From: Microcella alkalica | GTDB taxonomy: Bacteria; Actinomycetota; Actinomycetes; Actinomycetales; Microbacteriaceae | Reading direction: 5' to 3' | Assembly: GCF_014137945.1 (NCBI RefSeq) | Contig: NZ_JACGWX010000001.1 | Coordinates: 372,001-436,000 of the forward strand | Length of the DNA: 64,000 nt | Shown: positions 1-64,000 of the stretch, one piece after another | Layout: every line of letters begins with the position of its first letter | How positions within the stretch are numbered: the first letter of the stretch is position 1 | Program-made: the position numbers and the translations under genes | Notes under the pieces: model-generated | What the model was told of the DNA's origin: nothing | What the model saw: only the letters and a program-made list of their open reading frames with translations | Databases searched by the model: none

Positions 1-116
1 TCAGCGCACGCGAGACGGCGAACGCCCTCGTCGACGCCGCGCTCGCCGAGGGCGGCCGCGACAACATCACGATCATCGTCGTCGACGTCGTGCGCGCCCC
101 CGATTCGATCGACTGA
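1..116 (+). CDS. PP2C-family Ser/Thr protein phosphatase, C-terminal fragment
   Basis: Only the last 38 codons lie in the window, and the frame opens at base 3. The tail carries the motif GGRDNITIIVVDV, which is the final metal-binding strand (G-x-x-DN) of PP2C phosphatases that reverse Ser/Thr kinase phosphorylation in the cytoplasm. The stop is followed after 100 bp by a kinase gene on the same strand, the usual actinobacterial pairing of phosphatase and kinase. The rest of the protein is outside the window, so domain order and length cannot be judged. Confidence 0.8.
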   Translation, partial: SARETANALVDAALAEGGRDNITIIVVDVVRAPDSID

Positions 117-179
117 TCCCGGACGTTCTGAAGTCGCCACGCCCCGGTGCCGCGGAGACCCGGAGAGGCGGCCTCCTCG

Positions 180-185
180 TACACT
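180..185 (+). promoter_or_regulatory. candidate -10 box upstream of the first kinase
   Basis: TACACT fits the actinobacterial TANNNT -10 pattern. Transcription would begin near 191-192. That leaves the GTG at 190 untranslated and favours the GTG at 217, which follows a purine-rich ribosome-binding stretch at 201-211. No clear -35 was seen. This would be an internal promoter of the operon. Confidence 0.35.
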
Positions 186-216
186 GAGGGTGACTCGAGC
201 GGGGAGGGGGGATTCC

Positions 217-1626
217 GTGGCACGCCGCCGACCGTCAGAGCCGCCGATCCTTCCCGGATTCACGCATATCCGCCTGCTGGGCTCGGGCGGCTTCGCCGAC
301 GTCTTCCTCTACGAGCAGAACATGCCAAGGCGCCAGGTCGCCGTGAAGGTCATGCTCGCCGACGTCGTCACCGAGAACGTGCGGCAGATGTTCCAGGTCG
401 AGGCGAACCTCATGGCCCAGCTCTCGGCACACCCCGGCATCCTCACCGTGTACCAAGCGAGCATCTCGGCGGACGGCAGGCCCTACCTCGTGATGGAGCT
501 GTGCTCCGCACGACTGGCGGACCGCTACCGAAAGGAGCGTCTCCCGGTGGCGGAGGTGCTCCGAATCGCGGTGCAGATCGGCAGCGCGATCGAGACGGCC
601 CACCGCGCCGGCGTGCTGCACCGCGACATCAAGCCATCGAACATTCTCACGACCGCGTACGGCCACCCCGTGCTCTCCGATTTCGGAATCGCTGCGACGC
701 TGAGCGCGGCCGCGAGCCACGACACCGTCGGGATGTCCATCCCGTGGTCCGCGCCCGAGGTCCTCCTCGACCACACGCCGGGAACGGTGCAGAGCGAGGT
801 CTGGTCGCTCGCGGCGACCACCTACTCACTTCTCGCGGGGCGCTCGCCCTTCGAGGTGGTCGACGCCCCGAACACCTCCGACGAGCTCATTGGCAGGATC
901 GTGAAGGCGCGAGTTCCCGCGATCGGGCGTGACGACGTCCCCGAGGCTCTTGAAGCGGTCCTCCGACGCGCGATGTCGCGCGACACGGCTCGTCGGCAGC
1001 AGAGCGCGATGGAGCTCGTGCGCGAACTGCAGCGGGTCGAGCTCGAGATGGGGCTCGTCCCGACCCAGGCCGACGTGTCGGTCGAGGAATGGGCACTCGC
1101 GACCGTGTCCGACCCGGGCGACCGGACGATCGTCAAGGCCGTCGCCCACTCGACCTCCGACGGACGGCCCTCGCGTCGCCGCCGTCGTGCGACCGCGGTC
1201 GCCGTCACCGGCGCGGCGGAGTCCGCAGAAAGTTCCACTCAGGGCCGCGGCGGGCGCTCGAACAAGCGCGCCGCGGGGTCGCGCGCGACGGCCGCCGTCC
1301 TCGTGCTCGCGTCGCTCGTCGTGATCGGGCTCGGAGCGGTGGCGACGATGCTCGCCCTGCGCGGCGACGATGCGATCCCGCGCGTGACGGGAGTCCAGGC
1401 CGCCCAGGACGGCGGGACGATCGTGTTCACGTGGGACGACCCCGAGCTGGTCGAGGGCGACACTTTCCGCGTGCAGGTCACCGGTGGATCACCGACGGTG
1501 CAGCGTGCCGCCGAGTTCGTCGTCGCTGCGGCGCCCGGCGACAGGGTCTGCGTCACGGTGAGCGTCGTGCGAGAAGGGCGCGTCGGCGATGCGAGCGGCG
1601 AGAAATGCGCGAAGGCGGGGGAGTGA
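217..1626 (+). CDS. membrane Ser/Thr protein kinase with extracytoplasmic Fn3-like domain
   Basis: 469-aa Hanks-type kinase. Visible motifs are the glycine loop GSGGFADV, the ATP-binding lysine in AVKV (K44), the catalytic loop HRDIKPSN (D137), DFG and APE. After a basic, low-complexity juxtamembrane stretch there is one hydrophobic segment at about 357-379. An external segment of about 90 residues with a WxxP/xVxxG pattern resembling an Fn3 fold follows. The start at 217 is chosen because a strong GGGGAGGGGGG site sits just upstream; an in-frame GTG at 190 has none. The gene lies between a PP2C phosphatase and a giant Fn3 protein, so it probably senses something at the envelope and phosphorylates partners such as the FHA protein downstream. 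The ligand and substrates are not deducible. Confidence 0.88.
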   Translation: MARRRPSEPPILPGFTHIRLLGSGGFADVFLYEQNMPRRQVAVKVMLADVVTENVRQMFQVEANLMAQLSAHPGILTVYQASISADGRPYLVMELCSARLADRYRKERLPVAEVLRIAVQIGSAIETAHRAGVLHRDIKPSNILTTAYGHPVLSDFGIAATLSAAASHDTVGMSIPWSAPEVLLDHTPGTVQSEVWSLAATTYSLLAGRSPFEVVDAPNTSDELIGRIVKARVPAIGRDDVPEALEAVLRRAMSRDTARRQQSAMELVRELQRVELEMGLVPTQADVSVEEWALATVSDPGDRTIVKAVAHSTSDGRPSRRRRRATAVAVTGAAESAESSTQGRGGRSNKRAAGSRATAAVLVLASLVVIGLGAVATMLALRGDDAIPRVTGVQAAQDGGTIVFTWDDPELVEGDTFRVQVTGGSPTVQRAAEFVVAAAPGDRVCVTVSVVREGRVGDASGEKCAKAGE

Positions 1627-1633
1627 GGTTCTG

Positions 1634-4600
1634 ATGCGCCGATTCCTCCGCGCTCGACGGTCGAGCGTCATCACCGGCACCAGCTCGGCCCTCGTGGCCG
1701 CAGTGATCGCGACGATCGCGATCGTGTCGCCGGGGTTCGAGGTCCAGCGTCTCGACCTCAACGACGGCTCCGTCTGGGTCGCCAATGGCGATCAGCGCTC
1801 GATCGGTCGCGCCAACCTGCAGATCTCGGCGCTCGACACCGTGATCGAGGCAGAGGGCTCTGACCTACGCATCATCCAGTCGGCGAACGACATCGTCGTC
1901 GTGGACAGCGTCAACGCAACCGCCGAGATCATCGACGCCGCTCGCTCGGAAGTGGTCGAGAGCGTCCCGCTGCCCCCTGACGAGCCGTCTCTCGACGTCG
2001 ATGACGAGACCGCCGTCGTCCACAGTGCAGGTTCGGGGGAGACCTGGATCGTGCCGCGCCTGCTGCTCGGCGACTTCGACGCGGCGTCATCCGCGCCCCT
2101 GGTGTTCGGAGAGGGATCGGCGATCGCGCTCGACGCGCAGTTCGGAGTCGTCGCTGTGTCGCCCGCGGGCGGAGAGGTTCTGAAGATCGATCCCGAACGA
2201 CCGGACGTCGTCGAGGCGCGATGGGCGATCCCGATCGAGTCGGATGACGCCGTCCAGATCTCCATCGCCTCCGACCGCTGGGTCGTCCTGGAGACCTCAG
2301 GCAGACAGGTGCACACGCCGAGCGGCGTCATCGACCTGAGCGAGCTGCTTCCGAACGGCTCGACGCCTGTCCTCGGAGCAGCCGACGCGGCATCGCCCAC
2401 CGCGCTCGTCGCGCACCGCGGAGGCCTGCTCGCGGTCCCGCTCGACGGAGGCGAGCCGCGAGCCCTCGTCGAGGGGCGCGACGGTGTCCCGGCCCGGCCG
2501 GTCATCGTCGACGGCTGCGTCATCGCGGCGTGGAGCGACGGGTCGGCGTGGAAGGACTGCGCCGGGTCGTCCGACTTGCTCGCGCTGTCGGGCGTCGCAC
2601 CCGGCGCTGACCTCGTGCTGGCCGTGCGTGACGATCGGGTCCTGCTCAATGACCGTCTCTCCGGTGCCGCATGGGCCGTGCAGTCCGACGGTGCGCTCAT
2701 CGACAACTGGGACGAGCTCCTCCGCGAGGAGGAGGACGAGCAGGAGGCCGAGCTCGACCGTCTGGACACGCCGCCCGAGCTCGAGCTCGCGCAGCAGCCG
2801 CCCATCGCCGTCGACGACGAACTCGGCGCCCGCCCGGGCCGGTCGACTTCGCTGCCGGTTCTGCTCAACGACTCCGACCCGAACGGCGACGCGCTGCTCG
2901 TGAGTCAGGTCGAGGCGATCGACCCCGAGGTGGGCCGCCTCGACATCGTCGGGGAGGGGCAGTTCATCCAGCTCGCCCTGGAGCCGGAGGCGCGTGGTGA
3001 GCTCGAGTTCGCGTACTCCATAACCGACGGACGCGGCGGCACCGCGACGGCGATGGTGCGGGTGGATATCCGCGAACCCTTCGAGAACGGCGCTCCCGTG
3101 CAGGCTCGGCCATCGAAGACCCTCGTGTCGGAGGGCGGCAGCGTCACCGCAGGCGTCCTGGGCGACTGGGTCGACCCGGACGGCGATCCGCTCTACCTCG
3201 CCGACGCGACCATAGCGTCGCCGGATCGCGCGAGCTTCCGACCGGACGGCCGAGTCACCGTGCAGGAGCTCGGCGGGGTCGGTGGGCTGCGGCCGGTGGC
3301 TCTGACGGTCTCCGACGGCACCGCGACCGGGGCTGGAACCCTGTCGGTGACGGTCCAGCCGAGTGGCCAGACCCCGATCATCGCCGACCCCTTCGTCGTT
3401 CTCGCCTACGCGGGTCAGGAGGTGAGGATCGAACCGCTCGTGCACGTGAGAGGAGGCACCGGACCGATCCGGCTCAGCGCCGTCCCCGCGAAGCCGGGAG
3501 CGACGATCACCTCGAGCCTGGATCGCGGCATCGTCCGCTTCGTGAGCGACGAGGTCCGCACGCACTACCTCGAGTACGTCGTCACCGATGGCGAGCAGAC
3601 CGCGACCGGCCTCATCCGGGTCGAGGTCGCATCGCCGCCCGCAGCCGGTACGGCGCCGATCGCCATCCCCAAGACGGCGTTCGTGCGCACGCTCAGCAGC
3701 GCGACCATCGCGGTGGCGACGACCGACATCGACCCGGGAGGCGGAGTCCTCGTCGTCACGGGCGTCACCGATGTGCCGAGCGAGAGCGGCATCCGAGCCG
3801 AGATCCTCGAGCAGCGCGACGTCCGCGTGACTCTGACGCGTCCGCTCGCGGGCCCGACCGAGATCGCGTACGTCATCAGCAACGGCGCAGCGCAGGCGAC
3901 CGGCACCATCACCGTCATCGAGATCCCACCGCTCGATCGGATCCAGCCGCCCATCGCGCGCGACGATTCGATCATCGTGCGGGTCGGCGACGCCGTGACG
4001 ATCCCCGTCCTCGACAACGACGAGCACCCGGACGACGAGCCCATCACGCTCGGCCAGGAGCTGCCGCTCGGGCTCGAGGGGGAGTCGGGGCTGCTGTTCG
4101 TCTCCGGGGACGCCCTTCGCTACCTCGCGCCCGACGCACCCGGCGAGTTCACCGCGGTCTACGAGGTCCTCGGGCCGCTGGGGCTCGAGCGCGCCCAGGC
4201 GACCGTGCGCATCAGCGTCCGCGAGGTCGACGAGTCCACCAACACCCCGCCGGTGCCGAGGACGCTCACGGCCCGAGTCATCGCGGGAGAGACCGTCCGC
4301 ATCCGGATCCCAGTCGAGGGGATGGATCCCGACGGCGACAGCGTGCAGCTCATCGGCCAGGAGACCGCGCCGGAGAAGGGCACGGTCGTCGAGACGGGGC
4401 AGGACTACCTCGAGTACGAGGCCGGCGTCTACAGCTCCGGCACCGACACCTTCCTCTACACCGTGGTCGACGCGATCGGCGCGCGAGCGACGGGAGTCAT
4501 CCGCGTCGGAATCAGCCAGCGTCTCGAGGGCGCCCGGAACCCCGTCGCCAACGACGACCAGGTCACCGTGCGCACCGGTGTGAGCGTGCTCGTTCCGGTG

Positions 4601-7540
4601 CTGGAGAACGACACAGACCCGGACGGCTCACCGCTGCAGGTCGTGGCCGTGGAGTCGACCGACGCGGAAGCCGAGGCCGAGGTCGTCGACGGCCAGTACG
4701 TCCGGATCACGCCGCCCGAAATGGAGGGCCGCTACGGATTCGTCTACGCGATCGAGAACGGGCTGGGCGGGGCATCCCAGGCGTTCGTCTCGGTCGTCGT
4801 ACTGGAGGACGCTCCGCTCACGCCGCCGGTCGCCCGCGACACGGTTCTCGAGCTCTCCGACATCCTGGGCGTCGACTCCGTCGACGTCGACGTGCTCGCC
4901 CGGGTGTTCTTCGCCGAGGGCGAGGTCGACGAGCTCGGGCTCGAGCTCGTCGACGGGTACGAGGGAGGGGCGCGCATACTCGCCGACGGCAGGGTGCGCG
5001 TCGATGTGGCCGAGCAGCGCCAGATCATCCCCTTCGTCGTGCGCCACCCCGTCGACCCCTCGGTGCGCGCCTACGCCTTCATCTGGGTCCCCGGAACCGA
5101 CGACGCATTCCCCCAGCTGGACCGACGCGCTCCGCGGATCGAGGTCGAGAGCGAGGAGACGGTCACGATCGACATCAACGACTACGTCCTCGCGGTCGGC
5201 GACCACGGGGTCCGCATCACCGACAGCGCCACCGTCCAGGCCACCAACGCGAACGGGGACGAACTGGTCGTCGACGACGACACGCTGCGGTTCACCTCGG
5301 CCGACCTGTACTTCGGGCCGGCGTCGGTCTCGTTCGAGGTGACGGACGGCACGAGCGCGGACGATCCCGAGGGTCGCGTCTCCACGATCGTCCTTCCCAT
5401 CACCGTGACGCCGCGCGAGAACCAGCCGCCCGCCCTCCTGGGCGCCTCGCTCGAGCTCGAGCCCGGACAGCAGCGCGAGTTGGATCTCGTTCGGATCACC
5501 TCATACCCGTACCCGGACGACCTCGACGAGCTCGCGTACGCGATCACCGGCGGCCCCGGCGACGGCCTGGCCGCGCGCGTCGAGGGACAGCGTCTCATCA
5601 TTCGCGTCGACGACGACGCGATCAAGGGCACCACGAGCTCGGTCTCGCTGTCCGTGCGCGACGACGCGGTCGAGGGGACGGGCGGACGCATCCAGGTACT
5701 CGTCGTCCCATCGACCCGACCGCTCGCCCGGCCGGCGGATGACGTCGCAATCGTGCCCCGCGGCAAGACCACCATCGTCGATGTGCTCGCGAACGACCTC
5801 GCCGGCAATCCCTTCCCCGATGAGCCGTTGCGTGTCGTCGCGATCCGCGGGATCGATGGCGCTGATCTTCCCGCGGGGGTCTCCGTCGCCCCGACGAACG
5901 GAGGGCAGAGCCTGGGCGTCACGGTGACGGTGGACGCCGCACCCGCAGACGCCTCGATCCAGTACCAGGTCGCCGACGCGACGGACGACCCCGACCGCTA
6001 CGTCTTCGCGAGCGTCCGGATCTCGGTCCAGGACGTCCCTGACCCGGTCACCGATGTGCGCGTGCAGTCGTACGGCGACCGCTCGCTCGACATCGCATGG
6101 GCGCCCGGCAGCGCGAACAATTCGCCGATCGAGGGCTTCGAGGCGATCGTGACGCGCGCCGACAATGGCTCGGTGTTCACGACCGTCGATTGCGCCTTCT
6201 CACCGTGCTCCGTCCCGACGCCGGGCAACGGACCGGACAACCGCGTGCGCATCGCTGTCGTCGCGATCAACGCGCAGGGCGCCTCCGATCCGGCGTCGCT
6301 GCCGGAAGCGGTCTGGTCGGATCTCGTTCCCCCCGCACCCCCGATCGTCGGGATCGAGCCGCTCGATCGCGGGCTCCGGGTCGGCTGGAGCAAGCCGGCG
6401 CAGGGTGCTGACGCCTCGCCGATCCGCTCCTACCGCGTCGTCGTGGGCACCGTCGTGCGCCAGCTGCCCGTCGGGGCGGGCGATGCGGCGGGAACCGTGT
6501 ACTGGCTCAACGTCCTCGACGCCTCGCTCGAGAACGGCACCTCCTACGCGGTCTCTGTCAGCGCGCGCAACGATTCCTTCGACCCCCTGACCGTCTGGAA
6601 CAGCTCGACCGGTTCGGGGACGCCGGCGGGGCCGCCTCTGCTCGTCGGCGCTCCCAGCGCGAGCGGATCGACGACGGGGACGGGCGCTGCCGACCACAGC
6701 GTGAGCGTGTCATGGGCTGGCGTCTTCAGCCCCAACGGCCGCTCCGTCCAGAACCACTACGTGTGGATCAGCGACTCGGGGTCGGCGCCGGACTGCACGG
6801 TCACCGGTGTCGACGTCGGCGATCGTTCGCACTCGCCCCCGTCCGGCACGCGAACGGTGAGCGGGGAGACGACTGCGCTCACGATCGACGGGCTGTCCGC
6901 TGACGTGCAGTACCGCGTCGTGGTCTACGCATACAACGGCCAGGGCTGCGCTGCGAGCGCCGAGGTGCGCGCGACCCCGCGCGCGACGCCGGGAACCGTC
7001 ACGAGCATCGTCGCGAGCGCGCCGCAGGCGAACGGGGACGGCCGCTGGGATGTCGTGCTGCAATCCGCCGCGACATCGACAGGCGCCGCCAAGCTCGTCC
7101 GCTACCGTCTCGTCGTCGACGGCACGGCCGTCGCGGACTCCTCCGTGGTGTCGATGCCGACGGTGCTCACGACGCCCGACGGCGCTCACTACGGCCGCGG
7201 CCTGCAGGTGCAGGTGCAGGCGTGCGAGCAGAACGAGACGCTGCTGTGCGGCGGGTGGTCGGGGCTGTTCCCGATCGACACGGCGATCAGGATCGATGCC
7301 AAGCCGGCCTTCACCGAGAGCGCCCCGGCCCCTGCGGAGCGGGAGGTCACGATCAACTGGACTCCGGTGACGGGCACCGCCTACGACGCGGTCGAGACAC
7401 GATGCCTCGGCGGCGAGGTCGTCGCGGAGGACCAGGTCGCCGGCACGTGCACGCTCCGGATGCCGCCCGCCGGGAGGCCGCAGCTGAGCATCAGGGTGAC
7501 CGACGCCGGGGTCGCCTACACGAGAACCTACGAGCCGTGA
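1634..7540 (+). CDS. giant surface protein with Ig/cadherin-like and Fn3 repeats
   Basis: 1968 aa. An N-terminal hydrophobic segment (about residues 12-30) after an arginine-rich start suggests a signal anchor with the rest outside the cell. Residues about 35-350 have short repeats resembling a beta-propeller. A Glu/Leu-rich linker follows, then at least six Ig/cadherin-like modules marked by variants of VLxNDxDPDGDxL. The C-terminal third has Fn3-like modules, for example PDPVTDVRVQSYGDRSLDIAW, and at least three more. The start ATG at 1634 is 8 nt after the kinase stop and is preceded by GTGAGG; an in-frame ATG at 1589 lies inside the kinase and is rejected. The protein is probably an envelope adhesin or scaffold, possibly the kinase's partner. 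No LPXTG or C-terminal membrane segment is visible. Confidence 0.8.
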   Translation: MRRFLRARRSSVITGTSSALVAAVIATIAIVSPGFEVQRLDLNDGSVWVANGDQRSIGRANLQISALDTVIEAEGSDLRIIQSANDIVVVDSVNATAEIIDAARSEVVESVPLPPDEPSLDVDDETAVVHSAGSGETWIVPRLLLGDFDAASSAPLVFGEGSAIALDAQFGVVAVSPAGGEVLKIDPERPDVVEARWAIPIESDDAVQISIASDRWVVLETSGRQVHTPSGVIDLSELLPNGSTPVLGAADAASPTALVAHRGGLLAVPLDGGEPRALVEGRDGVPARPVIVDGCVIAAWSDGSAWKDCAGSSDLLALSGVAPGADLVLAVRDDRVLLNDRLSGAAWAVQSDGALIDNWDELLREEEDEQEAELDRLDTPPELELAQQPPIAVDDELGARPGRSTSLPVLLNDSDPNGDALLVSQVEAIDPEVGRLDIVGEGQFIQLALEPEARGELEFAYSITDGRGGTATAMVRVDIREPFENGAPVQARPSKTLVSEGGSVTAGVLGDWVDPDGDPLYLADATIASPDRASFRPDGRVTVQELGGVGGLRPVALTVSDGTATGAGTLSVTVQPSGQTPIIADPFVVLAYAGQEVRIEPLVHVRGGTGPIRLSAVPAKPGATITSSLDRGIVRFVSDEVRTHYLEYVVTDGEQTATGLIRVEVASPPAAGTAPIAIPKTAFVRTLSSATIAVATTDIDPGGGVLVVTGVTDVPSESGIRAEILEQRDVRVTLTRPLAGPTEIAYVISNGAAQATGTITVIEIPPLDRIQPPIARDDSIIVRVGDAVTIPVLDNDEHPDDEPITLGQELPLGLEGESGLLFVSGDALRYLAPDAPGEFTAVYEVLGPLGLERAQATVRISVREVDESTNTPPVPRTLTARVIAGETVRIRIPVEGMDPDGDSVQLIGQETAPEKGTVVETGQDYLEYEAGVYSSGTDTFLYTVVDAIGARATGVIRVGISQRLEGARNPVANDDQVTVRTGVSVLVPVLENDTDPDGSPLQVVAVESTDAEAEAEVVDGQYVRITPPEMEGRYGFVYAIENGLGGASQAFVSVVVLEDAPLTPPVARDTVLELSDILGVDSVDVDVLARVFFAEGEVDELGLELVDGYEGGARILADGRVRVDVAEQRQIIPFVVRHPVDPSVRAYAFIWVPGTDDAFPQLDRRAPRIEVESEETVTIDINDYVLAVGDHGVRITDSATVQATNANGDELVVDDDTLRFTSADLYFGPASVSFEVTDGTSADDPEGRVSTIVLPITVTPRENQPPALLGASLELEPGQQRELDLVRITSYPYPDDLDELAYAITGGPGDGLAARVEGQRLIIRVDDDAIKGTTSSVSLSVRDDAVEGTGGRIQVLVVPSTRPLARPADDVAIVPRGKTTIVDVLANDLAGNPFPDEPLRVVAIRGIDGADLPAGVSVAPTNGGQSLGVTVTVDAAPADASIQYQVADATDDPDRYVFASVRISVQDVPDPVTDVRVQSYGDRSLDIAWAPGSANNSPIEGFEAIVTRADNGSVFTTVDCAFSPCSVPTPGNGPDNRVRIAVVAINAQGASDPASLPEAVWSDLVPPAPPIVGIEPLDRGLRVGWSKPAQGADASPIRSYRVVVGTVVRQLPVGAGDAAGTVYWLNVLDASLENGTSYAVSVSARNDSFDPLTVWNSSTGSGTPAGPPLLVGAPSASGSTTGTGAADHSVSVSWAGVFSPNGRSVQNHYVWISDSGSAPDCTVTGVDVGDRSHSPPSGTRTVSGETTALTIDGLSADVQYRVVVYAYNGQGCAASAEVRATPRATPGTVTSIVASAPQANGDGRWDVVLQSAATSTGAAKLVRYRLVVDGTAVADSSVVSMPTVLTTPDGAHYGRGLQVQVQACEQNETLLCGGWSGLFPIDTAIRIDAKPAFTESAPAPAEREVTINWTPVTGTAYDAVETRCLGGEVVAEDQVAGTCTLRMPPAGRPQLSIRVTDAGVAYTRTYEP

Positions 7541-7589
7541 GGCAGGGTGGGAGCCGAACGGGCATCCGTCGACGAGAGGCAGCATCGCA

Positions 7590-8558
7590 ATGACCATGAC
7601 CCCCGACCAGGCGCGCTGGTTCGCCGACATCGCCGGCCGCATCGTCGCCAACGTCGAGCAGGTCCTCCTCGGCAAGAGCTACGTGATTCGCCTGAGCCTC
7701 GCGGCGATGCTGAGCGAGGGGCATCTGCTGCTCGAAGACGTGCCGGGCACGGGCAAGACCTCACTCGCTCGCGCGCTCGCGCAGAGCATCCGCGGCACCA
7801 CGACTCGCGTGCAGTTCACGCCCGACTTGCTTCCGGGCGATATCACAGGGATCACGGTCTACGACCAGCGCTCGGGGGAGTTCTCGTTCCACAAAGGGCC
7901 GGTATTCGCGACCATCGTTCTCGCCGACGAGATCAACCGCGCCTCGCCGAAGACGCAGTCAGCGCTCCTCGAGGTCATGGAGGAGGGGCACGTCACGATC
8001 GACGGCGTCGAGCACGAGGTCGAGGCGCCGTTCCTCGTCATCGCGACGCAGAACCCGATCGAGCAGGCCGGAACGTACCGGCTCCCCGAGGCGCAGCTCG
8101 ACCGCTTCCTGATGAAGACGGCGATCGGATACCCGGATCACGCCGCCACCGTCCGCATCCTCGACGGCGCGGGCGGACCCCGAGCCTCCAAGCTCGAGCC
8201 CGTGGTCGGCCTGGACGTCGTCCGTGATCTCATCGGCGCGGCCCGCACGGTGCACGTCGACCCGGTCATCACCGACTACGTCGCGCGGCTCGTCGAGGCG
8301 ACGCGCACGCACGAGGATGTCCGGCTCGGCGCCAGCGTGCGCGGCGCGCTCGCCCTCGTGCGCTGCGCGAAGACCTACGCCGCCCTCGAGGGCAGGCACT
8401 ACGTGATCCCCGACGACGTCAAGGCTCTCGTCGAGCCCGTGCTCGGCCACCGGCTCATCCTCGACCCCGAGTCGGAGTTCGACGGCGTGACCGCGTCCTC
8501 CGTGATGGGCCAGGTGCTGCTCGAGACCCCGCCGCCGAGCGATCGGGTCGCCGTGTGA
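7590..8558 (+). CDS. moxR: MoxR-family AAA+ ATPase
   Basis: 322-aa AAA_3 ATPase. Walker A is EDVPGTGKTS, Walker B is VLADEIN, and sensor 1 is ATQNPIEQAGTYRLPEAQ. The length matches the MoxR family of chaperone-like ATPases, which typically act with DUF58 and von Willebrand-type partners in maturing or assembling other proteins. The DUF58 gene that follows overlaps its stop codon (GTGTGA), indicating translational coupling. A GAGAGGC site lies about 11 nt before the ATG. It is part of the kinase/FHA/FtsK operon. The client protein is unknown; the transglutaminase-like and giant Fn3 proteins are candidates by position only. Confidence 0.92.
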   Translation: MTMTPDQARWFADIAGRIVANVEQVLLGKSYVIRLSLAAMLSEGHLLLEDVPGTGKTSLARALAQSIRGTTTRVQFTPDLLPGDITGITVYDQRSGEFSFHKGPVFATIVLADEINRASPKTQSALLEVMEEGHVTIDGVEHEVEAPFLVIATQNPIEQAGTYRLPEAQLDRFLMKTAIGYPDHAATVRILDGAGGPRASKLEPVVGLDVVRDLIGAARTVHVDPVITDYVARLVEATRTHEDVRLGASVRGALALVRCAKTYAALEGRHYVIPDDVKALVEPVLGHRLILDPESEFDGVTASSVMGQVLLETPPPSDRVAV

Positions 8559-9967
8559 GCTCGCGCACCGTCGAGGGTTCCAAGCGAACCGCCACGCGCG
8601 GCCGCACTGAGGAGCGCGCTCATCGTGGCGTCGATGAGAGCACGCTCGCGTCGACCGTGACGACGGCGAGGACGCGGATCGTCGGCACCCGGACGGGGCT
8701 GACGGCGGATGCCCTCGTCACCGTCGTCCGCGTCGGCCGTGCCCTCGGGGCGGGGCTCGATCACGCCAGACGCGCCGCGTCGTCGGTCGTCACCCCCGTG
8801 GGCTGGACCCTCGCTGCCGTGGCCCCGCTGTCGCTCCTCGCCGGCTACCTGTGGGGGTGGAGCGAGCTCGTCGTCGTCGGCACCGCTGCCGCGACGCTCG
8901 CCCTCGTTGCGCTCCTGTACCTGATCGGCCGCACGCCCCTGTCGGTCGAGCTCGTCACGCCGCCGAGCCGCGTCGCGGTCGGCGACCCGGCGGTCGCGCG
9001 GCTCGCGGTCGCGAACTCGTCGCGCCGCCGCGCTTTCGGCGTCTCACTGGACGTGCCGGTCGGGCAGGGCATCGTGCCCGTGGCCCTGCCCGGCCTGGCG
9101 CACGGCGCGCGAGTCGACCGCGACATCCCCGTGCCGACGACGCGGCGCGGCCGGCTCGTGCTCGGCCCGGTGCGGACCGTGCGCGCCGATCCGATCGGGC
9201 TCGTGCGCCGCGAGGTGACCTTCACGGAGGCAGTGGAGATCATCGTGCACCCACGGACGACCGACATCCCCTCGACCTCGAGCGGGCTCGTGCGCGATCT
9301 CGAAGGGCAGGCGACCCGCGACCTGACTCCGAGCGATCTAGCCTTCCATGCGCTACGCGAGTACACTCCCGGCGACGACCGGCGTCACATCCACTGGAAG
9401 TCGACCGCCAAGACCGGCACCTTCATGGTGCGACAGTTCGAGGAGACCAGGCGCAGCCACCTCGTCGTGGCTCTGAGCATCGCGAGCATCGACTTCGCCT
9501 CGGACGCGGAGTTCGAGCTGGCCGTGAGCGCCGCGGGCAGCCTCGGTGCGCGCGCGATCCGCGACGCGCGCGAAGTCTCCGTCCTCGTCTCGGCTCTCAC
9601 GCCCGAGTTCGCCAAGCGCACCGTCGTGGCCACGCGCGACCTGTCGACCATCGCACCGGGGCGCCTCCTCGACGACCTCGCACTCGTCGAGCTGAGCCCT
9701 TCGGCGCTGGGCGTCGTGGACGTCAGCAGGCTCGCCGGCGGCGGCGCTCGCGGCGTGTCCGTCGCCTTCCTCGTGATCGGCTCGAGCGTCAGGCCCTCGC
9801 GACTGCGCACGGCGGCTGCCGCTTTCCCCCCGTCCGTCGAGGTCGTCGCGATCCAGTGCGACCCCGAGCACGTTCCCGGTCGCCGACGGCTGAGCGGTCT
9901 GAGCGTCATCACGATCGGCTCGCTGTCGGACCTACGACGTGCGATGAGGGGCGCCGAGCAGTGGTGA
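8555..9967 (+). CDS. DUF58 domain protein, MoxR partner
   Basis: 470 aa. After a basic N-terminus of about 80 residues there are two hydrophobic segments (about residues 85-130), then a beta-rich region. The DUF58 signature is LREYTPGDDRRHIHWKSTAK. The C-terminal part fits a von Willebrand A-like fold. The GTG start lies in a 4-nt overlap with the moxR stop, and the stop in turn overlaps the next start, so moxR, DUF58 and transglutaminase-like genes are translationally coupled. This trio is a widespread conserved module. DUF58 proteins are thought to act as MoxR-dependent adaptors at the membrane; the exact reaction is not known. Confidence 0.88.
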   Translation: MSSRTVEGSKRTATRGRTEERAHRGVDESTLASTVTTARTRIVGTRTGLTADALVTVVRVGRALGAGLDHARRAASSVVTPVGWTLAAVAPLSLLAGYLWGWSELVVVGTAAATLALVALLYLIGRTPLSVELVTPPSRVAVGDPAVARLAVANSSRRRAFGVSLDVPVGQGIVPVALPGLAHGARVDRDIPVPTTRRGRLVLGPVRTVRADPIGLVRREVTFTEAVEIIVHPRTTDIPSTSSGLVRDLEGQATRDLTPSDLAFHALREYTPGDDRRHIHWKSTAKTGTFMVRQFEETRRSHLVVALSIASIDFASDAEFELAVSAAGSLGARAIRDAREVSVLVSALTPEFAKRTVVATRDLSTIAPGRLLDDLALVELSPSALGVVDVSRLAGGGARGVSVAFLVIGSSVRPSRLRTAAAAFPPSVEVVAIQCDPEHVPGRRRLSGLSVITIGSLSDLRRAMRGAEQW

Positions 9968-12324
9968 ACGCGGCTCCCGGCGGCCGCGTCAACCCTGGGC
10001 GACCGTCGGCCCGGCGATCGGCGCGGCGCCCTGCCGCGCTCGCGGCCCCGCCGCGGCCGGCGGTCCTCGCATCATCGCTCGCATTCACCCTCCTGTCGTG
10101 GGCGTTCGTCTCTGCGGCGCTCTGGCCCGTCTACCGCGCGGTTCCCTTCGTGGTGCTCGCCGTCGTGGCCATCGCCGCAGGCACGGCGATCGCGGCTGCC
10201 GGGGCCCTGCTGCGTTGGCCGGCATGGGGCGGGATCCTCGCATCGGTCGCCGTCCTGACAATCATCGGCGTGCCCCTCGCCGTGCCTGAGCGGACGGTCT
10301 ACGGCATCCTCCCCGAGCCGGCCGGTCTGCTCGAGCTCACCTCCGGCATCGTCCTCGGGTGGCGGCAGTTGCTCACGATCGACCTCCCGGTTGGGTCCTA
10401 TCAGGCCCTGCTCGTCCCGGCGCTCGTCCTGCTGTACGTCGGATCTCTTCTGACGGCCTCGATCGCTCTGCGTACCAGAAGGCCCGCCCTCGCCGGCGCG
10501 GTTCCCGGGCTCGGATTCCTGCTGGCGGTCGCCCTCGGTCGCGACGATCGTGCGGTCCCCCTCGTCACGGCCGTCGCGCTCGTCGTCGTCCTCATGCTGT
10601 GGGTCGCCGTGCTTCGACGTCACCGCCGGACCGACTCTCTCCGCGCGGGCGGCGCCGACAACCCGCTGGATGCGCGTGGCGCCGTCGTACGCTCATTCGC
10701 CTCGGCGACGGCACTCCTCCTCGTCGCGGGCGGGGCGGGTGTCGCCGCAGGGGTCACCGCGTCACCCTCGACGGACCGCGTGGTGTTGCGCTCGATCGTC
10801 GAGAGGCCATTCGACCCGCGCGAGCTGCCGAGCCCGCTGGCCGCGTTCCGTGCCGCGTTCGACCCCCCTCGGGCATCCGAGATCGCCCTGCGGGTCTCCG
10901 GCGCTCCCGAGGGTTCGCGCGTGCGCATCGCGACCCTCGACAGCTATGACGGCGTGGTTTTCGCCGTCGGCAGCGCCGAGGTCTCCGCCGCGTCGGGGAG
11001 CTTCGTGCGGATCGCCACCGAGCGGGAGGTTGAGTCTCCCGGTGAGCGCGCCGCGATCGAGATCGAGGTGGTCGAGGGCACAGGCAGCTGGCTGCCGACC
11101 GTCGGCGAGTTCCGCGGAGTGCGCTTCGCGGGCGACGACGCCGCTGATCTGCGAGATCGGGTGAGGCTCAACGCCACGACGGGGACGGCGGCTCTCATCG
11201 GTGGAACGGAGGCAGGAACCACCTACGTCCTCGACGCCGTCGTCCCGGAGGAGCCTGGCGTCCGGCTCGCAGAGAGCTCGCCTGGCGCCACCGCCGTCCC
11301 GGGGATCGCTGCGGCCTCCGACGAGCTGCGCGCCTGGCTCGACGGGGTCACGGCCGGCGTCGACGGCGCAGGACCAGGTCTGGCCGCTGCTCTCGAGGCC
11401 ATCAGGGAGCAGGGGTACGTCTCCCACGGGGTCGACCCGGCGCAGCCGGCGAGCCGGTCCGGCCACTCGCTCGACAGGATCGGGGAGCTGCTCACGCGCC
11501 GCCCGATGGTCGGCGACGCCGAGCAGTACTCGGTGCTCGCCGCTCTCATCGCGCGCGAGCTCGGGTTCCCCTCCCGCATCGTCCTCGGGTACGGCCCGAT
11601 CGCCGGCGCGCAGGAGTCGCTGCGATCGGACGACCTGACAGCCTGGATCGAGGTCGATGTGGCGGGGGAGGGCTGGGTGCCCGTCGATGTCATGCCGCCG
11701 GAGCGGGAGATCCCTCCGGCCGAGCCCCAGGAGCCGGTCCCGGTGTCGCGGCCGCAGAACGCGGTTCAGCCACCGGCGGAGGTTCCGCCCGTCGCCGACG
11801 AGCAGTCCCCGCCCGAGATCGAGCCGGGCGAGCGTCCCGAGCAGGACGACCTGCTCACCCTCCTGCTCACGATCGCGAGGTTCGTCGGCATCGTCCTCGC
11901 CGTCGCTGCACTCATCGCCGCGCCGTTCGTCGGCGTGGTGGCGGCGAAGGCGCGGCGTCGTCGGCGGCGTCGTCGCGCCGCCGACCCGACCACGCGCATC
12001 CTCGGTGGGTGGCGCGAGGTCACCGACGCGGCCGCCGATCACGGGCTCGAGATCCCGGTGGGCGCGACTCGGCGCGAGGTGGCCAGGATCATCGGTCAAC
12101 CGCAGGCCGGCGTTCTCGCGCGCGTCGCGGACCGCGTCGACTACGCACCCGAGCCCCCGCAAGCCGGCGAGGCCGATCGCGTCTGGACGGCCGTCGACGC
12201 CGTGCGCGCAGCGCTCGTCGCCGGCAGGCGCCGGCGCGAGCGGTGGCGCGCCGCGCTCTCGGTGCGCTCCCTGCGCCGGTATCCTGGCCGCTCCAGGACC
12301 GAGCGGGGGAGGCGAGCACCGTGA
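9964..12324 (+). CDS. membrane transglutaminase-like protein with catalytic Cys and His missing
   Basis: 786 aa. The N-terminal third carries several membrane segments (about residues 35-260). An external transglutaminase-like domain follows, then a Pro/Glu-rich stretch, one more membrane segment (about 637-665) and a basic cytoplasmic tail. This is the TgpA/DUF3488 layout. In the core domain the usual G-x-C-E-x-Y is GDAEQYS, with A519 where the catalytic Cys should be. The usual HAW is TAW, with T559 replacing His. The Asp is kept (D575 in PVDV). The fold (GFPSRIVLGYGP, WIEVDVAGEGWVPVD) is intact, so it is probably a pseudoenzyme that binds rather than cross-links. The GTG start overlaps the DUF58 stop. 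Confidence 0.85.
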   Translation: MNAAPGGRVNPGRPSARRSARRPAALAAPPRPAVLASSLAFTLLSWAFVSAALWPVYRAVPFVVLAVVAIAAGTAIAAAGALLRWPAWGGILASVAVLTIIGVPLAVPERTVYGILPEPAGLLELTSGIVLGWRQLLTIDLPVGSYQALLVPALVLLYVGSLLTASIALRTRRPALAGAVPGLGFLLAVALGRDDRAVPLVTAVALVVVLMLWVAVLRRHRRTDSLRAGGADNPLDARGAVVRSFASATALLLVAGGAGVAAGVTASPSTDRVVLRSIVERPFDPRELPSPLAAFRAAFDPPRASEIALRVSGAPEGSRVRIATLDSYDGVVFAVGSAEVSAASGSFVRIATEREVESPGERAAIEIEVVEGTGSWLPTVGEFRGVRFAGDDAADLRDRVRLNATTGTAALIGGTEAGTTYVLDAVVPEEPGVRLAESSPGATAVPGIAAASDELRAWLDGVTAGVDGAGPGLAAALEAIREQGYVSHGVDPAQPASRSGHSLDRIGELLTRRPMVGDAEQYSVLAALIARELGFPSRIVLGYGPIAGAQESLRSDDLTAWIEVDVAGEGWVPVDVMPPEREIPPAEPQEPVPVSRPQNAVQPPAEVPPVADEQSPPEIEPGERPEQDDLLTLLLTIARFVGIVLAVAALIAAPFVGVVAAKARRRRRRRRAADPTTRILGGWREVTDAAADHGLEIPVGATRREVARIIGQPQAGVLARVADRVDYAPEPPQAGEADRVWTAVDAVRAALVAGRRRRERWRAALSVRSLRRYPGRSRTERGRRAP

Positions 12325-13205
12325 TCTGCCAGCACTGCGGTGCCACCCTGCCGCCCATCGCCATGTTCTGCGGCGAGTGCGGTCGATCGGTCGCAGCCCG
12401 CAGCCCGGTCGTCCCCCCTGTGCCCCTGACTTCGGCGGCGATGCCGTTCTCCGCCAGCGATCCGCTCTCCATCACGCCCGCGACTCCGCCGGAGCCCGAC
12501 GACCCGCCCCTGGCGCAGCCCGCCGCGCCGATCTCGCCGCCCGCGCCCGCCGCCGCACCGCGACCTGCGGAGCGAGGCTGCCCGCGCTGCGCGGCATCGC
12601 CCGAGCCCGAGGACGTCTACTGCGGGACGTGCGGGGAGCAACTCGATCGACCCGCCGTCGAGGAGACCGTCGCGAGCCCGGCGTCCTCCGTGTCCAGCCC
12701 GATCCCCGAGTCCGCCCCGGCTCCGACGGCGATCGTCGCGCCGAGGCCGGCGCTCGCTCCGGGATCGGTTCCCGCGGTCGCTCTCGCGCCGGCGCCGTCT
12801 GCGGTCGCCTCGACTCCGCCCGAGCCGACTCTCGAGCCGGACACCGAGAACACCCGGCTGGTCCCGCGCGGGTCACCGGGCGCGCGCTTCGTCCTGCAGT
12901 TCTCGACAGGCGAGAGCTACACCGTCCTCGGCTCCGGGATCATCGGCCGGAACCCCAGCCCCGAGCCGGGAGAGGCCGTCGACCACATCGTCACGATCGT
13001 GGATCCGGGCCGCTCCGTCTCGAAGTCGCACCTGGAGTTCGGGCAGGACAACGGCGTCTTCTGGGTCAGCGACCGACATTCCGGCAACGGCTCCGTCATC
13101 CGCGAGCCGGGCTCTGAGGCCCGCTACTGCGAGCCGGGTCGCCGCTACCGCGTCGTGCGAGGGACGCGCATCGACATCGGCGAGCAGTTCGTCGTCGTCA
13201 GCTAG
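12321..13205 (+). CDS. double zinc-ribbon and FHA domain protein
   Basis: 294 aa. The N-terminus is a zinc ribbon (C3, C6, C17, C20; MICQHCGATLPP...FCGECG). A Pro/Ala-rich linker and a second CxxC...CxxC ribbon (GCPRCA...YCGTCG) follow. After another Pro-rich linker comes a C-terminal FHA domain (about 190-290) with GRNP, the SVSKSHLEF phosphopeptide-binding loop and DRHSGNGS. FHA domains bind phosphothreonine, so this is the natural reader for the kinase encoded upstream. The start GTG overlaps the preceding stop (GTGA). Similar FHA proteins accompany type VII-like secretion ATPases, and an FtsK-type ATPase follows here. No membrane segment is seen, so it is probably cytoplasmic. Confidence 0.88.
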   Translation: MICQHCGATLPPIAMFCGECGRSVAARSPVVPPVPLTSAAMPFSASDPLSITPATPPEPDDPPLAQPAAPISPPAPAAAPRPAERGCPRCAASPEPEDVYCGTCGEQLDRPAVEETVASPASSVSSPIPESAPAPTAIVAPRPALAPGSVPAVALAPAPSAVASTPPEPTLEPDTENTRLVPRGSPGARFVLQFSTGESYTVLGSGIIGRNPSPEPGEAVDHIVTIVDPGRSVSKSHLEFGQDNGVFWVSDRHSGNGSVIREPGSEARYCEPGRRYRVVRGTRIDIGEQFVVVS

Positions 13206-13301
13206 GACGGCTTCTCCTCCTCAGGGTCGCTGGCAAGCTCGCGATCCACGAGCGAGCGGGCACGGCACCGGCCTGCGAGATCCGCGCGGTTGACTGCCCG
13301 C

Positions 13302-16049
13302 ATGACCGCGCTCGTCATGCCGCCTCTCCCGACTCCGCCCACGCCTCCTCCGCACACGCCGTTCCCCGTCATCGCCGTCATCGCCCCCGCGGTCGGCGCC
13401 GTCGTCATCCTCCTGATCACCGGCTCGGTGTTCGTGCTGGTCTTTGCCGCGCTCACGCCGCTCATCGCCATCGCGACGACTCTGGATGCGCGCCGCACCG
13501 CCCGCCGCCACGTGCGCGAGGAGGCGGCGCGCTTCGATCGCGACTGCGCCGCGTGGCTCGCCCGAGTGCCCGAGCTACACGCGCTCGAGCGCGCGCGAGC
13601 CGACGCGGCGCGACCGCCGCTGCACGAGCTGCTGCGCGCCGGTGACCCGCAGTGCCCTGCTGATGCACCCGTCCGCGTCGGCGTCGCGCCCGGTCCGAGC
13701 GCGATCGCCCCTGAGCGACCGGCGGTTCTGGACGACGGACCGGTCGCGCGACGTCTCGCCGAGCTCGTCTCCCGCGCGTCGCTGCACCCCGCGCTGCCCG
13801 TGGCCGTCCCCGCGGGCCCGATCCGGATCGTCGGGCGAGGGCGCGCCGCCGACTCGGTCGCCCGTCTGGTGGGCCTCCATCCCGCGTGCGTGGTCGATCG
13901 GGTGCGCACGGCGCGCGTCCCGCACGGAGATGCCGGTGCTGCGCTCGTTCCGGTCGAGCTCGTCGTGGAGTCGCCGACGCGCATGCGCGTGCGGCTGCCG
14001 GACGGCGTCGAGCACTTCGTGCAGCCGGAAGGGGCGACGCTGCGGGAGCAGGAGCTCGTACTGCGGCGTCGTTCGCCCGGCGTGGCAGCGCTTCCGCCGT
14101 CGGTCGCGTGGTCCACGATCCGAGCGGAAGCGATCGCGGGTTCCGTCGGAAGCGAAGCGGCTCCCGGCGTCATCGGCGTCGATGCGGCCGGTCCGGTCGG
14201 GATCGACCTCCTCGGCGACGCTCCGCACGCCCTCGTCGGCGGTACGACAGGAAGCGGCAAGAGCGAGTTCCTCCGGACGGTCGCCCTCGCGTGGGTCGAA
14301 GGAGCATCCCCCGCTGATCGATCGATCCTCCTCGTCGACTTCAAGGGCGGTTCGGCGTTCGCCGAGCTCGCGATCCTCCCGCACGTCGCCGGCCTCCTGA
14401 CGGATCTCGATGCGGTGGCCGCAGAACGCGCGCTGCGGAGCCTGCGTGCTGAGATTCGACGCCGCGAGCGCGTCCTCCTGACGAACGGCGCCAGGGAGAT
14501 CGGCGACATGCCATCAGGGGTTCTGGCACGGCTGCTGATCCTCGTCGACGAGTACGCCGTGCTCGTCGAGAGCTTCCCCGAGCTACAGCCGCTCATCGCC
14601 GACATCGCGGCGAGGGGGCGCTCGCTGGGCATGCACCTCGTGCTGTGCACGCAGAGACCCGCGGGGGTGGTGCGCGACGCGGTCGCCGCCAACTGCGGCA
14701 TCCGTGTCGCATTCCGGATGGCGAGCACCGCGGAGTCGAAGGGTTTCCTCCCCGGCCCGCCCCCGCCGGATGACTCACCGGCGGGGCGTGCCGCGCTCGC
14801 CGTCGCTGGCCGCTCGAGCAGCGTGCAGATCGCGACGATCGGGATGAGCGACATCCGCGCCGTCGCCGATCGGTGGAGGGCGGCGGAGCCTGCGCCGCGA
14901 CCATGGCTTCCGCCGCTACCCGACCACGTGAGGCGAGCGCACACTGCCGCGATGGAGGCCGAGCCCGAGAGCGAGAGCGAGACCGCGAGCGGCCCCGCGG
15001 ACGGTCTCCGCCTGACGATCGGCATCGTCGATGATCCAGATCGACAGCGTCGACTCCGCGGCGAGTGGTCGCCGCAGCGGGATGGCGCTCTGCTCATCGT
15101 CGGCGGCCGGGGGAGCGGAGCGGAGGACGCCCTCGCCGTGCTCGGCGAGAGCGCCGTCGCCGCGGGATGCGATGCGGTGGTGCTCCCGCGGCGGCCGGCG
15201 GACGCCGTCGGCGCGCTCCTGGAACTGCGCGAGGAGCTCGAGAGCGGTCCGCGCGCACCGGACGGTCCGCGCCGACTGCTCCTCCTGCTGATCCCGGAGA
15301 TCGATGTCCTCGTCGCAGAAGCCGGCGATCGGGCCATCGACGTGCTCGAGGCGCTCGACGCTGCTGACCGCCGGATCCGCCGCCGAGGCGGAGCCATCGC
15401 CGCGAGCTGCTCCTCGGTGCTCCGTGCCCGGGCGGGGGTCGTGGGCCGCTTCGACTCCGTGCTCCTGCTGCGCGCGGCGTCGCTCGATGATCATCGGGCC
15501 GCGGGCGGGTCACCGGCCGGTTTCGACCCGTCCGCCCCTCGCGGGCGCGGCCTATGGCGCGGCCGGGCGATCCAGGTGCTCGAGCGGGAGCAGGAGCCGA
15601 TCGCTGCGCGCATACCCGTCATCCCCGTCTGGAGCCCTCCCGCCGGGCTTCCCATCGCTGTCGTGTCGCCTCGACCCACGGTGACAGCGGACCGGCTGCG
15701 ACGCCGAGGCATCGAGGTCGGGAGCGACCCGATGGTGCTCGCCGGTGTCGGTGCGATCGTCGCGGACGGCTTGCGCGGCGGACCCGCGCACGGTGTCGTC
15801 GTCGCCGACGCCGAGACGTGGCAGGCGACGTGGTCCGCCCTCGCACTCGCCCGCCGCGAGGGAGTCGTGGTGCTCGTGGACGCGAGCGAGAGCGACGCGC
15901 GCGCGGTGCTCGGCGCGCGCGCGAGGATCCCTCTTCGCGACGACGACGCACCCGACGAGGTCATCGTCGTCGACTCGCGCGGGCCGTTCCGAGCCCGGTG
16001 GGCAGAGCTCGAACCCGACCTAGGCAGCGCCGCGGACCGCATCGGATGA
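13302..16049 (+). CDS. FtsK/SpoIIIE-type (EccC-like) membrane ATPase
   Basis: 915 aa from ATG 13302; an in-frame TTG at 13290 is possible, and neither has a strong ribosome-binding site. Two N-terminal membrane segments lie at about residues 21-62. The first ATPase domain is complete: Walker A GGTTGSGKSE with K320, LLVDFKGGSAF, Walker B LLILVDEYAVL and CTQRP. A second ATPase-like domain has GGRGSGAEDA at 601-610 with Ala instead of the Walker lysine. A third, more worn one follows, as in EccC proteins of type VII secretion. No WXG100 substrate or EccB/D/E partner is visible in the window, so the role in protein export is inferred. It could also be a DNA translocase, but the FHA/kinase context argues against that. 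Confidence 0.82.
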   Translation: MTALVMPPLPTPPTPPPHTPFPVIAVIAPAVGAVVILLITGSVFVLVFAALTPLIAIATTLDARRTARRHVREEAARFDRDCAAWLARVPELHALERARADAARPPLHELLRAGDPQCPADAPVRVGVAPGPSAIAPERPAVLDDGPVARRLAELVSRASLHPALPVAVPAGPIRIVGRGRAADSVARLVGLHPACVVDRVRTARVPHGDAGAALVPVELVVESPTRMRVRLPDGVEHFVQPEGATLREQELVLRRRSPGVAALPPSVAWSTIRAEAIAGSVGSEAAPGVIGVDAAGPVGIDLLGDAPHALVGGTTGSGKSEFLRTVALAWVEGASPADRSILLVDFKGGSAFAELAILPHVAGLLTDLDAVAAERALRSLRAEIRRRERVLLTNGAREIGDMPSGVLARLLILVDEYAVLVESFPELQPLIADIAARGRSLGMHLVLCTQRPAGVVRDAVAANCGIRVAFRMASTAESKGFLPGPPPPDDSPAGRAALAVAGRSSSVQIATIGMSDIRAVADRWRAAEPAPRPWLPPLPDHVRRAHTAAMEAEPESESETASGPADGLRLTIGIVDDPDRQRRLRGEWSPQRDGALLIVGGRGSGAEDALAVLGESAVAAGCDAVVLPRRPADAVGALLELREELESGPRAPDGPRRLLLLLIPEIDVLVAEAGDRAIDVLEALDAADRRIRRRGGAIAASCSSVLRARAGVVGRFDSVLLLRAASLDDHRAAGGSPAGFDPSAPRGRGLWRGRAIQVLEREQEPIAARIPVIPVWSPPAGLPIAVVSPRPTVTADRLRRRGIEVGSDPMVLAGVGAIVADGLRGGPAHGVVVADAETWQATWSALALARREGVVVLVDASESDARAVLGARARIPLRDDDAPDEVIVVDSRGPFRARWAELEPDLGSAADRIG

Positions 16050-16072
16050 TGAGGCCCGCGGCGATCGGGGGA

Positions 16073-17188
16073 TCAGCTGATCGCGCTCGCGAGATCGATC
16101 GAGCTCAGCCCGTGGGCCGCACCGACGGGCTCGTTGGTGACGTTCCCGTCGTGAGTGTTGAGTCCGAGCGCGAGAGCAGCGTCGGCCCGGAGCGCGTCGC
16201 GCCAGCCTCGGTTCGCGATCGCGCGAACGTAGGGCATCGTCGCGTTCGTGAGGGCGTGGGTCGAGGTCGACGGTACAGCGCCCGGCATGTTGGCGACGCA
16301 GTAGAAGATGCTGTCGTGCACCGAGAAGGTCGGCTCGGCGTGCGTGGTCGGCCGCGAATCGGCGAAGCACCCGCCCTGGTCGACCGCGATGTCCACGAGA
16401 ACGCTGCCCGGCTTCATGCGTGAGACGAGCTCGTTGCTCACGAGCTTGGGGGCTCTGGCGCCGGGGATCAGGACCGAGCCGATGAGCATGTCGGCTCGCA
16501 CGGCCGCCCGCTCGATCTCGTAGCCGTTCGACGCGATCGTCTGGACCCGCCCGGCGTACAGCGCGTCGAGTTCGCGCAGACGCTGGATGTTGGTGTCCAG
16601 AACGGTCACGCGGGCCCCGAGGCCCACGGCCATCGCGACCGCGTTCGTGCCGGCGACGCCGCCTCCGAGCACCACGACATCGGCCGGGTGCGTGCCGGGG
16701 ACGCCGGGGACGAGGAGTCCCGGACCGCCGTTGGGTCGCATCATCGCGTTGGCGCCGACGATCGGCGCGAGCCGCCCGGCCACCTCGCTCATGGGGGCGA
16801 GGAGGGGGAGAGCGCGGGAGGGGAGCTGCACCGTCTCGTAGGCGATCGCCGTCACGCGAGCGTCGAGGAGGGCCTGGGTAAGCTCCTTCTCGGCGGCGAG
16901 GTGCAGGTAGGTGAACATCACCATGCCTGGCCGGAAGTGGGCGTACTCAGAGGCGATCGGCTCCTTGACCTTGAGCAGGAGCTCTGCCTCGCCCCACACC
17001 TCTCCGGCATCGTCGACGATGCGCGCGCCCTGACCGGCGTACTCGTCGTCCGTGATCGACGAGCCGAGGCCTGCGCCCGCCTGCACGATGACCTCGTGCC
17101 CGTTGGCGACGAGATCGTGCACGCCGGCAGGCGTGATCGCCACCCGGTACTCGTTGTTCTTGACCTCCGCGGGGACCGCGATTCTCAT
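16073..17188 (-). CDS. ald: alanine dehydrogenase
   Basis: 371 aa, the normal length. It catalyses NAD-dependent reversible oxidative deamination of L-alanine to pyruvate and ammonia in the cytoplasm. The N-terminus [17 protein letters not shown] carries the substrate-binding arginine and lysine region. KVKEP and the Rossmann motif [11 protein letters not shown] are clear, and the tail with [18 protein letters not shown] is typical. The start at 17188 is preceded by AGGAGAG at a spacing of 5-6 nt; an upstream extension to 17410 is open but lacks homology. It is convergent with the FtsK-like gene (23-nt gap) and divergent from the polyamine transporter across 255 bp. Confidence 0.95.
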
Positions 17189-17443
17189 GTTGTCTCTCCT
17201 GTGTCGGCGCGCGTCAACCCGGGTGCCATCGCCACGGTGCGCTGCGGCATCAGCGTAGCGCTCCACAGCGATGGAATCCGCACCTTTTCTCGCCCGGATG
17301 TGCTGATTTCGTGAAGATTGTGTTTCAGAATGGACGAATCGGGCCGCACATGGTGCGATGCCTGGGGCGGTGTGCCAGTATCGAGCCACCGTCACAGCAC
17401 CCGCGTACACCGTCGTACCTGATTCGCGTTAGGAGCAGCGCCC
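17189..17443. promoter_or_regulatory. divergent control region between ald and potD
   Basis: This 255-bp spacer separates two diverging genes and must hold both promoters. A stretch at about 17285-17335 is clearly richer in A/T than its surroundings. A potD ribosome-binding site (AGGAG) lies at about 17430-17434, and an ald site lies just upstream of 17188. I could not define matching -35/-10 pairs or an operator with confidence. No small gene is apparent. Confidence 0.4.
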
Positions 17444-18649
17444 ATGCACCGTCCGCTTCCCGAAGACCCGATGATCCGCAGCCTGATCGCCCAGGCCAAG
17501 CGAGCCCAGATCAGCCGCCGTGCCATGCTCGCCGGAACCGGCGCCGGCGCTACGGCTCTCGCGCTCGCCGCGTGCTCCACCGGCTCCGAGGAGCTCTCGC
17601 CCGCTGAGGACCAGTCCGAGAGCGACAAGACGCTCAACTGGGCGAACTGGCCCTTGTACATCGACGAGGACGAAGAGGGCAACTACCCGACCCTGGAGCG
17701 CTTCCAGGAGGAGCTCGGCATCGAGGTCAACTACCTCATCGACGTTGACGACAACAACTCCTACTTCGCGAAGGTCCGCGACCAGCTCGCTCTCGGCCAG
17801 GACATCGGGGCCGACACCGTCTGCCTCACCGACTGGATGGTCAACCGCTGGATCCAGCTCGGGTACACGCAGGAGCTCAACAAGGACAACATCCCCAACG
17901 CGTCGAACCTCGTCGCAAGCCTCCAGGACCCGGCGTTCGACCCCGGTCGCGCGCACTCGCTGCCCTGGCAGGGCGGATTCGCCGGCATCGCCTACAACGT
18001 CGAGGAGACCGGCGAGGTGCGCTCCGTGAGCGACCTCTGGCGCTCCGACCTCTCCGGTCGCGTCGGAGTGCTCTCGGAGATGCGCGACACCATCGGCGTC
18101 ATCATGCTCGAGAACGGGGTCGACATCTCGGGCGACTTCAGCGCCGACGAGTTCAACGCCGCGCTCGACGTCTTCCGCGAGCAGGTCGAGTCCGGCCAGA
18201 TCCGCAACGTCCGCGGCAACGCGTACACCGAGGATCTCGTCAACGGCGACACGCTCGCCGCGATCTGCTGGTCGGGCGACATCACGCTGCTCAACTTCGA
18301 GGCCGGCTACGAGAAGTGGAAGTTCGTGCTCCCCGAGGGCGGCGCGACGCTCTGGAACGACAACTTCCTGATCCCGATCGGCTCGCCGCGCAAGACGAAC
18401 GCCGAGACGCTCATCAACTACTACTACGAGCCCGAGGTGGCTGCCGAGGTGGCCGCCTGGGTGAACTACATCACCCCCGTCGAGGGCGCCTACGAGGCCG
18501 CCATCGCGATCGACCCCGAGCTCGCCGAGAACCAGCTCATCTTCCCCAACGCCGACACCCTGGCCCAGGCGAAGATCTTCCGCGGGCTCACCGCCCAGGA
18601 GGAGAACGAGTTCCAGTCGGCGTTCCAGAGCATCCTGCTCGGCTCGTAG
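17444..18649 (+). CDS. potD: polyamine ABC transporter substrate-binding lipoprotein
   Basis: 401 aa. The N-terminus has a twin arginine (R25-R26 in SRRAML) before a hydrophobic run ending in the lipobox LAAC, with Cys at residue 44. The protein is probably Tat-exported and lipid-anchored outside the membrane. The mature part has the PotD/PotF fold signature TLNWANWPLYID, a DVCLTDWM-like segment (TVCLTDWMVNRW), and the C-terminal spermidine-binding-protein pattern. A GGAG site lies about 11 nt before the ATG. The ATPase gene begins 40 nt downstream, then two permeases, so this is the first gene of a complete importer. Putrescine or spermidine is the family substrate; specificity is inferred. 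Confidence 0.9.
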   Translation: MHRPLPEDPMIRSLIAQAKRAQISRRAMLAGTGAGATALALAACSTGSEELSPAEDQSESDKTLNWANWPLYIDEDEEGNYPTLERFQEELGIEVNYLIDVDDNNSYFAKVRDQLALGQDIGADTVCLTDWMVNRWIQLGYTQELNKDNIPNASNLVASLQDPAFDPGRAHSLPWQGGFAGIAYNVEETGEVRSVSDLWRSDLSGRVGVLSEMRDTIGVIMLENGVDISGDFSADEFNAALDVFREQVESGQIRNVRGNAYTEDLVNGDTLAAICWSGDITLLNFEAGYEKWKFVLPEGGATLWNDNFLIPIGSPRKTNAETLINYYYEPEVAAEVAAWVNYITPVEGAYEAAIAIDPELAENQLIFPNADTLAQAKIFRGLTAQEENEFQSAFQSILLGS

Positions 18650-18689
18650 TCCGATCTCCATCCCTCTCATCCGAAGGAGCGACACCGAG

Positions 18690-19910
18690 GTGTCCATGAG
18701 CGCTGTCCCGCACTCGGGCTTCGCCGAAGCGGGTGCCGACCTCGAACTGGTCGGCATCACGAAGCGGTTCCCCGGCTTCACCGCCATCGAGGATCTCGAC
18801 CTGCGGATCCCCGCAGGGTCGTTCTTCGCGCTGCTCGGCCCGTCCGGCTGCGGCAAGACGACGACCCTGCGGCTCATCGCAGGCCTCGAGGAGCCCACGG
18901 CGGGCCGCATCCTCATCGGCGGCAAGGACGTCACGGCGACCAAGGCCTTCCAGCGCCCCGTCAACACGGTGTTCCAGAGCTACGCGCTCTTCCCGCACAT
19001 GACGATCATCGAGAACGTCGCGTTCGGCCTGAAGAGACGCAAGATGGACAACGCGGATGCTCTGGCTCACGAGGCGCTGCGTCTCGTCGAGCTCGACCAC
19101 GTGTCGTCCCGAAAGCCCTCCCAGCTCTCCGGCGGGCAGCAGCAGCGCGTGGCGCTCGCGCGAGCGATCGTGAACCGACCGGCGCTCCTGCTGCTGGATG
19201 AGCCGCTCGGCGCGCTCGACCTCAAGCTGCGGCGGCAGATGCAGATCGAGCTCAAGGCCATCCAGGACACCGTCGGGCTGACGTTCCTCCACGTGACGCA
19301 CGACCAGGAGGAGGCCATGACCATGGCCGACACGGTCGCGGTCATGAACAAGGGCGTCATCGAGCAGATGGGTCCGCCGCAGGAGCTGTACGAGCTCCCG
19401 CACACCGCGTTCGTGGCGACCTTCCTCGGCCAGTCCAACCTGATGACCGGTCACGTCGTCAGCTCGAGCGGGAACTCGATGGTCGTCGACGTCGCGGGCA
19501 ACCGCGTCGAGGTCCCGCGAGAGCGGGCTCAGCGGCACGCCGGCGAGGTCGTGGTCGGCGTCCGACCCGAGAAGGTGACCCTGCACGGTAGCGATCCCGC
19601 ACGGCAGTCCGGGCGGAATCTCGTGGGCCCTGGTCGGATCACCGATGTCTCCTTCAGCGGCGTGAGCACGCAATACGAGGTGACCTCCCCTGACTTCGGA
19701 GTGTTCACCGTCTTCGCGCAGAACACGAGCATCTCTCGCATGCATCGCGACGGCGACGAGGTCTGGATGAGCTGGGACGTCGGGCACACCTTCGGCCTCG
19801 CCGACGAGCCCTCGATGGTTCCCGTCAACCGGTTCGACGAGGACACCGACACGAGCATGATCGCGACGCAGCGCCGCGAGCAGCTCGAGGCGGAGCTGGA
19901 GGGGGCCTGA
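18690..19910 (+). CDS. potA: polyamine ABC transporter ATP-binding protein
   Basis: 406 aa. Walker A is [10 protein letters not shown], the Q-loop is [12 protein letters not shown], the signature is [14 protein letters not shown], Walker B is [12 protein letters not shown] and the H-loop is [14 protein letters not shown] domain follows (about 275-360). This is the standard PotA/CysA-type importer ATPase that energises the PotBC pore. The GTG at 18690 follows GAAGGAG at a good distance; an ATG two codons later is equally possible. The next gene starts 3 nt after its stop. The short C-terminal tail beyond TOBE is slightly long for the family. Confidence 0.93.
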
Positions 19911-19913
19911 CCC

Positions 19914-20825
19914 ATGGCCTTCGGCGCCTTTGCGACCTCCACGACGGCGGCTGAGCCGGCAGCCCGCAGGAAGAGCCCCATCGCTCTGCTCCTGTTGCTG
20001 CCCGGACTCCTCTACCTCGGGCTCTTCTTCCTCGTCCCACTCGTCTCCCTCGTGATCACGAGCCTCCAACAGCCGGACCCGGTCGTCTTCGGCCAGTACG
20101 AGAACGCATTCCGATGGGAGAACTACGTCACGGTGCTGCAGCAGTACTGGCCGCAGACTCTGCGCGCGTTCGGCTACGCGGCGCTCGCGACGCTCTTCGC
20201 CCTGCTGATCGGGTTCCCTCTGGCGTACTTCATCGGCATCACGCTTCGGCGCTGGCCCCTCCTTCAGGCGCTCGCGCTCGTCCTCGTCATCGCGCCCTTC
20301 TTCATCTCCTTCCTCCTGCGCACGATCGCGTGGAAGCAGCTGTTCTCAGACGAGGGCCCTATCGTCGGCTTCCTGCAGGCTCTCGCGATCCTGCCGGGGG
20401 ATGCGGCGATCACCGGGTCGGCATTCGCCGTCGTCTTCGGACTCACCTACAACTTCATCCCCTTCATGACCCTGCCGATCTACACTTCGCTCGAACGCCT
20501 CGATCTGCGCTACGTCGAGGCGGGTGGCGATCTCTACGCGAGTCCGCCCTCGACGTTCCTCCGCGTGACGCTGCCGCTCGCCGCTCCCGGCATCATGGCG
20601 GGCACGCTGCTGACCTTCATCCCCGCTGCGGGCGACTACGTGAACGCGAGCCGTGAGTTCCTCGGCTCGACCGACACCGCCATGATCGGCAACGTGATCG
20701 AGGCCAACTTCCTCGTGCTGCAGAACTTCCCCGCGGCCGCCGCGCTCTCGCTCGTGCTCATGGCGGCGATCTTGATCCTGGTCAGCGTCTACGTGAAGCG
20801 CAGTGGAACGGAGGATCTGCTGTGA
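19914..20825 (+). CDS. potB: polyamine ABC transporter permease B
   Basis: 303 aa with six predicted membrane helices. The BPD_transp_1 motif region carries YVEAGGDLYASPPSTFLRVTLP, matching the EAA loop that contacts the ATPase. The start ATG is 3 nt after potA and its stop overlaps the potC start (GTGTGA-type overlap), so translation is coupled. It forms the inner-membrane channel with the following permease for putrescine or spermidine uptake, by homology. Confidence 0.9.
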   Translation: MAFGAFATSTTAAEPAARRKSPIALLLLLPGLLYLGLFFLVPLVSLVITSLQQPDPVVFGQYENAFRWENYVTVLQQYWPQTLRAFGYAALATLFALLIGFPLAYFIGITLRRWPLLQALALVLVIAPFFISFLLRTIAWKQLFSDEGPIVGFLQALAILPGDAAITGSAFAVVFGLTYNFIPFMTLPIYTSLERLDLRYVEAGGDLYASPPSTFLRVTLPLAAPGIMAGTLLTFIPAAGDYVNASREFLGSTDTAMIGNVIEANFLVLQNFPAAAALSLVLMAAILILVSVYVKRSGTEDLL

Positions 20826-21619
20826 GAGGCTTCGGCAAGTACGCCATCTGGGTGTACTCGGGCATGGCGCTCGTGTTCCTGATGGTTCCGATCATCTACA
20901 CGATCGTGTTCTCCTTCAACGACTCCCGTCGCACGAACATCGTCTGGCGCGGCTTCACGTTCGACAACTGGCTCAACGTCTGCAGCGCGCAGGGTGTCTG
21001 CCAGGCGTTCGCGAACAGCATCCTCATCGGTCTCGTCGCGACGGTTCTCGCGACGACGCTCGGGACGATGATCGCGATCGCGCTCGTGCGCTACCGCTTC
21101 CGCTTCCGCTCGGCGACGACGCTCCTGCTCTTCCTGCCCATGGCCACTCCCGAGGTCGTCCTGGGCGCGGGCCTTGCCGCTCAGTTCCTGCAGGCGGGCG
21201 TCGGCAAGGGAATCGGCACGATCATCCTCGCTCATACGATGTTCTGCATCAGCTTCGTCGTTGTGACCGTCCGAGCGCGCGTCGCGAGCCTCGACCCCGC
21301 TCTCGAGGAGGCGGGTCGAGACCTCTACGCGTCGCCGCGCGAGGTCTTCTGGCGCATCACGTTCCCCCTCCTGCTGCCGGGCATCACGGCGGCCGCGCTC
21401 CTGTCCTTCGCCTTGAGCTTCGACGACTTCATCATCACGAACTTCAACCGCGGTGCCGACGTCACGTTCCCGTCGTACATCTACACGGCGGCCGCACGGG
21501 GGATCCCCGCGGAGGCGAACGTCATCGCCTCCGGCGTCTTCCTGCTCGCGATCGCACTCGTGCTCATCTCGCAGTTCTCGGCCGCCGCCCGGCGCCGGAA
21601 GCTCGCCTTGACGCCCTAG
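20822..21619 (+). CDS. potC: polyamine ABC transporter permease C
   Basis: 265 aa with six hydrophobic segments. The EAA loop is LEEAGRDLYASPREVFWRITFP. The N-terminal helix (YAIWVYSGMALVFLMVPIIYTIVFSFN) is typical of PotC/PotI. It is the last gene of the importer operon. Its stop overlaps, on the opposite strand, the stop of the asparaginase gene: the bases CTAG at 21616-21619 serve both. No room is left for a separate terminator, so opposing transcripts from this unit and the asparaginase/gabT unit must overlap. Confidence 0.9.
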   Translation: MRGFGKYAIWVYSGMALVFLMVPIIYTIVFSFNDSRRTNIVWRGFTFDNWLNVCSAQGVCQAFANSILIGLVATVLATTLGTMIAIALVRYRFRFRSATTLLLFLPMATPEVVLGAGLAAQFLQAGVGKGIGTIILAHTMFCISFVVVTVRARVASLDPALEEAGRDLYASPREVFWRITFPLLLPGITAAALLSFALSFDDFIITNFNRGADVTFPSYIYTAAARGIPAEANVIASGVFLLAIALVLISQFSAAARRRKLALTP

Positions 21620-22617
21620 CCGAGAGTCACGCGGAGAGCCCCGACCGGCTCTTCGCCGCCGAGAACGGGTTCGGCGATGTCGTCGAGGAGTTCAGCGACG
21701 GCATCGGGGTCTACGAGCCCCTCCGCGAGGAGCAGCGCGAGGGCGACGGGAGTCGTCGCGCGCATGGAGCCGTCCAGCACCTTCACGGCGACTGCCGCGC
21801 CCGAGGGCGAACCGATGACGACGAGACCCTCCGCACCGATCTTCGCCAGGACACCGAGGCGCTCGATCGCGAGGGTGTTGGCGCGGCCGTGTCCGTCGAT
21901 CGCCCACGGCTCGGCGGCGACGGCCTGCATGAGCCGGGCCGCGTCCGGGGTGCGGCCGCTCGCAACTCGGGCGATGCCGCGCGCGAGGGCAGCGAGCGAG
22001 GTCGCGTGCAGCGGGGCCCCGCACCCGTCGATGCTCGTGCGTCGACCGGCATCCCCCGTCCATTCCTCGATCGTCGACCTGATGCGCTGCTGCACGGGAT
22101 GCTCGGGATCCAGGTACGTCGCCGGGTCCGCGCCCAGCGCGTCGCTCGCGCGGAGGAACCCCGCGTGCTTGCCCGAGCAGTTCATGGCTTCGCGCGCTGG
22201 GCCGAGATCGGAGGCGAGTCGTTCAGCCCGTTCGCGGGTGCCGAGGGGCCACTGGGCCGGGCACTGCAGGGCGGAGGCATCGCGCCCGTCGGCTGCGAGC
22301 ATCCGCTCGACGACCGCGATGTGCGCGAGCGAGCCGCAGTGCGAAGCGGTCGCGAGCGCGAGCTCGTCATCGGCGAAGAGGGCTCCGGTGCCCAGCACGG
22401 CGATCGACTGGAGGGGCTTGAGGGTCGAGCGGGGATAGATCGTCGCGTGCACGTCGCCGATCGCTCGCAGCACGCGACCGTCGGCATTCACAACCGCCGC
22501 GGCACCGAGGTGTCGCGACTCGATGAGCCCTGACCGCTCGATGACCGCGAGCTCGACAGAGCCCGCTGCGGTCAGCGGGCCATCGCCGCGAACGCCTCGG
22601 TCGCTGTGAGCGCTCAC
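21616..22617 (-). CDS. L-asparaginase II
   Basis: 333 aa, Asparaginase_II family (PF06089 type). Family features visible are VIERSGLIESRHLGAA near the N-terminus, YPRSTLKPLQSIAVL, ASHCGSLAHIAVVERML and MNCSGKHAGFL. It hydrolyses L-asparagine to aspartate and ammonia. The GTG start at 22617 lies in a 4-nt overlap with the gabT stop, so the two are co-translated. Together with gabT, ald and the polyamine importer, the region looks devoted to taking nitrogen from amines and amino acids. No signal peptide is seen, so it is cytoplasmic. Confidence 0.9.
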   Translation of the reverse strand: MSAHSDRGVRGDGPLTAAGSVELAVIERSGLIESRHLGAAAVVNADGRVLRAIGDVHATIYPRSTLKPLQSIAVLGTGALFADDELALATASHCGSLAHIAVVERMLAADGRDASALQCPAQWPLGTRERAERLASDLGPAREAMNCSGKHAGFLRASDALGADPATYLDPEHPVQQRIRSTIEEWTGDAGRRTSIDGCGAPLHATSLAALARGIARVASGRTPDAARLMQAVAAEPWAIDGHGRANTLAIERLGVLAKIGAEGLVVIGSPSGAAVAVKVLDGSMRATTPVALALLLAEGLVDPDAVAELLDDIAEPVLGGEEPVGALRVTLG

Positions 22618-23975
22618 GCCTCCGAGAGCACGGTGTCGAGCACGGCGACCGCCTCGCGGAGGAGCTCGTCGGTGATGACGAGCGGAGGCAGGAAGCGGAT
22701 GACATTGCCGTAGGTGCCCGCGGTGAGCACGAGCACGCCGTGCTGTGCCGCGGCCGCTGCCACGCGCGAGACCGTCGCCGCGTCGGGCTCGTGGGTCTCC
22801 GGGTCGACGAACTCGATCGCGATCATCGCGCCGATGCCGCGCACGTCTCCGATGGCGGGGTGCTTGGCCTGCAGCTCGCGCAGCAGGGGCACGAGCGTGC
22901 CCTCGATCCGAGCGGCCTCGTGAAGAAGCCCGCGCTGCTCGATCTGCTCGAACACGGCGATCGCAGCGGCGCACGCGACAGGGTTGCCTCCGTAGGTGCC
23001 GCCGAGTCCGCCGGCGTGTGCGGAGTCCATGATCTCCGCGCGGCCGACGACGCCGGCGAGCACCATGCCGCCTGCGATGCCCTTGGCGGTCGTGATCATG
23101 TCGGGCACGAGGCCGAAGTGCTCGCTCGCGTACCAGGCCCCAGTGCGGGCGACGCCCGACTGCACCTCGTCCGCGACGAACACGATGCCGTTCGCGGTGC
23201 ACCACTCCTGCAGCGCGAGGAGGTAGCCCTCCGCGGGAACGATGAACCCGCCCTCGCCCTGGATCGGCTCGGCGACGAGGCACGCGAGATCCTGCGCGCC
23301 GACGCGCTTCTCGAGGTAGGAGATCGTCCGCTTGGCCGCCTCGGCCCCCGTGAGGCCGTCATGGAAGGGGTACGAGTTCGGTGCGTGGTAGACGTCGCCC
23401 GCGAAGGGACCGAAGCCGAGGTTGTACGGCATGGCCTTGAAGTTCATCGCCATGGTCAGGTTCGTGCGGCCGTGGTAGCCGTGGTCGAGAACGGCCACGC
23501 CGTTGCGGCCCGTGTGCTTGCGCGCGATCTTGACGGCGTTCTCGAGCGCCTCGGCGCCGGAGTTGACCAGCACGACCTTCTTCGCGTGATCGCCGGGCGT
23601 GTGCTTCACGAGCAGCTCGGCGACGCGCACGTACGGCTCGTACGGGGTCACGGTGAAAAGGGTGTGGGTGACCTTCGCCACCTGCTCCTGAACCGCGGCG
23701 ACGACGGCGTCGTTGGTGTGGCCGACGCCCATGACGCCGATTCCGCCGCCGAGATCGATGAACTGATTGCCGTCGACGTCGACGACGATCGCGTCGTGCG
23801 CGCGGTCGATGTAGATGGGCAGGGTCGTGCCGACGCCGCCCGAGACGACCTCGAGGCGGCGAGCGTGCAGAGCCTCGGACTTCGGGCCGGGCACGGCGGT
23901 GACGATGCGGCGCTCCTGGGCGATCTCGTGGTCGCCGACAGCGCTCGGGACGGAGGCGGAGAGGGTGTCAGTCAT
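22614..23975 (-). CDS. gabT: 4-aminobutyrate aminotransferase
   Basis: 453-aa class III PLP aminotransferase. The PLP lysine sits in TTAKGIAGG. The conserved aspartate is in FVADEVQSGVARTG, the phosphate-binding segment is NSGAEALENAVKIAR, and GGTYGGNPVACAAA is present. It converts GABA and 2-oxoglutarate to succinate semialdehyde and glutamate. GABA is the expected breakdown product of putrescine imported by the neighbouring transporter. The stop overlaps the asparaginase start. No succinate-semialdehyde dehydrogenase gene is adjacent, so the next step must be encoded elsewhere. Confidence 0.93.
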   Translation of the reverse strand: MTDTLSASVPSAVGDHEIAQERRIVTAVPGPKSEALHARRLEVVSGGVGTTLPIYIDRAHDAIVVDVDGNQFIDLGGGIGVMGVGHTNDAVVAAVQEQVAKVTHTLFTVTPYEPYVRVAELLVKHTPGDHAKKVVLVNSGAEALENAVKIARKHTGRNGVAVLDHGYHGRTNLTMAMNFKAMPYNLGFGPFAGDVYHAPNSYPFHDGLTGAEAAKRTISYLEKRVGAQDLACLVAEPIQGEGGFIVPAEGYLLALQEWCTANGIVFVADEVQSGVARTGAWYASEHFGLVPDMITTAKGIAGGMVLAGVVGRAEIMDSAHAGGLGGTYGGNPVACAAAIAVFEQIEQRGLLHEAARIEGTLVPLLRELQAKHPAIGDVRGIGAMIAIEFVDPETHEPDAATVSRVAAAAAQHGVLVLTAGTYGNVIRFLPPLVITDELLREAVAVLDTVLSEA

Positions 23976-24026
23976 GGTGGGATTAGTCTACTCCCGGGTG
24001 CTCCGCCCGGGCCGGGAAGGAGCACC

Positions 24027-24512
24027 GTGAGCGCGCACCACAGCTACGCCATCCGGATCGAGTGGACGGGCGACCGGGGCGAGGGCACTGCGTCGTACCG
24101 TGCGTACGGTCGCGACCATCGCATCCTCGCCGACGGCAAGAGCCACGCCATCGACGGGTCGAGCGATCGGACCTTCCACGGCGACGCCGAGCGCTGGAAT
24201 CCCGAGGAGCTCGTGATCTCCGCGCTCGCCCAGTGCCACATGCTGAGCTACCTGCACATCGCCTCGACGAACGGACTCGTCGTCGTCGACTACACGGACG
24301 ACGCGACCGGCACGCTCGAGACCGTCGGCGACGGCGGTCGGCTCACCGAGGCCACGCTGCGGCCGATCGTCACGCTCGCGGCGCATCACACGGCGGAGGA
24401 TGCGGACCGGGCCGGCGAGCTCCATGAGCGGGCGAGCGAGCTGTGCTTCATCGCCAACTCGGTGAGCTTCCCGGTGCACCATGAGGTGCGCATCGTCATC
24501 GCGCGAGTGTAG
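24027..24512 (+). CDS. OsmC/Ohr-family peroxiredoxin-like protein
   Basis: 161 aa. Both conserved cysteines of the OsmC/Ohr family are present, in AQCHMLSYLH and in ELCFIANSVSFPV. The family reduces organic hydroperoxides, and this pattern with WNPEELVISALAQC is typical of the OsmC branch. The GTG at 24027 follows GGGAAGGAG, a strong ribosome-binding site; the frame is open far upstream but only as antisense to gabT. The gene stands alone between diverging gabT and the FKBP gene. Cytoplasmic location is likely, since no signal sequence is visible. Confidence 0.88.
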   Translation: MSAHHSYAIRIEWTGDRGEGTASYRAYGRDHRILADGKSHAIDGSSDRTFHGDAERWNPEELVISALAQCHMLSYLHIASTNGLVVVDYTDDATGTLETVGDGGRLTEATLRPIVTLAAHHTAEDADRAGELHERASELCFIANSVSFPVHHEVRIVIARV

Positions 24513-24590
24513 GGATCCGCTCGGAGCCGCCGTCAAGGCGGAGCGTGGGAGAATGGGGATTTCGTGCCCGCTGACGCAAAGGACTCTCTC

Positions 24591-25568
24591 GTGCGCCGCA
24601 CCTCCGCTCTTCTGCTCTCGCTCGGCCTCGTGGCGACGCTCGCCGCCTGCTCGCCCGGAACGGAGGACAACGCCGCCGACGGCGCGAACGACGCCTGCCC
24701 GCTCACGGGTTCGGGAGGGTCGTCCGAGGCCGTCACGGTCGGCGGCGACATCGATGCACAGCCTGAGATCTCGTTCGTGGGCCCTCTCGAGCCGGAGGAG
24801 ACCGAGCGCACGGTCGTCATCGAGGGCGAGGGAGCCGCCGTCGCCGAGGGCGACACGGTCAATGTGGACTACACGATCCTGAACGGCGGCACCGCCGAGC
24901 AGATCGAGTCCACGTACGAGGCAGGCCCGACCGTGCAGGTGCTGATCGACAGCGAGTCGCAGCTTCTCTCGGGCCTGTCGAAGTCGCTCGTCTGCGCGAC
25001 CGAGGGCTCACGCGTTGTGGGCGTCATCCCGCCCGCCGAGGCGTTCGGTGCGGAGGGGCAGCCGCAGTTCGGGCTCGAGGCCGAGCAGTCGCTCGTGTTC
25101 GTCGCCGACGTCGTGTCGATCGCAGCGCAGCCGCTCGAGCGGGCTGAGGGCACCGAGGAGGACGCGCCGGAGGACTTCCCGGCGGTCGAGCTGGCGGAGG
25201 ACGGCGCGCCGACGGTCACGATCCCGGACGAGGAGCCGCCGGCGGACTTCCAGCTCGCGACGCTCATCCAGGGCGATGGCGAGGAGGTCGGCGCCGACGA
25301 CACCGTGACCGTCCACTACACCGGCATCAACTGGAACACCGGCGAGATCTTCGACTCCAGCTGGGAGCGCGGCCAGCCCGCGTCGTTCCCGACCGGCGGC
25401 GTCATCCCCGGCTTCCGCGACGCGCTCGTCGGCCAGCTCGTCGGGTCGCAGGTCATCGCGATCATCCCGCCCGAGTTGGGCTACGGCCCCCAGGGCGGCA
25501 CCCCCGACGGCTCGATCGGCGCGGAGGACACGATCGTCTTCGTCGTCGACATCCTCGCCACGAGCTAG
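24591..25568 (+). CDS. FKBP-type peptidyl-prolyl isomerase lipoprotein, two FKBP-like domains
   Basis: 325 aa from GTG 24591, which follows AAAGGA at good spacing and gives a standard lipoprotein signal ([19 protein letters not shown]). An in-frame GTG at 24564 would add nine residues before it. The first FKBP-like domain (about residues 65-180) is degenerate. The second (about 225-325) is canonical: [47 protein letters not shown]. It probably helps fold exported proteins at the outer face of the membrane. The next gene downstream is dxr, on the same strand. Confidence 0.9.
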
Positions 25569-25608
25569 GGTCGGGGATGCCCGGCGCGCGTCGGGCAGGA
25601 TGGTGAGC

Positions 25609-26700
25609 ATGCGCGATGTCATCATCCTCGGCTCCACCGGCTCGATCGGCGTCCAGGCGCTCGAGGTGATCGCCGCCAACCCCGACCGCTTCCGCGTGGT
25701 CGGGCTCGCGGCCGGTCGCAACCGCGAGCTCGTCGAAGCTCAGGCGCGCGCCCATTCCGTGGAGCACATCGCCCTCGGCGCCGACGCGGCGGCCGAGCTG
25801 GTGCGGGATGTCGCCTGCGACGTCGTGCTGAACGGCATCACGGGCTCGGTCGGTCTCGCGCCCACGCTCGCGGCGCTGCGCGCGGGGCGCATCCTGGCGC
25901 TCGCCAACAAGGAGAGCCTGATCGTCGGTGGGTCCCTGGTGACGGGTCTCGCCGCCCCCGGGCAGATCGTGCCGGTCGACAGCGAACACTCCGCGATCGC
26001 CCAGGCGCTGCTCGCGGGAGACCGCCACGAGGTGCGGCGGCTCGTGCTCACGGCCAGCGGTGGGCCCTTTCGCGGACGCTCCCGCGCCGAGCTCGCCGAG
26101 GTCACGCCGGCCGATGCGCTGGCGCACCCGACCTGGGACATGGGAAAGGTCATCACGACCAACTCGGCCACGCTCGTGAACAAGGGGCTCGAGGTCATCG
26201 AGGCGCACCTGCTCTTCGATGTGCCGTACGACCGCATCGATGTGACCGTGCACCCGCAGTCGATCGTGCACTCGATGGCGGAGTTCGTCGACGGCTCGAC
26301 CATCGCGCAGTGCTCGCCGCCCGACATGCGCCTCCCGATCTCGCTCGGGCTCGACTGGCCGCATCGGGTGGCCGGCGTCGGCGTGCCGCTCGACTGGACG
26401 TCGGCCAGCACATGGGAGTTCGCGCCGCTCGACGAGGAGGCCTTCCCCGCGGTCGCCCTCGCGAAGAGTGTGGGCGTCGCCGGGGCCACGTTCCCCGCGG
26501 TGTTCAACGCGGCGAACGAGCAGGCGGTGATCGCCTTCCACGATCGCGCCGTGAGCTACCTCGGAATCCTCGACGTCGTGCGCGCGGTCGTCGACCGTCA
26601 CGACGCCCTGCCGATGACGCTCGACGGCGTGCTGGAGGCCGAACGCTGGGCGCGCGCGGAGGCCGATGCCCTCATCGGGAGCGGGGCTTTCGCAGGCTAG
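25609..26700 (+). CDS. dxr: 1-deoxy-D-xylulose 5-phosphate reductoisomerase
   Basis: 363 aa. Features are the NADPH site [22 protein letters not shown], metal/substrate residues in [19 protein letters not shown], and [11 protein letters not shown]. It converts DXP to MEP with NADPH, the committed step of the MEP isoprenoid pathway. The start at 25609 is chosen because AGGA lies 8 nt upstream; an ATG at 25600 adds three residues. A TAGGGT -10 candidate at 25567-25572 would give a short leader. ispG of the same pathway lies 8 kb downstream, with the site-2 protease between them. Confidence 0.95.
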
Positions 26701-26720
26701 TGACTGCGGACCTCGGGGGC

Positions 26721-27239
26721 TCAGCCGCCCGGCTTGCCGCGATCGTCTGGGGGTCCGGGCTCACCGCCGTTGCCTCGGCCGTTGCCGTTGCCCGGCTCGG
26801 CCTCGCCGCCGGATGAGCCGCTCGTCCCTGTCGAACCGCCCGTCGAGCCGCCTGTGCCGGTCGAGCCGCTGCTCGTGCCCGCACCGCTGTCGGTCGGGCT
26901 CGGGCTCGGTGCCGGCTCGCGCGTCGCTTCCGCCTCCCGGGCGAGAGCCGTCTCGAGGTCGTCGCGCACGAGCGCGATGGCGGCCATGATCGCGTCGAAG
27001 CGAGCGTCGCTGAGCTCGCCGCGCGAGAACGCGGCGATCGTCGCGGCCTCGAGCTGGTCGAGCGAGCCTGCGGCGGCCGCATGATCGCCCACGCTCGCCG
27101 CCTCCGAGAGGGAGAGCACGACCGACTGGAGCTCGCTGGCGGCCGTCGGCGAATAGGTGCGGGCGGGCGAGCTCGGCGCGCACCCGGCGAGGGTCAGCGC
27201 GAACGCTAGAACAAGACCAGACGTCAGCCGTGCGATCAT
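26721..27239 (-). CDS. secreted lipoprotein, paralogue of the one at 28587-28988
   Basis: 172 aa. A lipoprotein signal (MIARLTSGLVLAFALTLAGC, Cys 20) is followed by a helical domain (about 25-95) containing ALARGEL-like FSRGELSDARFDAIMAAIAL, and then a Ser/Thr/Gly-rich tail ending GNGNGRGNGG...GKPGG. Its ATG overlaps the stop of the kinase at 27236 (ATGA). The helical domain matches the lipoprotein encoded at 28587, especially RFDAIM(A/S)A(I/L)ALVR. Similar small helical lipoproteins in actinobacteria are often labelled mucin-associated surface proteins. I do not know the function; coupling suggests it is the external partner of its kinase. Confidence 0.75.
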   Translation of the reverse strand: MIARLTSGLVLAFALTLAGCAPSSPARTYSPTAASELQSVVLSLSEAASVGDHAAAAGSLDQLEAATIAAFSRGELSDARFDAIMAAIALVRDDLETALAREAEATREPAPSPSPTDSGAGTSSGSTGTGGSTGGSTGTSGSSGGEAEPGNGNGRGNGGEPGPPDDRGKPGG

Positions 27240-28465
27240 GGCGCGACCAGTCGCTGCAGCAGTTCGAGGTGGTAGCCGAGGATGCCGTCCACGACCGGAT
27301 AATCGGGGACCACGGCCTCGACGGGGGCGGTCGGCTGCGCGGTCAGCAGGAGCGGGAGCCCGACCGAGAGCGCGGCTACCATCACTCCGACCGCTGTGTA
27401 CAGCGCGAGCGCACGTCTGCCGCGGCGAGGGGTTCCCCGATACTCGTCGCGGCCGCGGAGACGCACGCGACGCGATTCCGCCGTCGAGACGACGGGATCG
27501 ACGGCGATGGCTCGCTCGATGGTGAGGCTGGGCTCGACGGGGGAGGCGGCCATGGCGGCAGCGGCCTCGCAGGCGGAGCTCGTCACCGATTCCGCGGTCG
27601 GTGCCGAGCTCCCAGCGGTCACCCGTCCCAGACGGCGGAGCCGGCGGAGGAGGTCATCGGCCGCCGGGCGGTCGCCGGGCTCTCGTGCGACGCAATCGGC
27701 GATGATGTCGCGCCACGCATCCGGAATGCTGTCGGGGATGGCGGGAGGTCGATGCAATCGGGCGGCGAGGGCCTCGATCCCCGTGCCGGGGAACGCCCGC
27801 TCGCCGGTCATCGACTCGAGCATGACGAGCCCGAGCGAGTACACGTCGCTCGCCGGTCCGACGTCTGCCCCGATTGCCTGCTCGGGGCTGAGGTAGTGCG
27901 CCGTGCCGATGACCGAGCCCTCGCTCGTCTGCCGCGTGCTGTCGATGATCCGGGCGATTCCGAAGTCGGTGAGCTTCGCGACGGGCAGGCTCCCGTGCGT
28001 CCGCTCGCCGGGGAGGAGGATGTTGGCCGGTGTGACGTCACGGTGCACGATCCCGAGGGCGTGCACGTAGGCCAGGGCGTCGGCGATCGATCGGCCCATC
28101 AGCCGCACGGCCGCCGGTGCGAGGGGGCCCTGGCGCAGGCGCTGGCGGAGATCCGGGCCGTCGACGTACTCGAGCACGATGACGCCCTCGCCATCCTCGC
28201 TCTCGAACGCGTCGTACAGCGTGACCAGACCGGGGTGGCTCAGGCCGGCGAGCACGCCGATCTCGGCACTCTGCCGATCGAAGTCCCCGCGGTTGGTCCC
28301 GGAGAAGAGCTTGAGTGCGACGGAGCGCCCGAGAGCGGTGTCGGTCGCGGCGAACACCGTCGACATGCCGCCGCGGCCGATGAGTCGCTCGATGCGGTAG
28401 CGCTCGCCGATGAAGCGCCCGACCCGGGGGTTGAGCGCACCGCCGTGGACCGCCTCGATCGTCAT
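27236..28465 (-). CDS. membrane Ser/Thr kinase with HRDVTP catalytic loop
   Basis: 409-aa Hanks-type kinase. Visible are the glycine loop GRGGMSTV, K52 (ALKLF), DFGIARI and SPEQA. The catalytic loop reads HRDVTPANIL, with Asp 143 kept but Thr 145 in place of the usual Lys. A basic linker precedes one membrane segment (about 340-365). A short external tail ends in VDGILGYHLELLQRLVAP. The ATG at 28465 is chosen over a GTG at 28474 because a TACCGT -10 box ends 7 nt upstream and overlaps the GTG. The stop overlaps the lipoprotein start. The gene is closely similar in layout to the kinase at 28985, including the external tail, so the pair is a likely tandem duplicate. Confidence 0.88.
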   Translation of the reverse strand: MTIEAVHGGALNPRVGRFIGERYRIERLIGRGGMSTVFAATDTALGRSVALKLFSGTNRGDFDRQSAEIGVLAGLSHPGLVTLYDAFESEDGEGVIVLEYVDGPDLRQRLRQGPLAPAAVRLMGRSIADALAYVHALGIVHRDVTPANILLPGERTHGSLPVAKLTDFGIARIIDSTRQTSEGSVIGTAHYLSPEQAIGADVGPASDVYSLGLVMLESMTGERAFPGTGIEALAARLHRPPAIPDSIPDAWRDIIADCVAREPGDRPAADDLLRRLRRLGRVTAGSSAPTAESVTSSACEAAAAMAASPVEPSLTIERAIAVDPVVSTAESRRVRLRGRDEYRGTPRRGRRALALYTAVGVMVAALSVGLPLLLTAQPTAPVEAVVPDYPVVDGILGYHLELLQRLVAP

Positions 28466-28472
28466 CGCCCTC

Positions 28473-28478
28473 ACGGTA
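28473..28478 (-). promoter_or_regulatory. -10 box of a leaderless kinase transcript
   Basis: Read on the minus strand, TACCGT is followed by 7 nt and then the ATG at 28465. This is the TANNNT spacing seen for leaderless mRNAs in actinobacteria. It also places the upstream GTG inside the promoter, which decides the start of the kinase. Confidence 0.5.
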
Positions 28479-28586
28479 TCCCCGGATGAGCGCGAGGCCT
28501 CATCTCGGAGTGGGGGTTGCGATGGGGGTCAAAGACGGGTAAAAGGGCTCCCGCCCACATCTTGGTGGGTCAGAGCCGACGCGCGC

Positions 28587-28988
28587 TCAGTCGTCGTCGT
28601 CGTCGTCCTCGTCGCGATCCCGCTTGTCCTCTGCCGCTCGCCGTGCGGCTTCCTCGGCGGCGGCCTGCTCAGCCGCGGCCTGCTCCGCAGCGGCGATGGC
28701 GGCATCGACGTCGGCCCGGACGAGCGCGAGAGCGGACATGATCGCGTCGAACCGCTGCTGCGTGATCTCACCGCGCGCGAGCGCGGTCGACGCCGACGCC
28801 TCCAGCTCGAGAAGCCGCGTCCGCGTCGTCGCCCAGTCGCCGGCCGCCGAGGCGTCACTCACGGCCAGGACGTGCTGCTGCAGTTGCGCCGCGGTGTCCG
28901 CGTCGTAGCTCGAGCCGGGCACGCAGCCCGCAAGAAGACCGACGACGAGAGCACCGCCCGTCAACGCCGCGCTGATCCTGCGCGTCAC
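28587..28988 (-). CDS. secreted lipoprotein with acidic tail
   Basis: 133 aa. The lipoprotein signal ends in LLAGC (Cys 22). A helical domain (about 30-95) contains ALARGEITQQRFDAIMSALAL, matching the lipoprotein at 26721. An Ala/Glu heptad-like stretch likely to form a coiled coil follows, and a tail ends in six aspartates encoded by a short GTC-rich repeat (28589-28606 on the plus strand). Its ATG overlaps the stop of the kinase at 28985. The function is unknown. Position and shared helical domain suggest it works at the membrane surface with its kinase. Confidence 0.75.
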   Translation of the reverse strand: MTRRISAALTGGALVVGLLAGCVPGSSYDADTAAQLQQHVLAVSDASAAGDWATTRTRLLELEASASTALARGEITQQRFDAIMSALALVRADVDAAIAAAEQAAAEQAAAEEAARRAAEDKRDRDEDDDDDD

Positions 28989-30253
28989 GGCGCCACGCTC
29001 CGCTGAAGCTGCTCGAGGTGCTCGCCGAGGACGCCCTCGACCGCAGGGTACGCGGGCTCAGCCGGAGGGGCATCCGCGAAGACGAGCGAGGCAATCGCCG
29101 TGGACGCTCCGTAGCCGACGAGTACGAGGGCGATGGCCGCGAGGATCGTGACCGCGACAGCGATCGGCCTTGTCTTGAGCACCTCAATGCGAGCGTCGAT
29201 CCGGCTTCGGCGGTCCGACGGGATGCCCGCGGCTCGATCCGGGGCGCGCGTCGCGTCGCCCGCGCCGGGCCTCGACATCGCAGCCGTGGGTTCGTCGGCA
29301 TTCATGACCTCGGTCGCCGCGGTCGCCAGAGCGGGGAGGACGCGCGTCGCGTCGAGCGACTCGTCAACGGGTCGGAAGGCCGGGATGCTCGCGATGGACC
29401 GCAGCCGCTCGGCCGCCTCCCGCGCCGTCGGGCGGTCTCCCGGTTCCCGAGCCGTCAGCGCGCGGATGAGGCCGTTCCACTCCGGGCTCATGTCGGGAGG
29501 CAGGAAAGGATCGCGGGCAAGGCGGGCGGCTGCCGACTCCACGCCCGTACCGGGGAATGTGCGCTCGCCGGTGAGGGCCTCCAGCAGGACGAGGCCGAGG
29601 GAGTACATGTCACTCGCGGCGCCGACCTCGCCTCCCACAGCCTGCTCGGGGCTCAAGTAGTGGGCGGTGCCGAGAACGGCGCCCGTCGCAGTGACGCGCG
29701 TCTCGTCAACGAGACGCGCGATGCCGAAGTCGGCGAGCTTCGCCCGCGGAGCGGTGTCGGTGCCGTCGTGCGCGGGGACGAGGATGTTGCCTGGCTTGAC
29801 GTCGCGGTGCACGATGCCGCGATCGTGGCTGTAGGAGAGCGCGTCGGCGACGGCGGCGCCGATGACGGCGACCTCCTCGCCGGGCAAAGGCCTGTCGTCC
29901 ATCGTCTGCCGGAGGTCATCCCCCTGGACGAGCTCGAGGATGAGGACCGCGCCGCCGTCCTCCGTCGTCGACGCGTCGTACAGCGTCACGAGCCCGGGGT
30001 GGTTGAGCGAGGCGAGAAGGGCGACCTCCGCCTCGTGGCGGCGCATGTCGTCGCCGTCCGCGAGCTCCGGCTTGAAGATCTTCAACGCGACGCGGCGCGG
30101 GAGCTGCTGGTCGGCGGCCTCGTAGACGGTCGCCATGCCGCCTCGGCCGATGAGCCGCTCGACGAGGTAGCGGCCGGCGACGAGGCTGCCGACGCGCTCG
30201 TCGACGGGCTGCACCCTCTGCTCGGCCTGCGCGGCCTGTTCTACCCCCGTCAC
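28985..30253 (-). CDS. membrane Ser/Thr protein kinase, paired with lipoprotein
   Basis: 422-aa Hanks-type kinase. Features are GRGGMATV, K58 (ALKIF), HRDVKPGNIL with D151 and K153, DFGIARLV and SPEQAVG, followed by an Ala-rich linker, one membrane segment (about 360-385) and an external tail YPAVEGVLGEHLEQLQRSVAP. The GTG at 30253 is chosen because a TACGAT -10 box ends 8 nt upstream; a GTG or ATG further up to 30277 is also open but would lie at or before that box. The stop overlaps the lipoprotein start by 4 nt. Domain order, external tail and partner match the 27236 kinase, while this copy keeps the canonical catalytic lysine. Confidence 0.9.
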   Translation of the reverse strand: MTGVEQAAQAEQRVQPVDERVGSLVAGRYLVERLIGRGGMATVYEAADQQLPRRVALKIFKPELADGDDMRRHEAEVALLASLNHPGLVTLYDASTTEDGGAVLILELVQGDDLRQTMDDRPLPGEEVAVIGAAVADALSYSHDRGIVHRDVKPGNILVPAHDGTDTAPRAKLADFGIARLVDETRVTATGAVLGTAHYLSPEQAVGGEVGAASDMYSLGLVLLEALTGERTFPGTGVESAAARLARDPFLPPDMSPEWNGLIRALTAREPGDRPTAREAAERLRSIASIPAFRPVDESLDATRVLPALATAATEVMNADEPTAAMSRPGAGDATRAPDRAAGIPSDRRSRIDARIEVLKTRPIAVAVTILAAIALVLVGYGASTAIASLVFADAPPAEPAYPAVEGVLGEHLEQLQRSVAP

Positions 30254-30261
30254 GGGGACTG

Positions 30262-30267
30262 ATCGTA
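30262..30267 (-). promoter_or_regulatory. -10 box of a leaderless kinase transcript
   Basis: On the minus strand TACGAT is followed by 8 nt and the GTG at 30253. It has the same arrangement as the promoter of the neighbouring kinase. It lies back to back with the promoter of the site-2 protease, 70 bp away on the other strand. Confidence 0.45.
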
Positions 30268-30336
30268 CCCTGCGCATCGGGCACCCGTCAGGCCCCCGCT
30301 CAGCCGCGGCTCAGGGCCGCCGTCGGGCGACGGCGA

Positions 30337-30342
30337 TACAGT
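30337..30342 (+). promoter_or_regulatory. -10 box of the site-2 protease gene, probably leaderless
   Basis: TACAGT is followed by 6 nt and the GTG at 30349, so transcription would begin at or next to the start codon. There is no ribosome-binding site in front of that GTG, which agrees with leaderless translation. Confidence 0.5.
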
Positions 30343-30348
30343 GGCGCC

Positions 30349-31677
30349 GTGGAGCCCGTTCTGCTGTACATCCTCGGCGTGCTCGTCGTCGTCGTCGGGC
30401 TCGTCGTCTCGATCGCGCTGCACGAGCTCGGTCACTTCGTTCCCGCCAAGCTCTTCGGCGTGCGCGTCGGCCAGTTCATGATCGGCTTCGGTCGCACGAT
30501 CGTCTCCTGGCGACGCGGAGAGACCGAGTACGGGTTCAAGTGGATCCCTCTCGGCGGCTACATCTCGATGGCGGGGATGTACCCGCCGGTCGAGTCGGGA
30601 GGCCGCGCGCGCACCGCCTCCACGGGTTTCTTCCAGACCCTCGTGCAGGACGCCCGATCCGCTTCGGCCGACACGATCGTCGACGGCGAAGAGCACCGCA
30701 CCTTCTACCGCCTCCCCGTCTGGCAGCGTGTCATCGTCATGCTCGGCGGGCCGCTCATGAATCTCGTCATCGCGATCGTGCTCTACGCGGTCCTGCTCAT
30801 CGGCTTCGGCCTCCCGCAGCCTTCCACGACCCTCGGCAGCGTGTCCGAGTGCGTGCTGCCGGCTACAAGCGAACGGCAGGAGTGCGAGCCTGGCGACCCC
30901 GCAGCCCCCGGCGCGGAGGCGGGGCTGCTGCCGGGGGACCGCATCATCGCGATCGACGGGACGAGCATCCGCGAGTGGGGCGATGTGACGGGCGTCGTCC
31001 GCCCCTCCGCCGGCCGCTCCCTCCCGGTGATCGTAGAGCGCGACGGTGCTGCGCGCACCCTCACGATCATCCCGCTGCAGATCGAGCGCTACGCGATCGA
31101 CGCCGAGGGCGAGCCCGTCGAGGGTCCCGACGGCGAGCTCCTGACGGAGGAGGTCGGCTTCGTCGGTATCGCGCCGGCCTTCGAGACGGTGCAGCAGCCC
31201 GTCGGCGAGGTGCTTCCGGCCGTCGGCGACAACGTCGACGCCGTCGTCGGCATCATCCTGAATCTCCCGCAGCGCATGATCGACGTCGCCGAGGCCGCTT
31301 TCGGCCCGGACGAGCGCGATCCGAACGGCCCCATCAGCGTCGTCGGCGTCGGACGCATCGCGGGTGAGATAGCGAGCCTCGACTCGGCGCCCGTCGCCGA
31401 CCGCGTCGCGAGCCTCGTGGGCCTGCTCGCCTCGCTCAACGTCGCGCTGTTCGTGTTCAACCTCATCCCGCTCATGCCCCTCGACGGCGGCCACATCGCG
31501 GGGGCCCTCTGGGAGGGGCTGCGGCGCGCTGTCGCCAAGCTCACCCGTCGCGCCGATCCCGGGCCGATCGACACGGCGAAGCTCGTGCCGTTCACTCTCG
31601 CGGTGGTCGTCGTGCTCGGAGCGATGAGCGCTCTGCTCATCTACGCCGACATCGTGAAGCCCGTCTCGCTCTTCTAG
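30349..31677 (+). CDS. rseP: site-2 membrane metalloprotease (M50B)
   Basis: 442 aa, Rip1/RseP type. The zinc motif HELGH (H25, E26, H29) lies in the first membrane helix. A PDZ domain sits at about 155-230. The second active-site motif NLIPLMPLDGGH is near 375, and a final helix closes the protein. It cuts membrane-spanning anti-sigma factors or other targets within the membrane. In many actinobacteria this gene sits between dxr and ispG; here it is in that order but separated from both by other genes. It is convergent with the thiolase gene, with a gap of 28 nt. Confidence 0.93.
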   Translation: MEPVLLYILGVLVVVVGLVVSIALHELGHFVPAKLFGVRVGQFMIGFGRTIVSWRRGETEYGFKWIPLGGYISMAGMYPPVESGGRARTASTGFFQTLVQDARSASADTIVDGEEHRTFYRLPVWQRVIVMLGGPLMNLVIAIVLYAVLLIGFGLPQPSTTLGSVSECVLPATSERQECEPGDPAAPGAEAGLLPGDRIIAIDGTSIREWGDVTGVVRPSAGRSLPVIVERDGAARTLTIIPLQIERYAIDAEGEPVEGPDGELLTEEVGFVGIAPAFETVQQPVGEVLPAVGDNVDAVVGIILNLPQRMIDVAEAAFGPDERDPNGPISVVGVGRIAGEIASLDSAPVADRVASLVGLLASLNVALFVFNLIPLMPLDGGHIAGALWEGLRRAVAKLTRRADPGPIDTAKLVPFTLAVVVVLGAMSALLIYADIVKPVSLF

Positions 31678-31705
31678 ACCCGGCGTCGGATGCTCGCCCC
31701 CGGGC

Positions 31706-32887
31706 TCACGCCCGCTCGAGCAGGATCGCCTCGCCCTGACCGCCCCCGCCGCACAGGGCGATCGCGGCCCGGCGGGCCCGCCCCGCCGCGACCGAGTGCG
31801 CGGCGTGAACGGTCAGTCGAGCCCCGGACGCTCCGATCGGGTGCCCCAGGGCGATCGCCCCGCCGTCGGGGTTCACGTGCGCGAGGTCGAGGTCGAGATC
31901 GCGCGCCGACTGCAGCGACACGGCGGCGAAGGCCTCGTTGATCTCGACGTGGTCGAGCTCGTCGGCTCGCCATCCGGCGCGCTCGAGCGCGCGCGCGATG
32001 GCGCGGGCGGGCTGCCCGTGCAGCGAGTTGTCCGGCCCCGCGACCTGCCCGTAGTCCACGACGCGCGCGAGGACGGTCGCCCCCTGCTCGCGCGCCCACG
32101 ACTCGCGGGCGAGCACGAGCGCGGCGGCGCCGTCGCTGAGCGGGGACGCGTTGCCCGCGGTGATGGTGCCGTCGGCGGCGAAGGCGGGCCGCAGGCGGGC
32201 GAGCGAGTCGACCGTGCTGTCCGCCCGCACGCCCTCGTCGTCGATGACGGTCGTCGACCCGCCCCGAGCGGGCACCTCGACCGGAGCGAGCTCGGCGGCG
32301 AACCGGCCCGCCTCGTGCGCCGCCGCGGCGCGCTGATGCGACGCGGCCGCGACCTCGTCCTGCTCGACGCGCGTGATGCTGAGCGAGCTCACGTGACGCT
32401 CGGTGCTCTCGCCCATCGAGATGCCGTCCGTCGTGTCGGTGAGCCCGTCATGCGCGACCGAGTCGAGAGCGCTCACCGTCCCGTACGCCCAGCCCAGGCG
32501 GCTGCCGGGCAGCAGGTGAGGCGCGTTGGTCATCGACTCCTGGCCGCCGGCGACGACGACGTCCGCGTCGCCGAGGCGGAGCATCCGCACCGCGTCGACG
32601 ACGGCGACCGCGCCCGACAGACAGACCTTGTTGAGCGTCATGGCGGGGACGGACCTCGGGATGCCCGCCGCGCGCGCCGCCTGGTGAGCCGGGTTCTGAC
32701 CCGACCCGGCCTGCAGCACCTGCCCCATGAGCACGTGGCTGACCGCCTCGGGCGAGAGACCGGACTCGGCGAGTGCAGCGGCGATCGCGGTCGTTCCGAG
32801 CTGCACGGCCGTGAGCGGGGCGAGGGCGCCGCGCGCGCGACCCTGGGGGGTGCGGGCGGCGCCGATGATGACGATGTCGTCGGACAT
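31706..32887 (-). CDS. acetyl-CoA C-acetyltransferase (thiolase)
   Basis: 393 aa. The acyl-accepting cysteine is in LNKVCLSG (C89), the active-site GHPIGASG is near the C-terminus, and the second catalytic Cys is in ALCGGGGQG. It condenses or cleaves acetoacetyl-CoA. The ATG at 32887 follows AAGGAG 7 nt upstream; longer open extensions on this strand overlap other genes and are not used. It diverges from the CoA-transferase operon. Together, CoA-transferase and thiolase would turn acetoacetate into two acetyl-CoA. Confidence 0.93.
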   Translation of the reverse strand: MSDDIVIIGAARTPQGRARGALAPLTAVQLGTTAIAAALAESGLSPEAVSHVLMGQVLQAGSGQNPAHQAARAAGIPRSVPAMTLNKVCLSGAVAVVDAVRMLRLGDADVVVAGGQESMTNAPHLLPGSRLGWAYGTVSALDSVAHDGLTDTTDGISMGESTERHVSSLSITRVEQDEVAAASHQRAAAAHEAGRFAAELAPVEVPARGGSTTVIDDEGVRADSTVDSLARLRPAFAADGTITAGNASPLSDGAAALVLARESWAREQGATVLARVVDYGQVAGPDNSLHGQPARAIARALERAGWRADELDHVEINEAFAAVSLQSARDLDLDLAHVNPDGGAIALGHPIGASGARLTVHAAHSVAAGRARRAAIALCGGGGQGEAILLERA

Positions 32888-33043
32888 GGGAGGGCTCCTT
32901 CGCGCTCGTCCGCGCGCGTCGTGAGCGCTCGTGCGGATACGAACGACAGTACCCCCGTCGGGTCGGTAGGGTGCAGGTGCCGAGTCGACCTGTGAGCGGC
33001 AACGGGGCCGCACCGTCCGTCGACTCGGGAAGGGACGAAGGTC

Positions 33044-33832
33044 GTGTCCATCGACAAGACGGTCGGCTCGGCTCACGAGGCCGTCGCCGACATTCCGAGC
33101 GGGGCCAGCATCGCCGTCGGCGGGTTCGGACTCTGCGGCATCCCGATGGTGCTCATCAAGGCGCTGCTCGACCAGGGCGCCGACGAGCTCAGCATCGTGA
33201 GCAACAACTGCGGCGTCGACGACTGGGGGCTCGGGGTGCTGCTCGCGGCGCGCCGCATCCGGAAGATGACATCGTCGTACGTGGGCGAGAACAAGGAGTT
33301 CGAGCGTCAGTTCCTCTCCGGTGAGCTCGAGGTCGAGCTCACCCCGCAGGGCACGCTCGCCGAGAAGCTCCGCGCCGGAGGCTCGGGCGTCGCGGCGTTC
33401 TTCACCCAGACCGGCGTGGGCACTCCCGTCGCCGAGGGCGGCCTGCCGCAGCGCTACGCGGCCGACGGCGGCGTCGCTCTCGCCTCCGCGCCGAAGGAGG
33501 TCCGGCGCATGACCTATCGCGGCGCCGAGCGCGAGTTCGTGCTCGAGCCGGCGATCACGACCGACTTCGCCCTCGTCCACGCCGCCGTCGCCGACCGCCA
33601 CGGCAACCTCGTCTTCGAGAAGTCCGCGCGCAACTTCTCGCCGCTCGCCGCGATGGCTGGCGGCATCTGCATCGCGCAGGTCGAGCGGCTCGTGGAGCCC
33701 GGCGATCTCGACCCCGACGCCGTGCACCTGCCCGGCGTCTTCGTCGACCGCGTCATCGTCGTCGGCCTCGACATCGAGAAGCGCATCGAGCGCCGCACCG
33801 TGCGAGCGACGGCCGCGACGGAGGGGGAGTGA
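33044..33832 (+). CDS. scoA: 3-oxoacid CoA-transferase subunit A
   Basis: 262 aa. GGFGLCGIP near the N-terminus and the glycine-rich segments are typical of the family I CoA-transferase alpha subunit. It moves CoA from succinyl-CoA to acetoacetate together with subunit B. The GTG follows GGGACGAAGG. The stop is 1 nt before the subunit B start. At 262 aa it is a little longer than the common 230-240 aa, with the extra residues at the C-terminus. The divergent thiolase is the next enzyme of the route. Confidence 0.92.
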
Positions 33833-33833
33833 C

Positions 33834-34475
33834 ATGGTGCTCACGAGAGAGCAGATGGCCGCGCGCGCCGCGCGAGAGCTCGCCGACGGCTCGTACGTCA
33901 ACCTCGGCATCGGCCTGCCGACGCTCATCCCGAACGTCATGCCGGAGGGCGTGAGCGTCGTCCTGCAGTCGGAGAACGGCATCCTCGGCGTCGGCCCGTA
34001 CCCGGCCGAGGACGCCGTGGATCCGGACCTCATCAACGCCGGGAAGGAGACGGTCACGATCGATCCCGGAGCGGCGTTCTTCGACTCGGCGCTGAGCTTC
34101 GGGATGATCCGCAGCGGCAAGATCGACGCGGCCGTGCTCGGCGCCATGCAGGTCTCGCAGTCGGGCGACCTCGCGAACTGGATGATCCCCGGGAAGATGG
34201 TCAAGGGCCCGGGCGGCGCGATGGATCTCGTCCACGGCGCTCGCCGCGTGATCGTCCTGATGGAGCACGTCGCGAAGGACGGCTCGGCGAAGATCGTGCG
34301 CGAGTGCTCGCTCCCGCTCACCGGGCGGGGAGTGGTCGACCGGATCATCACCGACCTCGCCGTGATCGACGTCACGCCCGACGGTCTCGTGCTCGTGGAG
34401 TGCGCGCCGGGCGTGAGCGTCGAGGAGGTGCGCGCCGCGACCGAGCCCGGGCTCCTGCTCAGCCCGGTGCTCTAG
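33834..34475 (+). CDS. scoB: 3-oxoacid CoA-transferase subunit B
   Basis: 213 aa, normal length. The catalytic glutamate that carries the CoA thioester is E47 in [23 protein letters not shown] and [19 protein letters not shown] are family hallmarks. It forms the active enzyme with subunit A encoded immediately upstream. The gene is followed by a 62-nt spacer and then ispG on the same strand, so read-through into ispG is possible. Confidence 0.93.
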
Positions 34476-34537
34476 TCTGGGCTAGTCCCTGAGGGGCGCT
34501 CGCCGCGCCCGTGCTCCGCCCGAAAGTCGAGTCGTAA

Positions 34538-35686
34538 GTGCCTGCTGTCAATCTCGGAATGCCCAAGGTGCCCGAGGTGCTTGCTCCTCGCCGCAAGACC
34601 CGCCAGATCAGGGTCGGCAAGGTCATGGTGGGCAGCGAGCACCAGGTGAGCGTGCAGTCGATGACGACGACGCCGACGACCGACATCAACGGCACCCTGC
34701 AGCAGATCGCCGAGCTGACCGCGACGGGCTGCGACATCGTGCGCGTTGCCGTGCCCAGCCAGGACGACGCGGATGTCCTGCACATCATCGCGAAGAAGAG
34801 CCAGATCCCGGTCATCGCCGACATCCATTTCCAGCCGAAGTACGTCTACCAGGCGATCGACGCCGGCTGCGCCGCGGTGCGTGTGAACCCCGGCAACATC
34901 CGCAAGTTCGACGATCAGGTCGCCGAGATCGCGAAGCGGGCGAAGGACGCCGGGGTGAGCATCCGCATCGGCGTGAACGCCGGCTCGCTCGACCCGCGCC
35001 TGCTGCAGAAGTACGGCAAGCCGACCGCCGAGGCCCTCGTCGAGAGCGCCGTGTGGGAGGCCGGTCTGTTCGAGGAGCACGACTTCCACGACTTCAAGAT
35101 CTCGGTCAAGCACAACGACCCGATCGTCATGGTCAAGGCCTACCGTCAGCTCGCCGAGCGCGGCGACTGGCCGCTGCACCTGGGCGTCACGGAGGCCGGC
35201 CCCGCCTTCCAGGGCACGATCAAGAGCGCGACGGCTTTCGGCATCCTGCTCGGCGAGGGCATCGGCGACACGATCCGCGTCTCGCTCTCCGCCCCGCCGG
35301 CGGAGGAGGTCAAGGTCGGGCTCAAGATCCTCGAGAGCCTGAACCTGCGCGAGCGGAAGCTCGAGATCGTCTCCTGCCCGTCGTGCGGCCGAGCGCAGGT
35401 CGACGTCTACACGCTCGCGGAGGACGTCACGAAGGGCCTCGAGGGCATGACCGTGCCGTTGCGCGTTGCCGTCATGGGCTGCGTCGTGAACGGCCCGGGC
35501 GAGGCCCGTGAGGCCGACCTCGGCGTCGCCTCGGGCAACGGCAAGGGTCAGATCTTCGTCAAGGGCGAGGTCATCAAGACCGTCCCCGAGTCGGAGATCG
35601 TCGCGACGCTCATCGAGGAGGCCAATCGCCTCGCCGCATCGATGCCGGCGGGTGCCGTCGGCGAGCCCGAGGTCGTGACCGTCTAG
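34538..35686 (+). CDS. ispG: 4-hydroxy-3-methylbut-2-enyl diphosphate synthase
   Basis: 382 aa (GcpE). The TIM-barrel part includes [18 protein letters not shown] and VRVNPGNIR. The 4Fe-4S cysteines are in [11 protein letters not shown] and [17 protein letters not shown]. It makes HMBPP from MEcPP, the penultimate step of the MEP pathway, so it belongs with dxr at 25609. The start is a GTG with only a weak upstream purine stretch. A small hairpin and a strong hairpin follow the gene at 35710 and 35884. Confidence 0.95.
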
Positions 35687-35883
35687 CGACTGCCGCGTCG
35701 CGGCGCGCTGTCCCCTCGATGGGGGACTGAACCGCGCACCCGACGAGTCACTACAGTGGGGGCATCGGCAGGGGGCCGTTCTGACTACTTCGCCGGGGGG
35801 CGGCGGTAGGACTCGCGAGGGTCATCAGGGGGATCCTCCGTCGTGCAGGTTTCCCGCTGCGCGCACTCTCGCGCGACGGGAAG

Positions 35884-35927
35884 GGCCTGCGAGCGACCCA
35901 AGCCCCCCTTGCCGTCGCTCGCAGGCC
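35884..35927 (+). terminator. perfect 14-bp stem-loop, terminator-like
   Basis: Arms GGCCTGCGAGCGAC (35884-35897) and its exact complement (35914-35927) enclose a 16-nt loop. TGTTTCATT follows, a weak run of T. It lies about 200 nt after ispG. It could end the ispG transcript or a short RNA started inside the intergenic region. Confidence 0.6.
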
Positions 35928-36004
35928 TGTTTCATTGTGCACTGCGATCGCGGGATCCCCTCGAACGGGGGGTGCCGTGTCGGATGCCGCTCTCCGCCAC
36001 GAAC

Positions 36005-36010
36005 TAGGCT
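36005..36010 (+). promoter_or_regulatory. -10 box of proS, probably leaderless
   Basis: TAGGCT is followed by 6 nt and the GTG of proS at 36017. No ribosome-binding site is present. The spacing matches leaderless transcripts elsewhere in this window. Confidence 0.5.
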
Positions 36011-36016
36011 GAACGG

Positions 36017-37786
36017 GTGCCCACCCGCCTCTCCCAGCTCTTCGTCCGCACGCTCCGCGACGACCCCTCCGACGCCGAGGTCGCGAGCCACCGGCTTCTC
36101 GTCCGCGCCGGGTACATCCGCCGTCAGGCGCCCGGCGTCTTCGCCTGGCTGCCGCTCGGCCTGAGGGTCCGGCGCAAGATCGAGGAGGTCATCCGCGAGG
36201 AGATGGCCGCGATCGGCGCGCAGGAGGTCCTGTTCCCCGCGCTGCTGCCCCGTGAGCCCTACGAGAGGACGGGACGATGGACGGCCTACGGCGACGGCAT
36301 CTTCCGACTGCAGGATCGCCGAGGGGCCGATTACCTTCTCGCGCCCACGCATGAGGAGGCCTTCACCCTGCTGGTGAAGGACCTGTACTCGAGCTACAAG
36401 GATCTGCCTCTGTCGATCTACCAGATCCAGGACAAGTACCGCGACGAGGCGCGGCCCCGCGCCGGCCTCCTGCGCGGCCGCGAGTTCTCGATGAAGGACG
36501 CCTACTCGTTCGACTACACCGACGCGGGGCTCGACGCCTCGTACCAGGCCCAGCGCGACGCCTACGAGCGCATCTTCACCCGGCTGGGAATGGAGTACGT
36601 CATCGTCGCGGCCGACAACGGTCTCATGGGCGGGGCGCGCAGCGAGGAGTTCCTGCATCCCACGCCCATCGGCGAGGACACCTACGTGCGCTCGGCGGAC
36701 GGGTACGCCGCGAACGTCGAGGCCTACCGCTCCGCCTCGCCGGAGCCGCGTCCGATCGAGGGCCAGCCCGCCGCGCTCGTGTTCGACTCGCCCGGCACGC
36801 CCACGATCGCCACGCTCGTCGCGCTCCTGGAGGAGCGCCACGCCCGTGCGGAGGAGCCCTGGACCGCCGCTGACACCCTCAAGAACGTCGTCCTGCGCCT
36901 CACGCACCTCTCGGGCGAGACCGAGCTCGTCATCGTCGGGCTGCCCGGCGATCGCGAGGTCGACATGAAGCGCGCCGAGGTGGCCTTCGCCCCCGCGGCC
37001 GCCGATGCGGCGACCGATGAGGACTTCGCGAAGCACCCCGGGCTCGTGAAGGGCTACATCGGCCCGTGGTCGGCGGAGGGGCCGGTGCTCGGCGAGGCCT
37101 CGAGCACGGGCATCCGGTACCTGGTCGACCCGCGCGTCGTCGACGGCACGGCGTGGGTGACGGGCGCGAACGAGCCGGAGAAGCACGTGCTCTCGCTCGT
37201 CGCGGGTCGTGACTTCGTCGCCGACGGCATCGCCGACATCGCCGAGGTGCGCGAGGGCGACCCCGCGCCCGACGGTTCGGGGCCTGTCGAGCTCGCGCGG
37301 GGCATGGAGATCGGTCATGTGTTCCAGCTCGGTCGGTACTTCGCCGAGATCCTCGACCTCACGGTGCTCGACGAGAACGGCAAGCGCGTGACCGTCACGA
37401 TGGGCTCTTACGGCATCGGCGTGACGCGCATCCTCGCCGCGATCGCCGAGGCCAATCATGACGAGCGCGGTCTCATCTGGCCCCGCGAGGTCGCGCCGTT
37501 CGACGTGCACGTCGTCGCGACGGGCAAGGACCCGGTGGTCTTCGAGATCGCGGAGACGCTCACGAGCGAGCTCGAGGGGCAGGGCGTCGACGTGCTGCTG
37601 GATGACCGCCCGAAGGTCTCGCCCGGCGTCAAGTTCGGCGATGCCGAGCTGCTCGGCGTGCCGCTCGTCGTCATCGTCGGCCGGACGGCCGCCGAGGGCA
37701 CCGTCGAGTTCTGGGACCGCCGCTCGGGCGAGCGCCGCGACCTCGCGATCGCCGAGGTGCCCGAGGCCATCCGCTCCGCCGGGTGA
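36017..37786 (+). CDS. proS: prolyl-tRNA synthetase, bacterial type with editing insertion
   Basis: 589 aa. It charges tRNA-Pro. Class II motif 1 lies around [20 protein letters not shown], motif 2 is [23 protein letters not shown], and motif 3 is [17 protein letters not shown]. An INS-type editing domain (about 225-405) sits between motifs 2 and 3, and an anticodon-binding domain ends the protein. The length is normal for bacterial ProRS. nusA starts 85 nt downstream; rimP, often found in between, is absent here. Confidence 0.95.
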
Positions 37787-37871
37787 CGCCCGTCCGGTAC
37801 CGTGGGAGCACCGACCCCGCTCGAGGAACGCGCGCGGGGAGTCGACCAATCGAATAGCGGAGGTACCCCAC

Positions 37872-38867
37872 GTGGACATCGACCTGGCAGTCCTGAGGAT
37901 GATGGAGCGCGAGCGGGAGATCCCGTTCGACGAGCTCGTCCAGATCATCGAGCAGGCGATCCTCACGGCCTACCTCAAGCACACCGAGCAGCCGGACCAG
38001 CGCGGCTCCGACCAGCCGCAGCCGCGCGTCGAGCTCGACCGCAAGACCGGCCACGTCACGGTGTACGCCCCCGAGTTGGACGAGGAGGGCGCGCTCGTCG
38101 GCGAGGCGCCGGACAGCCCGGACGACTTCGGCCGCATCGCTGCGTTCGCCGCCAAGCAGGTCATCAACCAGCGCCTGCGCGACATCGGCGACGACAAGGT
38201 GCTCGGCGAATTCAAGGGCCGCGAAGGCGACATCATCGCGGGCGTCATCCAGCAGGGCCCGAACCCCCGCATGGTGCACATCGATCTCGGAGCGATCGAG
38301 GCGATCCTCCCGCCCGAGGAGCAGGTTCCCGGCGAGGAGTACCCGCATGGCCAGCGCATCCGCGTCTACGTCACGAGCGTCTCGCGCGGCCTCAAGGGCC
38401 CGTCGATCACCGTGAGCCGCACGCACCCCTCCCTCGTGCGCCGCCTGTTCGCGCTCGAGGTGCCGGAGATCGCGAGCGGTGTCGTGGAGATCACGGCGCT
38501 CGCGCGCGAAGCGGGCCACCGCACGAAGATCGCCGTCCGTGCGACCGAGCCCGGCGTGAACGCCAAGGGCGCATGCATCGGCGAGCTCGGTCAGCGCGTC
38601 CGGGCCGTGACCGCCGAGCTCGGGAACGAGAAGATCGACATCGTCGACCACTCCGACGACCTCGCGACGTTCGTGAAGAACGCGCTGTCGCCCGCGAAGG
38701 TCACCGACGCCTTCGTCATCGACCCGGCGACGAAGGCCGTGCGGGCGCTGGTTCCCGACTACCAGCTCTCTCTCGCTATCGGCAAGGAGGGCCAGAACGC
38801 GCGCCTCGCCGCGAAGCTCACGGGCGCCAAGATCGACATCCAGCCCGACTCGGTGATGGAGGACTGA
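37872..38867 (+). CDS. nusA: transcription termination/antitermination protein NusA
   Basis: 331 aa, the short actinobacterial form. An N-terminal RNA-polymerase-binding domain (about 1-125) is followed by an S1 domain (GDIIAGVIQQGPNPRMVHIDLG) and two KH domains (EPGVNAKGACIGELGQRV and LSLAIGKEGQNARLAAKLTG). The GTG at 37872 follows GCGGAGG. A TACCGT box at 37798-37803 could give nusA its own promoter besides read-through from proS. The gene leads into ylxR and infB, a classical transcription-translation operon. Confidence 0.93.
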   Translation: MDIDLAVLRMMEREREIPFDELVQIIEQAILTAYLKHTEQPDQRGSDQPQPRVELDRKTGHVTVYAPELDEEGALVGEAPDSPDDFGRIAAFAAKQVINQRLRDIGDDKVLGEFKGREGDIIAGVIQQGPNPRMVHIDLGAIEAILPPEEQVPGEEYPHGQRIRVYVTSVSRGLKGPSITVSRTHPSLVRRLFALEVPEIASGVVEITALAREAGHRTKIAVRATEPGVNAKGACIGELGQRVRAVTAELGNEKIDIVDHSDDLATFVKNALSPAKVTDAFVIDPATKAVRALVPDYQLSLAIGKEGQNARLAAKLTGAKIDIQPDSVMED

Positions 38868-38918
38868 TCCTTCCGCACGACACGCCCGGCTCGGGCGATG
38901 GGGAGGGGAGGGGGTAGT

Positions 38919-39206
38919 ATGGAACCCGTCAGAACGTGCATCGGCTGCCGTCGGCGCGCCTCCCGCTCCTCGCTACTGAGGGTGGTGGCTCGCGATGGAG
39001 CGGTCGAGCCGGATGTCCTGAGCCGCTTGCCGGGTCGGGGCGCGTGGGTGCATCGCACCCGCGACTGCGTCGAAACCGCGACTGCGCGGCGAGCATGGGC
39101 TCGCGCGCTCCGTGTCGCTGGTCCGCTCGACGCGGGGCCGGTTCTGACGCACATCGGATCCGACGGATCCACGAGAGAACAGGCTGATCGGCTCTTGGAC
39201 AACTAA
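38919..39206 (+). CDS. ylxR: YlxR-family nucleic-acid-binding protein
   Basis: 95 aa, DUF448. The signature RTCIGCRRRASRSSLLRVV and GRGAWVH is complete. YlxR proteins are small RNA- or RNase-P-associated factors found between nusA and infB in most Gram-positive bacteria, as here. The ATG at 38919 follows an exceptionally purine-rich site (38901-38914); an in-frame ATG at 38898 precedes that site and is not used. Confidence 0.88.
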   Translation: MEPVRTCIGCRRRASRSSLLRVVARDGAVEPDVLSRLPGRGAWVHRTRDCVETATARRAWARALRVAGPLDAGPVLTHIGSDGSTREQADRLLDN

Positions 39207-39282
39207 TGAGCGACTCGAAATGAGTTTCGTCAACCCCTAACGGTCCGCCCCTGCCTGGGAGCGGACCCCAGACAGGAGAATT

Positions 39283-42000
39283 GTGGCTGGAAAACCACGC
39301 GTGCACGAGATCGCGAGCGAACTCGGCATCGAAAGCAAGGTCGCCCTCGAGAAGCTCAAGGAGCTCGGCGAATTCGTCAAGGGACCGTCGTCGACGATCG
39401 AGCCTCCTGTGGCGCGCAAGCTGCGCCAGGCGCTCGAAGCGGCCGGCGTGACCGCGACCAAGGCGGCCGCAGCGCCGGCCCCGAAGGCCGCGCCCCCGGC
39501 CAGGCCGGCGGCGCCCGCCGCGCCGAAGGCCCCCGAGGCCGAGGCGCCGGTAGCGCCCGCCCCCGCCGCCCCCGCCGCCCCCGCCGCCCCCGCCGCTCCT
39601 GCGGCTCCTGCGCCGCAGGCTGACGCGGCACCGACGGAGCAGAAGCCCGCCGAGTCGAAGCCCGCAGACGGCAAGCACCCCGGCCCCGCCGCCCCCGGCG
39701 CGCCGCGACCCGGCAACAATCCCTTCGCCTCGCAGCAGGGAATGGCCCGCCCCGGCCAGCCCCGCCCGGGGAACAACCCCTTCTCCTCGACGCAGGGCAT
39801 GCCGCGTCCCGGCGGCGGGGCGATTCCGCGCCCGACCGCTCCGCGTCCGGGCGCCCCGCGTCCCGGCGCTCCTCGACCCGGTTCGCCGCGTCCCGGCGCT
39901 CCGCGCACCAACGCGCCGTTCCAGGCCCGCACCGGCGGCCCCGGTCGTCCCGGCGGAGCCGGCGGCGCTGGGTTCCAGCGTCCCGGCGGCGCTCCCGGTG
40001 GTGGCTTCAGCGGTCCGCGCCCCGGCGGTGGCGGTCGCGGTCGCGGCCCCGGCGGCGGCACGGCTGGTGCGTTCGGCCGCGGCGGCGGCAAGAGCAAGGC
40101 GCGCAAGTCGAAGCGGACGAAGCGGCAGGAGTTCGAGATGCGGGAGGCTCCGTCGGTCGGCGGAGTCAGCGTTCCCCGCGGCGACGGCAAGACGGTCGTC
40201 CGTCTGCGCCAGGGTGCTTCGATCACCGACTTCGCCGACAAGCTCGAGACGATCAGCGGCATGAACTGCCCTCCCGGCAACCTCGTGACCGTGCTGTTCC
40301 ACCTCGGTGAGATGGCCACGGCGACCGAGTCGCTGGACGGCGCGACCTTCGAGGTCCTCGGTGCCGAGCTCGGCTGGCGCATCGAGATCGTGTCGCCCGA
40401 GGACGAGGACAAGGAGCTCCTGGAGGGCTTCGACATCGACCTCGACGAGGTCGACGACGAGGAGGACCTCGTCATCCGCCCGCCCGTCGTCACGGTCATG
40501 GGTCACGTCGACCACGGAAAGACCAAGCTGCTCGACGCGATCCGCGAGGCGAACGTCGTCGCGGGCGAGGCCGGCGGCATCACCCAGCACATCGGCGCGT
40601 ACCAGGTCTGGACGGAGCATGAGGAGATCGAGCGCGCGATCACCTTCATCGACACCCCGGGTCACGAGGCGTTCACGGCCATGCGCGCCCGTGGTGCGCA
40701 GGTGACCGACGTCGCGATCCTCGTGGTCGCGGCCGACGACGGCATCATGCCGCAGACGGTCGAGGCGCTCAACCACGCCCAGGCCGCCGGTGTGCCGATC
40801 GTCGTCGCGGTCAACAAGGTCGACAAGGAGGGGGCCAACCCCGCCAAGGTGCGCCAGCAGCTCACCGAGTTCGGTCTCGTGGCCGAGGAGTACGGCGGCG
40901 ACACGATGTTCGTCGACGTCTCGGCGCTGCAGAAGAAGGGCATCACCGAGCTTCTCGATGCCGTTCTGCTGACGGCGGATGCTGGACTCGACCTGCGCGC
41001 CAACCCGAACCGCGACGCCCGCGGTGTCGCGATCGAAGCGCGCCTCGACAAGGGCCGCGGCTCGGTCGCCACGGTGCTCATCCAGGCGGGAACGCTGCGC
41101 GTCGGCGACCCGATCGTCGCGGGCACGGCCTACGGCCGCGTGCGTGCGATGACCGACGAGAACGGCGAGAAGGTCGAAGAGGCCTACCCGTCGCGTCCCG
41201 TGCAGGTGCAGGGTCTGTCGAGCGTCCCGCGCGCCGGTGACACGTTCATCGTCACCGACGACGACCGCACCGCCCGCCAGATCGCCGAGAAGCGCGAGGC
41301 CGCTGAGCGCAATGCGTCGCTCGCGAAGGCGCGCAAGCGCATCAGCCTCGAGGACTTCACGAAGGCCCTGGAGGATGGCAAGGTCGAGTCGCTCAACCTC
41401 ATCATCAAGGGCGACGTGTCGGGTGCCGTCGAGGCGCTCGAGGAGTCGCTCATGAAGATCGAGGTCGACGACAGCGTGCAGCTGCGCATCATCCACCGCG
41501 GCGTGGGCGCCGTCACCGAGAGCGACGTCAACCTCGCGACGATCGACAACGCGATCATCGTCGGGTTCAACGTGCGCCCCGACACGAAGGCGCGCGAGCG
41601 CGCTCAGCGCGAGGGCGTCGACATCCGCTTCTACTCGGTGATCTACGCCGCGCTGGAGGAGATCGAGAGCTCGCTCAAGGGCATGCTCAAGCCGGAGTTC
41701 GAAGAGGTCCAGTCGGGCGTCGCCGAGATCCGCGAGATCTTCCGCTCGTCGAAGTTCGGCAACATCGCCGGTGTCATCGTCCGCTCCGGCACGATCACGC
41801 GCAACGCCAAGGCGCGCGTCATCCGTGACGGCGTCGTGGTCGGCGACAGCCTGGCGATCGAGTCGCTGCGACGGTTCAAGGACGACGTCACCGAGGTCCG
41901 CACGGACTTCGAGGCGGGCATCGGCCTGGGCAAGTTCAACGACATCCAGATCGGCGACGAGATCGAGACGATCGAGATGAAGGAGAAGCCGCGCGTCTGA
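39283..42000 (+). CDS. infB: translation initiation factor IF-2
   Basis: 905 aa. It positions initiator tRNA on the ribosome. The N-terminus has the IF2_N helix ([19 protein letters not shown]). A 230-residue Ala/Pro- then Gly/Pro/Arg-rich linker follows (about 55-275), including a run of [12 protein letters not shown] and [10 protein letters not shown] repeats. The GTPase motifs are [18 protein letters not shown] and NKVDK, followed by the C-terminal beta-barrels. The GTG start follows ACAGGAG. A strong hairpin lies 13 nt after the stop, before rbfA. Confidence 0.96.
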
Positions 42001-42012
42001 TGACGCCGGCCA

Positions 42013-42045
42013 CGGGCCCCCGCCTCCTCACGAGGCGGGGGCCCG
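42013..42045 (+). terminator. GC-rich 14-bp hairpin between infB and rbfA
   Basis: Perfect arms CGGGCCCCCGCCTC (42013-42026) and complement (42032-42045) have a 5-nt loop. There is no run of T after it. It may partly terminate or protect the infB mRNA, which would lower rbfA expression, although rbfA is normally co-transcribed. Confidence 0.6.
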
Positions 42046-42081
42046 TCCCACTACCCGCACCACCAGCAAGGGGAAGAAGTC

Positions 42082-42537
42082 ATGGGTGAGAGCCCCCGCG
42101 TCCGCAAGGTCGCCGATCGCATTCACGAGGTCATCGCCAAGCGGCTCGAGCGCGGCATCCGCGACCCCCGCATGGGCTTCGCGACCATCACGGCCGTGCA
42201 GGTGACGGGCGACCTCCAGCATGCGAGCGTCTTCTACACCGTGTACGGCACCGACGAGGAGCGCGCCGACACGGCCGCGGCCCTCAAGGCGGCGACGGGG
42301 ATGCTCCGCACCGAGGTCGGGCGCAACCTCAACACGCGGCTCACGCCGTCGCTCGAGTTCATCCTCGACGGGGTCCCCGAGAACGCCGCCGCCATCGAGG
42401 CGCTGCTGCGCGAGGCGCGGGAGCGGGATGCCCGCACCGAGGCGGAGGCCGCCTCTGCCGAGTACGCCGGCGACCCGGACCCCTACGTCAAGCCGCGCGA
42501 GTTCGACGAGGACGAGGACGAGCCCAGCGAGCGCTGA
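42082..42537 (+). CDS. rbfA: ribosome-binding factor A
   Basis: 151 aa. The core KH-like fold is recognisable: RVRKVADRIHEVIAKRLERG, DPRMGFATITAVQVTGDLQHASVFYTVYG, TPSLEFILDGVPENAAAIEALL. It assists late 30S subunit maturation. A GGGGAAG site precedes the ATG. The C-terminal 30 residues are acidic and vary in the family. It is convergent with the small membrane-protein gene, whose stop lies 6 nt away. truB, a frequent next gene, is not here. Confidence 0.93.
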   Translation: MGESPRVRKVADRIHEVIAKRLERGIRDPRMGFATITAVQVTGDLQHASVFYTVYGTDEERADTAAALKAATGMLRTEVGRNLNTRLTPSLEFILDGVPENAAAIEALLREARERDARTEAEAASAEYAGDPDPYVKPREFDEDEDEPSER

Positions 42538-42543
42538 ACGCGT

Positions 42544-42813
42544 CTACTCGGGAAGAGCCAGAGCGTTCCCGCCCAGCAGGACCATGGCGGCCATCACCAC
42601 GAGCGAGCCGCCGACGATGAGTGCTCCCATGACGCCGAGCACGCCGAGCAGAGCGCCCTCGAGCTTGCCGAGCTTCTCCGTCGACTCGGACGGGGTGGGG
42701 TTGCCGGGCAGCGTCATCGCGGGCTCCTCGTGCGGTGCGGCCCTCGAGCGCGAGGGCGGGGTGGTCGGGGGAGCGGCGAGCCGCTCACGAGCATCCTGAT
42801 CATTGTCGCTCAT
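42544..42813 (-). CDS. small membrane protein, unknown function
   Basis: 89 aa. The N-terminal half is hydrophilic and rich in Pro and Arg. The C-terminal half has one or two hydrophobic stretches ([32 protein letters not shown]). The ATG at 42813 is taken as the start; an in-frame ATG about 31 codons later (MTLPGNPTPSES) is also possible. It lies 32 nt downstream of the MFS gene on the same strand and may be co-transcribed with it. I do not recognise the family. Confidence 0.5.
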   Translation of the reverse strand: MSDNDQDARERLAAPPTTPPSRSRAAPHEEPAMTLPGNPTPSESTEKLGKLEGALLGVLGVMGALIVGGSLVVMAAMVLLGGNALALPE

Positions 42814-42845
42814 GATCCCCTGCGCGCGGTGCGCAGGGCGCGCCC

Positions 42846-44138
42846 TCAGCGGGCGATGGTCGTGCACTCGTCGGCCGAGTCGGGGAGTCGGCGCATCCGC
42901 AGGAGCGGCGAGAGGACGACGAAGCCCGAGCCCAGGAGCATGCCGACGAGCGCGATCTGCAGCGTCGTCGCGATGCCGAGCTGCGCGGCGAGAAGCCCGG
43001 AGAGCACTCCCGCGATCGGCATGACGCCCCACACGACGAAGCGGATCGACGCGTTCATGCGCCCGAGCAGCGGCAGCGGGCAGATGCGCTGCCGGAAGCT
43101 CACCTGCGCGATGTTGTAGACGAGCACGGCGATCGCGCTGAGCGCCTGCCCGAGCATGAGGAGCGGGATCGCCGCGGCCGGCAGGAGCGGCATGAGCACG
43201 ATCGGGATGAGCCCGACGACGCCGAGGAGGGCCGCGACGGGGATGATCGTGCCCTCGCCGACGATCGCGCTCAGCCGCGCAGCGACGATCGCGCCGACGA
43301 TGCCGCCGATCGCGCCGACCGCCGTGGCGATGCCGAAGATCTCCGGGCCGAGACCGAGGTCGCGCAGCACGAGCAGCGGCAGCATCGTGAGCCCGATCGT
43401 GGCGAAGAAATTGGTCGAGGCGGTGCAGAGCGTGATGGCGCGCAGCAGCCGGTTGCCGAACACGAAGCGCAGGCCCTCGGCGATCTCGACGCGCAGCGGT
43501 CGGCGATCCTCCTTGGGGCGGGCGACCTCGTCGTCGCGCACGGTCGCGAGCATGACGAACGAGCCGAGGTACGTCGCGGCGGTGGCGACGAGCAGTACGG
43601 GCGCCTGCACGATCGTGAGCAGCAGGCCGCCCAGTGCGGGGCCGCCGACGCCCGCGAGCTGCGCGGTGGACTCGAGCTTGCCGTTGGCGTCGGCGATGCG
43701 GGCGCGCGGAACGAGCACCGGGATGTAGCTCTGGTAGGCGACGTCGAAGAAGACCGTCGCGACGCCGACGACGACGGCGAAGAGGATGAGGTGCCAGACC
43801 TCGAGCACGCCCGCCCACCACAGCAGCGGAACGGCGGCGAGGGCGAGAACGCGCACGGCGTTCGCCCGCATCATGATGGGACGCTTGCGGGCGCGGTCGA
43901 TCCACGCGCCGGCGGGCAGTCCGACGATGAGGAAGGCGAGCGTGCCGGCGGCGCCGAGCAGCCCGACCTCGATCTCATCGGCGCCGAGGAGGATGATCGC
44001 GAGCACGGGCATCGCGAGGAACCCGAGCTCGCTGCCGAGCTGCGCGCCCGCCTCGCCGCCCCAGAAGCGCAGGAAGTTCGGGCGGCGCCACAGCGATGGG
44101 CCCGAGGAGGGGGCGGCGGCGGTCGGCTCGGTGGTCAC
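42846..44138 (-). CDS. MFS transporter, enterobactin/macrolide-exporter type
   Basis: 430 aa with about 12 hydrophobic segments. The MFS motif-A loop is GAWIDRARKRPIMMRAN. The overall pattern FLRFWGGEAGAQLGSELGFLAMPVLAI fits the MFS_3 group of drug or siderophore exporters. The GTG start is preceded on the minus strand by TTGACA (44175-44170) and CAGACT 18 nt later, 7 nt before the GTG, so the mRNA may be leaderless. The divergent neighbour is an ArsR-type regulator, and a palindrome lies over the -35 box, suggesting repression relieved by an exported compound. The substrate is unknown. Confidence 0.88.
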   Translation of the reverse strand: MTTEPTAAAPSSGPSLWRRPNFLRFWGGEAGAQLGSELGFLAMPVLAIILLGADEIEVGLLGAAGTLAFLIVGLPAGAWIDRARKRPIMMRANAVRVLALAAVPLLWWAGVLEVWHLILFAVVVGVATVFFDVAYQSYIPVLVPRARIADANGKLESTAQLAGVGGPALGGLLLTIVQAPVLLVATAATYLGSFVMLATVRDDEVARPKEDRRPLRVEIAEGLRFVFGNRLLRAITLCTASTNFFATIGLTMLPLLVLRDLGLGPEIFGIATAVGAIGGIVGAIVAARLSAIVGEGTIIPVAALLGVVGLIPIVLMPLLPAAAIPLLMLGQALSAIAVLVYNIAQVSFRQRICPLPLLGRMNASIRFVVWGVMPIAGVLSGLLAAQLGIATTLQIALVGMLLGSGFVVLSPLLRMRRLPDSADECTTIAR

Positions 44139-44158
44139 GGCTGCCAGTCTGCCGTCAC

Positions 44159-44178
44159 CGATTGAGAAGTGTCAATCG
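44159..44178. promoter_or_regulatory. palindromic operator candidate over the MFS promoter
   Basis: CGATTGA (44159-44165), a 6-nt spacer and TCAATCG (44172-44178) form a perfect inverted repeat with 7-bp arms. The TTGACA -35 box of the MFS gene, read on the minus strand, lies within it. Its size and symmetry suit a dimeric winged-helix regulator such as the divergent ArsR-type protein. Confidence 0.55.
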
Positions 44179-44205
44179 CTTCTTCCGGCGCGCTCTCACA
44201 GCGAC

Positions 44206-44211
44206 TACGGT
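44206..44211 (+). promoter_or_regulatory. -10 box of the arsR-type gene, probably leaderless
   Basis: TACGGT is followed by 7 nt and the ATG at 44219. No ribosome-binding site is present. The palindrome at 44159-44178 covers the position expected for its -35 region, so the regulator could also control itself. Confidence 0.45.
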
Positions 44212-44218
44212 GGTCGGC

Positions 44219-44749
44219 ATGAGCAGCGAGGATGCCCGCGAGCGTGCGGCGAGGCGCGCCCTGTCATCGCCGCTGCGGCTGCGAATCCTCCGCTACTGCC
44301 TGTACGAGTCCCACTCGAACCGCGAGATCGCCGTGCAGTTCGGCCTCAATCCCGGCACGAGCCTCCATCACGTGCGCACGCTCGTCGACACGGGCTTCCT
44401 CTCGGCGGAGGATGCGCGCCCCGGGCGGCGCGGGAGCGTGGAGATCCCGTACCGCGCGACGGGCAAGTCGTGGGACTCGCCCACGGAGGGCGGGGGAGAC
44501 CTGCTGATCCGCACCTTCCTGGAGGAGATCGAGGGGCGCGACCTCGACGAGCTCTTCATGGTCCGCATGGGCTTCAAGCTTCGCCCCGACAGGCTCGAGG
44601 AGCTTCAGCGCAGGCTCGTCGACCTCGTGCTCGAGTTCCACGGGTCGCCCGACGACGACGGCGAGCTGTCGAGCCTGTTCATCGCCGGGCACCCGGAGGA
44701 TCGGCCCGAAGCGCGGCCCGCGCCCCGTCAGGGGCCGGGCAGCTCGTAG
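44219..44749 (+). CDS. ArsR-type winged-helix regulator
   Basis: 176 aa. The N-terminal half is a winged helix-turn-helix: LSSPLRLRILRYCLYESHSNREIAVQFGLNPGTSLHHVRTLVDTGFL. The remainder is helical and probably dimerises or senses a ligand. No metal-binding CxC is seen, so it is not a metal-type ArsR. The gene diverges from the MFS exporter across 80 bp holding a palindrome. Its last codons and stop lie inside a 40-bp sequence that recurs exactly at 56802, at the far side of the CRISPR-Cas block. The reading frame ends normally within the shared sequence. Confidence 0.82.
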   Translation: MSSEDARERAARRALSSPLRLRILRYCLYESHSNREIAVQFGLNPGTSLHHVRTLVDTGFLSAEDARPGRRGSVEIPYRATGKSWDSPTEGGGDLLIRTFLEEIEGRDLDELFMVRMGFKLRPDRLEELQRRLVDLVLEFHGSPDDDGELSSLFIAGHPEDRPEARPAPRQGPGSS

Positions 44750-44752
44750 CCC
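44713..44752 (+). repeat. 40-bp direct repeat, left border of the CRISPR-Cas block
   Basis: These 40 bases are identical to 56802-56841 and in the same direction. The repeat begins GCGGCCCGCGCCCCGTCAGG and ends GGCCGGGCAGCTCGTAGCCC. Its middle is a hairpin (arms CCCGCGCCCC and GGGGCCGGG, one bulged C, loop GTCA) that would act as a two-way terminator. It contains the arsR stop codon and, in the right copy, the mutY stop codon. Confidence 0.9.
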
Positions 44753-44763
44753 TGCTCGTGCGG

Positions 44764-44791
44764 CGGTGATCCCTGGGCGAGCGGGGAGCAC
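44764..44791 (-). repeat. degenerate terminal CRISPR repeat, separated from the array
   Basis: Compared base by base with the 28-bp array repeat, 21 of 28 positions agree, and the last 14 (plus strand GAGCGGGGAGCAC and the base before it) are identical. A worn repeat of this type is what is expected at the leader-distal end of a CRISPR array. It lies 12 bp inside the left 40-bp repeat and on the far side of both insertion sequences. Confidence 0.75.
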
Positions 44792-44805
44792 ATGACCTCG
44801 CGGCC

Positions 44806-45596
44806 GGTGTCGTCCCGCTGAGTGGTGGAGTTTCTCAACACCGTGCGGGATCAGCTTCTGGTGATCATGCCGCAGTGAGGTCGGGGATGGCTTCCTCCTC
44901 GGTTTCAGCGTCGAGGAGTTTCATGGAGTGCTCGGAGAAGTAGCGGCGGTCGGCGCCGTCCCATTCGTCGTGCTGCTCGATCAGGACGTGCCCAGCCAGG
45001 CGCAGCAGCGCGGCCGGGTTCGGGAACGTGCCCACCACATCGGTGCGACGTTTGATCTCCTTGTTGACCCGCTTCAGCGGGTTCGTCGACCGAATCTGCC
45101 GCCAACGCGCAGGCGGGAACCCGGTGAACGCGAGTAAGTCGTTGCGGGCTGATCCGAGCATGTCAGCGACCTTCGGATGCGAGCGGCTGAGCATGCGAAC
45201 CACTTCGTCGAACTGGGTGCTCACATGCTCGGCGTCGGGTTAGGCGAAGATCGTGCGGATGATCGAGGCGACCATCGGGCCGGCGGTCTTCTGCACGTTC
45301 GCGAGCACGTTGCGCATGAAGTGAACTCGACATCGTTGCCAGCTGGAGCCTTGGAAGACGGTGTCGATAGCGGCGATCAGACCGACGTGAGCGTCGGAGA
45401 TCACCAGTTTCACCCCGGTAAGCCCGCGGGCCTTCACAGAGCGCAGGAACGTGGTCCAGAAAGGCTGCGATTCGGTGTCTCCCACCTCGAAGCCGAGCAC
45501 TTCCCTGCGGCCGACCGCGGCGACACCGACCGCGAACACGACCGCTTGTGAAACCACCCGTCGACCGACCCGGGCTTTGCAATAGGTCGCGTCGAG
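44806..45596 (-). mobile_element. IS256-family element remnant
   Basis: The outer end (44806 on, GGTGTCGTCCCGCTGAGTGG) matches the right end of the intact IS256-family element at 62004-63418 with one difference. The inner end stops abruptly at 45596, where the IS3-family element begins. About 610 bp of the 5' part, by comparison with the intact copy, are missing. A 14-bp scrap of probable CRISPR spacer (44792-44805) separates it from the degenerate repeat. Confidence 0.85.
44865..45596 (-). pseudogene. IS256-family transposase, truncated and with an internal stop
   Basis: Minus-strand sequence from LDATYCKARV to EEAIPDLTAA corresponds to the C-terminal 60 % of the mutator-type transposase encoded intact at 62126. 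It contains WQRCRVHFMRNVL and the last DDE-region segment. The frame is broken by TAA at 45241-45239, where the intact copy has a glutamine codon (TIFA-stop-PD versus TIFAQPD), a single C-to-T change. The N-terminal part is gone, cut by the IS3 insertion. It cannot make active transposase. Confidence 0.9.
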
Positions 45597-45605
45597 TGTC
45601 CCGCG

Positions 45606-46556
45606 TCAAGTAGTTGGCAGGGTTTCTTCGATTTCGAAGTTGGGGATGGTGGGGTCGGCCAGGCCGAGGTGCACGTCGATCGGCCGGTTCCAGGCGATCG
45701 CTTCGTGAGGACGTTCGGTGTTGTACTCGATGCGGTAGTCCTCTGCGCGTTCGACGAGGGTGAGCGCGTCGGGGATGTCGTCGAGGAACAGCCGCTCGTA
45801 TTTCAATGTTCCGAATCCGCGTTCGCGTGACCCGTTCTGACCCGGTGATCTCACTCGGGTGCGGACGTGACGTAGCTCGGGGTGGCGCATGATGAACAGC
45901 TCGAAATTCAGCGACCGGAACGGGCCGCCGTTGTCCGTCACGATCGTCACCACCGGCAGCAGCTCACCGGTCTCGGGATCGATAGGGCAGGTGTCGACGA
46001 GCGGGTGCCCGAACATCGCTTCGTAATCGACCAAGGCGAGCTCTATCGCCGCGATCGCGTCGTGCTGATTCGCTGTCGGCGACACGTGGAACGGATGCTC
46101 GACCTTGGAGAACCAGTCCCGGCACCCGGCGATCCGCCAGGTGCCACCGGTCGTGGTCTCGAACTCGCTGAAGTCCAGCTGCCACACCTGATTGGGCCCC
46201 GTCGGGTTCCTCGCGAACGCGGCCTTGCGATCCGCCGCGAGCTGGCGGCGCTGCCTCTGGTACTCGGACGGCAGGATCAGCCCGTCATCGCGCAGCAGCC
46301 GCAGCACAGTCGCCTGCGACACCTTATGACCGTCATGCCGCGTCATCGCCCAGATCTTCCGATGACCCCACGCCGGATGCGCCAAGGCGTGTTTCGTGGC
46401 GAGCTCGCGGGCCGCCTCCCTCGCCGGCTGCGGCCACGGGCCCTTCGGCGGTCGGGACTGCTTCGCTTTGGCCTGCCAGCGCCGCCAGGTGCGTTCGGGC
46501 ATGTCGATCAGCTGGCAGAACCTCGAAGTCGACATGCCCGCCTCGACGCGGATCAC
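45606..46556 (-). CDS. IS3-family transposase OrfB (DDE integrase)
   Basis: 316 aa. An N-terminal HPAWGHRKIWAM...VSQATVLRLL segment (HTH_21-like) precedes the rve integrase core with the DDE triad visible in WQLDFSEF, VTDNGGPF and GSRERGFGTLKYE. It starts with GTG overlapping the orfA stop (GTGA), so it seems to be made by stop-start coupling rather than by the programmed -1 shift common in IS3 elements; no slippery A-run was seen. It is intact, so the element may still move. Confidence 0.9.
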   Translation of the reverse strand: MIRVEAGMSTSRFCQLIDMPERTWRRWQAKAKQSRPPKGPWPQPAREAARELATKHALAHPAWGHRKIWAMTRHDGHKVSQATVLRLLRDDGLILPSEYQRQRRQLAADRKAAFARNPTGPNQVWQLDFSEFETTTGGTWRIAGCRDWFSKVEHPFHVSPTANQHDAIAAIELALVDYEAMFGHPLVDTCPIDPETGELLPVVTIVTDNGGPFRSLNFELFIMRHPELRHVRTRVRSPGQNGSRERGFGTLKYERLFLDDIPDALTLVERAEDYRIEYNTERPHEAIAWNRPIDVHLGLADPTIPNFEIEETLPTT

Positions 46557-46870
46557 CTCGAGGTCCTCGAAGGGCCCAAGCGGCCCTCGGCGCTCTTCTT
46601 CCAGACGCGGATCTCAACCGCTGCCTCACCCAGAGCCTGGGTGAGCTCGGCGACCTCGTCCTCGAGTTGCTGCTCCCGGGTCGAGGGCTTGGACTTGCCC
46701 GCCTCGATCCCAGCCTTGCCGCCCTCGAGGAACTGGCGCTTCCAGTTCCCGATCGCTTGCTCGGAGACCTTCTCACGGCGGGCTGCCTCGGCGATCGTGA
46801 TCTCGCCCTGCAGCACGGACAACACGATGCGGAGCTTCTTCTCCGCGGGGATCGTGGGGGGACGACTCAT
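46553..46870 (-). CDS. IS3-family OrfA (helix-turn-helix)
   Basis: 105 aa. A helix-turn-helix of the transposase_8 type (AEKKLRIVLSVLQGEITIAEAARREKVSEQAI...) is followed by a leucine-heptad coiled coil (QQLEDEVAELTQALGEAAVEIRVW). It binds the ends of the element and works with OrfB. The gene sits 70-80 bp inside the right end, the usual place. Confidence 0.88.
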   Translation of the reverse strand: MSRPPTIPAEKKLRIVLSVLQGEITIAEAARREKVSEQAIGNWKRQFLEGGKAGIEAGKSKPSTREQQLEDEVAELTQALGEAAVEIRVWKKSAEGRLGPSRTSR

Positions 46871-46943
46871 GACATTCAGACCTTTCAGCTGGGGCGTTGC
46901 ATCAGCAACTAACTACCCCTGCCAAACATTCTGACGCGCGACA

Positions 46944-47560
46944 GGAGCACAACTCGGCCTCCGCACGAATCGCCACAAGGTTGGGATCACCCCCGCACGA
47001 GCGGGGAGCACGCGCCACCCTCTGCGGCGAGCTTCCGCGCTCTGGGATCACCCCCGCACGAGCGGGGAGCACACATGCGACTCATTGTGCATCTCGGTAC
47101 TGGGGGGATCACCCCCGCACGAGCGGGGAGCACTCGTCGATCAGCTGCTGCCATTCCGGCCAGTCGGGATCACCCCCGCACGAGCGGGGAGCACGCCCAC
47201 TATTCGGGGCCGGACGCTACTCGCCAGGGATCACCCCCGCACGAGCGGGGAGCACGACATCATCCACAGCTGGCCCTGACTGCCACCAGGATCACCCCCG
47301 CACGAGCGGGGAGCACGACATCATCCACAGCTGGCCCTGACTGCCACCAGGATCACCCCCGCACGAGCGGGGAGCACCCTTGGCTGAGCGGATTGCTGCG
47401 CGGCCAATTGGGATCACCCCCGCACGAGCGGGGAGCACGATCTTGCTTCGGTGGGGCAGCGGTTGCGGGAGGGATCACCCCCGCACGAGCGGGGAGCACG
47501 TCCGGGTGACAACACAACATACGAGTCGCCAGGGATCACCCCCGCACGAGCGGGGAGCAC
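46944..47560 (-). CRISPR. type I-E CRISPR array, 10 full repeats plus one truncated
   Basis: The 28-bp repeat begins (plus strand) GGATCACCCCCGCACGAG and ends CGGGGAGCAC; a 29th base, G, precedes it in most copies. Repeats start at 46984, 47045, 47106, 47167, 47228, 47289, 47350, 47411, 47472 and 47533, an exact 61-bp period, so spacers are 33 bp (32 if the repeat is counted as 29). The last 7 nt of an eleventh repeat survive at 46944-46950, joined directly to the IS3 element. Spacers at 47256-47288 and 47317-47349 are identical. The leader is on the cas2 side, so transcription runs leftward and the newest spacer is next to 47533. Confidence 0.98.
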
Positions 47561-47604
47561 TCTACCTGATCAGCGATTTTACCAACGAGTGCGTGTTTGC
47601 CGTT
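47561..47604 (-). promoter_or_regulatory. CRISPR leader
   Basis: This short stretch between the cas2 stop and the first repeat is richer in A/T than its surroundings. On the minus strand it contains TTGGTAAAAT (47585-47576), a sequence resembling the region just before the first repeat in type I-E leaders. Only 44 bp are free, so the functional leader must extend into the 3' end of cas2. Confidence 0.6.
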
Positions 47605-47979
47605 TCATTTCTCGTGTGACTCAGGTTTCGCGTGGCGAGCCAGCATTCTGCTCTTGCTCGCGTTGCTCCAGCCGGGCCTGAGCTGTGGTGGTGGGTTCCG
47701 ATGCCCTGCCGCGGGCCGAAGTATGAGTTGTATTCCGTCCAGGTCGACGGGTATCCAATCGTGCCGATGGACCGTGAACGCGAGCCGCTGCTCACCCCGA
47801 ACCGAGTGAATCATGATCGCTCTGCCGTCCTTGGCCAGTTCGACTACGCGTTCCCACAGGAGATCGCGCACTCGCGCCGTCACATGACCGACGAATACGC
47901 CTGCACTGATCTCAAGTAGCCACCGTGTCAGGTGCCCGCGCAGTCCTGCGGGGCACGCGGTAACGACGATCACGACCAT
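47605..47979 (-). CDS. cas2: CRISPR-associated endonuclease Cas2e
   Basis: 124 aa. The N-terminus MVVIVVTACPAGLRGHLTRWLLEISAGVFVG is characteristic of Cas2 of type I-E. It forms the Cas1-Cas2 spacer-integration complex. It is about 10-25 residues longer than common Cas2e because of a C-terminal tail (GWSNASKSRMLARHAKPESHEK). The DNA encoding that tail overlaps the probable leader. An AGGGGGG site precedes the ATG, which lies 9 nt after the cas1 stop. Confidence 0.93.
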   Translation of the reverse strand: MVVIVVTACPAGLRGHLTRWLLEISAGVFVGHVTARVRDLLWERVVELAKDGRAIMIHSVRGEQRLAFTVHRHDWIPVDLDGIQLILRPAAGHRNPPPQLRPGWSNASKSRMLARHAKPESHEK

Positions 47980-47988
47980 GGCACCCCC

Positions 47989-48921
47989 CTATCCATAGTC
48001 CACTCCGGCAGCAACACTGCGTTCCGCGCCGTCCCACAGCCTCACGACGTTGAGTTCGCTCATCTCGTCGTCACGATCGTCGGGGAGAAGAAGTGTGTGG
48101 AGGTCGCGAGTGCACTGCTTCAGGATTGAACCGTCGAACACCGCGTCTCGCACCGCGTGGCGGGTTTCCGCGGCGATGTCGACGGGGCCGGCAGCGACGA
48201 CATTGAAGGCGGCGGGGATGCTCACCTCCGCCTTGTAGAGGTCGGCAATGTCGTATACGAAAGACCTGATGTGCCCAGTGTGCACGAACCCGAGCCCGGG
48301 TGAGCAACCGAGCGCAACGATGACGGCATGCACGATGCCATAGAGGCAGGTGTGGGCGGCTGACAGTGCCATGTTGATTGCGTCGGAGGCCTCAAACTCG
48401 TCGGGATCGTAATCCCGCCGATCCCACTTGACACCGGTTCGTCGCGCTTCTTGACGATAAACCTGGCGCACGCGTGCACCTTCGCGACCACGAAGCTGCT
48501 GCATCGTGAAAGTACGGACATCCTCATCCGGAAACCTCATGCAGTACATCGCCCGTGCTACTCGAAGTCTGCTCGACTGATTGGCGAAGGCGCGTGCCTG
48601 AGCTTCGAGTAGACGTGAACTTCGAGCGAGCGAGCGACCGTGCGCGTAGTACCGCACGCCCCGCTCTCCGACCCAAACAACCGTGGAACCGCACTCGGCG
48701 AGTACCACCATGGCCTGGTGGCTGACGGTCGTACCGGGGCCGAGCAGCAGCGCACCGAGAGATGCGGCAGGGATGTGGATGGTGCCGCGCTCGTCTGTCG
48801 CCGTGACGGCGTTGTGCTCCCGATGGATCACCGCTCGTTCGACGTAGACGAATGAGAGGCGGTCCTCCGCGCGGACCAACTCGGGAAGGTCGGGCGGTGG
48901 AGAGCCAGGTATCTTCGCCAC
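47989..48921 (-). CDS. cas1: CRISPR-associated integrase Cas1
   Basis: 310 aa, the I-E length. The metal-binding residues fall in REGARVRQVYR (Glu), FVHTGHIRSFVYDIADLYK (His and Asp), and the fold-defining RLSFVYVERAVIHRE start is present. It integrates new spacers with Cas2. cas6e lies 3 nt upstream. The coding sequence is uninterrupted, so adaptation should be possible. Confidence 0.95.
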   Translation of the reverse strand: MAKIPGSPPPDLPELVRAEDRLSFVYVERAVIHREHNAVTATDERGTIHIPAASLGALLLGPGTTVSHQAMVVLAECGSTVVWVGERGVRYYAHGRSLARSSRLLEAQARAFANQSSRLRVARAMYCMRFPDEDVRTFTMQQLRGREGARVRQVYRQEARRTGVKWDRRDYDPDEFEASDAINMALSAAHTCLYGIVHAVIVALGCSPGLGFVHTGHIRSFVYDIADLYKAEVSIPAAFNVVAAGPVDIAAETRHAVRDAVFDGSILKQCTRDLHTLLLPDDRDDEMSELNVVRLWDGAERSVAAGVDYG

Positions 48922-48924
48922 GGG

Positions 48925-49578
48925 CTATCTCGCCGCCACCGTAAGAAGTCCGCAGCCATAGCCCTTGGCGCGGCCGACGCCGTGCGTAAGCGCGTGACGG
49001 AACCGGTCCGCGTCGGTCACTTCGAGGCGCCCGTCGTAACGAGCCGTCACAAGGGTGACGGTGTTACCGTTTCGACGGAAGCTCCGCTTGATTCTCTCAC
49101 TGACGATAACGTTCGGTTCGCCCGAGGTTGGCTCAGGTATGCGAAAGCCATGGTTATCAGTCCGGCCAAGCAACCAATCTCGCTGCTGATCGGCCGTGAC
49201 GTGCCCGAGTCGTTTGCCTGCGTGATCCGGTTCGCGGCTCTGCTTCACCGGGTTCGCGGTCAGGCGGAACGCATAATGCTGGCCGGCCGCGACTCGCCCC
49301 AGGAGTGGCGTGTAGTCGCGGGTGTCCCAGGTGGCGGTTGTCGGCCATCCTGCCTGTTCTATGAGGTGGGTGAGGTCAGGGCGTTCGGGGCTGACGACAT
49401 AGAGCCACAGGTGCGGATGCTCACGATCGATTCTCCAGAGGACGCGTCCGTCGGTCGTCGGGCCGCTGGAGTCCGGCGGGAAACCCGCGAGCACAGCGGC
49501 ATGGAGGGCTTGCGGAGAGGCGAGCAGACGTCCGGTCCCGCGCCGCGCCGGGTTCAGTGCCGCCTGGGTCAGGAACAC
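48925..49578 (-). CDS. cas6e: crRNA-processing endonuclease Cas6e
   Basis: 217 aa (CasE/Cse3). The C-terminal glycine-rich loop GVGRAKGYGCGLLTV and the N-terminal MFLTQAALNPARRGTGRLLASPQALHAAV are diagnostic; the His in the latter region is the likely catalytic residue. It cuts the array transcript within the repeat hairpin. The GTG start shares one base with the cas5e stop. Confidence 0.94.
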   Translation of the reverse strand: MFLTQAALNPARRGTGRLLASPQALHAAVLAGFPPDSSGPTTDGRVLWRIDREHPHLWLYVVSPERPDLTHLIEQAGWPTTATWDTRDYTPLLGRVAAGQHYAFRLTANPVKQSREPDHAGKRLGHVTADQQRDWLLGRTDNHGFRIPEPTSGEPNVIVSERIKRSFRRNGNTVTLVTARYDGRLEVTDADRFRHALTHGVGRAKGYGCGLLTVAAR

Positions 49579-50294
49579 TATCGAGCCTCCAGCAGCGTCA
49601 TCGGTTCGTGCGCCGAACCCGGTGGAGGAGCGTCGGTCACGCCGAAAGGATTGTCGACCACGACCGCGGGTTCGTGCACCATGGTCCGCCAGTCGTACTC
49701 TCGTCGTTCCGGGTCGAAGCTGAGCGGCAGGTCGCGGATGATGTCGCCGCGTTCGCCAGCATTAACGGCGTCGCGCACGAACGGCAACTCGACGCGCTTG
49801 ACCCGTGTCCGTCTCTGGTGGTGCTCGGAAGCATGCCATTTCTCCTGTCGCAGAACATCCGCGAGCGTGCCAGGTCGGATGCCGAGCGAGACGATCCCGG
49901 TCGGCGGGCACGAGCGCCGTCCGAGATAGAGCGGGAACGCCGGGCTGTTCACGGCCTCGTGGATGCCGTCCAGCAGGGTGGCGTCCGCTTCGAGCCCGGC
50001 AACGAACACCGCGTCGGCGAGGTAGTAGCGGTAGGACAACGCCGAGTGCTTCCAACTAGGGTGGCGTGCAGTCTGGAAGTCGCGGATCAGGCGACCGGGT
50101 TGCTCGGTTCGCACCCCGTATAGGAGGTGCGTGAGATCCTCGATCGGATCGGTGCGTCTGCGCCCCTGAGCCGCAGCGATGAGCCCGATGACTCCGCTCT
50201 TGGTCGGTTCGGTTCCGGTCTGCCGACGCGTGAAGCGGCTCGAGTCGCCCCAGGACTGCAGCGGGCCGGCGAGCCGGAGAAGTAGCACGGTCAC
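49578..50294 (-). CDS. cas5e: Cascade subunit Cas5e
   Basis: 238 aa (CasD). VLLLRLAGPLQSWGDSSRFTRRQT at the N-terminus and SGVIGLIAAAQGRRR are the family signature. It caps the 5' end of crRNA in the Cascade complex. It overlaps cas7e by 4 nt and cas6e by 1 nt, so the operon is tightly coupled. Confidence 0.95.
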   Translation of the reverse strand: MTVLLLRLAGPLQSWGDSSRFTRRQTGTEPTKSGVIGLIAAAQGRRRTDPIEDLTHLLYGVRTEQPGRLIRDFQTARHPSWKHSALSYRYYLADAVFVAGLEADATLLDGIHEAVNSPAFPLYLGRRSCPPTGIVSLGIRPGTLADVLRQEKWHASEHHQRRTRVKRVELPFVRDAVNAGERGDIIRDLPLSFDPERREYDWRTMVHEPAVVVDNPFGVTDAPPPGSAHEPMTLLEAR

Positions 50295-51421
50295 CGTGTC
50301 GCCCCGAGCCGCTCCGCGACCGCGCTCTCGACCGCCTTCACGAGCTCGTCGAGGGTGACGGGGTTGCCCAACCCGCTCAGCGGCTCTGTCTGGGTTCCGG
50401 TGCGCAGCACGAAACTAGCCACCGGCTTCTGCGAGTAGGCCGTGTCGACCTCGCGAGCGTAGTCGGCGAGCCGGGTGCTCGCCCGATGCAGGCGGGTTTC
50501 GTCTTCGTTCGCGACGACGGCATCCTCGAACGCCCCCGCCAGGTTGACCGGTTGCCGATCGCGTATGGTGACCAGAGCCGCCTCGGGCAGGCTGCGGTTG
50601 GCGAAGGTGTTCTGCTTGCCGGTGGGCATGCTCGTGATGAAGGCGCGGAGGAATGCTCCGACAGCTGCTGCACTCGCCCCGGGCGAGCCGAGTGTGGTGT
50701 CGAGGGCGTTGCTGTCAACCGTGGCGTAGCGGTAGAGCGTGGACGAGTTGAACTCGACGGTACCGATCATCCCGGCTCCGGCGTTGTCCTCTGGCGACTT
50801 GTCATCGACGGCGGTGAAGTAGTCGTATTCGTTGTCGACGGCGTGCACACTGATGGCGTGGGAGACTTGCGCTGCAGCATCCACATTGATGTCAGGGGCA
50901 TCGGCCACCATCCGCCCGAAGAGCGCCATGTCGATGCTGTGGTCGCGATTGGCTGCCTCCTTCACGGCTTTCTTGTCGAGAACGGTGCCGCTTCGTTCGG
51001 ACTGGACGGCGAGGGTGGCGAGGTGGCCGAGTTGGCGGGCGCTGAGGAAAATCAAGTAGCTGACCTCGGCGGTCGGCTCAGCCTCCTCGTTCTTGCCCTT
51101 CTTCGGCTTTTCGACCTTGATGCCCGCCGTCGTGAGCACTTTCTCCGCGAGAGACTCGGATTGCTCCGCGAGCTCGGGGGCTTGCTCGGCGATCCGTTGT
51201 GCGATCAGTTCGACGACCTTCTTGGTGCGGACTCCGAGCTCGGCCGGATCGAGCGTTTCGTTGAAGGCGGTCCGCGTAGCGCGTTTCCACGCCTGGCTGG
51301 AGACCCGGGCGCGGCGAGTCCCGCCATAGATCGCGGTCTTGGGGCTGCCCGTGTCGTCGCGGTTGAGGTTGCTCGGCGGCACGGTGTGGAGGATGTGGAT
51401 GTCGACGATAGTACGGCTCAT
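50291..51421 (-). CDS. cas7e: Cascade backbone subunit Cas7e
   Basis: 376 aa (CasC/Cse4). VDIHILHTVPPSNLNRDDTGSPKTA and GGTRRARVSSQAWKRATR are typical. Six copies normally coat the crRNA. It overlaps cse2 (ATGA) and cas5e. An internal acidic/lysine-rich insertion (about residues 105-120, KVEKPKKGKNEEAEPT) looks specific to this lineage. Confidence 0.95.
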   Translation of the reverse strand: MSRTIVDIHILHTVPPSNLNRDDTGSPKTAIYGGTRRARVSSQAWKRATRTAFNETLDPAELGVRTKKVVELIAQRIAEQAPELAEQSESLAEKVLTTAGIKVEKPKKGKNEEAEPTAEVSYLIFLSARQLGHLATLAVQSERSGTVLDKKAVKEAANRDHSIDMALFGRMVADAPDINVDAAAQVSHAISVHAVDNEYDYFTAVDDKSPEDNAGAGMIGTVEFNSSTLYRYATVDSNALDTTLGSPGASAAAVGAFLRAFITSMPTGKQNTFANRSLPEAALVTIRDRQPVNLAGAFEDAVVANEDETRLHRASTRLADYAREVDTAYSQKPVASFVLRTGTQTEPLSGLGNPVTLDELVKAVESAVAERLGATR

Positions 51422-52044
51422 GATTGCTCCCTCTGAGGATCGGTGTTCTGTGCAGTGGTTTCATCGGTTGCCGTGGTGGTTTTGGGTTCTGCCCGGTAAT
51501 AGTCCCGCCCCCAACGCAGGCGTACACCGTTGCGATGGGCGGGACTCTGGAGGTCGAAAAGGTCCGCGGCGAACTGCCCATAATCGAGCGGGATTCGTGC
51601 CGCGCGGAATTGCGTGACCAGCCCACGGGCGTGCACGAGTGCTTCTTCGAGAGCCTCCGCTGTGGCAAGGGCCTGGAACCGTCGGAGCACGGCCTGCTCG
51701 CTCGATGTCTCCCGTCGGCTCAGCTGGCGGGCTGCCGTGCCGAATCCCACTCCGGACCGATGCATGGACTCGCTCACCGACTGCTGGTGGGCGGCGAAGA
51801 GTGAAAGGGCAATGTGGACGGAGCGTTCGGCCGCGGTGGGTTTGTCATCGCGACCGCTGTACTGCGCGGGGAGGCCGAGGGTCTCCTCCCAGAGCAGAGG
51901 ATTGCTCCCTGGCTCCGCCCCACTTCCTCGCCTCAGCCTCGCCAGGGTCGCGGTAGCTTCTCCCCGACCGCCTTCGGAGCTGCGATGCAGGTCGATGACT
52001 CGTTTTCTCACGAACTCCTTCAGGTCGTCGGTGTGGGCGCTCAT
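51418..52044 (-). CDS. cse2: Cascade small subunit Cse2 (Cas11e)
   Basis: 208 aa (CasB). It is an all-helical basic protein with FVRKRVIDLHRSSEGGRGEATATLARLRRG and VGFGTAARQLSRRE, the Cse2 signature. Two copies usually stabilise the target-bound complex. It begins 35 nt after cas8e and overlaps cas7e by 4 nt. The length is near the upper end of the family. Confidence 0.92.
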   Translation of the reverse strand: MSAHTDDLKEFVRKRVIDLHRSSEGGRGEATATLARLRRGSGAEPGSNPLLWEETLGLPAQYSGRDDKPTAAERSVHIALSLFAAHQQSVSESMHRSGVGFGTAARQLSRRETSSEQAVLRRFQALATAEALEEALVHARGLVTQFRAARIPLDYGQFAADLFDLQSPAHRNGVRLRWGRDYYRAEPKTTTATDETTAQNTDPQREQS

Positions 52045-52079
52045 CGGGGTCCTCCTTCCGTGCTTGCTGTTCCGGTCGG

Positions 52080-53738
52080 TTAGGTGTTTTCGGCCGAGGT
52101 CGACAGCGCCCTGGCGAGCGCTCCCAAGAACCAGCCGTGTGCTTCAGATGCGTTGATGTGCTTGCCGTCCTTCTCGCGCCCAATCCACGACGCGGGTCCG
52201 GCATCCTCCACCCTCTGGTCACCGAGCTCGCGCAGGACTCGGTACGCCTCCGCATACCAGTCCTCGCGGGCCTCCGTGGGAGAAGTGCCCGCGGCGAGTT
52301 CGCTGAGCCATCGGCGGAACGGGGCGTCGAGGGCGAAATAGCCGAGTTCTCGGGCACGGTCGCGGGCGCCCTCCGCCTCGCCGCCCGCGGCGACCGCGAG
52401 ATTGCCGGCGAGGTTGACGAGGGCGGTGACGGCGCTGTCGGTGTTCTCGACAGCGGTCACCGCGGCGGCGGCGAGCGCGGTGCCCCGCTCGGCGAGCAGC
52501 ACCGAATGGATGGTCAGGGCATCGTCGATGAGTTCGTCAACGACGGAGCTATTCGAGCCGTACGCGACGCCGATTGCTCGTGTGCGCAGCACATAATCCT
52601 CATCGAGGATCCCTTCGACCTGCAATTTTGCGATCCAGGAGAGGTTTCCCGGAGGTAGTGAACGCGATCCTTCGGTGCCGAGCTTGTCCTGGGTGGCTTG
52701 CGGAAGTAGAGCAGCAAGGCCTCGCCACAACGCGCGTTCCGGGGCGTGAGTGCGCGCCATGTAGACGCGTGGCAGGCCCAGCTTCTTCTCCTGTGGCTCG
52801 CTGCGCCGCCAGGCTGTCATATTTTCGGCCGGGTGCCGGTTCTGCGACCAAAGCTGATCCCCGTTGGAAAGCAGGACACCGGTGACCTCGTCACCCTCGG
52901 CTGCGAGCTGGATTCTGCGACTCTGCCATGTCAACAGGTCGAGTTGGCCGGTCGGGAGCCAGTCCTCGCCATCGTCGCCGGTCCTAACACCGGCGCCAGG
53001 CAGGTTCTCACGTTCCCAGATCGGGACGTCGTTGGGCGAGTCCACCCGTGCTCCAGTGCTGATGTCGCCGAGCACGAGATTGAGGAGCAGGGTTTCGCGC
53101 AGCGTGGCACCCTCGATCACCAGGCCGCCGATCGATCCGGCCCAGGCTGTTCCGATGGGGTAACCCTTGCCTCCCTTCACGCGATCGTCACCCACAACTC
53201 CAGACTTGATTCCGGACGGGTCGAAAGCCTGTGCGTGGATCAGCCAGCGCGCAGCCTCGGCGAGGCCGATCCGTTCGACCCCTCGTCCGCGCCGAGTGGT
53301 GAAGTATGGCTCGCCGTTGGGAACATCCGCGATGATCCGTTCGAGTCCGGTGACCTCGCCCGTCGCGGTGTGCAGCCCGGCCACCTGGTAGAACGGTTCG
53401 CTCGGGTGCAGCAGGTCGAAACGATGCCGCCACTGGTCGAGGTAGCCGTCGGTCACTTCGCTCAAGGGTTCGGGGCTCGACCAGAGACGGCCCCAGAGCT
53501 CGACGGGGGTCATCCCGCCTGAGTCGATGATCGGGCGAACCGCGGAATGCAGGATCGCGAGTAGCAGCCTCACGAGCGCGAACGTTTGTGTGGGCAGCTC
53601 ACCGACGACCGAGCGGATGTCATGCGCTTGCGCGAAGGCCTCGCGCAGCGACACCTCGCGCACGCCGCCGTCGAAGCGCACGAGTAGCCACGGCTCGCGG
53701 GTGAGGTCGAAGGTCGGAGGAGACACGTCGGGAGACAT
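52080..53738 (-). CDS. cas8e: Cascade large subunit Cas8e (Cse1)
   Basis: 552 aa (CasA). FDLTREPWLLVRFDGGVREVSLREAFAQAHDI at the N-terminus and the overall length fit Cse1, which recognises the PAM and recruits Cas3. The ATG at 53738 overlaps the cas3 stop (ATGA); longer upstream readings fall inside cas3. A loop region around residues 130-160 (LHTATGEVTGLERIIADVP) corresponds to the variable PAM-reading part. No interruptions are seen. Confidence 0.94.
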   Translation of the reverse strand: MSPDVSPPTFDLTREPWLLVRFDGGVREVSLREAFAQAHDIRSVVGELPTQTFALVRLLLAILHSAVRPIIDSGGMTPVELWGRLWSSPEPLSEVTDGYLDQWRHRFDLLHPSEPFYQVAGLHTATGEVTGLERIIADVPNGEPYFTTRRGRGVERIGLAEAARWLIHAQAFDPSGIKSGVVGDDRVKGGKGYPIGTAWAGSIGGLVIEGATLRETLLLNLVLGDISTGARVDSPNDVPIWERENLPGAGVRTGDDGEDWLPTGQLDLLTWQSRRIQLAAEGDEVTGVLLSNGDQLWSQNRHPAENMTAWRRSEPQEKKLGLPRVYMARTHAPERALWRGLAALLPQATQDKLGTEGSRSLPPGNLSWIAKLQVEGILDEDYVLRTRAIGVAYGSNSSVVDELIDDALTIHSVLLAERGTALAAAAVTAVENTDSAVTALVNLAGNLAVAAGGEAEGARDRARELGYFALDAPFRRWLSELAAGTSPTEAREDWYAEAYRVLRELGDQRVEDAGPASWIGREKDGKHINASEAHGWFLGALARALSTSAENT

Positions 53739-56677
53739 CAGGGGGCTTCCTTTTTGGCTGCGGCGGAATCCGTCACTTCGAGGCCGCGCTCGCGGCTGTA
53801 TTGCAAGTCCCACTTGCCGACTCGCCCACGCAGTTGGTCGTCGAGAACGACGACCAACTGTCCGCTGAGCCAGCGGGACTGCTGCCAACCGGGGTAGGCG
53901 TTGCGCTCGAGTTCCCGGATGACCGCGTCGATGTTCCACGGCTTGCTCATGATCCCGGGCAGCCGGGTGCTCGAGTTCGCGGCGGCGACGGCTGAGGCGT
54001 AAGGCGGTTCCGTATCTATGGGCAGGCTGCGCCCGCCGCCTTCGGGCAGGCTGTCCAGCGTCCGGAGTTCTTCCTCGTTGCCCTGCACGAGGATCACCTC
54101 GAGGGTGTCTTCGCTGTCGCGGACCTGGGCACGCCCTCGTTCCTCGTTGGCATCGCCGATGCCGCGGTCCAGCCATCCGAGTAGTGAGCCGTTCTGGGTC
54201 TCGATGTCCCGAAGGAGAAACGTCTTCGCACGCTCCTCTTTCTCGGCGCGCTCAATCTTCCATATCCGGCGGGCCGCATCCATCGCCTCCGACCACGCGG
54301 CTGGGGTCGCGGCGCGCTTCTCGAAGGCGGCTTCCACGAGGCGGGGAATGTCACTGGGGAGCGCAATGGGTTGCCCGGCGAGGTGACTGTCGAGGGCGAC
54401 CAGACTGCGGAGCAGGGTGTAGTCGCCATACACGAAAGCGGAGCGCTTCTCCAGTTCGGGTGGCGCCGTAGCCCAGTTCTCGACGCCGGTGATGAGACAG
54501 CGTGGTTCGGCGACCGCGGCAGGGCGGTGAGATCGGGGATGCCGATGCAACCGCCCGATCCGCTGCAGCAGGAGGTCTGTGGGGGCGAGGTCGGTGACCA
54601 TAAGGTCGAAGTCGATGTCGAGAGACTGTTCGACGACCTGGGTCGCGACGATCACCGCGCGGTGCGGCCGGCGTTCGCCGAACTGTTCCGGCAACCCCGG
54701 TGGCCCAAAGTGCGTGCGCAACCATTCGTCGTTGCGGGCACGGTCGGCGGCGACGAACCGCGAGTGCATGAGACGCAAGTCGACCTCGAGATCCAATTCG
54801 TTCTCCAGCAGTCGCATGGTTTCCTGCGCCCGTCCCACCGTGTTGCGGATCACAACAGCGCACCCACCGTCGGCGAGGCGTTCGCGCAGCAGCACCAGCA
54901 GGCTCGCATCGTCATCAGCGAGGCGTTCGAGGGTCACGTTCGTGGCACGCCCGGACGCCGGAACGGCGTGGACGAGCGGATCAGGATCCCTGGTGGCGGT
55001 GATGAGCGGGTAGCCGGCGAGTTCTAACGGGCTCGCGGAGTCCTCGACCGGCTGCACCGAGCTGGGTGACTGGCTGGCCTTGAGCAATGCGGCGAGGCTC
55101 GAACCATCCGCCTCCTGAACCCTGGGCAAGGAAGCCGCTTTCTCGCGTACTCGTTCAGCAGCCGAGGTGCCACCGCGATAAGCCTCGAGAAGAGCCTTCC
55201 GTTGCGCCGACGGGAGCGTCGCCGACAGCAGGACGGTCGGCACGCCGTAGGCTCCGAGCCAGTGCAGCACCCGCTCCAGATAGGTGCTCATGTAGACATC
55301 GACGGCGTGGACCTCGTCGATGATGACGACCTTGCCGACGAGGGCGAGGTGGCGCAGCATGAGGTGTCGCGTCCTTAGTGCGGCGAACAGGATCTGGTCG
55401 ATCGTGCCGACGACGAAGTTCGACAGCGGGCCCTTCTTGCGGCCCGACAGCCACTGGTGCGCGATCACCACTTCGGATGGCATCGATCGGTTGCGCCTTG
55501 GTTCGTAGGCATCGTCCCCGATCGCTCCAAGCCGACTGTCACGGCGAAGCTCGGTGAACTCCTTGTTGAGTGAAGCCTTGCTATGGGCGAGGAAGAGGCT
55601 GCGGGCATCTCCCTGCGCCGGCAGGTGGTCGATCCAGGCGCGGACACGAGAGAACATGGCATCGCTCGTGGCCATCGTCGGCAGGGCGACGAAGCATCCG
55701 CCCGCCCCGCTGCGCTCGGCGAAGATCTCGGCGGCGGCAAGGGCTGCTTCGGTTTTCCCCTCGCCCATGGGCGCCTCGATGATCATGAGCCCCGGCCGGT
55801 CGACCGCCCACGCGACCTCGACCGCGGCGAGTTGCACCGGCCGCGGTGTGGCGCCCGCGGGCAGGTCGAACCGTTCGGCATACAGGGTGGCGGCATCCTG
55901 GGGTGGCGCGAGCGGATGCCAGGCCGGGGTGAGCATGACGTCCTGCCAGGCGTCGGCGGCACGATCCAGCGAATCGCGATGGTCGTCATAGCGGAATCGT
56001 TCGGAATCACTCGCCAGCCAGTCCGCGACGATCACTGTCGCGGTGATCAAGATCTGGGCGTCCAGGCCCAGCGGCTTCCGGGACCAGTCGGCAAAATCAG
56101 CCGAGGTCACCCCGGCGAGAGCCGCAGCAAAGCCGGCCAAGCCGTCCTGCGCCAGGCGCCAGGTCGGCGCCTCACCAATAAGCGTCGGGCGCCAAGGAAC
56201 ACCCAGGAGTTCGCCGTTGGTCGGCGTGACTCCGTGGTGACTCCCCGGCACGACGGCGTAGCTTCGGGCGACTTCCCTGTTCCAGCCGTGGCACTCCTCG
56301 AGCCAGCGGCCGAGCAGGTGCATGCTCGCAAGCGAGTGGGGAAGGAGCGCACGTTCGCTGGCGAAGGCGTGGAAATCGAATCCGGCACCCCGCATCCCTT
56401 CGCAGAGTTCGGGCACCTGCATCTGGAACGCAGCGGTGGCCTTTCCGAGGTCGTGGGAGGCGGCCAGCCAGACCAATCGACGCCGGGCCTGCGCTTCATC
56501 GTGGAGATCGGCACTCAGGCGTCGGATGACGCCGCGTGGCAGCCACTCGTCCCAGAGCAGTCCGGCGACCGCTGCACTGTCCGCCATATGCCGCCAGAGC
56601 AGGAGAGACGAATTGGTGGTGCGATCGGATTTCGCCCACGGCAAAGCGGCGGGACCAACCGGACGCGTCGCCGCCAC
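53738..56677 (-). CDS. cas3: CRISPR-associated helicase-nuclease Cas3
   Basis: 979 aa. An N-terminal HD nuclease (ASHDLGKATAAFQ, later SHHGVTP and VADWLAS) is followed by a superfamily 2 helicase with Walker A APMGEGKTEAAL, the DEVH box IIDEVHAVD, SATLP and motif VI QRIGRLHRH. It degrades DNA marked by Cascade. The GTG start follows AAAGGAGGGG, a very strong ribosome-binding site. It is the first gene of the cas operon; the promoter must lie in the 124 bp between it and the right 40-bp repeat. Confidence 0.95.
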   Translation of the reverse strand: MAATRPVGPAALPWAKSDRTTNSSLLLWRHMADSAAVAGLLWDEWLPRGVIRRLSADLHDEAQARRRLVWLAASHDLGKATAAFQMQVPELCEGMRGAGFDFHAFASERALLPHSLASMHLLGRWLEECHGWNREVARSYAVVPGSHHGVTPTNGELLGVPWRPTLIGEAPTWRLAQDGLAGFAAALAGVTSADFADWSRKPLGLDAQILITATVIVADWLASDSERFRYDDHRDSLDRAADAWQDVMLTPAWHPLAPPQDAATLYAERFDLPAGATPRPVQLAAVEVAWAVDRPGLMIIEAPMGEGKTEAALAAAEIFAERSGAGGCFVALPTMATSDAMFSRVRAWIDHLPAQGDARSLFLAHSKASLNKEFTELRRDSRLGAIGDDAYEPRRNRSMPSEVVIAHQWLSGRKKGPLSNFVVGTIDQILFAALRTRHLMLRHLALVGKVVIIDEVHAVDVYMSTYLERVLHWLGAYGVPTVLLSATLPSAQRKALLEAYRGGTSAAERVREKAASLPRVQEADGSSLAALLKASQSPSSVQPVEDSASPLELAGYPLITATRDPDPLVHAVPASGRATNVTLERLADDDASLLVLLRERLADGGCAVVIRNTVGRAQETMRLLENELDLEVDLRLMHSRFVAADRARNDEWLRTHFGPPGLPEQFGERRPHRAVIVATQVVEQSLDIDFDLMVTDLAPTDLLLQRIGRLHRHPRSHRPAAVAEPRCLITGVENWATAPPELEKRSAFVYGDYTLLRSLVALDSHLAGQPIALPSDIPRLVEAAFEKRAATPAAWSEAMDAARRIWKIERAEKEERAKTFLLRDIETQNGSLLGWLDRGIGDANEERGRAQVRDSEDTLEVILVQGNEEELRTLDSLPEGGGRSLPIDTEPPYASAVAAANSSTRLPGIMSKPWNIDAVIRELERNAYPGWQQSRWLSGQLVVVLDDQLRGRVGKWDLQYSRERGLEVTDSAAAKKEAP

Positions 56678-56801
56678 ATCCCCTCCTTTCGTCAGTGTTT
56701 CCTGCTCAACACCCCAACCATTTCGGAGGGATCGTCAGGGTCAGGGTAGGGGCACGCGCCGACATTGGGTAGGCTGACGAGCCTCACTTCCCCTCTGCGG
56801 A

Positions 56802-56841
56802 GCGGCCCGCGCCCCGTCAGGGGCCGGGCAGCTCGTAGCCC
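56802..56841 (+). repeat. 40-bp direct repeat, right border of the CRISPR-Cas block
   Basis: This is identical to 44713-44752. Here the sequence forms the 3' end of mutY (its stop reads TGA on the minus strand, 56819-56817, in the hairpin loop). The left copy forms the 3' end of arsR. Removing everything between the copies would leave arsR and mutY convergent, with overlapping ends and one shared terminator hairpin. Confidence 0.9.
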
Positions 56842-57704
56842 GACTCGCGCGAGCCGGTTGCGAGGCCGTCAGCCAGAAGGCCGGCCAGGGCGCGCTCGCG
56901 CTGCACGGCATCCGCCCACAGGCCGTCGATGATCTCGGCGGGGACCGGCCCCTCCGCGTGGCGCAGCTCGCGCATGATGAGGCCGCGCACCTGCCGGTCG
57001 CTGCCCTCGAAGCGCGCCTGACGCGGGGCGCGGGGGCCGTCGTAGTCGGGGTAGCCCGCGGCGCGCCAGGCGCACAGCGCGGCGAGCGGGCACGCGTCGC
57101 AACGGGGGGTGCGGGCGTCGCACACGACCTGGCCGAGCTCCATGAGCCCCGCGTTCATCAGGCGGGCATCCGCAGCATCGTCAGGGAGGAGCGCTTCCAT
57201 GTCCGCGAGATCCGCGCGCGTGCGGGCCGGGCCCGCCGCCCCGCGGCCATGGATCGCGCGCGCGATCACGCGGCGCGTGTTGACGTCGACGACCGGCGCG
57301 CGCACGCCGAACGCGAAGCTCGCGACCGCGCGCGCGGTGTAGTCGCCGATGCCGGGGAGGGCGAGCAGGGCATCCACGTCGCTCGGCACCTCGCCGCCGT
57401 GCCGCTCGCTGATCGCGACCGCCGCGGCGTGCAGGTTGAGCGCGCGACGCGGGTAGCCCAGGCTATCCCACGCGCGCACCGCCTCGGCGGGGGAGTCGGC
57501 GGCGAGCGCTTCGGGCGACGGCCAGCGCGCGAGCCACTGCTCGAGCCGCGGGATCACCCGGGCGACCGGGGTCTGCTGCAGCATGATCTCGCTCACGAGC
57601 ACGCCCCACGGAGAGAACCCCGGTGCGCGCCACGGCAGCGGCCGTGCGTTCGCGAGGAACCAGGGGATGACGCGCCCGCTGGGGGAGGACTCGGCGGCCG
57701 TCAC
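56817..57704 (-). CDS. mutY: A/G-specific adenine glycosylase
   Basis: 295 aa. The HhH-GPD core has SEIMLQQTPVARV (catalytic Glu), LPGIGDYTARAVASFAFG and VVDVNTRRVIARA (catalytic Asp). The 4Fe-4S cluster is C-x6-C-x2-C-x5-C (CDARTPRCDACPLAALC). It removes adenine mispaired with 8-oxoguanine. The length is normal for actinobacteria, which lack the long C-terminal domain. The final codons lie in the right 40-bp border repeat, and the gene is intact. Confidence 0.93.
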   Translation of the reverse strand: MTAAESSPSGRVIPWFLANARPLPWRAPGFSPWGVLVSEIMLQQTPVARVIPRLEQWLARWPSPEALAADSPAEAVRAWDSLGYPRRALNLHAAAVAISERHGGEVPSDVDALLALPGIGDYTARAVASFAFGVRAPVVDVNTRRVIARAIHGRGAAGPARTRADLADMEALLPDDAADARLMNAGLMELGQVVCDARTPRCDACPLAALCAWRAAGYPDYDGPRAPRQARFEGSDRQVRGLIMRELRHAEGPVPAEIIDGLWADAVQRERALAGLLADGLATGSRESGYELPGP

Positions 57705-57781
57705 GCCGCAAGCCTAGGCTGGCGCGATGAGCGTTGTCCGCTGAGGGCTCGTACGGGCCCGAAGCACTCAGCCTCGCCGCC

Positions 57782-57787
57782 TAGCGT
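57782..57787 (+). promoter_or_regulatory. -10 box of the SDR gene, probably leaderless
   Basis: TAGCGT is followed by 6 nt and the ATG at 57794. No ribosome-binding site is present in front of the ATG. Confidence 0.45.
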
Positions 57788-57793
57788 TGCGGC

Positions 57794-59263
57794 ATGCGCG
57801 TACTCGTCACCGGAGCGACCGGCTACATCGGCGGGCGGCTCGTGCCCCGACTGCTGGAGGCCGGCCACGACGTTCGCGTCTTCGTCCGCGACCCCGAGCG
57901 GCTGCGCGAGGTGCCGTGGGGCGACGAGGTCGAGGTCGCCTCGGGCGACCTGCAGCACGCTGCAGACGTGCGCGCGGCCGCTCAGGGCGTCGACGTCCTC
58001 TACTACCTCGTGCACTCGATGGCGAGCTCGGGCGACTTCGAGGAGACCGAGAAGCGCATCGCCCGAACCGTCGCGACCGAGGCGAGGGCCGCGGGCGTCG
58101 GGCGCATCGTCTATCTGGGCGGCCTGCACCCCGACGGCCCGCTCTCACGGCACCTGCGCAGCCGCAAGGAGGTCGGCGACATCCTGCTCGCGAGCGGCGT
58201 GCCGACGATCGCACTGCAGGCCGGCGTCGTCATCGGGTCGGGGTCGGCGAGCTTCGAGATGATCCGCCACCTCACCGAGGTGCTGCCGTACATGCCGGCG
58301 CCGAAGTGGGTGCGCAACTTCATCCAGCCGATCGCCGTGCGCGACGTGCTGCACTACCTGATCGAGTCGGCGACGCTGCCGGCGAGCGTGAACCGCGCCT
58401 TCGACATCGGCGGGCCCGACGTGCTGCGCTACGGCCAGATGATGAACGGCTACGCGGTCGAGGCGGGCCTCAAGCAGCGGCCGATCGCGAGCCTGCCCGT
58501 GCTTACGCCGTACCTCGCGAGTCAGTGGGTCAACCTCGTCACGCCCATCCCGCGATCGCTCGCCGTGCCGATCATCTCGAGCCTGCAGTACGACGCGGTC
58601 ATGCGCGAGCACGACATTGACGGCGTCATCCCGCCGCCGCCCGGCGGGCTCACGGGGTACCGCCTCGCCGTGCGCTACGCGCTCGCGAAGATGCGCGAGG
58701 GTGAGGTCGAGACGAGCTGGCGCAACTCGGCGGTGCAGGGCGCCCCGAGCGATCTGCTGCCGAGCGACCCCGACTGGAGCGGCCACACCGTCTACACCGA
58801 CCTGCGCGAGCTCGACACGCTCGCACCGCCGGAGGCTCTCTGGGCTGTCGTCGAGGGCATCGGCGGCGACAACGGCTGGTACTCGCTGCCCGTCGCGTGG
58901 GCCGCGCGCGGCTGGCTCGACAAGCTCGTTGGAGGAGTGGGGCTGCGTCGTGGGCGCCGCGACCCCGATCGTCTCGCCCCGGGCGATGCGCTCGACTTCT
59001 GGCGCGTGGAGCAGATCGACCGCGGCCGATTCCTCCGGTTGCGCGCCGAGATGAAGGTGCCGGGGAGGGCCTGGCTCGAGTTCACCGTCCTCCCGCGTCC
59101 GGGCGGAGGTTCGACGCTGCGTCAGCGGGCGATCTTCTTCCCCTCGGGCCTCGGTGGGCGCCTGTACTGGTTCGCGATCGCGCCGTTCCACGACGTGATC
59201 TTCGCCGGCATGGCATCCTCGATGGCGAAGACCGCCGTCTCGGGCCGCCCGGTTCGACGCTGA
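57794..59263 (+). CDS. atypical SDR (NAD(P)-binding) protein fused to DUF2867
   Basis: 489 aa. The N-terminal Rossmann part has VTGATGYIGGRLVPRLL, VRDPERL and YLGGLHPDG. The second half (about 330-480) matches DUF2867, with WYSLPVAWAARGWLDKLVGGVGLRRGRRDP, DALDFWRVE and a final hydrophobic region. The same fusion is common in actinobacteria, and the reaction is not established. The ATG is chosen from the leaderless promoter at 57782 and homology. It stands alone, divergent from mutY. Confidence 0.85.
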   Translation: MRVLVTGATGYIGGRLVPRLLEAGHDVRVFVRDPERLREVPWGDEVEVASGDLQHAADVRAAAQGVDVLYYLVHSMASSGDFEETEKRIARTVATEARAAGVGRIVYLGGLHPDGPLSRHLRSRKEVGDILLASGVPTIALQAGVVIGSGSASFEMIRHLTEVLPYMPAPKWVRNFIQPIAVRDVLHYLIESATLPASVNRAFDIGGPDVLRYGQMMNGYAVEAGLKQRPIASLPVLTPYLASQWVNLVTPIPRSLAVPIISSLQYDAVMREHDIDGVIPPPPGGLTGYRLAVRYALAKMREGEVETSWRNSAVQGAPSDLLPSDPDWSGHTVYTDLRELDTLAPPEALWAVVEGIGGDNGWYSLPVAWAARGWLDKLVGGVGLRRGRRDPDRLAPGDALDFWRVEQIDRGRFLRLRAEMKVPGRAWLEFTVLPRPGGGSTLRQRAIFFPSGLGGRLYWFAIAPFHDVIFAGMASSMAKTAVSGRPVRR

Positions 59264-59285
59264 GGCGATCGCGAGGGGGCTCGCT

Positions 59286-59885
59286 GTGCGGCATGCGACG
59301 GTCTCGAGGGCGGATGCGGCGCGCACGCGCCTCGTCGCGCTCGTCGCACTCGCCCTGCTGCTGGGCCTGCTCGGCTCGGTGATCTCGGCGCCGCAGCCCG
59401 CTCGCGCCGACGAGAGCGAGGGGCTCTTCTCGCTTCTGGATCAGGCGCGCAACGGCGAGGGCCGATCCTCGTTCGAGCGAGTGGCCGCGCTCGACGCCGT
59501 CGCTCTCGAGTGGGCTGCCTCGATGGCCGCGTCGGGGGCGAACGGCTCGACCTGGGGGGTGCAGCCGCCAGAATCCGTCGCCGCGCAGCCCGCCCCGGCA
59601 CCCGAGGCCGCGACGTCGCCCGACCCCCAGCCCAGCGTGATCGACCGGGAGCCCTCACGCGCACCGACGCCGCTCCCCTCGCCGAGCGCGACCCCGAGCC
59701 TGTCGGCGACCGTCGAGCCGAGCGCCTCCGCGACACCCGACCCCGCTCCCTCGCCGTCCGACCCGGCCTCCGTTGTGTCCGGGTCGACGGCAGGCGCTCT
59801 CGTCGCGCTCGCGGTGCTCGCCGCCCTCGTCGCGGTCGCCGGGGCGCTCGTGCTTCGCCGTCGGGGCAGTCGCGCACGGCACTAG
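59286..59885 (+). CDS. secreted, Pro/Ser-rich, membrane-anchored protein with a partial CAP-like segment
   Basis: 199 aa from GTG. A signal peptide (about 15-40, ending ARADES) is followed by a 40-residue stretch, LFSLLDQARNGEG...LDAVALEWAASMAASG. This resembles the first helices of CAP/SCP (PR-1) domains, but the rest of that domain is absent. A Pro/Ser/Thr/Ala-rich stalk (about 95-165) and one C-terminal membrane segment followed by basic residues (LVLRRRGSRARH) complete it. The layout is of a wall-spanning surface protein. It may be a decayed or minimal CAP protein; the function is unknown. Confidence 0.65.
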   Translation: MRHATVSRADAARTRLVALVALALLLGLLGSVISAPQPARADESEGLFSLLDQARNGEGRSSFERVAALDAVALEWAASMAASGANGSTWGVQPPESVAAQPAPAPEAATSPDPQPSVIDREPSRAPTPLPSPSATPSLSATVEPSASATPDPAPSPSDPASVVSGSTAGALVALAVLAALVAVAGALVLRRRGSRARH

Positions 59886-60006
59886 CGGCGCCGTTCAGCG
59901 CTGTCAACCGTGTTCCCGACGGGGCGTCCGTGCGCGAGCATCACTCGCAGGCCGCCCTACCGGAGCGGCTCTCGATCCGGAGACGACGGCGTCCAAGGAG
60001 GACGAC

Positions 60007-60381
60007 ATGATGCGCACCGTTTCACACCGAGAACTGTCCACCGGCGTTCGCGCCCTGATCCTCGCCGGCCTGCTCGGGCTGCTCCTCGCCTTCGCGAGTA
60101 TCGTCGCGAGCGGGGCCGCGGCAGCCGCCGCGAGCGGCTCGCCCGCCGGGGTCGCTCCGCTGTCGGCCACCGCAGAGCCGACCGAGGAGCCGACCGAGGA
60201 GGAGCCACCCGCAGAAGAGGCCCCCGACGAGCCCGTCGAGCAGGACAACGACATCGTCGTGACCGACGACGACGGCTTCCCGCTGTGGGCGACCGTGCTG
60301 CTCGTGGTGCTGGGCATCGCCCTCGTCGCCGCGATCGCGTACGCCGCGACGCGCGACCGCGACCGACGCGATCGCATCTAG
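60007..60381 (+). CDS. small secreted/membrane protein with acidic stalk
   Basis: 124 aa. The start ATGATG follows AAGGAGG, a strong ribosome-binding site. There is an N-terminal signal or anchor (LILAGLLGLLLAFASIVASG), an acidic Pro/Glu/Thr stalk (AEPTEEPTEEEPPAEEAPDEP), a second hydrophobic helix (LWATVLLVVLGIALVAAIAYA) and a charged end. A GC-rich hairpin follows the gene. No known family was recognised. Like the previous gene it looks built to span the wall. Confidence 0.65.
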   Translation: MMRTVSHRELSTGVRALILAGLLGLLLAFASIVASGAAAAAASGSPAGVAPLSATAEPTEEPTEEEPPAEEAPDEPVEQDNDIVVTDDDGFPLWATVLLVVLGIALVAAIAYAATRDRDRRDRI

Positions 60382-60406
60382 CGAGCATCCGGCACCGAAC
60401 CGACGC

Positions 60407-60440
60407 GGCCCGCTGCACCTCCCACAGGGTGCGGCGGGCC
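60407..60440 (+). terminator. 13-bp hairpin, terminator-like
   Basis: Arms 60407-60419 (GGCCCGCTGCACC) and 60428-60440 pair with one G-T, and the loop is 8 nt. It lies 25 nt after the small membrane-protein gene. There is no T run behind it. Confidence 0.6.
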
Positions 60441-60557
60441 CCGTCATGTCCGGGCGGATGAGACGGCCCCGATTCAGGTCACGAAACGGTAACGCGATGG
60501 GATAGGGTGGCGGAACCCTGCACCGAGGCAGGCTCCCCGACCCACGGAGCGACGTCG

Positions 60558-61466
60558 ATGGCGACAGCGCGAAGGCACGAGAGCGGCGCCCCGCGTCCGT
60601 ACTCGGTGCGACGGATGTCCGTCTCGGCCGCCGCCTGCATCGCGCTCGTGCTCGTCATGGTCGTCGACCACGACGCGGCCACCGTCCACGCCGCGAACAT
60701 GTGGGGCACCTTGCGCGAGCCGGGTCAGCCCGCGTTCATCGCCGGCCACCGAGGCGACCGCGCCACCGCGCCGGAGAACACCATCCCGGCCATCCAGGCC
60801 GCGCTGGACTCGAGCATGGAGTTCGTCGAGATCGACGTGCGCACGACACTCGACGGCGAGCCCGTGCTGATCCACGACGAGACCCTCGAGCGCACGACGA
60901 CCGGCACGGGGCTCGTCGAGGAACGCCTCTGGGCGGAGCTGCGGGAGCTCGACGCGGGCACCTGGTACGCGCCGGAGTGGGCCGGCACGCGCATCCCGCA
61001 CTTCGACGACTTCATCGACGTCTTCACGATCTCGCGAAAGAAAGCACTCGTCGAGCTCAAGGACATCTGGAGCGAGGACGAGCTCGAGTCCATCGTGAGC
61101 GCGATCTACGTCGCGGGCGTGCAGGACAGGATCGTGTTCGCGAGCTTCGAGATCGGCACCCTCCACAACCTCGCACGGGCGGCACCGAATCTGCCGCGGG
61201 TCGTCCTGAGGCGGACGCTCCCGGCTGATCCGGTGCGGCTCGCCCAGTACTACGGGGCCGCGGCCGTCATGACGCGGCTCGCGGAGGTGCGCGCTCGTCC
61301 GGAGGTCGTCGGCGCGATGCACGAGGCGGGCCTCGGCATCATGCTGTACACGCTGAACTCCGAGGAGAGCTGGAGCGAGGCGCTCGCCTACGGTGTCGAT
61401 GGCGTCGTCACCGACGAGCCGAGCGCGCTCGACGACTGGCTCGCCGCCACCGCACCGGGTACGTGA
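60558..61466 (+). CDS. glycerophosphodiester phosphodiesterase family protein
   Basis: 302 aa from ATG 60558. The N-terminus has a hydrophobic segment (VSAAACIALVLVMVVDHDAATVHA), so it is exported or anchored. The GDPD core is clear: GHRGDRATAPENTIPAIQAAL with the first catalytic His, EIDVRTTLDGEPVLIHDETLERTT, VELKD and the C-terminal GVDGVVTDEP. It hydrolyses glycerophosphodiesters to glycerol 3-phosphate and an alcohol. The ATG is chosen because CGGAG precedes it and a TAGGGT box at 60503-60508 overlaps the earlier in-frame GTG. The stop overlaps the next reading frame. Confidence 0.88.
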   Translation: MATARRHESGAPRPYSVRRMSVSAAACIALVLVMVVDHDAATVHAANMWGTLREPGQPAFIAGHRGDRATAPENTIPAIQAALDSSMEFVEIDVRTTLDGEPVLIHDETLERTTTGTGLVEERLWAELRELDAGTWYAPEWAGTRIPHFDDFIDVFTISRKKALVELKDIWSEDELESIVSAIYVAGVQDRIVFASFEIGTLHNLARAAPNLPRVVLRRTLPADPVRLAQYYGAAAVMTRLAEVRARPEVVGAMHEAGLGIMLYTLNSEESWSEALAYGVDGVVTDEPSALDDWLAATAPGT

Positions 61467-62008
61467 GGCCCCGACGGCGCTCGAACCGCGTGGGTCCAGC
61501 TCGCCGCTCTGCTCGTCGCGCTCGTGGCCGCGATGCGCGCGGTGATGCTCCGAGCGACGCGCACCGTCGCGGCTGGCGCACGGCGGTGCCCGCTCGGCAT
61601 TCGGTCGGCCTGCCCGCCCTCACGCTGCTCGCGGTGGTCACGGTGTTCGTCACGGGGATCATCGTGAGCGAGGAGGGGCGAGGCGGAGCCCTTCCCGGCA
61701 TCCTCATCCCGGTCGCGATCGCTCTGCTCATCCGCATCGGCATCTGCGTGTGGAGGTCGCCGCTCACGGTGGAGGGCTCCGAGCTGCCGGACCACATCCG
61801 CGGTCTCGAGCAGTACATCGAGCTCGCCGAGGCAGAGCGGATGCGCGTGCTGCAGTTGCCGCAGGGCGCACTGCGCGACCAGGCGGAGGTGGAGGATCGC
61901 GACGAGGCGCTGCGCGTCACCGAGCGCCTCCTGCCGCGGGTCATCCGGCGGGGGCGGGGGAGGCGGAGGCGGCGGAGGGGTCTGAGCGCGGCCATCTCGG
62001 CCGGGTGA
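61463..62008 (+). pseudogene. DUF2207-like C-terminal fragment cut by an IS256-family insertion
   Basis: The frame begins at a GTG overlapping the GDPD stop. Only one part has a recognisable family pattern: two hydrophobic stretches followed by GSELPDHIRGLEQYIELAEA and ERMRVLQLPQGALRDQ...ERLLP, which resembles the end of DUF2207 membrane proteins. The large N-terminal domain of that family is missing. Beyond ERLLP the sequence becomes an Arg-rich run, probably a frameshift. The stop TGA at 62006-62008 is supplied by the inserted IS element. It is likely a decaying gene and may not be expressed. Confidence 0.55.
61996..62003 (+). repeat. 8-bp target-site duplication, left copy
   Basis: CTCGGCCG immediately precedes the IS256-family element and is repeated exactly at 63419-63426. 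Eight bases is the duplication length of the IS256 family. Confidence 0.9.
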
Positions 62009-63418
62009 CGTCCCCTGGGTTGGTGTAGTTTCCCGGCTCGAGTGTCACGTCAACGACGTGGTGAGCCATCGTGCGATGGTCAGTGAGAACTGTCTAGGAA
62101 TCTCACGGAAGGACACACACGCACGATGGCTCTTGACCAGTCTGCCCTCCTGGAGCTGCTCGGGGAACTGAAACTCACCGATGTCACCGACCGGATCCGC
62201 ATCGCGACCGAGACGCTCTACCAGGAACTGATCGACGCGGAAGCGACCGCGGTGATCGGCGCGAACCCGTTCGAGCGATCCGCGGCCCGAACCACGCAGA
62301 GGAACGGCTCCCGGCCGAGGACGCTCTCCACGACCGCCGGGGATCTGGAGTTGCGGATCCCGGAGCTGCGGCAGGGATCGTTCTTCCCGTCGCTGCTGGA
62401 GCGGCGCCGCCGGGTCGATCAGGCACTGTTCGCGGTGGTGATGGAGGCCTACCTGCACGGCGTCTCCACCCGCAAGGTCGATGATCTGGTCAAGGCGCTG
62501 GGCGCTGACACCGGGATCTCGAAGTCCGAGGTGTCCAGGATCTGCACCGACCTGGACGCTGAGGTCGCAGCGTTCCGCGACCGCGATCTCGCGGCGATGC
62601 CCTACCCGTATGTGTTCCTCGACGCGACCTACTGCAAAGCCCGGGTGAACCACCGGGTCGTGTCGCAGGCGATCGTCGTGGCCGTCGGTGTTGCCGCTGA
62701 CGGACGTCGCGAAGTCCTCGGCTTCGACGTCGGCGACACCGAGAACGAAGCGTTCTGGACCAGCTTCCTCCGCTCACTCAAGGCCCGCGGACTCGGCGGG
62801 GTGAAGCTGGTGATCTCCGACGCCCACACTGGGCTGAAGAAGGCGATCAGCACCGTCCTGCAGGGTGCTGCCTGGCAACGCTGCCGGGTGCATTTCATGC
62901 GCAACGTGCTGTCCATCGTCCCCAAAGCCAGCAGTGAAATGGTCGCCTCGATCATCCGCACGATCTTCGCCCAACCCGACAAGGAGCATGTTCAGGCCCA
63001 GTTCGACGAGGTCGTGCGCATGCTCGAGCGTTCCCACCCGAAGGTCGCCGGCATGCTCTCCGACGCCCGAGACGACCTGCTTGCCTTCACCGGGTTCCCG
63101 CAGAAGCACTGGCGGCAGATCTGGTCCACCAACCCGCTCGAGCGGGTGAACAAGGAGATCAAGCGCCGCACCGACGTCGTCGGCGTGTTCCCCAACCCGG
63201 CCGCGCTCCTGCGGCTGGCCGGCGCCGTGCTGGTCGAGCAGCACGACGAGTGGGAAGCCGGCGACCGCCGCTACTTCTCCGAGCACTCCATGCGGCAACT
63301 CGAAGCCCATAAACCCACCCAAGTCGAGGAGGTGGTCATCCCCGAAATCGCTGCGGCATAATCAAACCCAGCTGACCGCACGGTATCGAGAAACTCCACC
63401 ACTCAGCGGGACGTCACC
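62004..63418 (+). mobile_element. intact IS256-family insertion sequence
   Basis: 1415 bp. The ends are inverted repeats: GGTGACGTCCC at the left and its complement GGGACGTCACC at the right, with further imperfect pairing (AGTTTC/GAAACT region). One complete transposase gene lies inside. Perfect 8-bp duplications flank it, so the insertion is recent enough to be unscarred. It is related to, but not the same as, the remnant in the CRISPR region; the two transposases differ at many residues. Confidence 0.95.
62126..63361 (+). CDS. IS256-family (mutator-type) transposase
   Basis: 411 aa, full length. It has the mutator-type transposase pattern: YVFLDATYCKARVNHRVV (first Asp), VKLVISDAHTGLKKAI (second Asp), WQRCRVHFMRNVL (C-x2-H signature), and LERVNKEIKRRTDVVGVFPN with the final Glu. 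It cuts and pastes or copies the element through a circular intermediate. The reading frame is open throughout, in contrast to the remnant at 44865. Confidence 0.95.
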   Translation: MALDQSALLELLGELKLTDVTDRIRIATETLYQELIDAEATAVIGANPFERSAARTTQRNGSRPRTLSTTAGDLELRIPELRQGSFFPSLLERRRRVDQALFAVVMEAYLHGVSTRKVDDLVKALGADTGISKSEVSRICTDLDAEVAAFRDRDLAAMPYPYVFLDATYCKARVNHRVVSQAIVVAVGVAADGRREVLGFDVGDTENEAFWTSFLRSLKARGLGGVKLVISDAHTGLKKAISTVLQGAAWQRCRVHFMRNVLSIVPKASSEMVASIIRTIFAQPDKEHVQAQFDEVVRMLERSHPKVAGMLSDARDDLLAFTGFPQKHWRQIWSTNPLERVNKEIKRRTDVVGVFPNPAALLRLAGAVLVEQHDEWEAGDRRYFSEHSMRQLEAHKPTQVEEVVIPEIAAA

Positions 63419-63426
63419 CTCGGCCG
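63419..63426 (+). repeat. 8-bp target-site duplication, right copy
   Basis: CTCGGCCG matches 61996-62003 exactly. Confidence 0.9.
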
Positions 63427-63703
63427 AATCCCGATCTTCCACTGCGGATTTCTCGGGTCGCGCCACCAACGGGACCGAAGGAGGCGTAGACTGCTGTCAG
63501 CTTCCCGAGCCCACCGCGTCGTTCTCGACCGGGTCAGGGCGCGGAGGCACCGACTCCGAGCACACCGGCGGGGTCACTGCACACCGGTTCATCACGGGTG
63601 CCGATGGCGGTTCCGCAGACGGATGCTCCTTCGAGGTCCGGATGCCCCGCCCACGCACCACAGCATTCCCGCGGTCATCGGCCGCGCGTTCCCGAGGAGG
63701 GGC

Positions 63704-64000
63704 ATGGCCCAGTCCGGCCAGCGTGTCAAGTCGTCCCAGCGCAAGGGCGGTTCGCCGACCCGTCGTCGTCGCCCGCTCGACGAGCAGGGGATCATCCCGA
63801 TCCTCGCCCGCGCGGTGCGCGAGGTGGAGAACGCCGCCGAGCGAGGCGGCAAGGTGAGCCCGTCGAACCGCACCAAGTTCCAGGTCGCCGCGCTGCTCGT
63901 GCGCGAGGAGCGCGCGCGCGTGAAGGAGGACCGCGAGGTTCCCGAGGGCGAGCGCGCCGAAGTGCTCAAGCGCCTCGACGGCCTCGCCGGCATCATGGCG
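63704..64000 (+). CDS. conserved hypothetical protein, N-terminal 99 codons
   Basis: The ATG at 63704 follows CGAGGAGGGGC, a strong ribosome-binding site. The frame stays open to the window edge. The visible part is basic at first (SSQRKGGSPTRRRR) and then helical and charged (LDEQGIIPILARAVREVENAAERGG...RTKFQVAALLVREERARVKED). I recognise the style of a cytoplasmic actinobacterial protein but no named family. The 277 bp before it, back to the IS element, hold no other gene that I can support. Confidence 0.7.
   Translation, partial: MAQSGQRVKSSQRKGGSPTRRRRPLDEQGIIPILARAVREVENAAERGGKVSPSNRTKFQVAALLVREERARVKEDREVPEGERAEVLKRLDGLAGIMA

Follow-up and report, generated by a model that had tools for sequence, protein, structure and literature searches.

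Almost certainly, a foreign type I-E CRISPR-Cas unit entered the lineage of Microcella alkalica as one block, at the overlap of the convergent genes arsR and mutY, and 40 bp were duplicated at the site. Transfer of CRISPR-Cas loci from one lineage to another is known, but such sharp boundaries are seldom seen. The evidence for insertion of the whole block with duplication of 40 bp is good; several mechanisms could account for it, and the reading preferred here, in which the block was captured during the repair of a break, is given a probability of about 0.44 for event and mechanism taken together, the mechanism being one that we infer.

The repeat, the insert and the target genes

The window, that is the whole 64,000-nt stretch of DNA analysed, contains two identical 40-bp sequences in the same orientation (Table 1), and on this point the sequence-only reading of the same DNA from which the analysis started was confirmed. 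The CRISPR array apart, no other exact direct repeat in the window is as long as this 40-mer; the runners-up, of 31 and 22 bp, are of low complexity, and one of 19 bp follows. With the runners-up so short or of such low complexity, chance is no explanation for the pair, and no third copy occurs in the 2.74-Mb assembly even when up to three mismatches are allowed. Between them lies an insert of 12,049 bp (44753-56801), consisting of one type I-E unit, complete in its predicted gene content, and the debris of insertion sequences (IS). It starts 11 bp ahead of the degenerate terminal CRISPR repeat and ends 124 bp upstream of the start of cas3, borders that the earlier reading had given correctly. 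The GC content of the insert is foreign, at 65.5% against 70.9% and 71.2% in the flanks. Terminal inverted repeats were not found on the insert, its two ends being no more alike than random pairs.

All eight Cas proteins matched I-E or Cas3 models above curated cut-offs in a profile search. The operon runs cas3-cas8e-cse2-cas7-cas5-cas6-cas1-cas2 and includes the signature proteins Cse1 and Cse2, and the array has the 28-bp repeats and spacers of about 33 bp that characterise the type. Judged from these features the unit is a complete type I-E system, as had been claimed, with the full cas3-to-cas2 operon and an array between the repeats. Comparison of the array with phages gave one record, at 68%. 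Both IS remains lie inside the insert on the array side, to the left of the array, and the IS3/IS481-like element sits within a CRISPR repeat, of which the last 7 bases remain. Three kinds of transposon were considered and rejected: a composite transposon, since IS copies are absent from the two borders and the IS remains are interior; a casposon or other transposon, since terminal inverted repeats are absent; and a Tn7-like CRISPR transposon, since no tns genes occur among the named genes, which fill the insert.

Table 1. Coordinates of features in and around the insert (positions within the window)
Feature	Coordinates	Strand	Basis or remark
arsR-like HTH gene, 176 aa, 3' end inside left repeat copy	44219..44749	+	ORF; HTH_20 E 4e-5, below curated cut-off
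Left copy of 40-bp direct repeat	44713..44752	+	sequence comparison
Inverted CRISPR-repeat remnant adjoining left copy, 18/20 bases	44753..44772	-	repeat comparison
Degenerate terminal CRISPR repeat, 21/28 bases	44764..44791	-	repeat comparison
IS256-type transposase remnant: C-terminal half, in-frame stop near 45240	44865..45557	-	profile match below cut-off (fragment)
IS3/IS481-like element, inverted ends TGTC...GACA	45597..46943	-	below curated cut-offs; ends identified by eye
CRISPR array of 10 repeats with nine 33-bp spacers (two neighbouring spacers identical)	46984..47561	-	
cas2e	47605..47979	-	TIGR01873
cas1e	47989..48921	-	TIGR03638
cas6e	48925..49578	-	TIGR01907
cas5e	49578..50294	-	TIGR01868
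cas7e	50291..51421	-	TIGR01869
cse2	51418..52044	-	TIGR02548
cas8e (cse1)	52080..53759	-	TIGR02547; PF09481
cas3, HD + helicase	53738..56677	-	profile matches
Gap from cas3 to right repeat copy	56678..56801	-	124 bp
Right copy of 40-bp direct repeat	56802..56841	+	sequence comparison
mutY, 295 aa, 3' end inside right repeat copy	56817..57704	-	ORF; HhH-GPD match

The genes arsR and mutY are convergent with overlapping 3' ends, and each ends in frame within one copy of the repeat. Within the 40-mer the stop-to-stop overlap takes up 22 bp, from position 16, where the mutY stop starts, to position 37, the last base of the arsR stop, and the 40-mer exceeds it by 15 bp on one side and 3 bp on the other. 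It is because the duplication covers this entire overlap that both genes are intact; with fewer than 22 bp duplicated, one gene at least would end differently. The description of the repeat as the common 3' end of two convergent genes with both stops kept holds good, both genes being whole and in frame. Its further description as a terminator hairpin stands only in part: the 40-mer is capable of folding (-26 kcal/mol; z -3.0 on the plus strand, z -1.6 on the other), but its counterparts in two relatives (G024, G002) fold no better, or little better, than shuffled sequences (z -0.5 and -1.7), and no T-tract follows the 40-mer.

Empty sites and distribution among relatives

Matches to the arsR protein were found in nine of the 26 genomes of the genus (19 of the 26 having a completeness of 90% or more and a contamination of 5% or less), and seven were strong, namely the window's own and those in G024, G002, G020, G010, G006 and G015. 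In all six of these other genomes arsR lies within 45 bp of mutY and there is no insert. The three nearest relatives (G024, G002 and G020) have a counterpart of the 40-mer once, agreeing with it at 35, 36 and 35 of the 40 bases; a single copy without an insert in relatives lacking CRISPR was what the sequence-only reading had named as support for block insertion. In G010, G006 and G015 arsR and mutY abut without an insert and the sequence there has diverged. Cas8e was found in one of the 26 genomes, the window's own, and a CRISPR locus with a single 40-bp copy was seen in none of the 26. Insertion of the block as a unit, which had been put forward from the sequence alone, is borne out by the empty sites, by the restriction of Cas8e to one genome and by the lower GC.

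Across the family, Cas1 matches occur in 22 of 398 genomes, of which 16 are strong and I-E-like (the window's own included), two have 36-37% identity and four are weak. The nearest unit, that of G184, is only 80% identical in Cas1 and 56% in Cas3, and the donor is therefore unsampled. Relatives of Cas8e on plasmids amounted to 111 records, the best listed being about 50% identical, and relatives of Cas1 were found at five loci on viral contigs, with at most 53% identity.

Origin of the duplicate and the left joint

At position 21 of the 40-mer the two copies share a G, in place of the A or C of the seven relatives in which it was read (G024, G002, G020, G010, G006, G003 and G008; G015, whose best match is located elsewhere, was left out). 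As both copies carry a base absent from these relatives, the duplicate looks host-derived, and an incoming element with its own differing copy would make the borders differ at this position, which counts against a copy brought in from outside. A sister species outside the sample that shared the 40-mer could have supplied the base, however, and this would void the argument.

The remnant of the CRISPR repeat at the left joint scores 18 of 20 bases; in 41.8 kb of the flanks, compared on both strands, no stretch does better than 16 of 20. Of the ten bases past the left copy, nine agree with the CRISPR repeat, eight with mutY of G002 and seven with the right copy. The last of these likenesses makes the repeat readable as 50 bp at 94%, like a diverged attachment copy, so that the joint can be read as microhomology or, against the reading preferred here, as a longer imperfect repeat.

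Borders of other type I-E loci

A survey of borders collected 95 I-E loci, of which 73 were counted after five duplicate loci, L145, eight loci with short flanks and eight without cas3 or a downstream cas gene had been excluded. Matches derived from CRISPR sequence were sorted from others by eye, and the flanks extended no further than about 10 kb from cas7 and were partly taken up by arrays, so that distant repeats could be missed. Border repeats are uncommon within flanks of this size, a clear non-CRISPR flanking repeat being present at only one of the 73 loci (L088, Pseudonocardia thermophila), where it is 80 bp long and includes the 3' end of a tRNA-Gly. The 17-bp matches flanking L084 and L116 are taken as chance, and the other loci had none or, by eye, CRISPR-derived ones. 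This one case is of a different, tRNA kind. An ORF beside the tRNA of L088 looks by eye like an integrase relic, but was rejected as it has no Pfam match.

Mechanism of entry

On the preferred reading a linear segment of DNA carrying the unit, broken at one end within the palindromic array, would have been captured at a break in the arsR/mutY overlap by end joining of the Ku/LigD type or by microhomology repair, and fill-in of the staggered ends would have left 40 bp in duplicate. The lean towards break repair is due to the scar at the left joint and to the Ku protein and LigD polymerase domain that the genome encodes, and a left border that falls within the array needs no special explanation if a broken segment was captured. 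Against capture, the right border is just 124 bp from cas3, which random capture would not predict, and breaks staggered by 40 nt and then filled in completely are unusual, no precedent having been met in a literature search. When the window was aligned with 100 kb of G002 (alignments of 200 bp or less being unlisted), the flanking alignments overlapped by 53 bp at the insert and by 0, 0, 6 and 0 bp at four further sites where the lengths differ by over 500 bp; long duplications are thus no habit of the lineage, and this too counts against capture.

It may well be the case, instead, that the insert is a genomic island of the integrase type in which the 40-mer is the attachment core and the integrase has been lost or was supplied in trans by a phage or plasmid; break-repair capture is favoured over such a decayed or trans-acting island only narrowly, as a lean, and a fair reader could reverse the order. 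Long repeats at the 3' ends of genes are a classic mark of attachment sites. Here the length of the repeat and its position at gene 3' ends are typical of such sites, the repeat is perfect and leaves both genes whole, and it is found together with empty sites in relatives; one of the 73 surveyed I-E loci is bracketed by a repeat that includes a tRNA 3' end. Flanking repeats that serve as attachment sites have been described (PMC3191183), and there are precedents in Vibrio GI-24 and the 12-kb region of V. albensis (PMC6360697) and in the microcin H47 island (PMC3191183). On the other side, no integrase was recognised among the cas and IS genes that fill the insert by position, in agreement with the sequence-only reading, and the core is poorly conserved, at 35-36 of 40 bases in the nearest relatives. 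The genome has six matches to tyrosine recombinases. Around four of them 20 kb was read, and the two best-scoring, which lie outside those read, are presumably XerC/D. The longest match to the 40-mer around the four is 13 bp, which is chance level, the chance range in relatives' stretches being 10-15 bp. Two of the four adjoin tRNA genes and a 21-bp repeat of the 3' end of a tRNA-Val borders a third, and from these settings the resident integrases appear to use other sites. The genome gave no match to the serine recombinase model PF07508, and viral_contigs held 0 exact matches to one core pattern. Nor does any other of the 26 genus genomes have two copies of the core; a genus-wide hotspot at mutY was rejected as, with three mismatches allowed, two copies occur in G000, the window's own genome, alone. 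Of the earlier proposal of a duplicated target or att-like core, the 40-bp duplication therefore stands, while the att-like core is left as no more than a possibility: no integrase was recognised in the insert, no matching core lies around the four resident integrases and no exact match to the core pattern occurs in viral_contigs, but a visiting phage or plasmid may have supplied an integrase.

If a circle had the arsR-mutY 40-mer on it beforehand, a single RecA crossover would yield exactly the structure observed, and in the assembly alone a block that is integrated looks no different from a circle with the 40-mer in common. This is improbable nonetheless: 40 bp is short for RecA, the crossover merely relocates the origin of the first duplication, and the stretch at the right border has plasmid matches at chance level only (three, all weak). 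The left border gave weak matches to 16 phage records. Slightly less probable again is that a bare I-E unit is mobile by itself, the palindromic end of its array recombining with CRISPR-repeat-like host DNA, through Cas1-Cas2 or repeat-primed break repair, to give a long host-derived target duplication with no conventional integrase or transposase. It is very unlikely that the unit is ancestral and was lost from the relatives through recombination between the repeats; a clean loss would likewise leave one copy, but many losses would be required with Cas8e in one of 26 genus genomes and a Cas1 that is strong and I-E-like in 16 of the family's 398, the GC of the insert is foreign, and gain is much simpler than repeated loss. 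Least probable of all is self-insertion, in which the unit would have been integrated by its own Cas1-Cas2 at host DNA resembling a CRISPR repeat. In its favour, Cas1-Cas2 serves the unit as its DNA integrase, the left edge carries an inverted remnant of the repeat and the target is able to fold into a hairpin whose loop is 4 nt; against it, the CRISPR repeat is 28 bp and not 40, the 40-mer agrees with it at no more than 14 of 28 bases, under the flanking background maximum of 19, and terminal repeats are absent.

Comparison with known systems

The surveyed locus of Pseudonocardia thermophila resembles the present one in that an I-E unit is bracketed by direct repeats, but it differs in its 80-bp tRNA-Gly repeat and in the several kb of additional DNA that it has to either side. 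Marinomonas mediterranea MMB-1 is reported to have a type III-B operon with flanking direct repeats of about 200 bp, which the authors liken to integration scars, and no remnant of the operon exists in the sister strain CPR1 (PMC5576922); a whole CRISPR-Cas operon between direct repeats and absent from a sister strain is common to both cases, whereas the type and the length of the repeats are not. Vibrio GI-24 possesses an integrase and att sites, and its excision has been detected; at the same site V. albensis carries a 12-kb I-E region in which no integrase was identified (PMC6360697). An I-E unit as a strain-variable island is the shared element, most closely in the 12-kb albensis form with no integrase identified; GI-24 differs in having an integrase, att sites and excision, and in its host and site. 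The microcin H47 island is an integrase-less, repeat-flanked block that excises and integrates in trans (PMC3191183). At 13 kb, with direct repeats and no integrase inside, it is similar in build, but its cargo is antibacterial, its repeats are extensive and imperfect, and its excision and integration have been demonstrated. In the light of these published parallels the locus is a clean new example and not a new kind, one that shows the empty sites, the two junctions and a base peculiar to the lineage side by side, and it is well suited to testing whether an integrase is required for immune cassettes to move or break-repair capture suffices.

The rbfA-mutY interval and the CRISPR array

As judged from open reading frames, the interval between rbfA and mutY differs in content among members of the genus; that of the window carries MFS and arsR genes, that of one same-genus genome (G008, locus L152) holds a TetR-like gene, assigned by eye, and that of another (G003, L153) is without an ORF of its own of at least 120 aa. 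By eye, the 3' end of mutY in G008 (L006) has a short tandem duplication of a sequence that lies inside the repeat core of the window.

One repeat-spacer unit of the window's array is duplicated; two neighbouring spacers are identical. Towards the array end a CRISPR repeat is interrupted by an IS3/IS481-like element, which a truncated IS256 remnant adjoins, and the array interior between these IS remains and the terminal repeat seems to have been lost. The final repeat of the closest relative's array (G184, L137) is cut by a coding sequence, IS21-like by eye.

Positions of features in the window and in the Pseudonocardia thermophila locus L088
Sequence	Feature	Positions
Window	rbfA-mutY interval	42537-57704
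Window	IS remains	44865-46950
Window	Duplicated repeat-spacer unit	47256-47349
L088	Region of the first repeat copy	1204-1319
L088	Second repeat copy	~16587

Integrases and tRNA genes

Elsewhere in the window's own genome, resident tyrosine integrases adjoin tRNA-Phe (L205) and tRNA-Leu (L206), and a 21-bp direct repeat in L207 has one copy at the tRNA-Val 3' end and the other near the resident tyrosine integrase of that locus. An I-E locus of Pseudonocardia thermophila (L088) is bracketed by two repeat copies; the repeat takes in the 3' end of tRNA-Gly, an arrangement as in a tRNA-type island.
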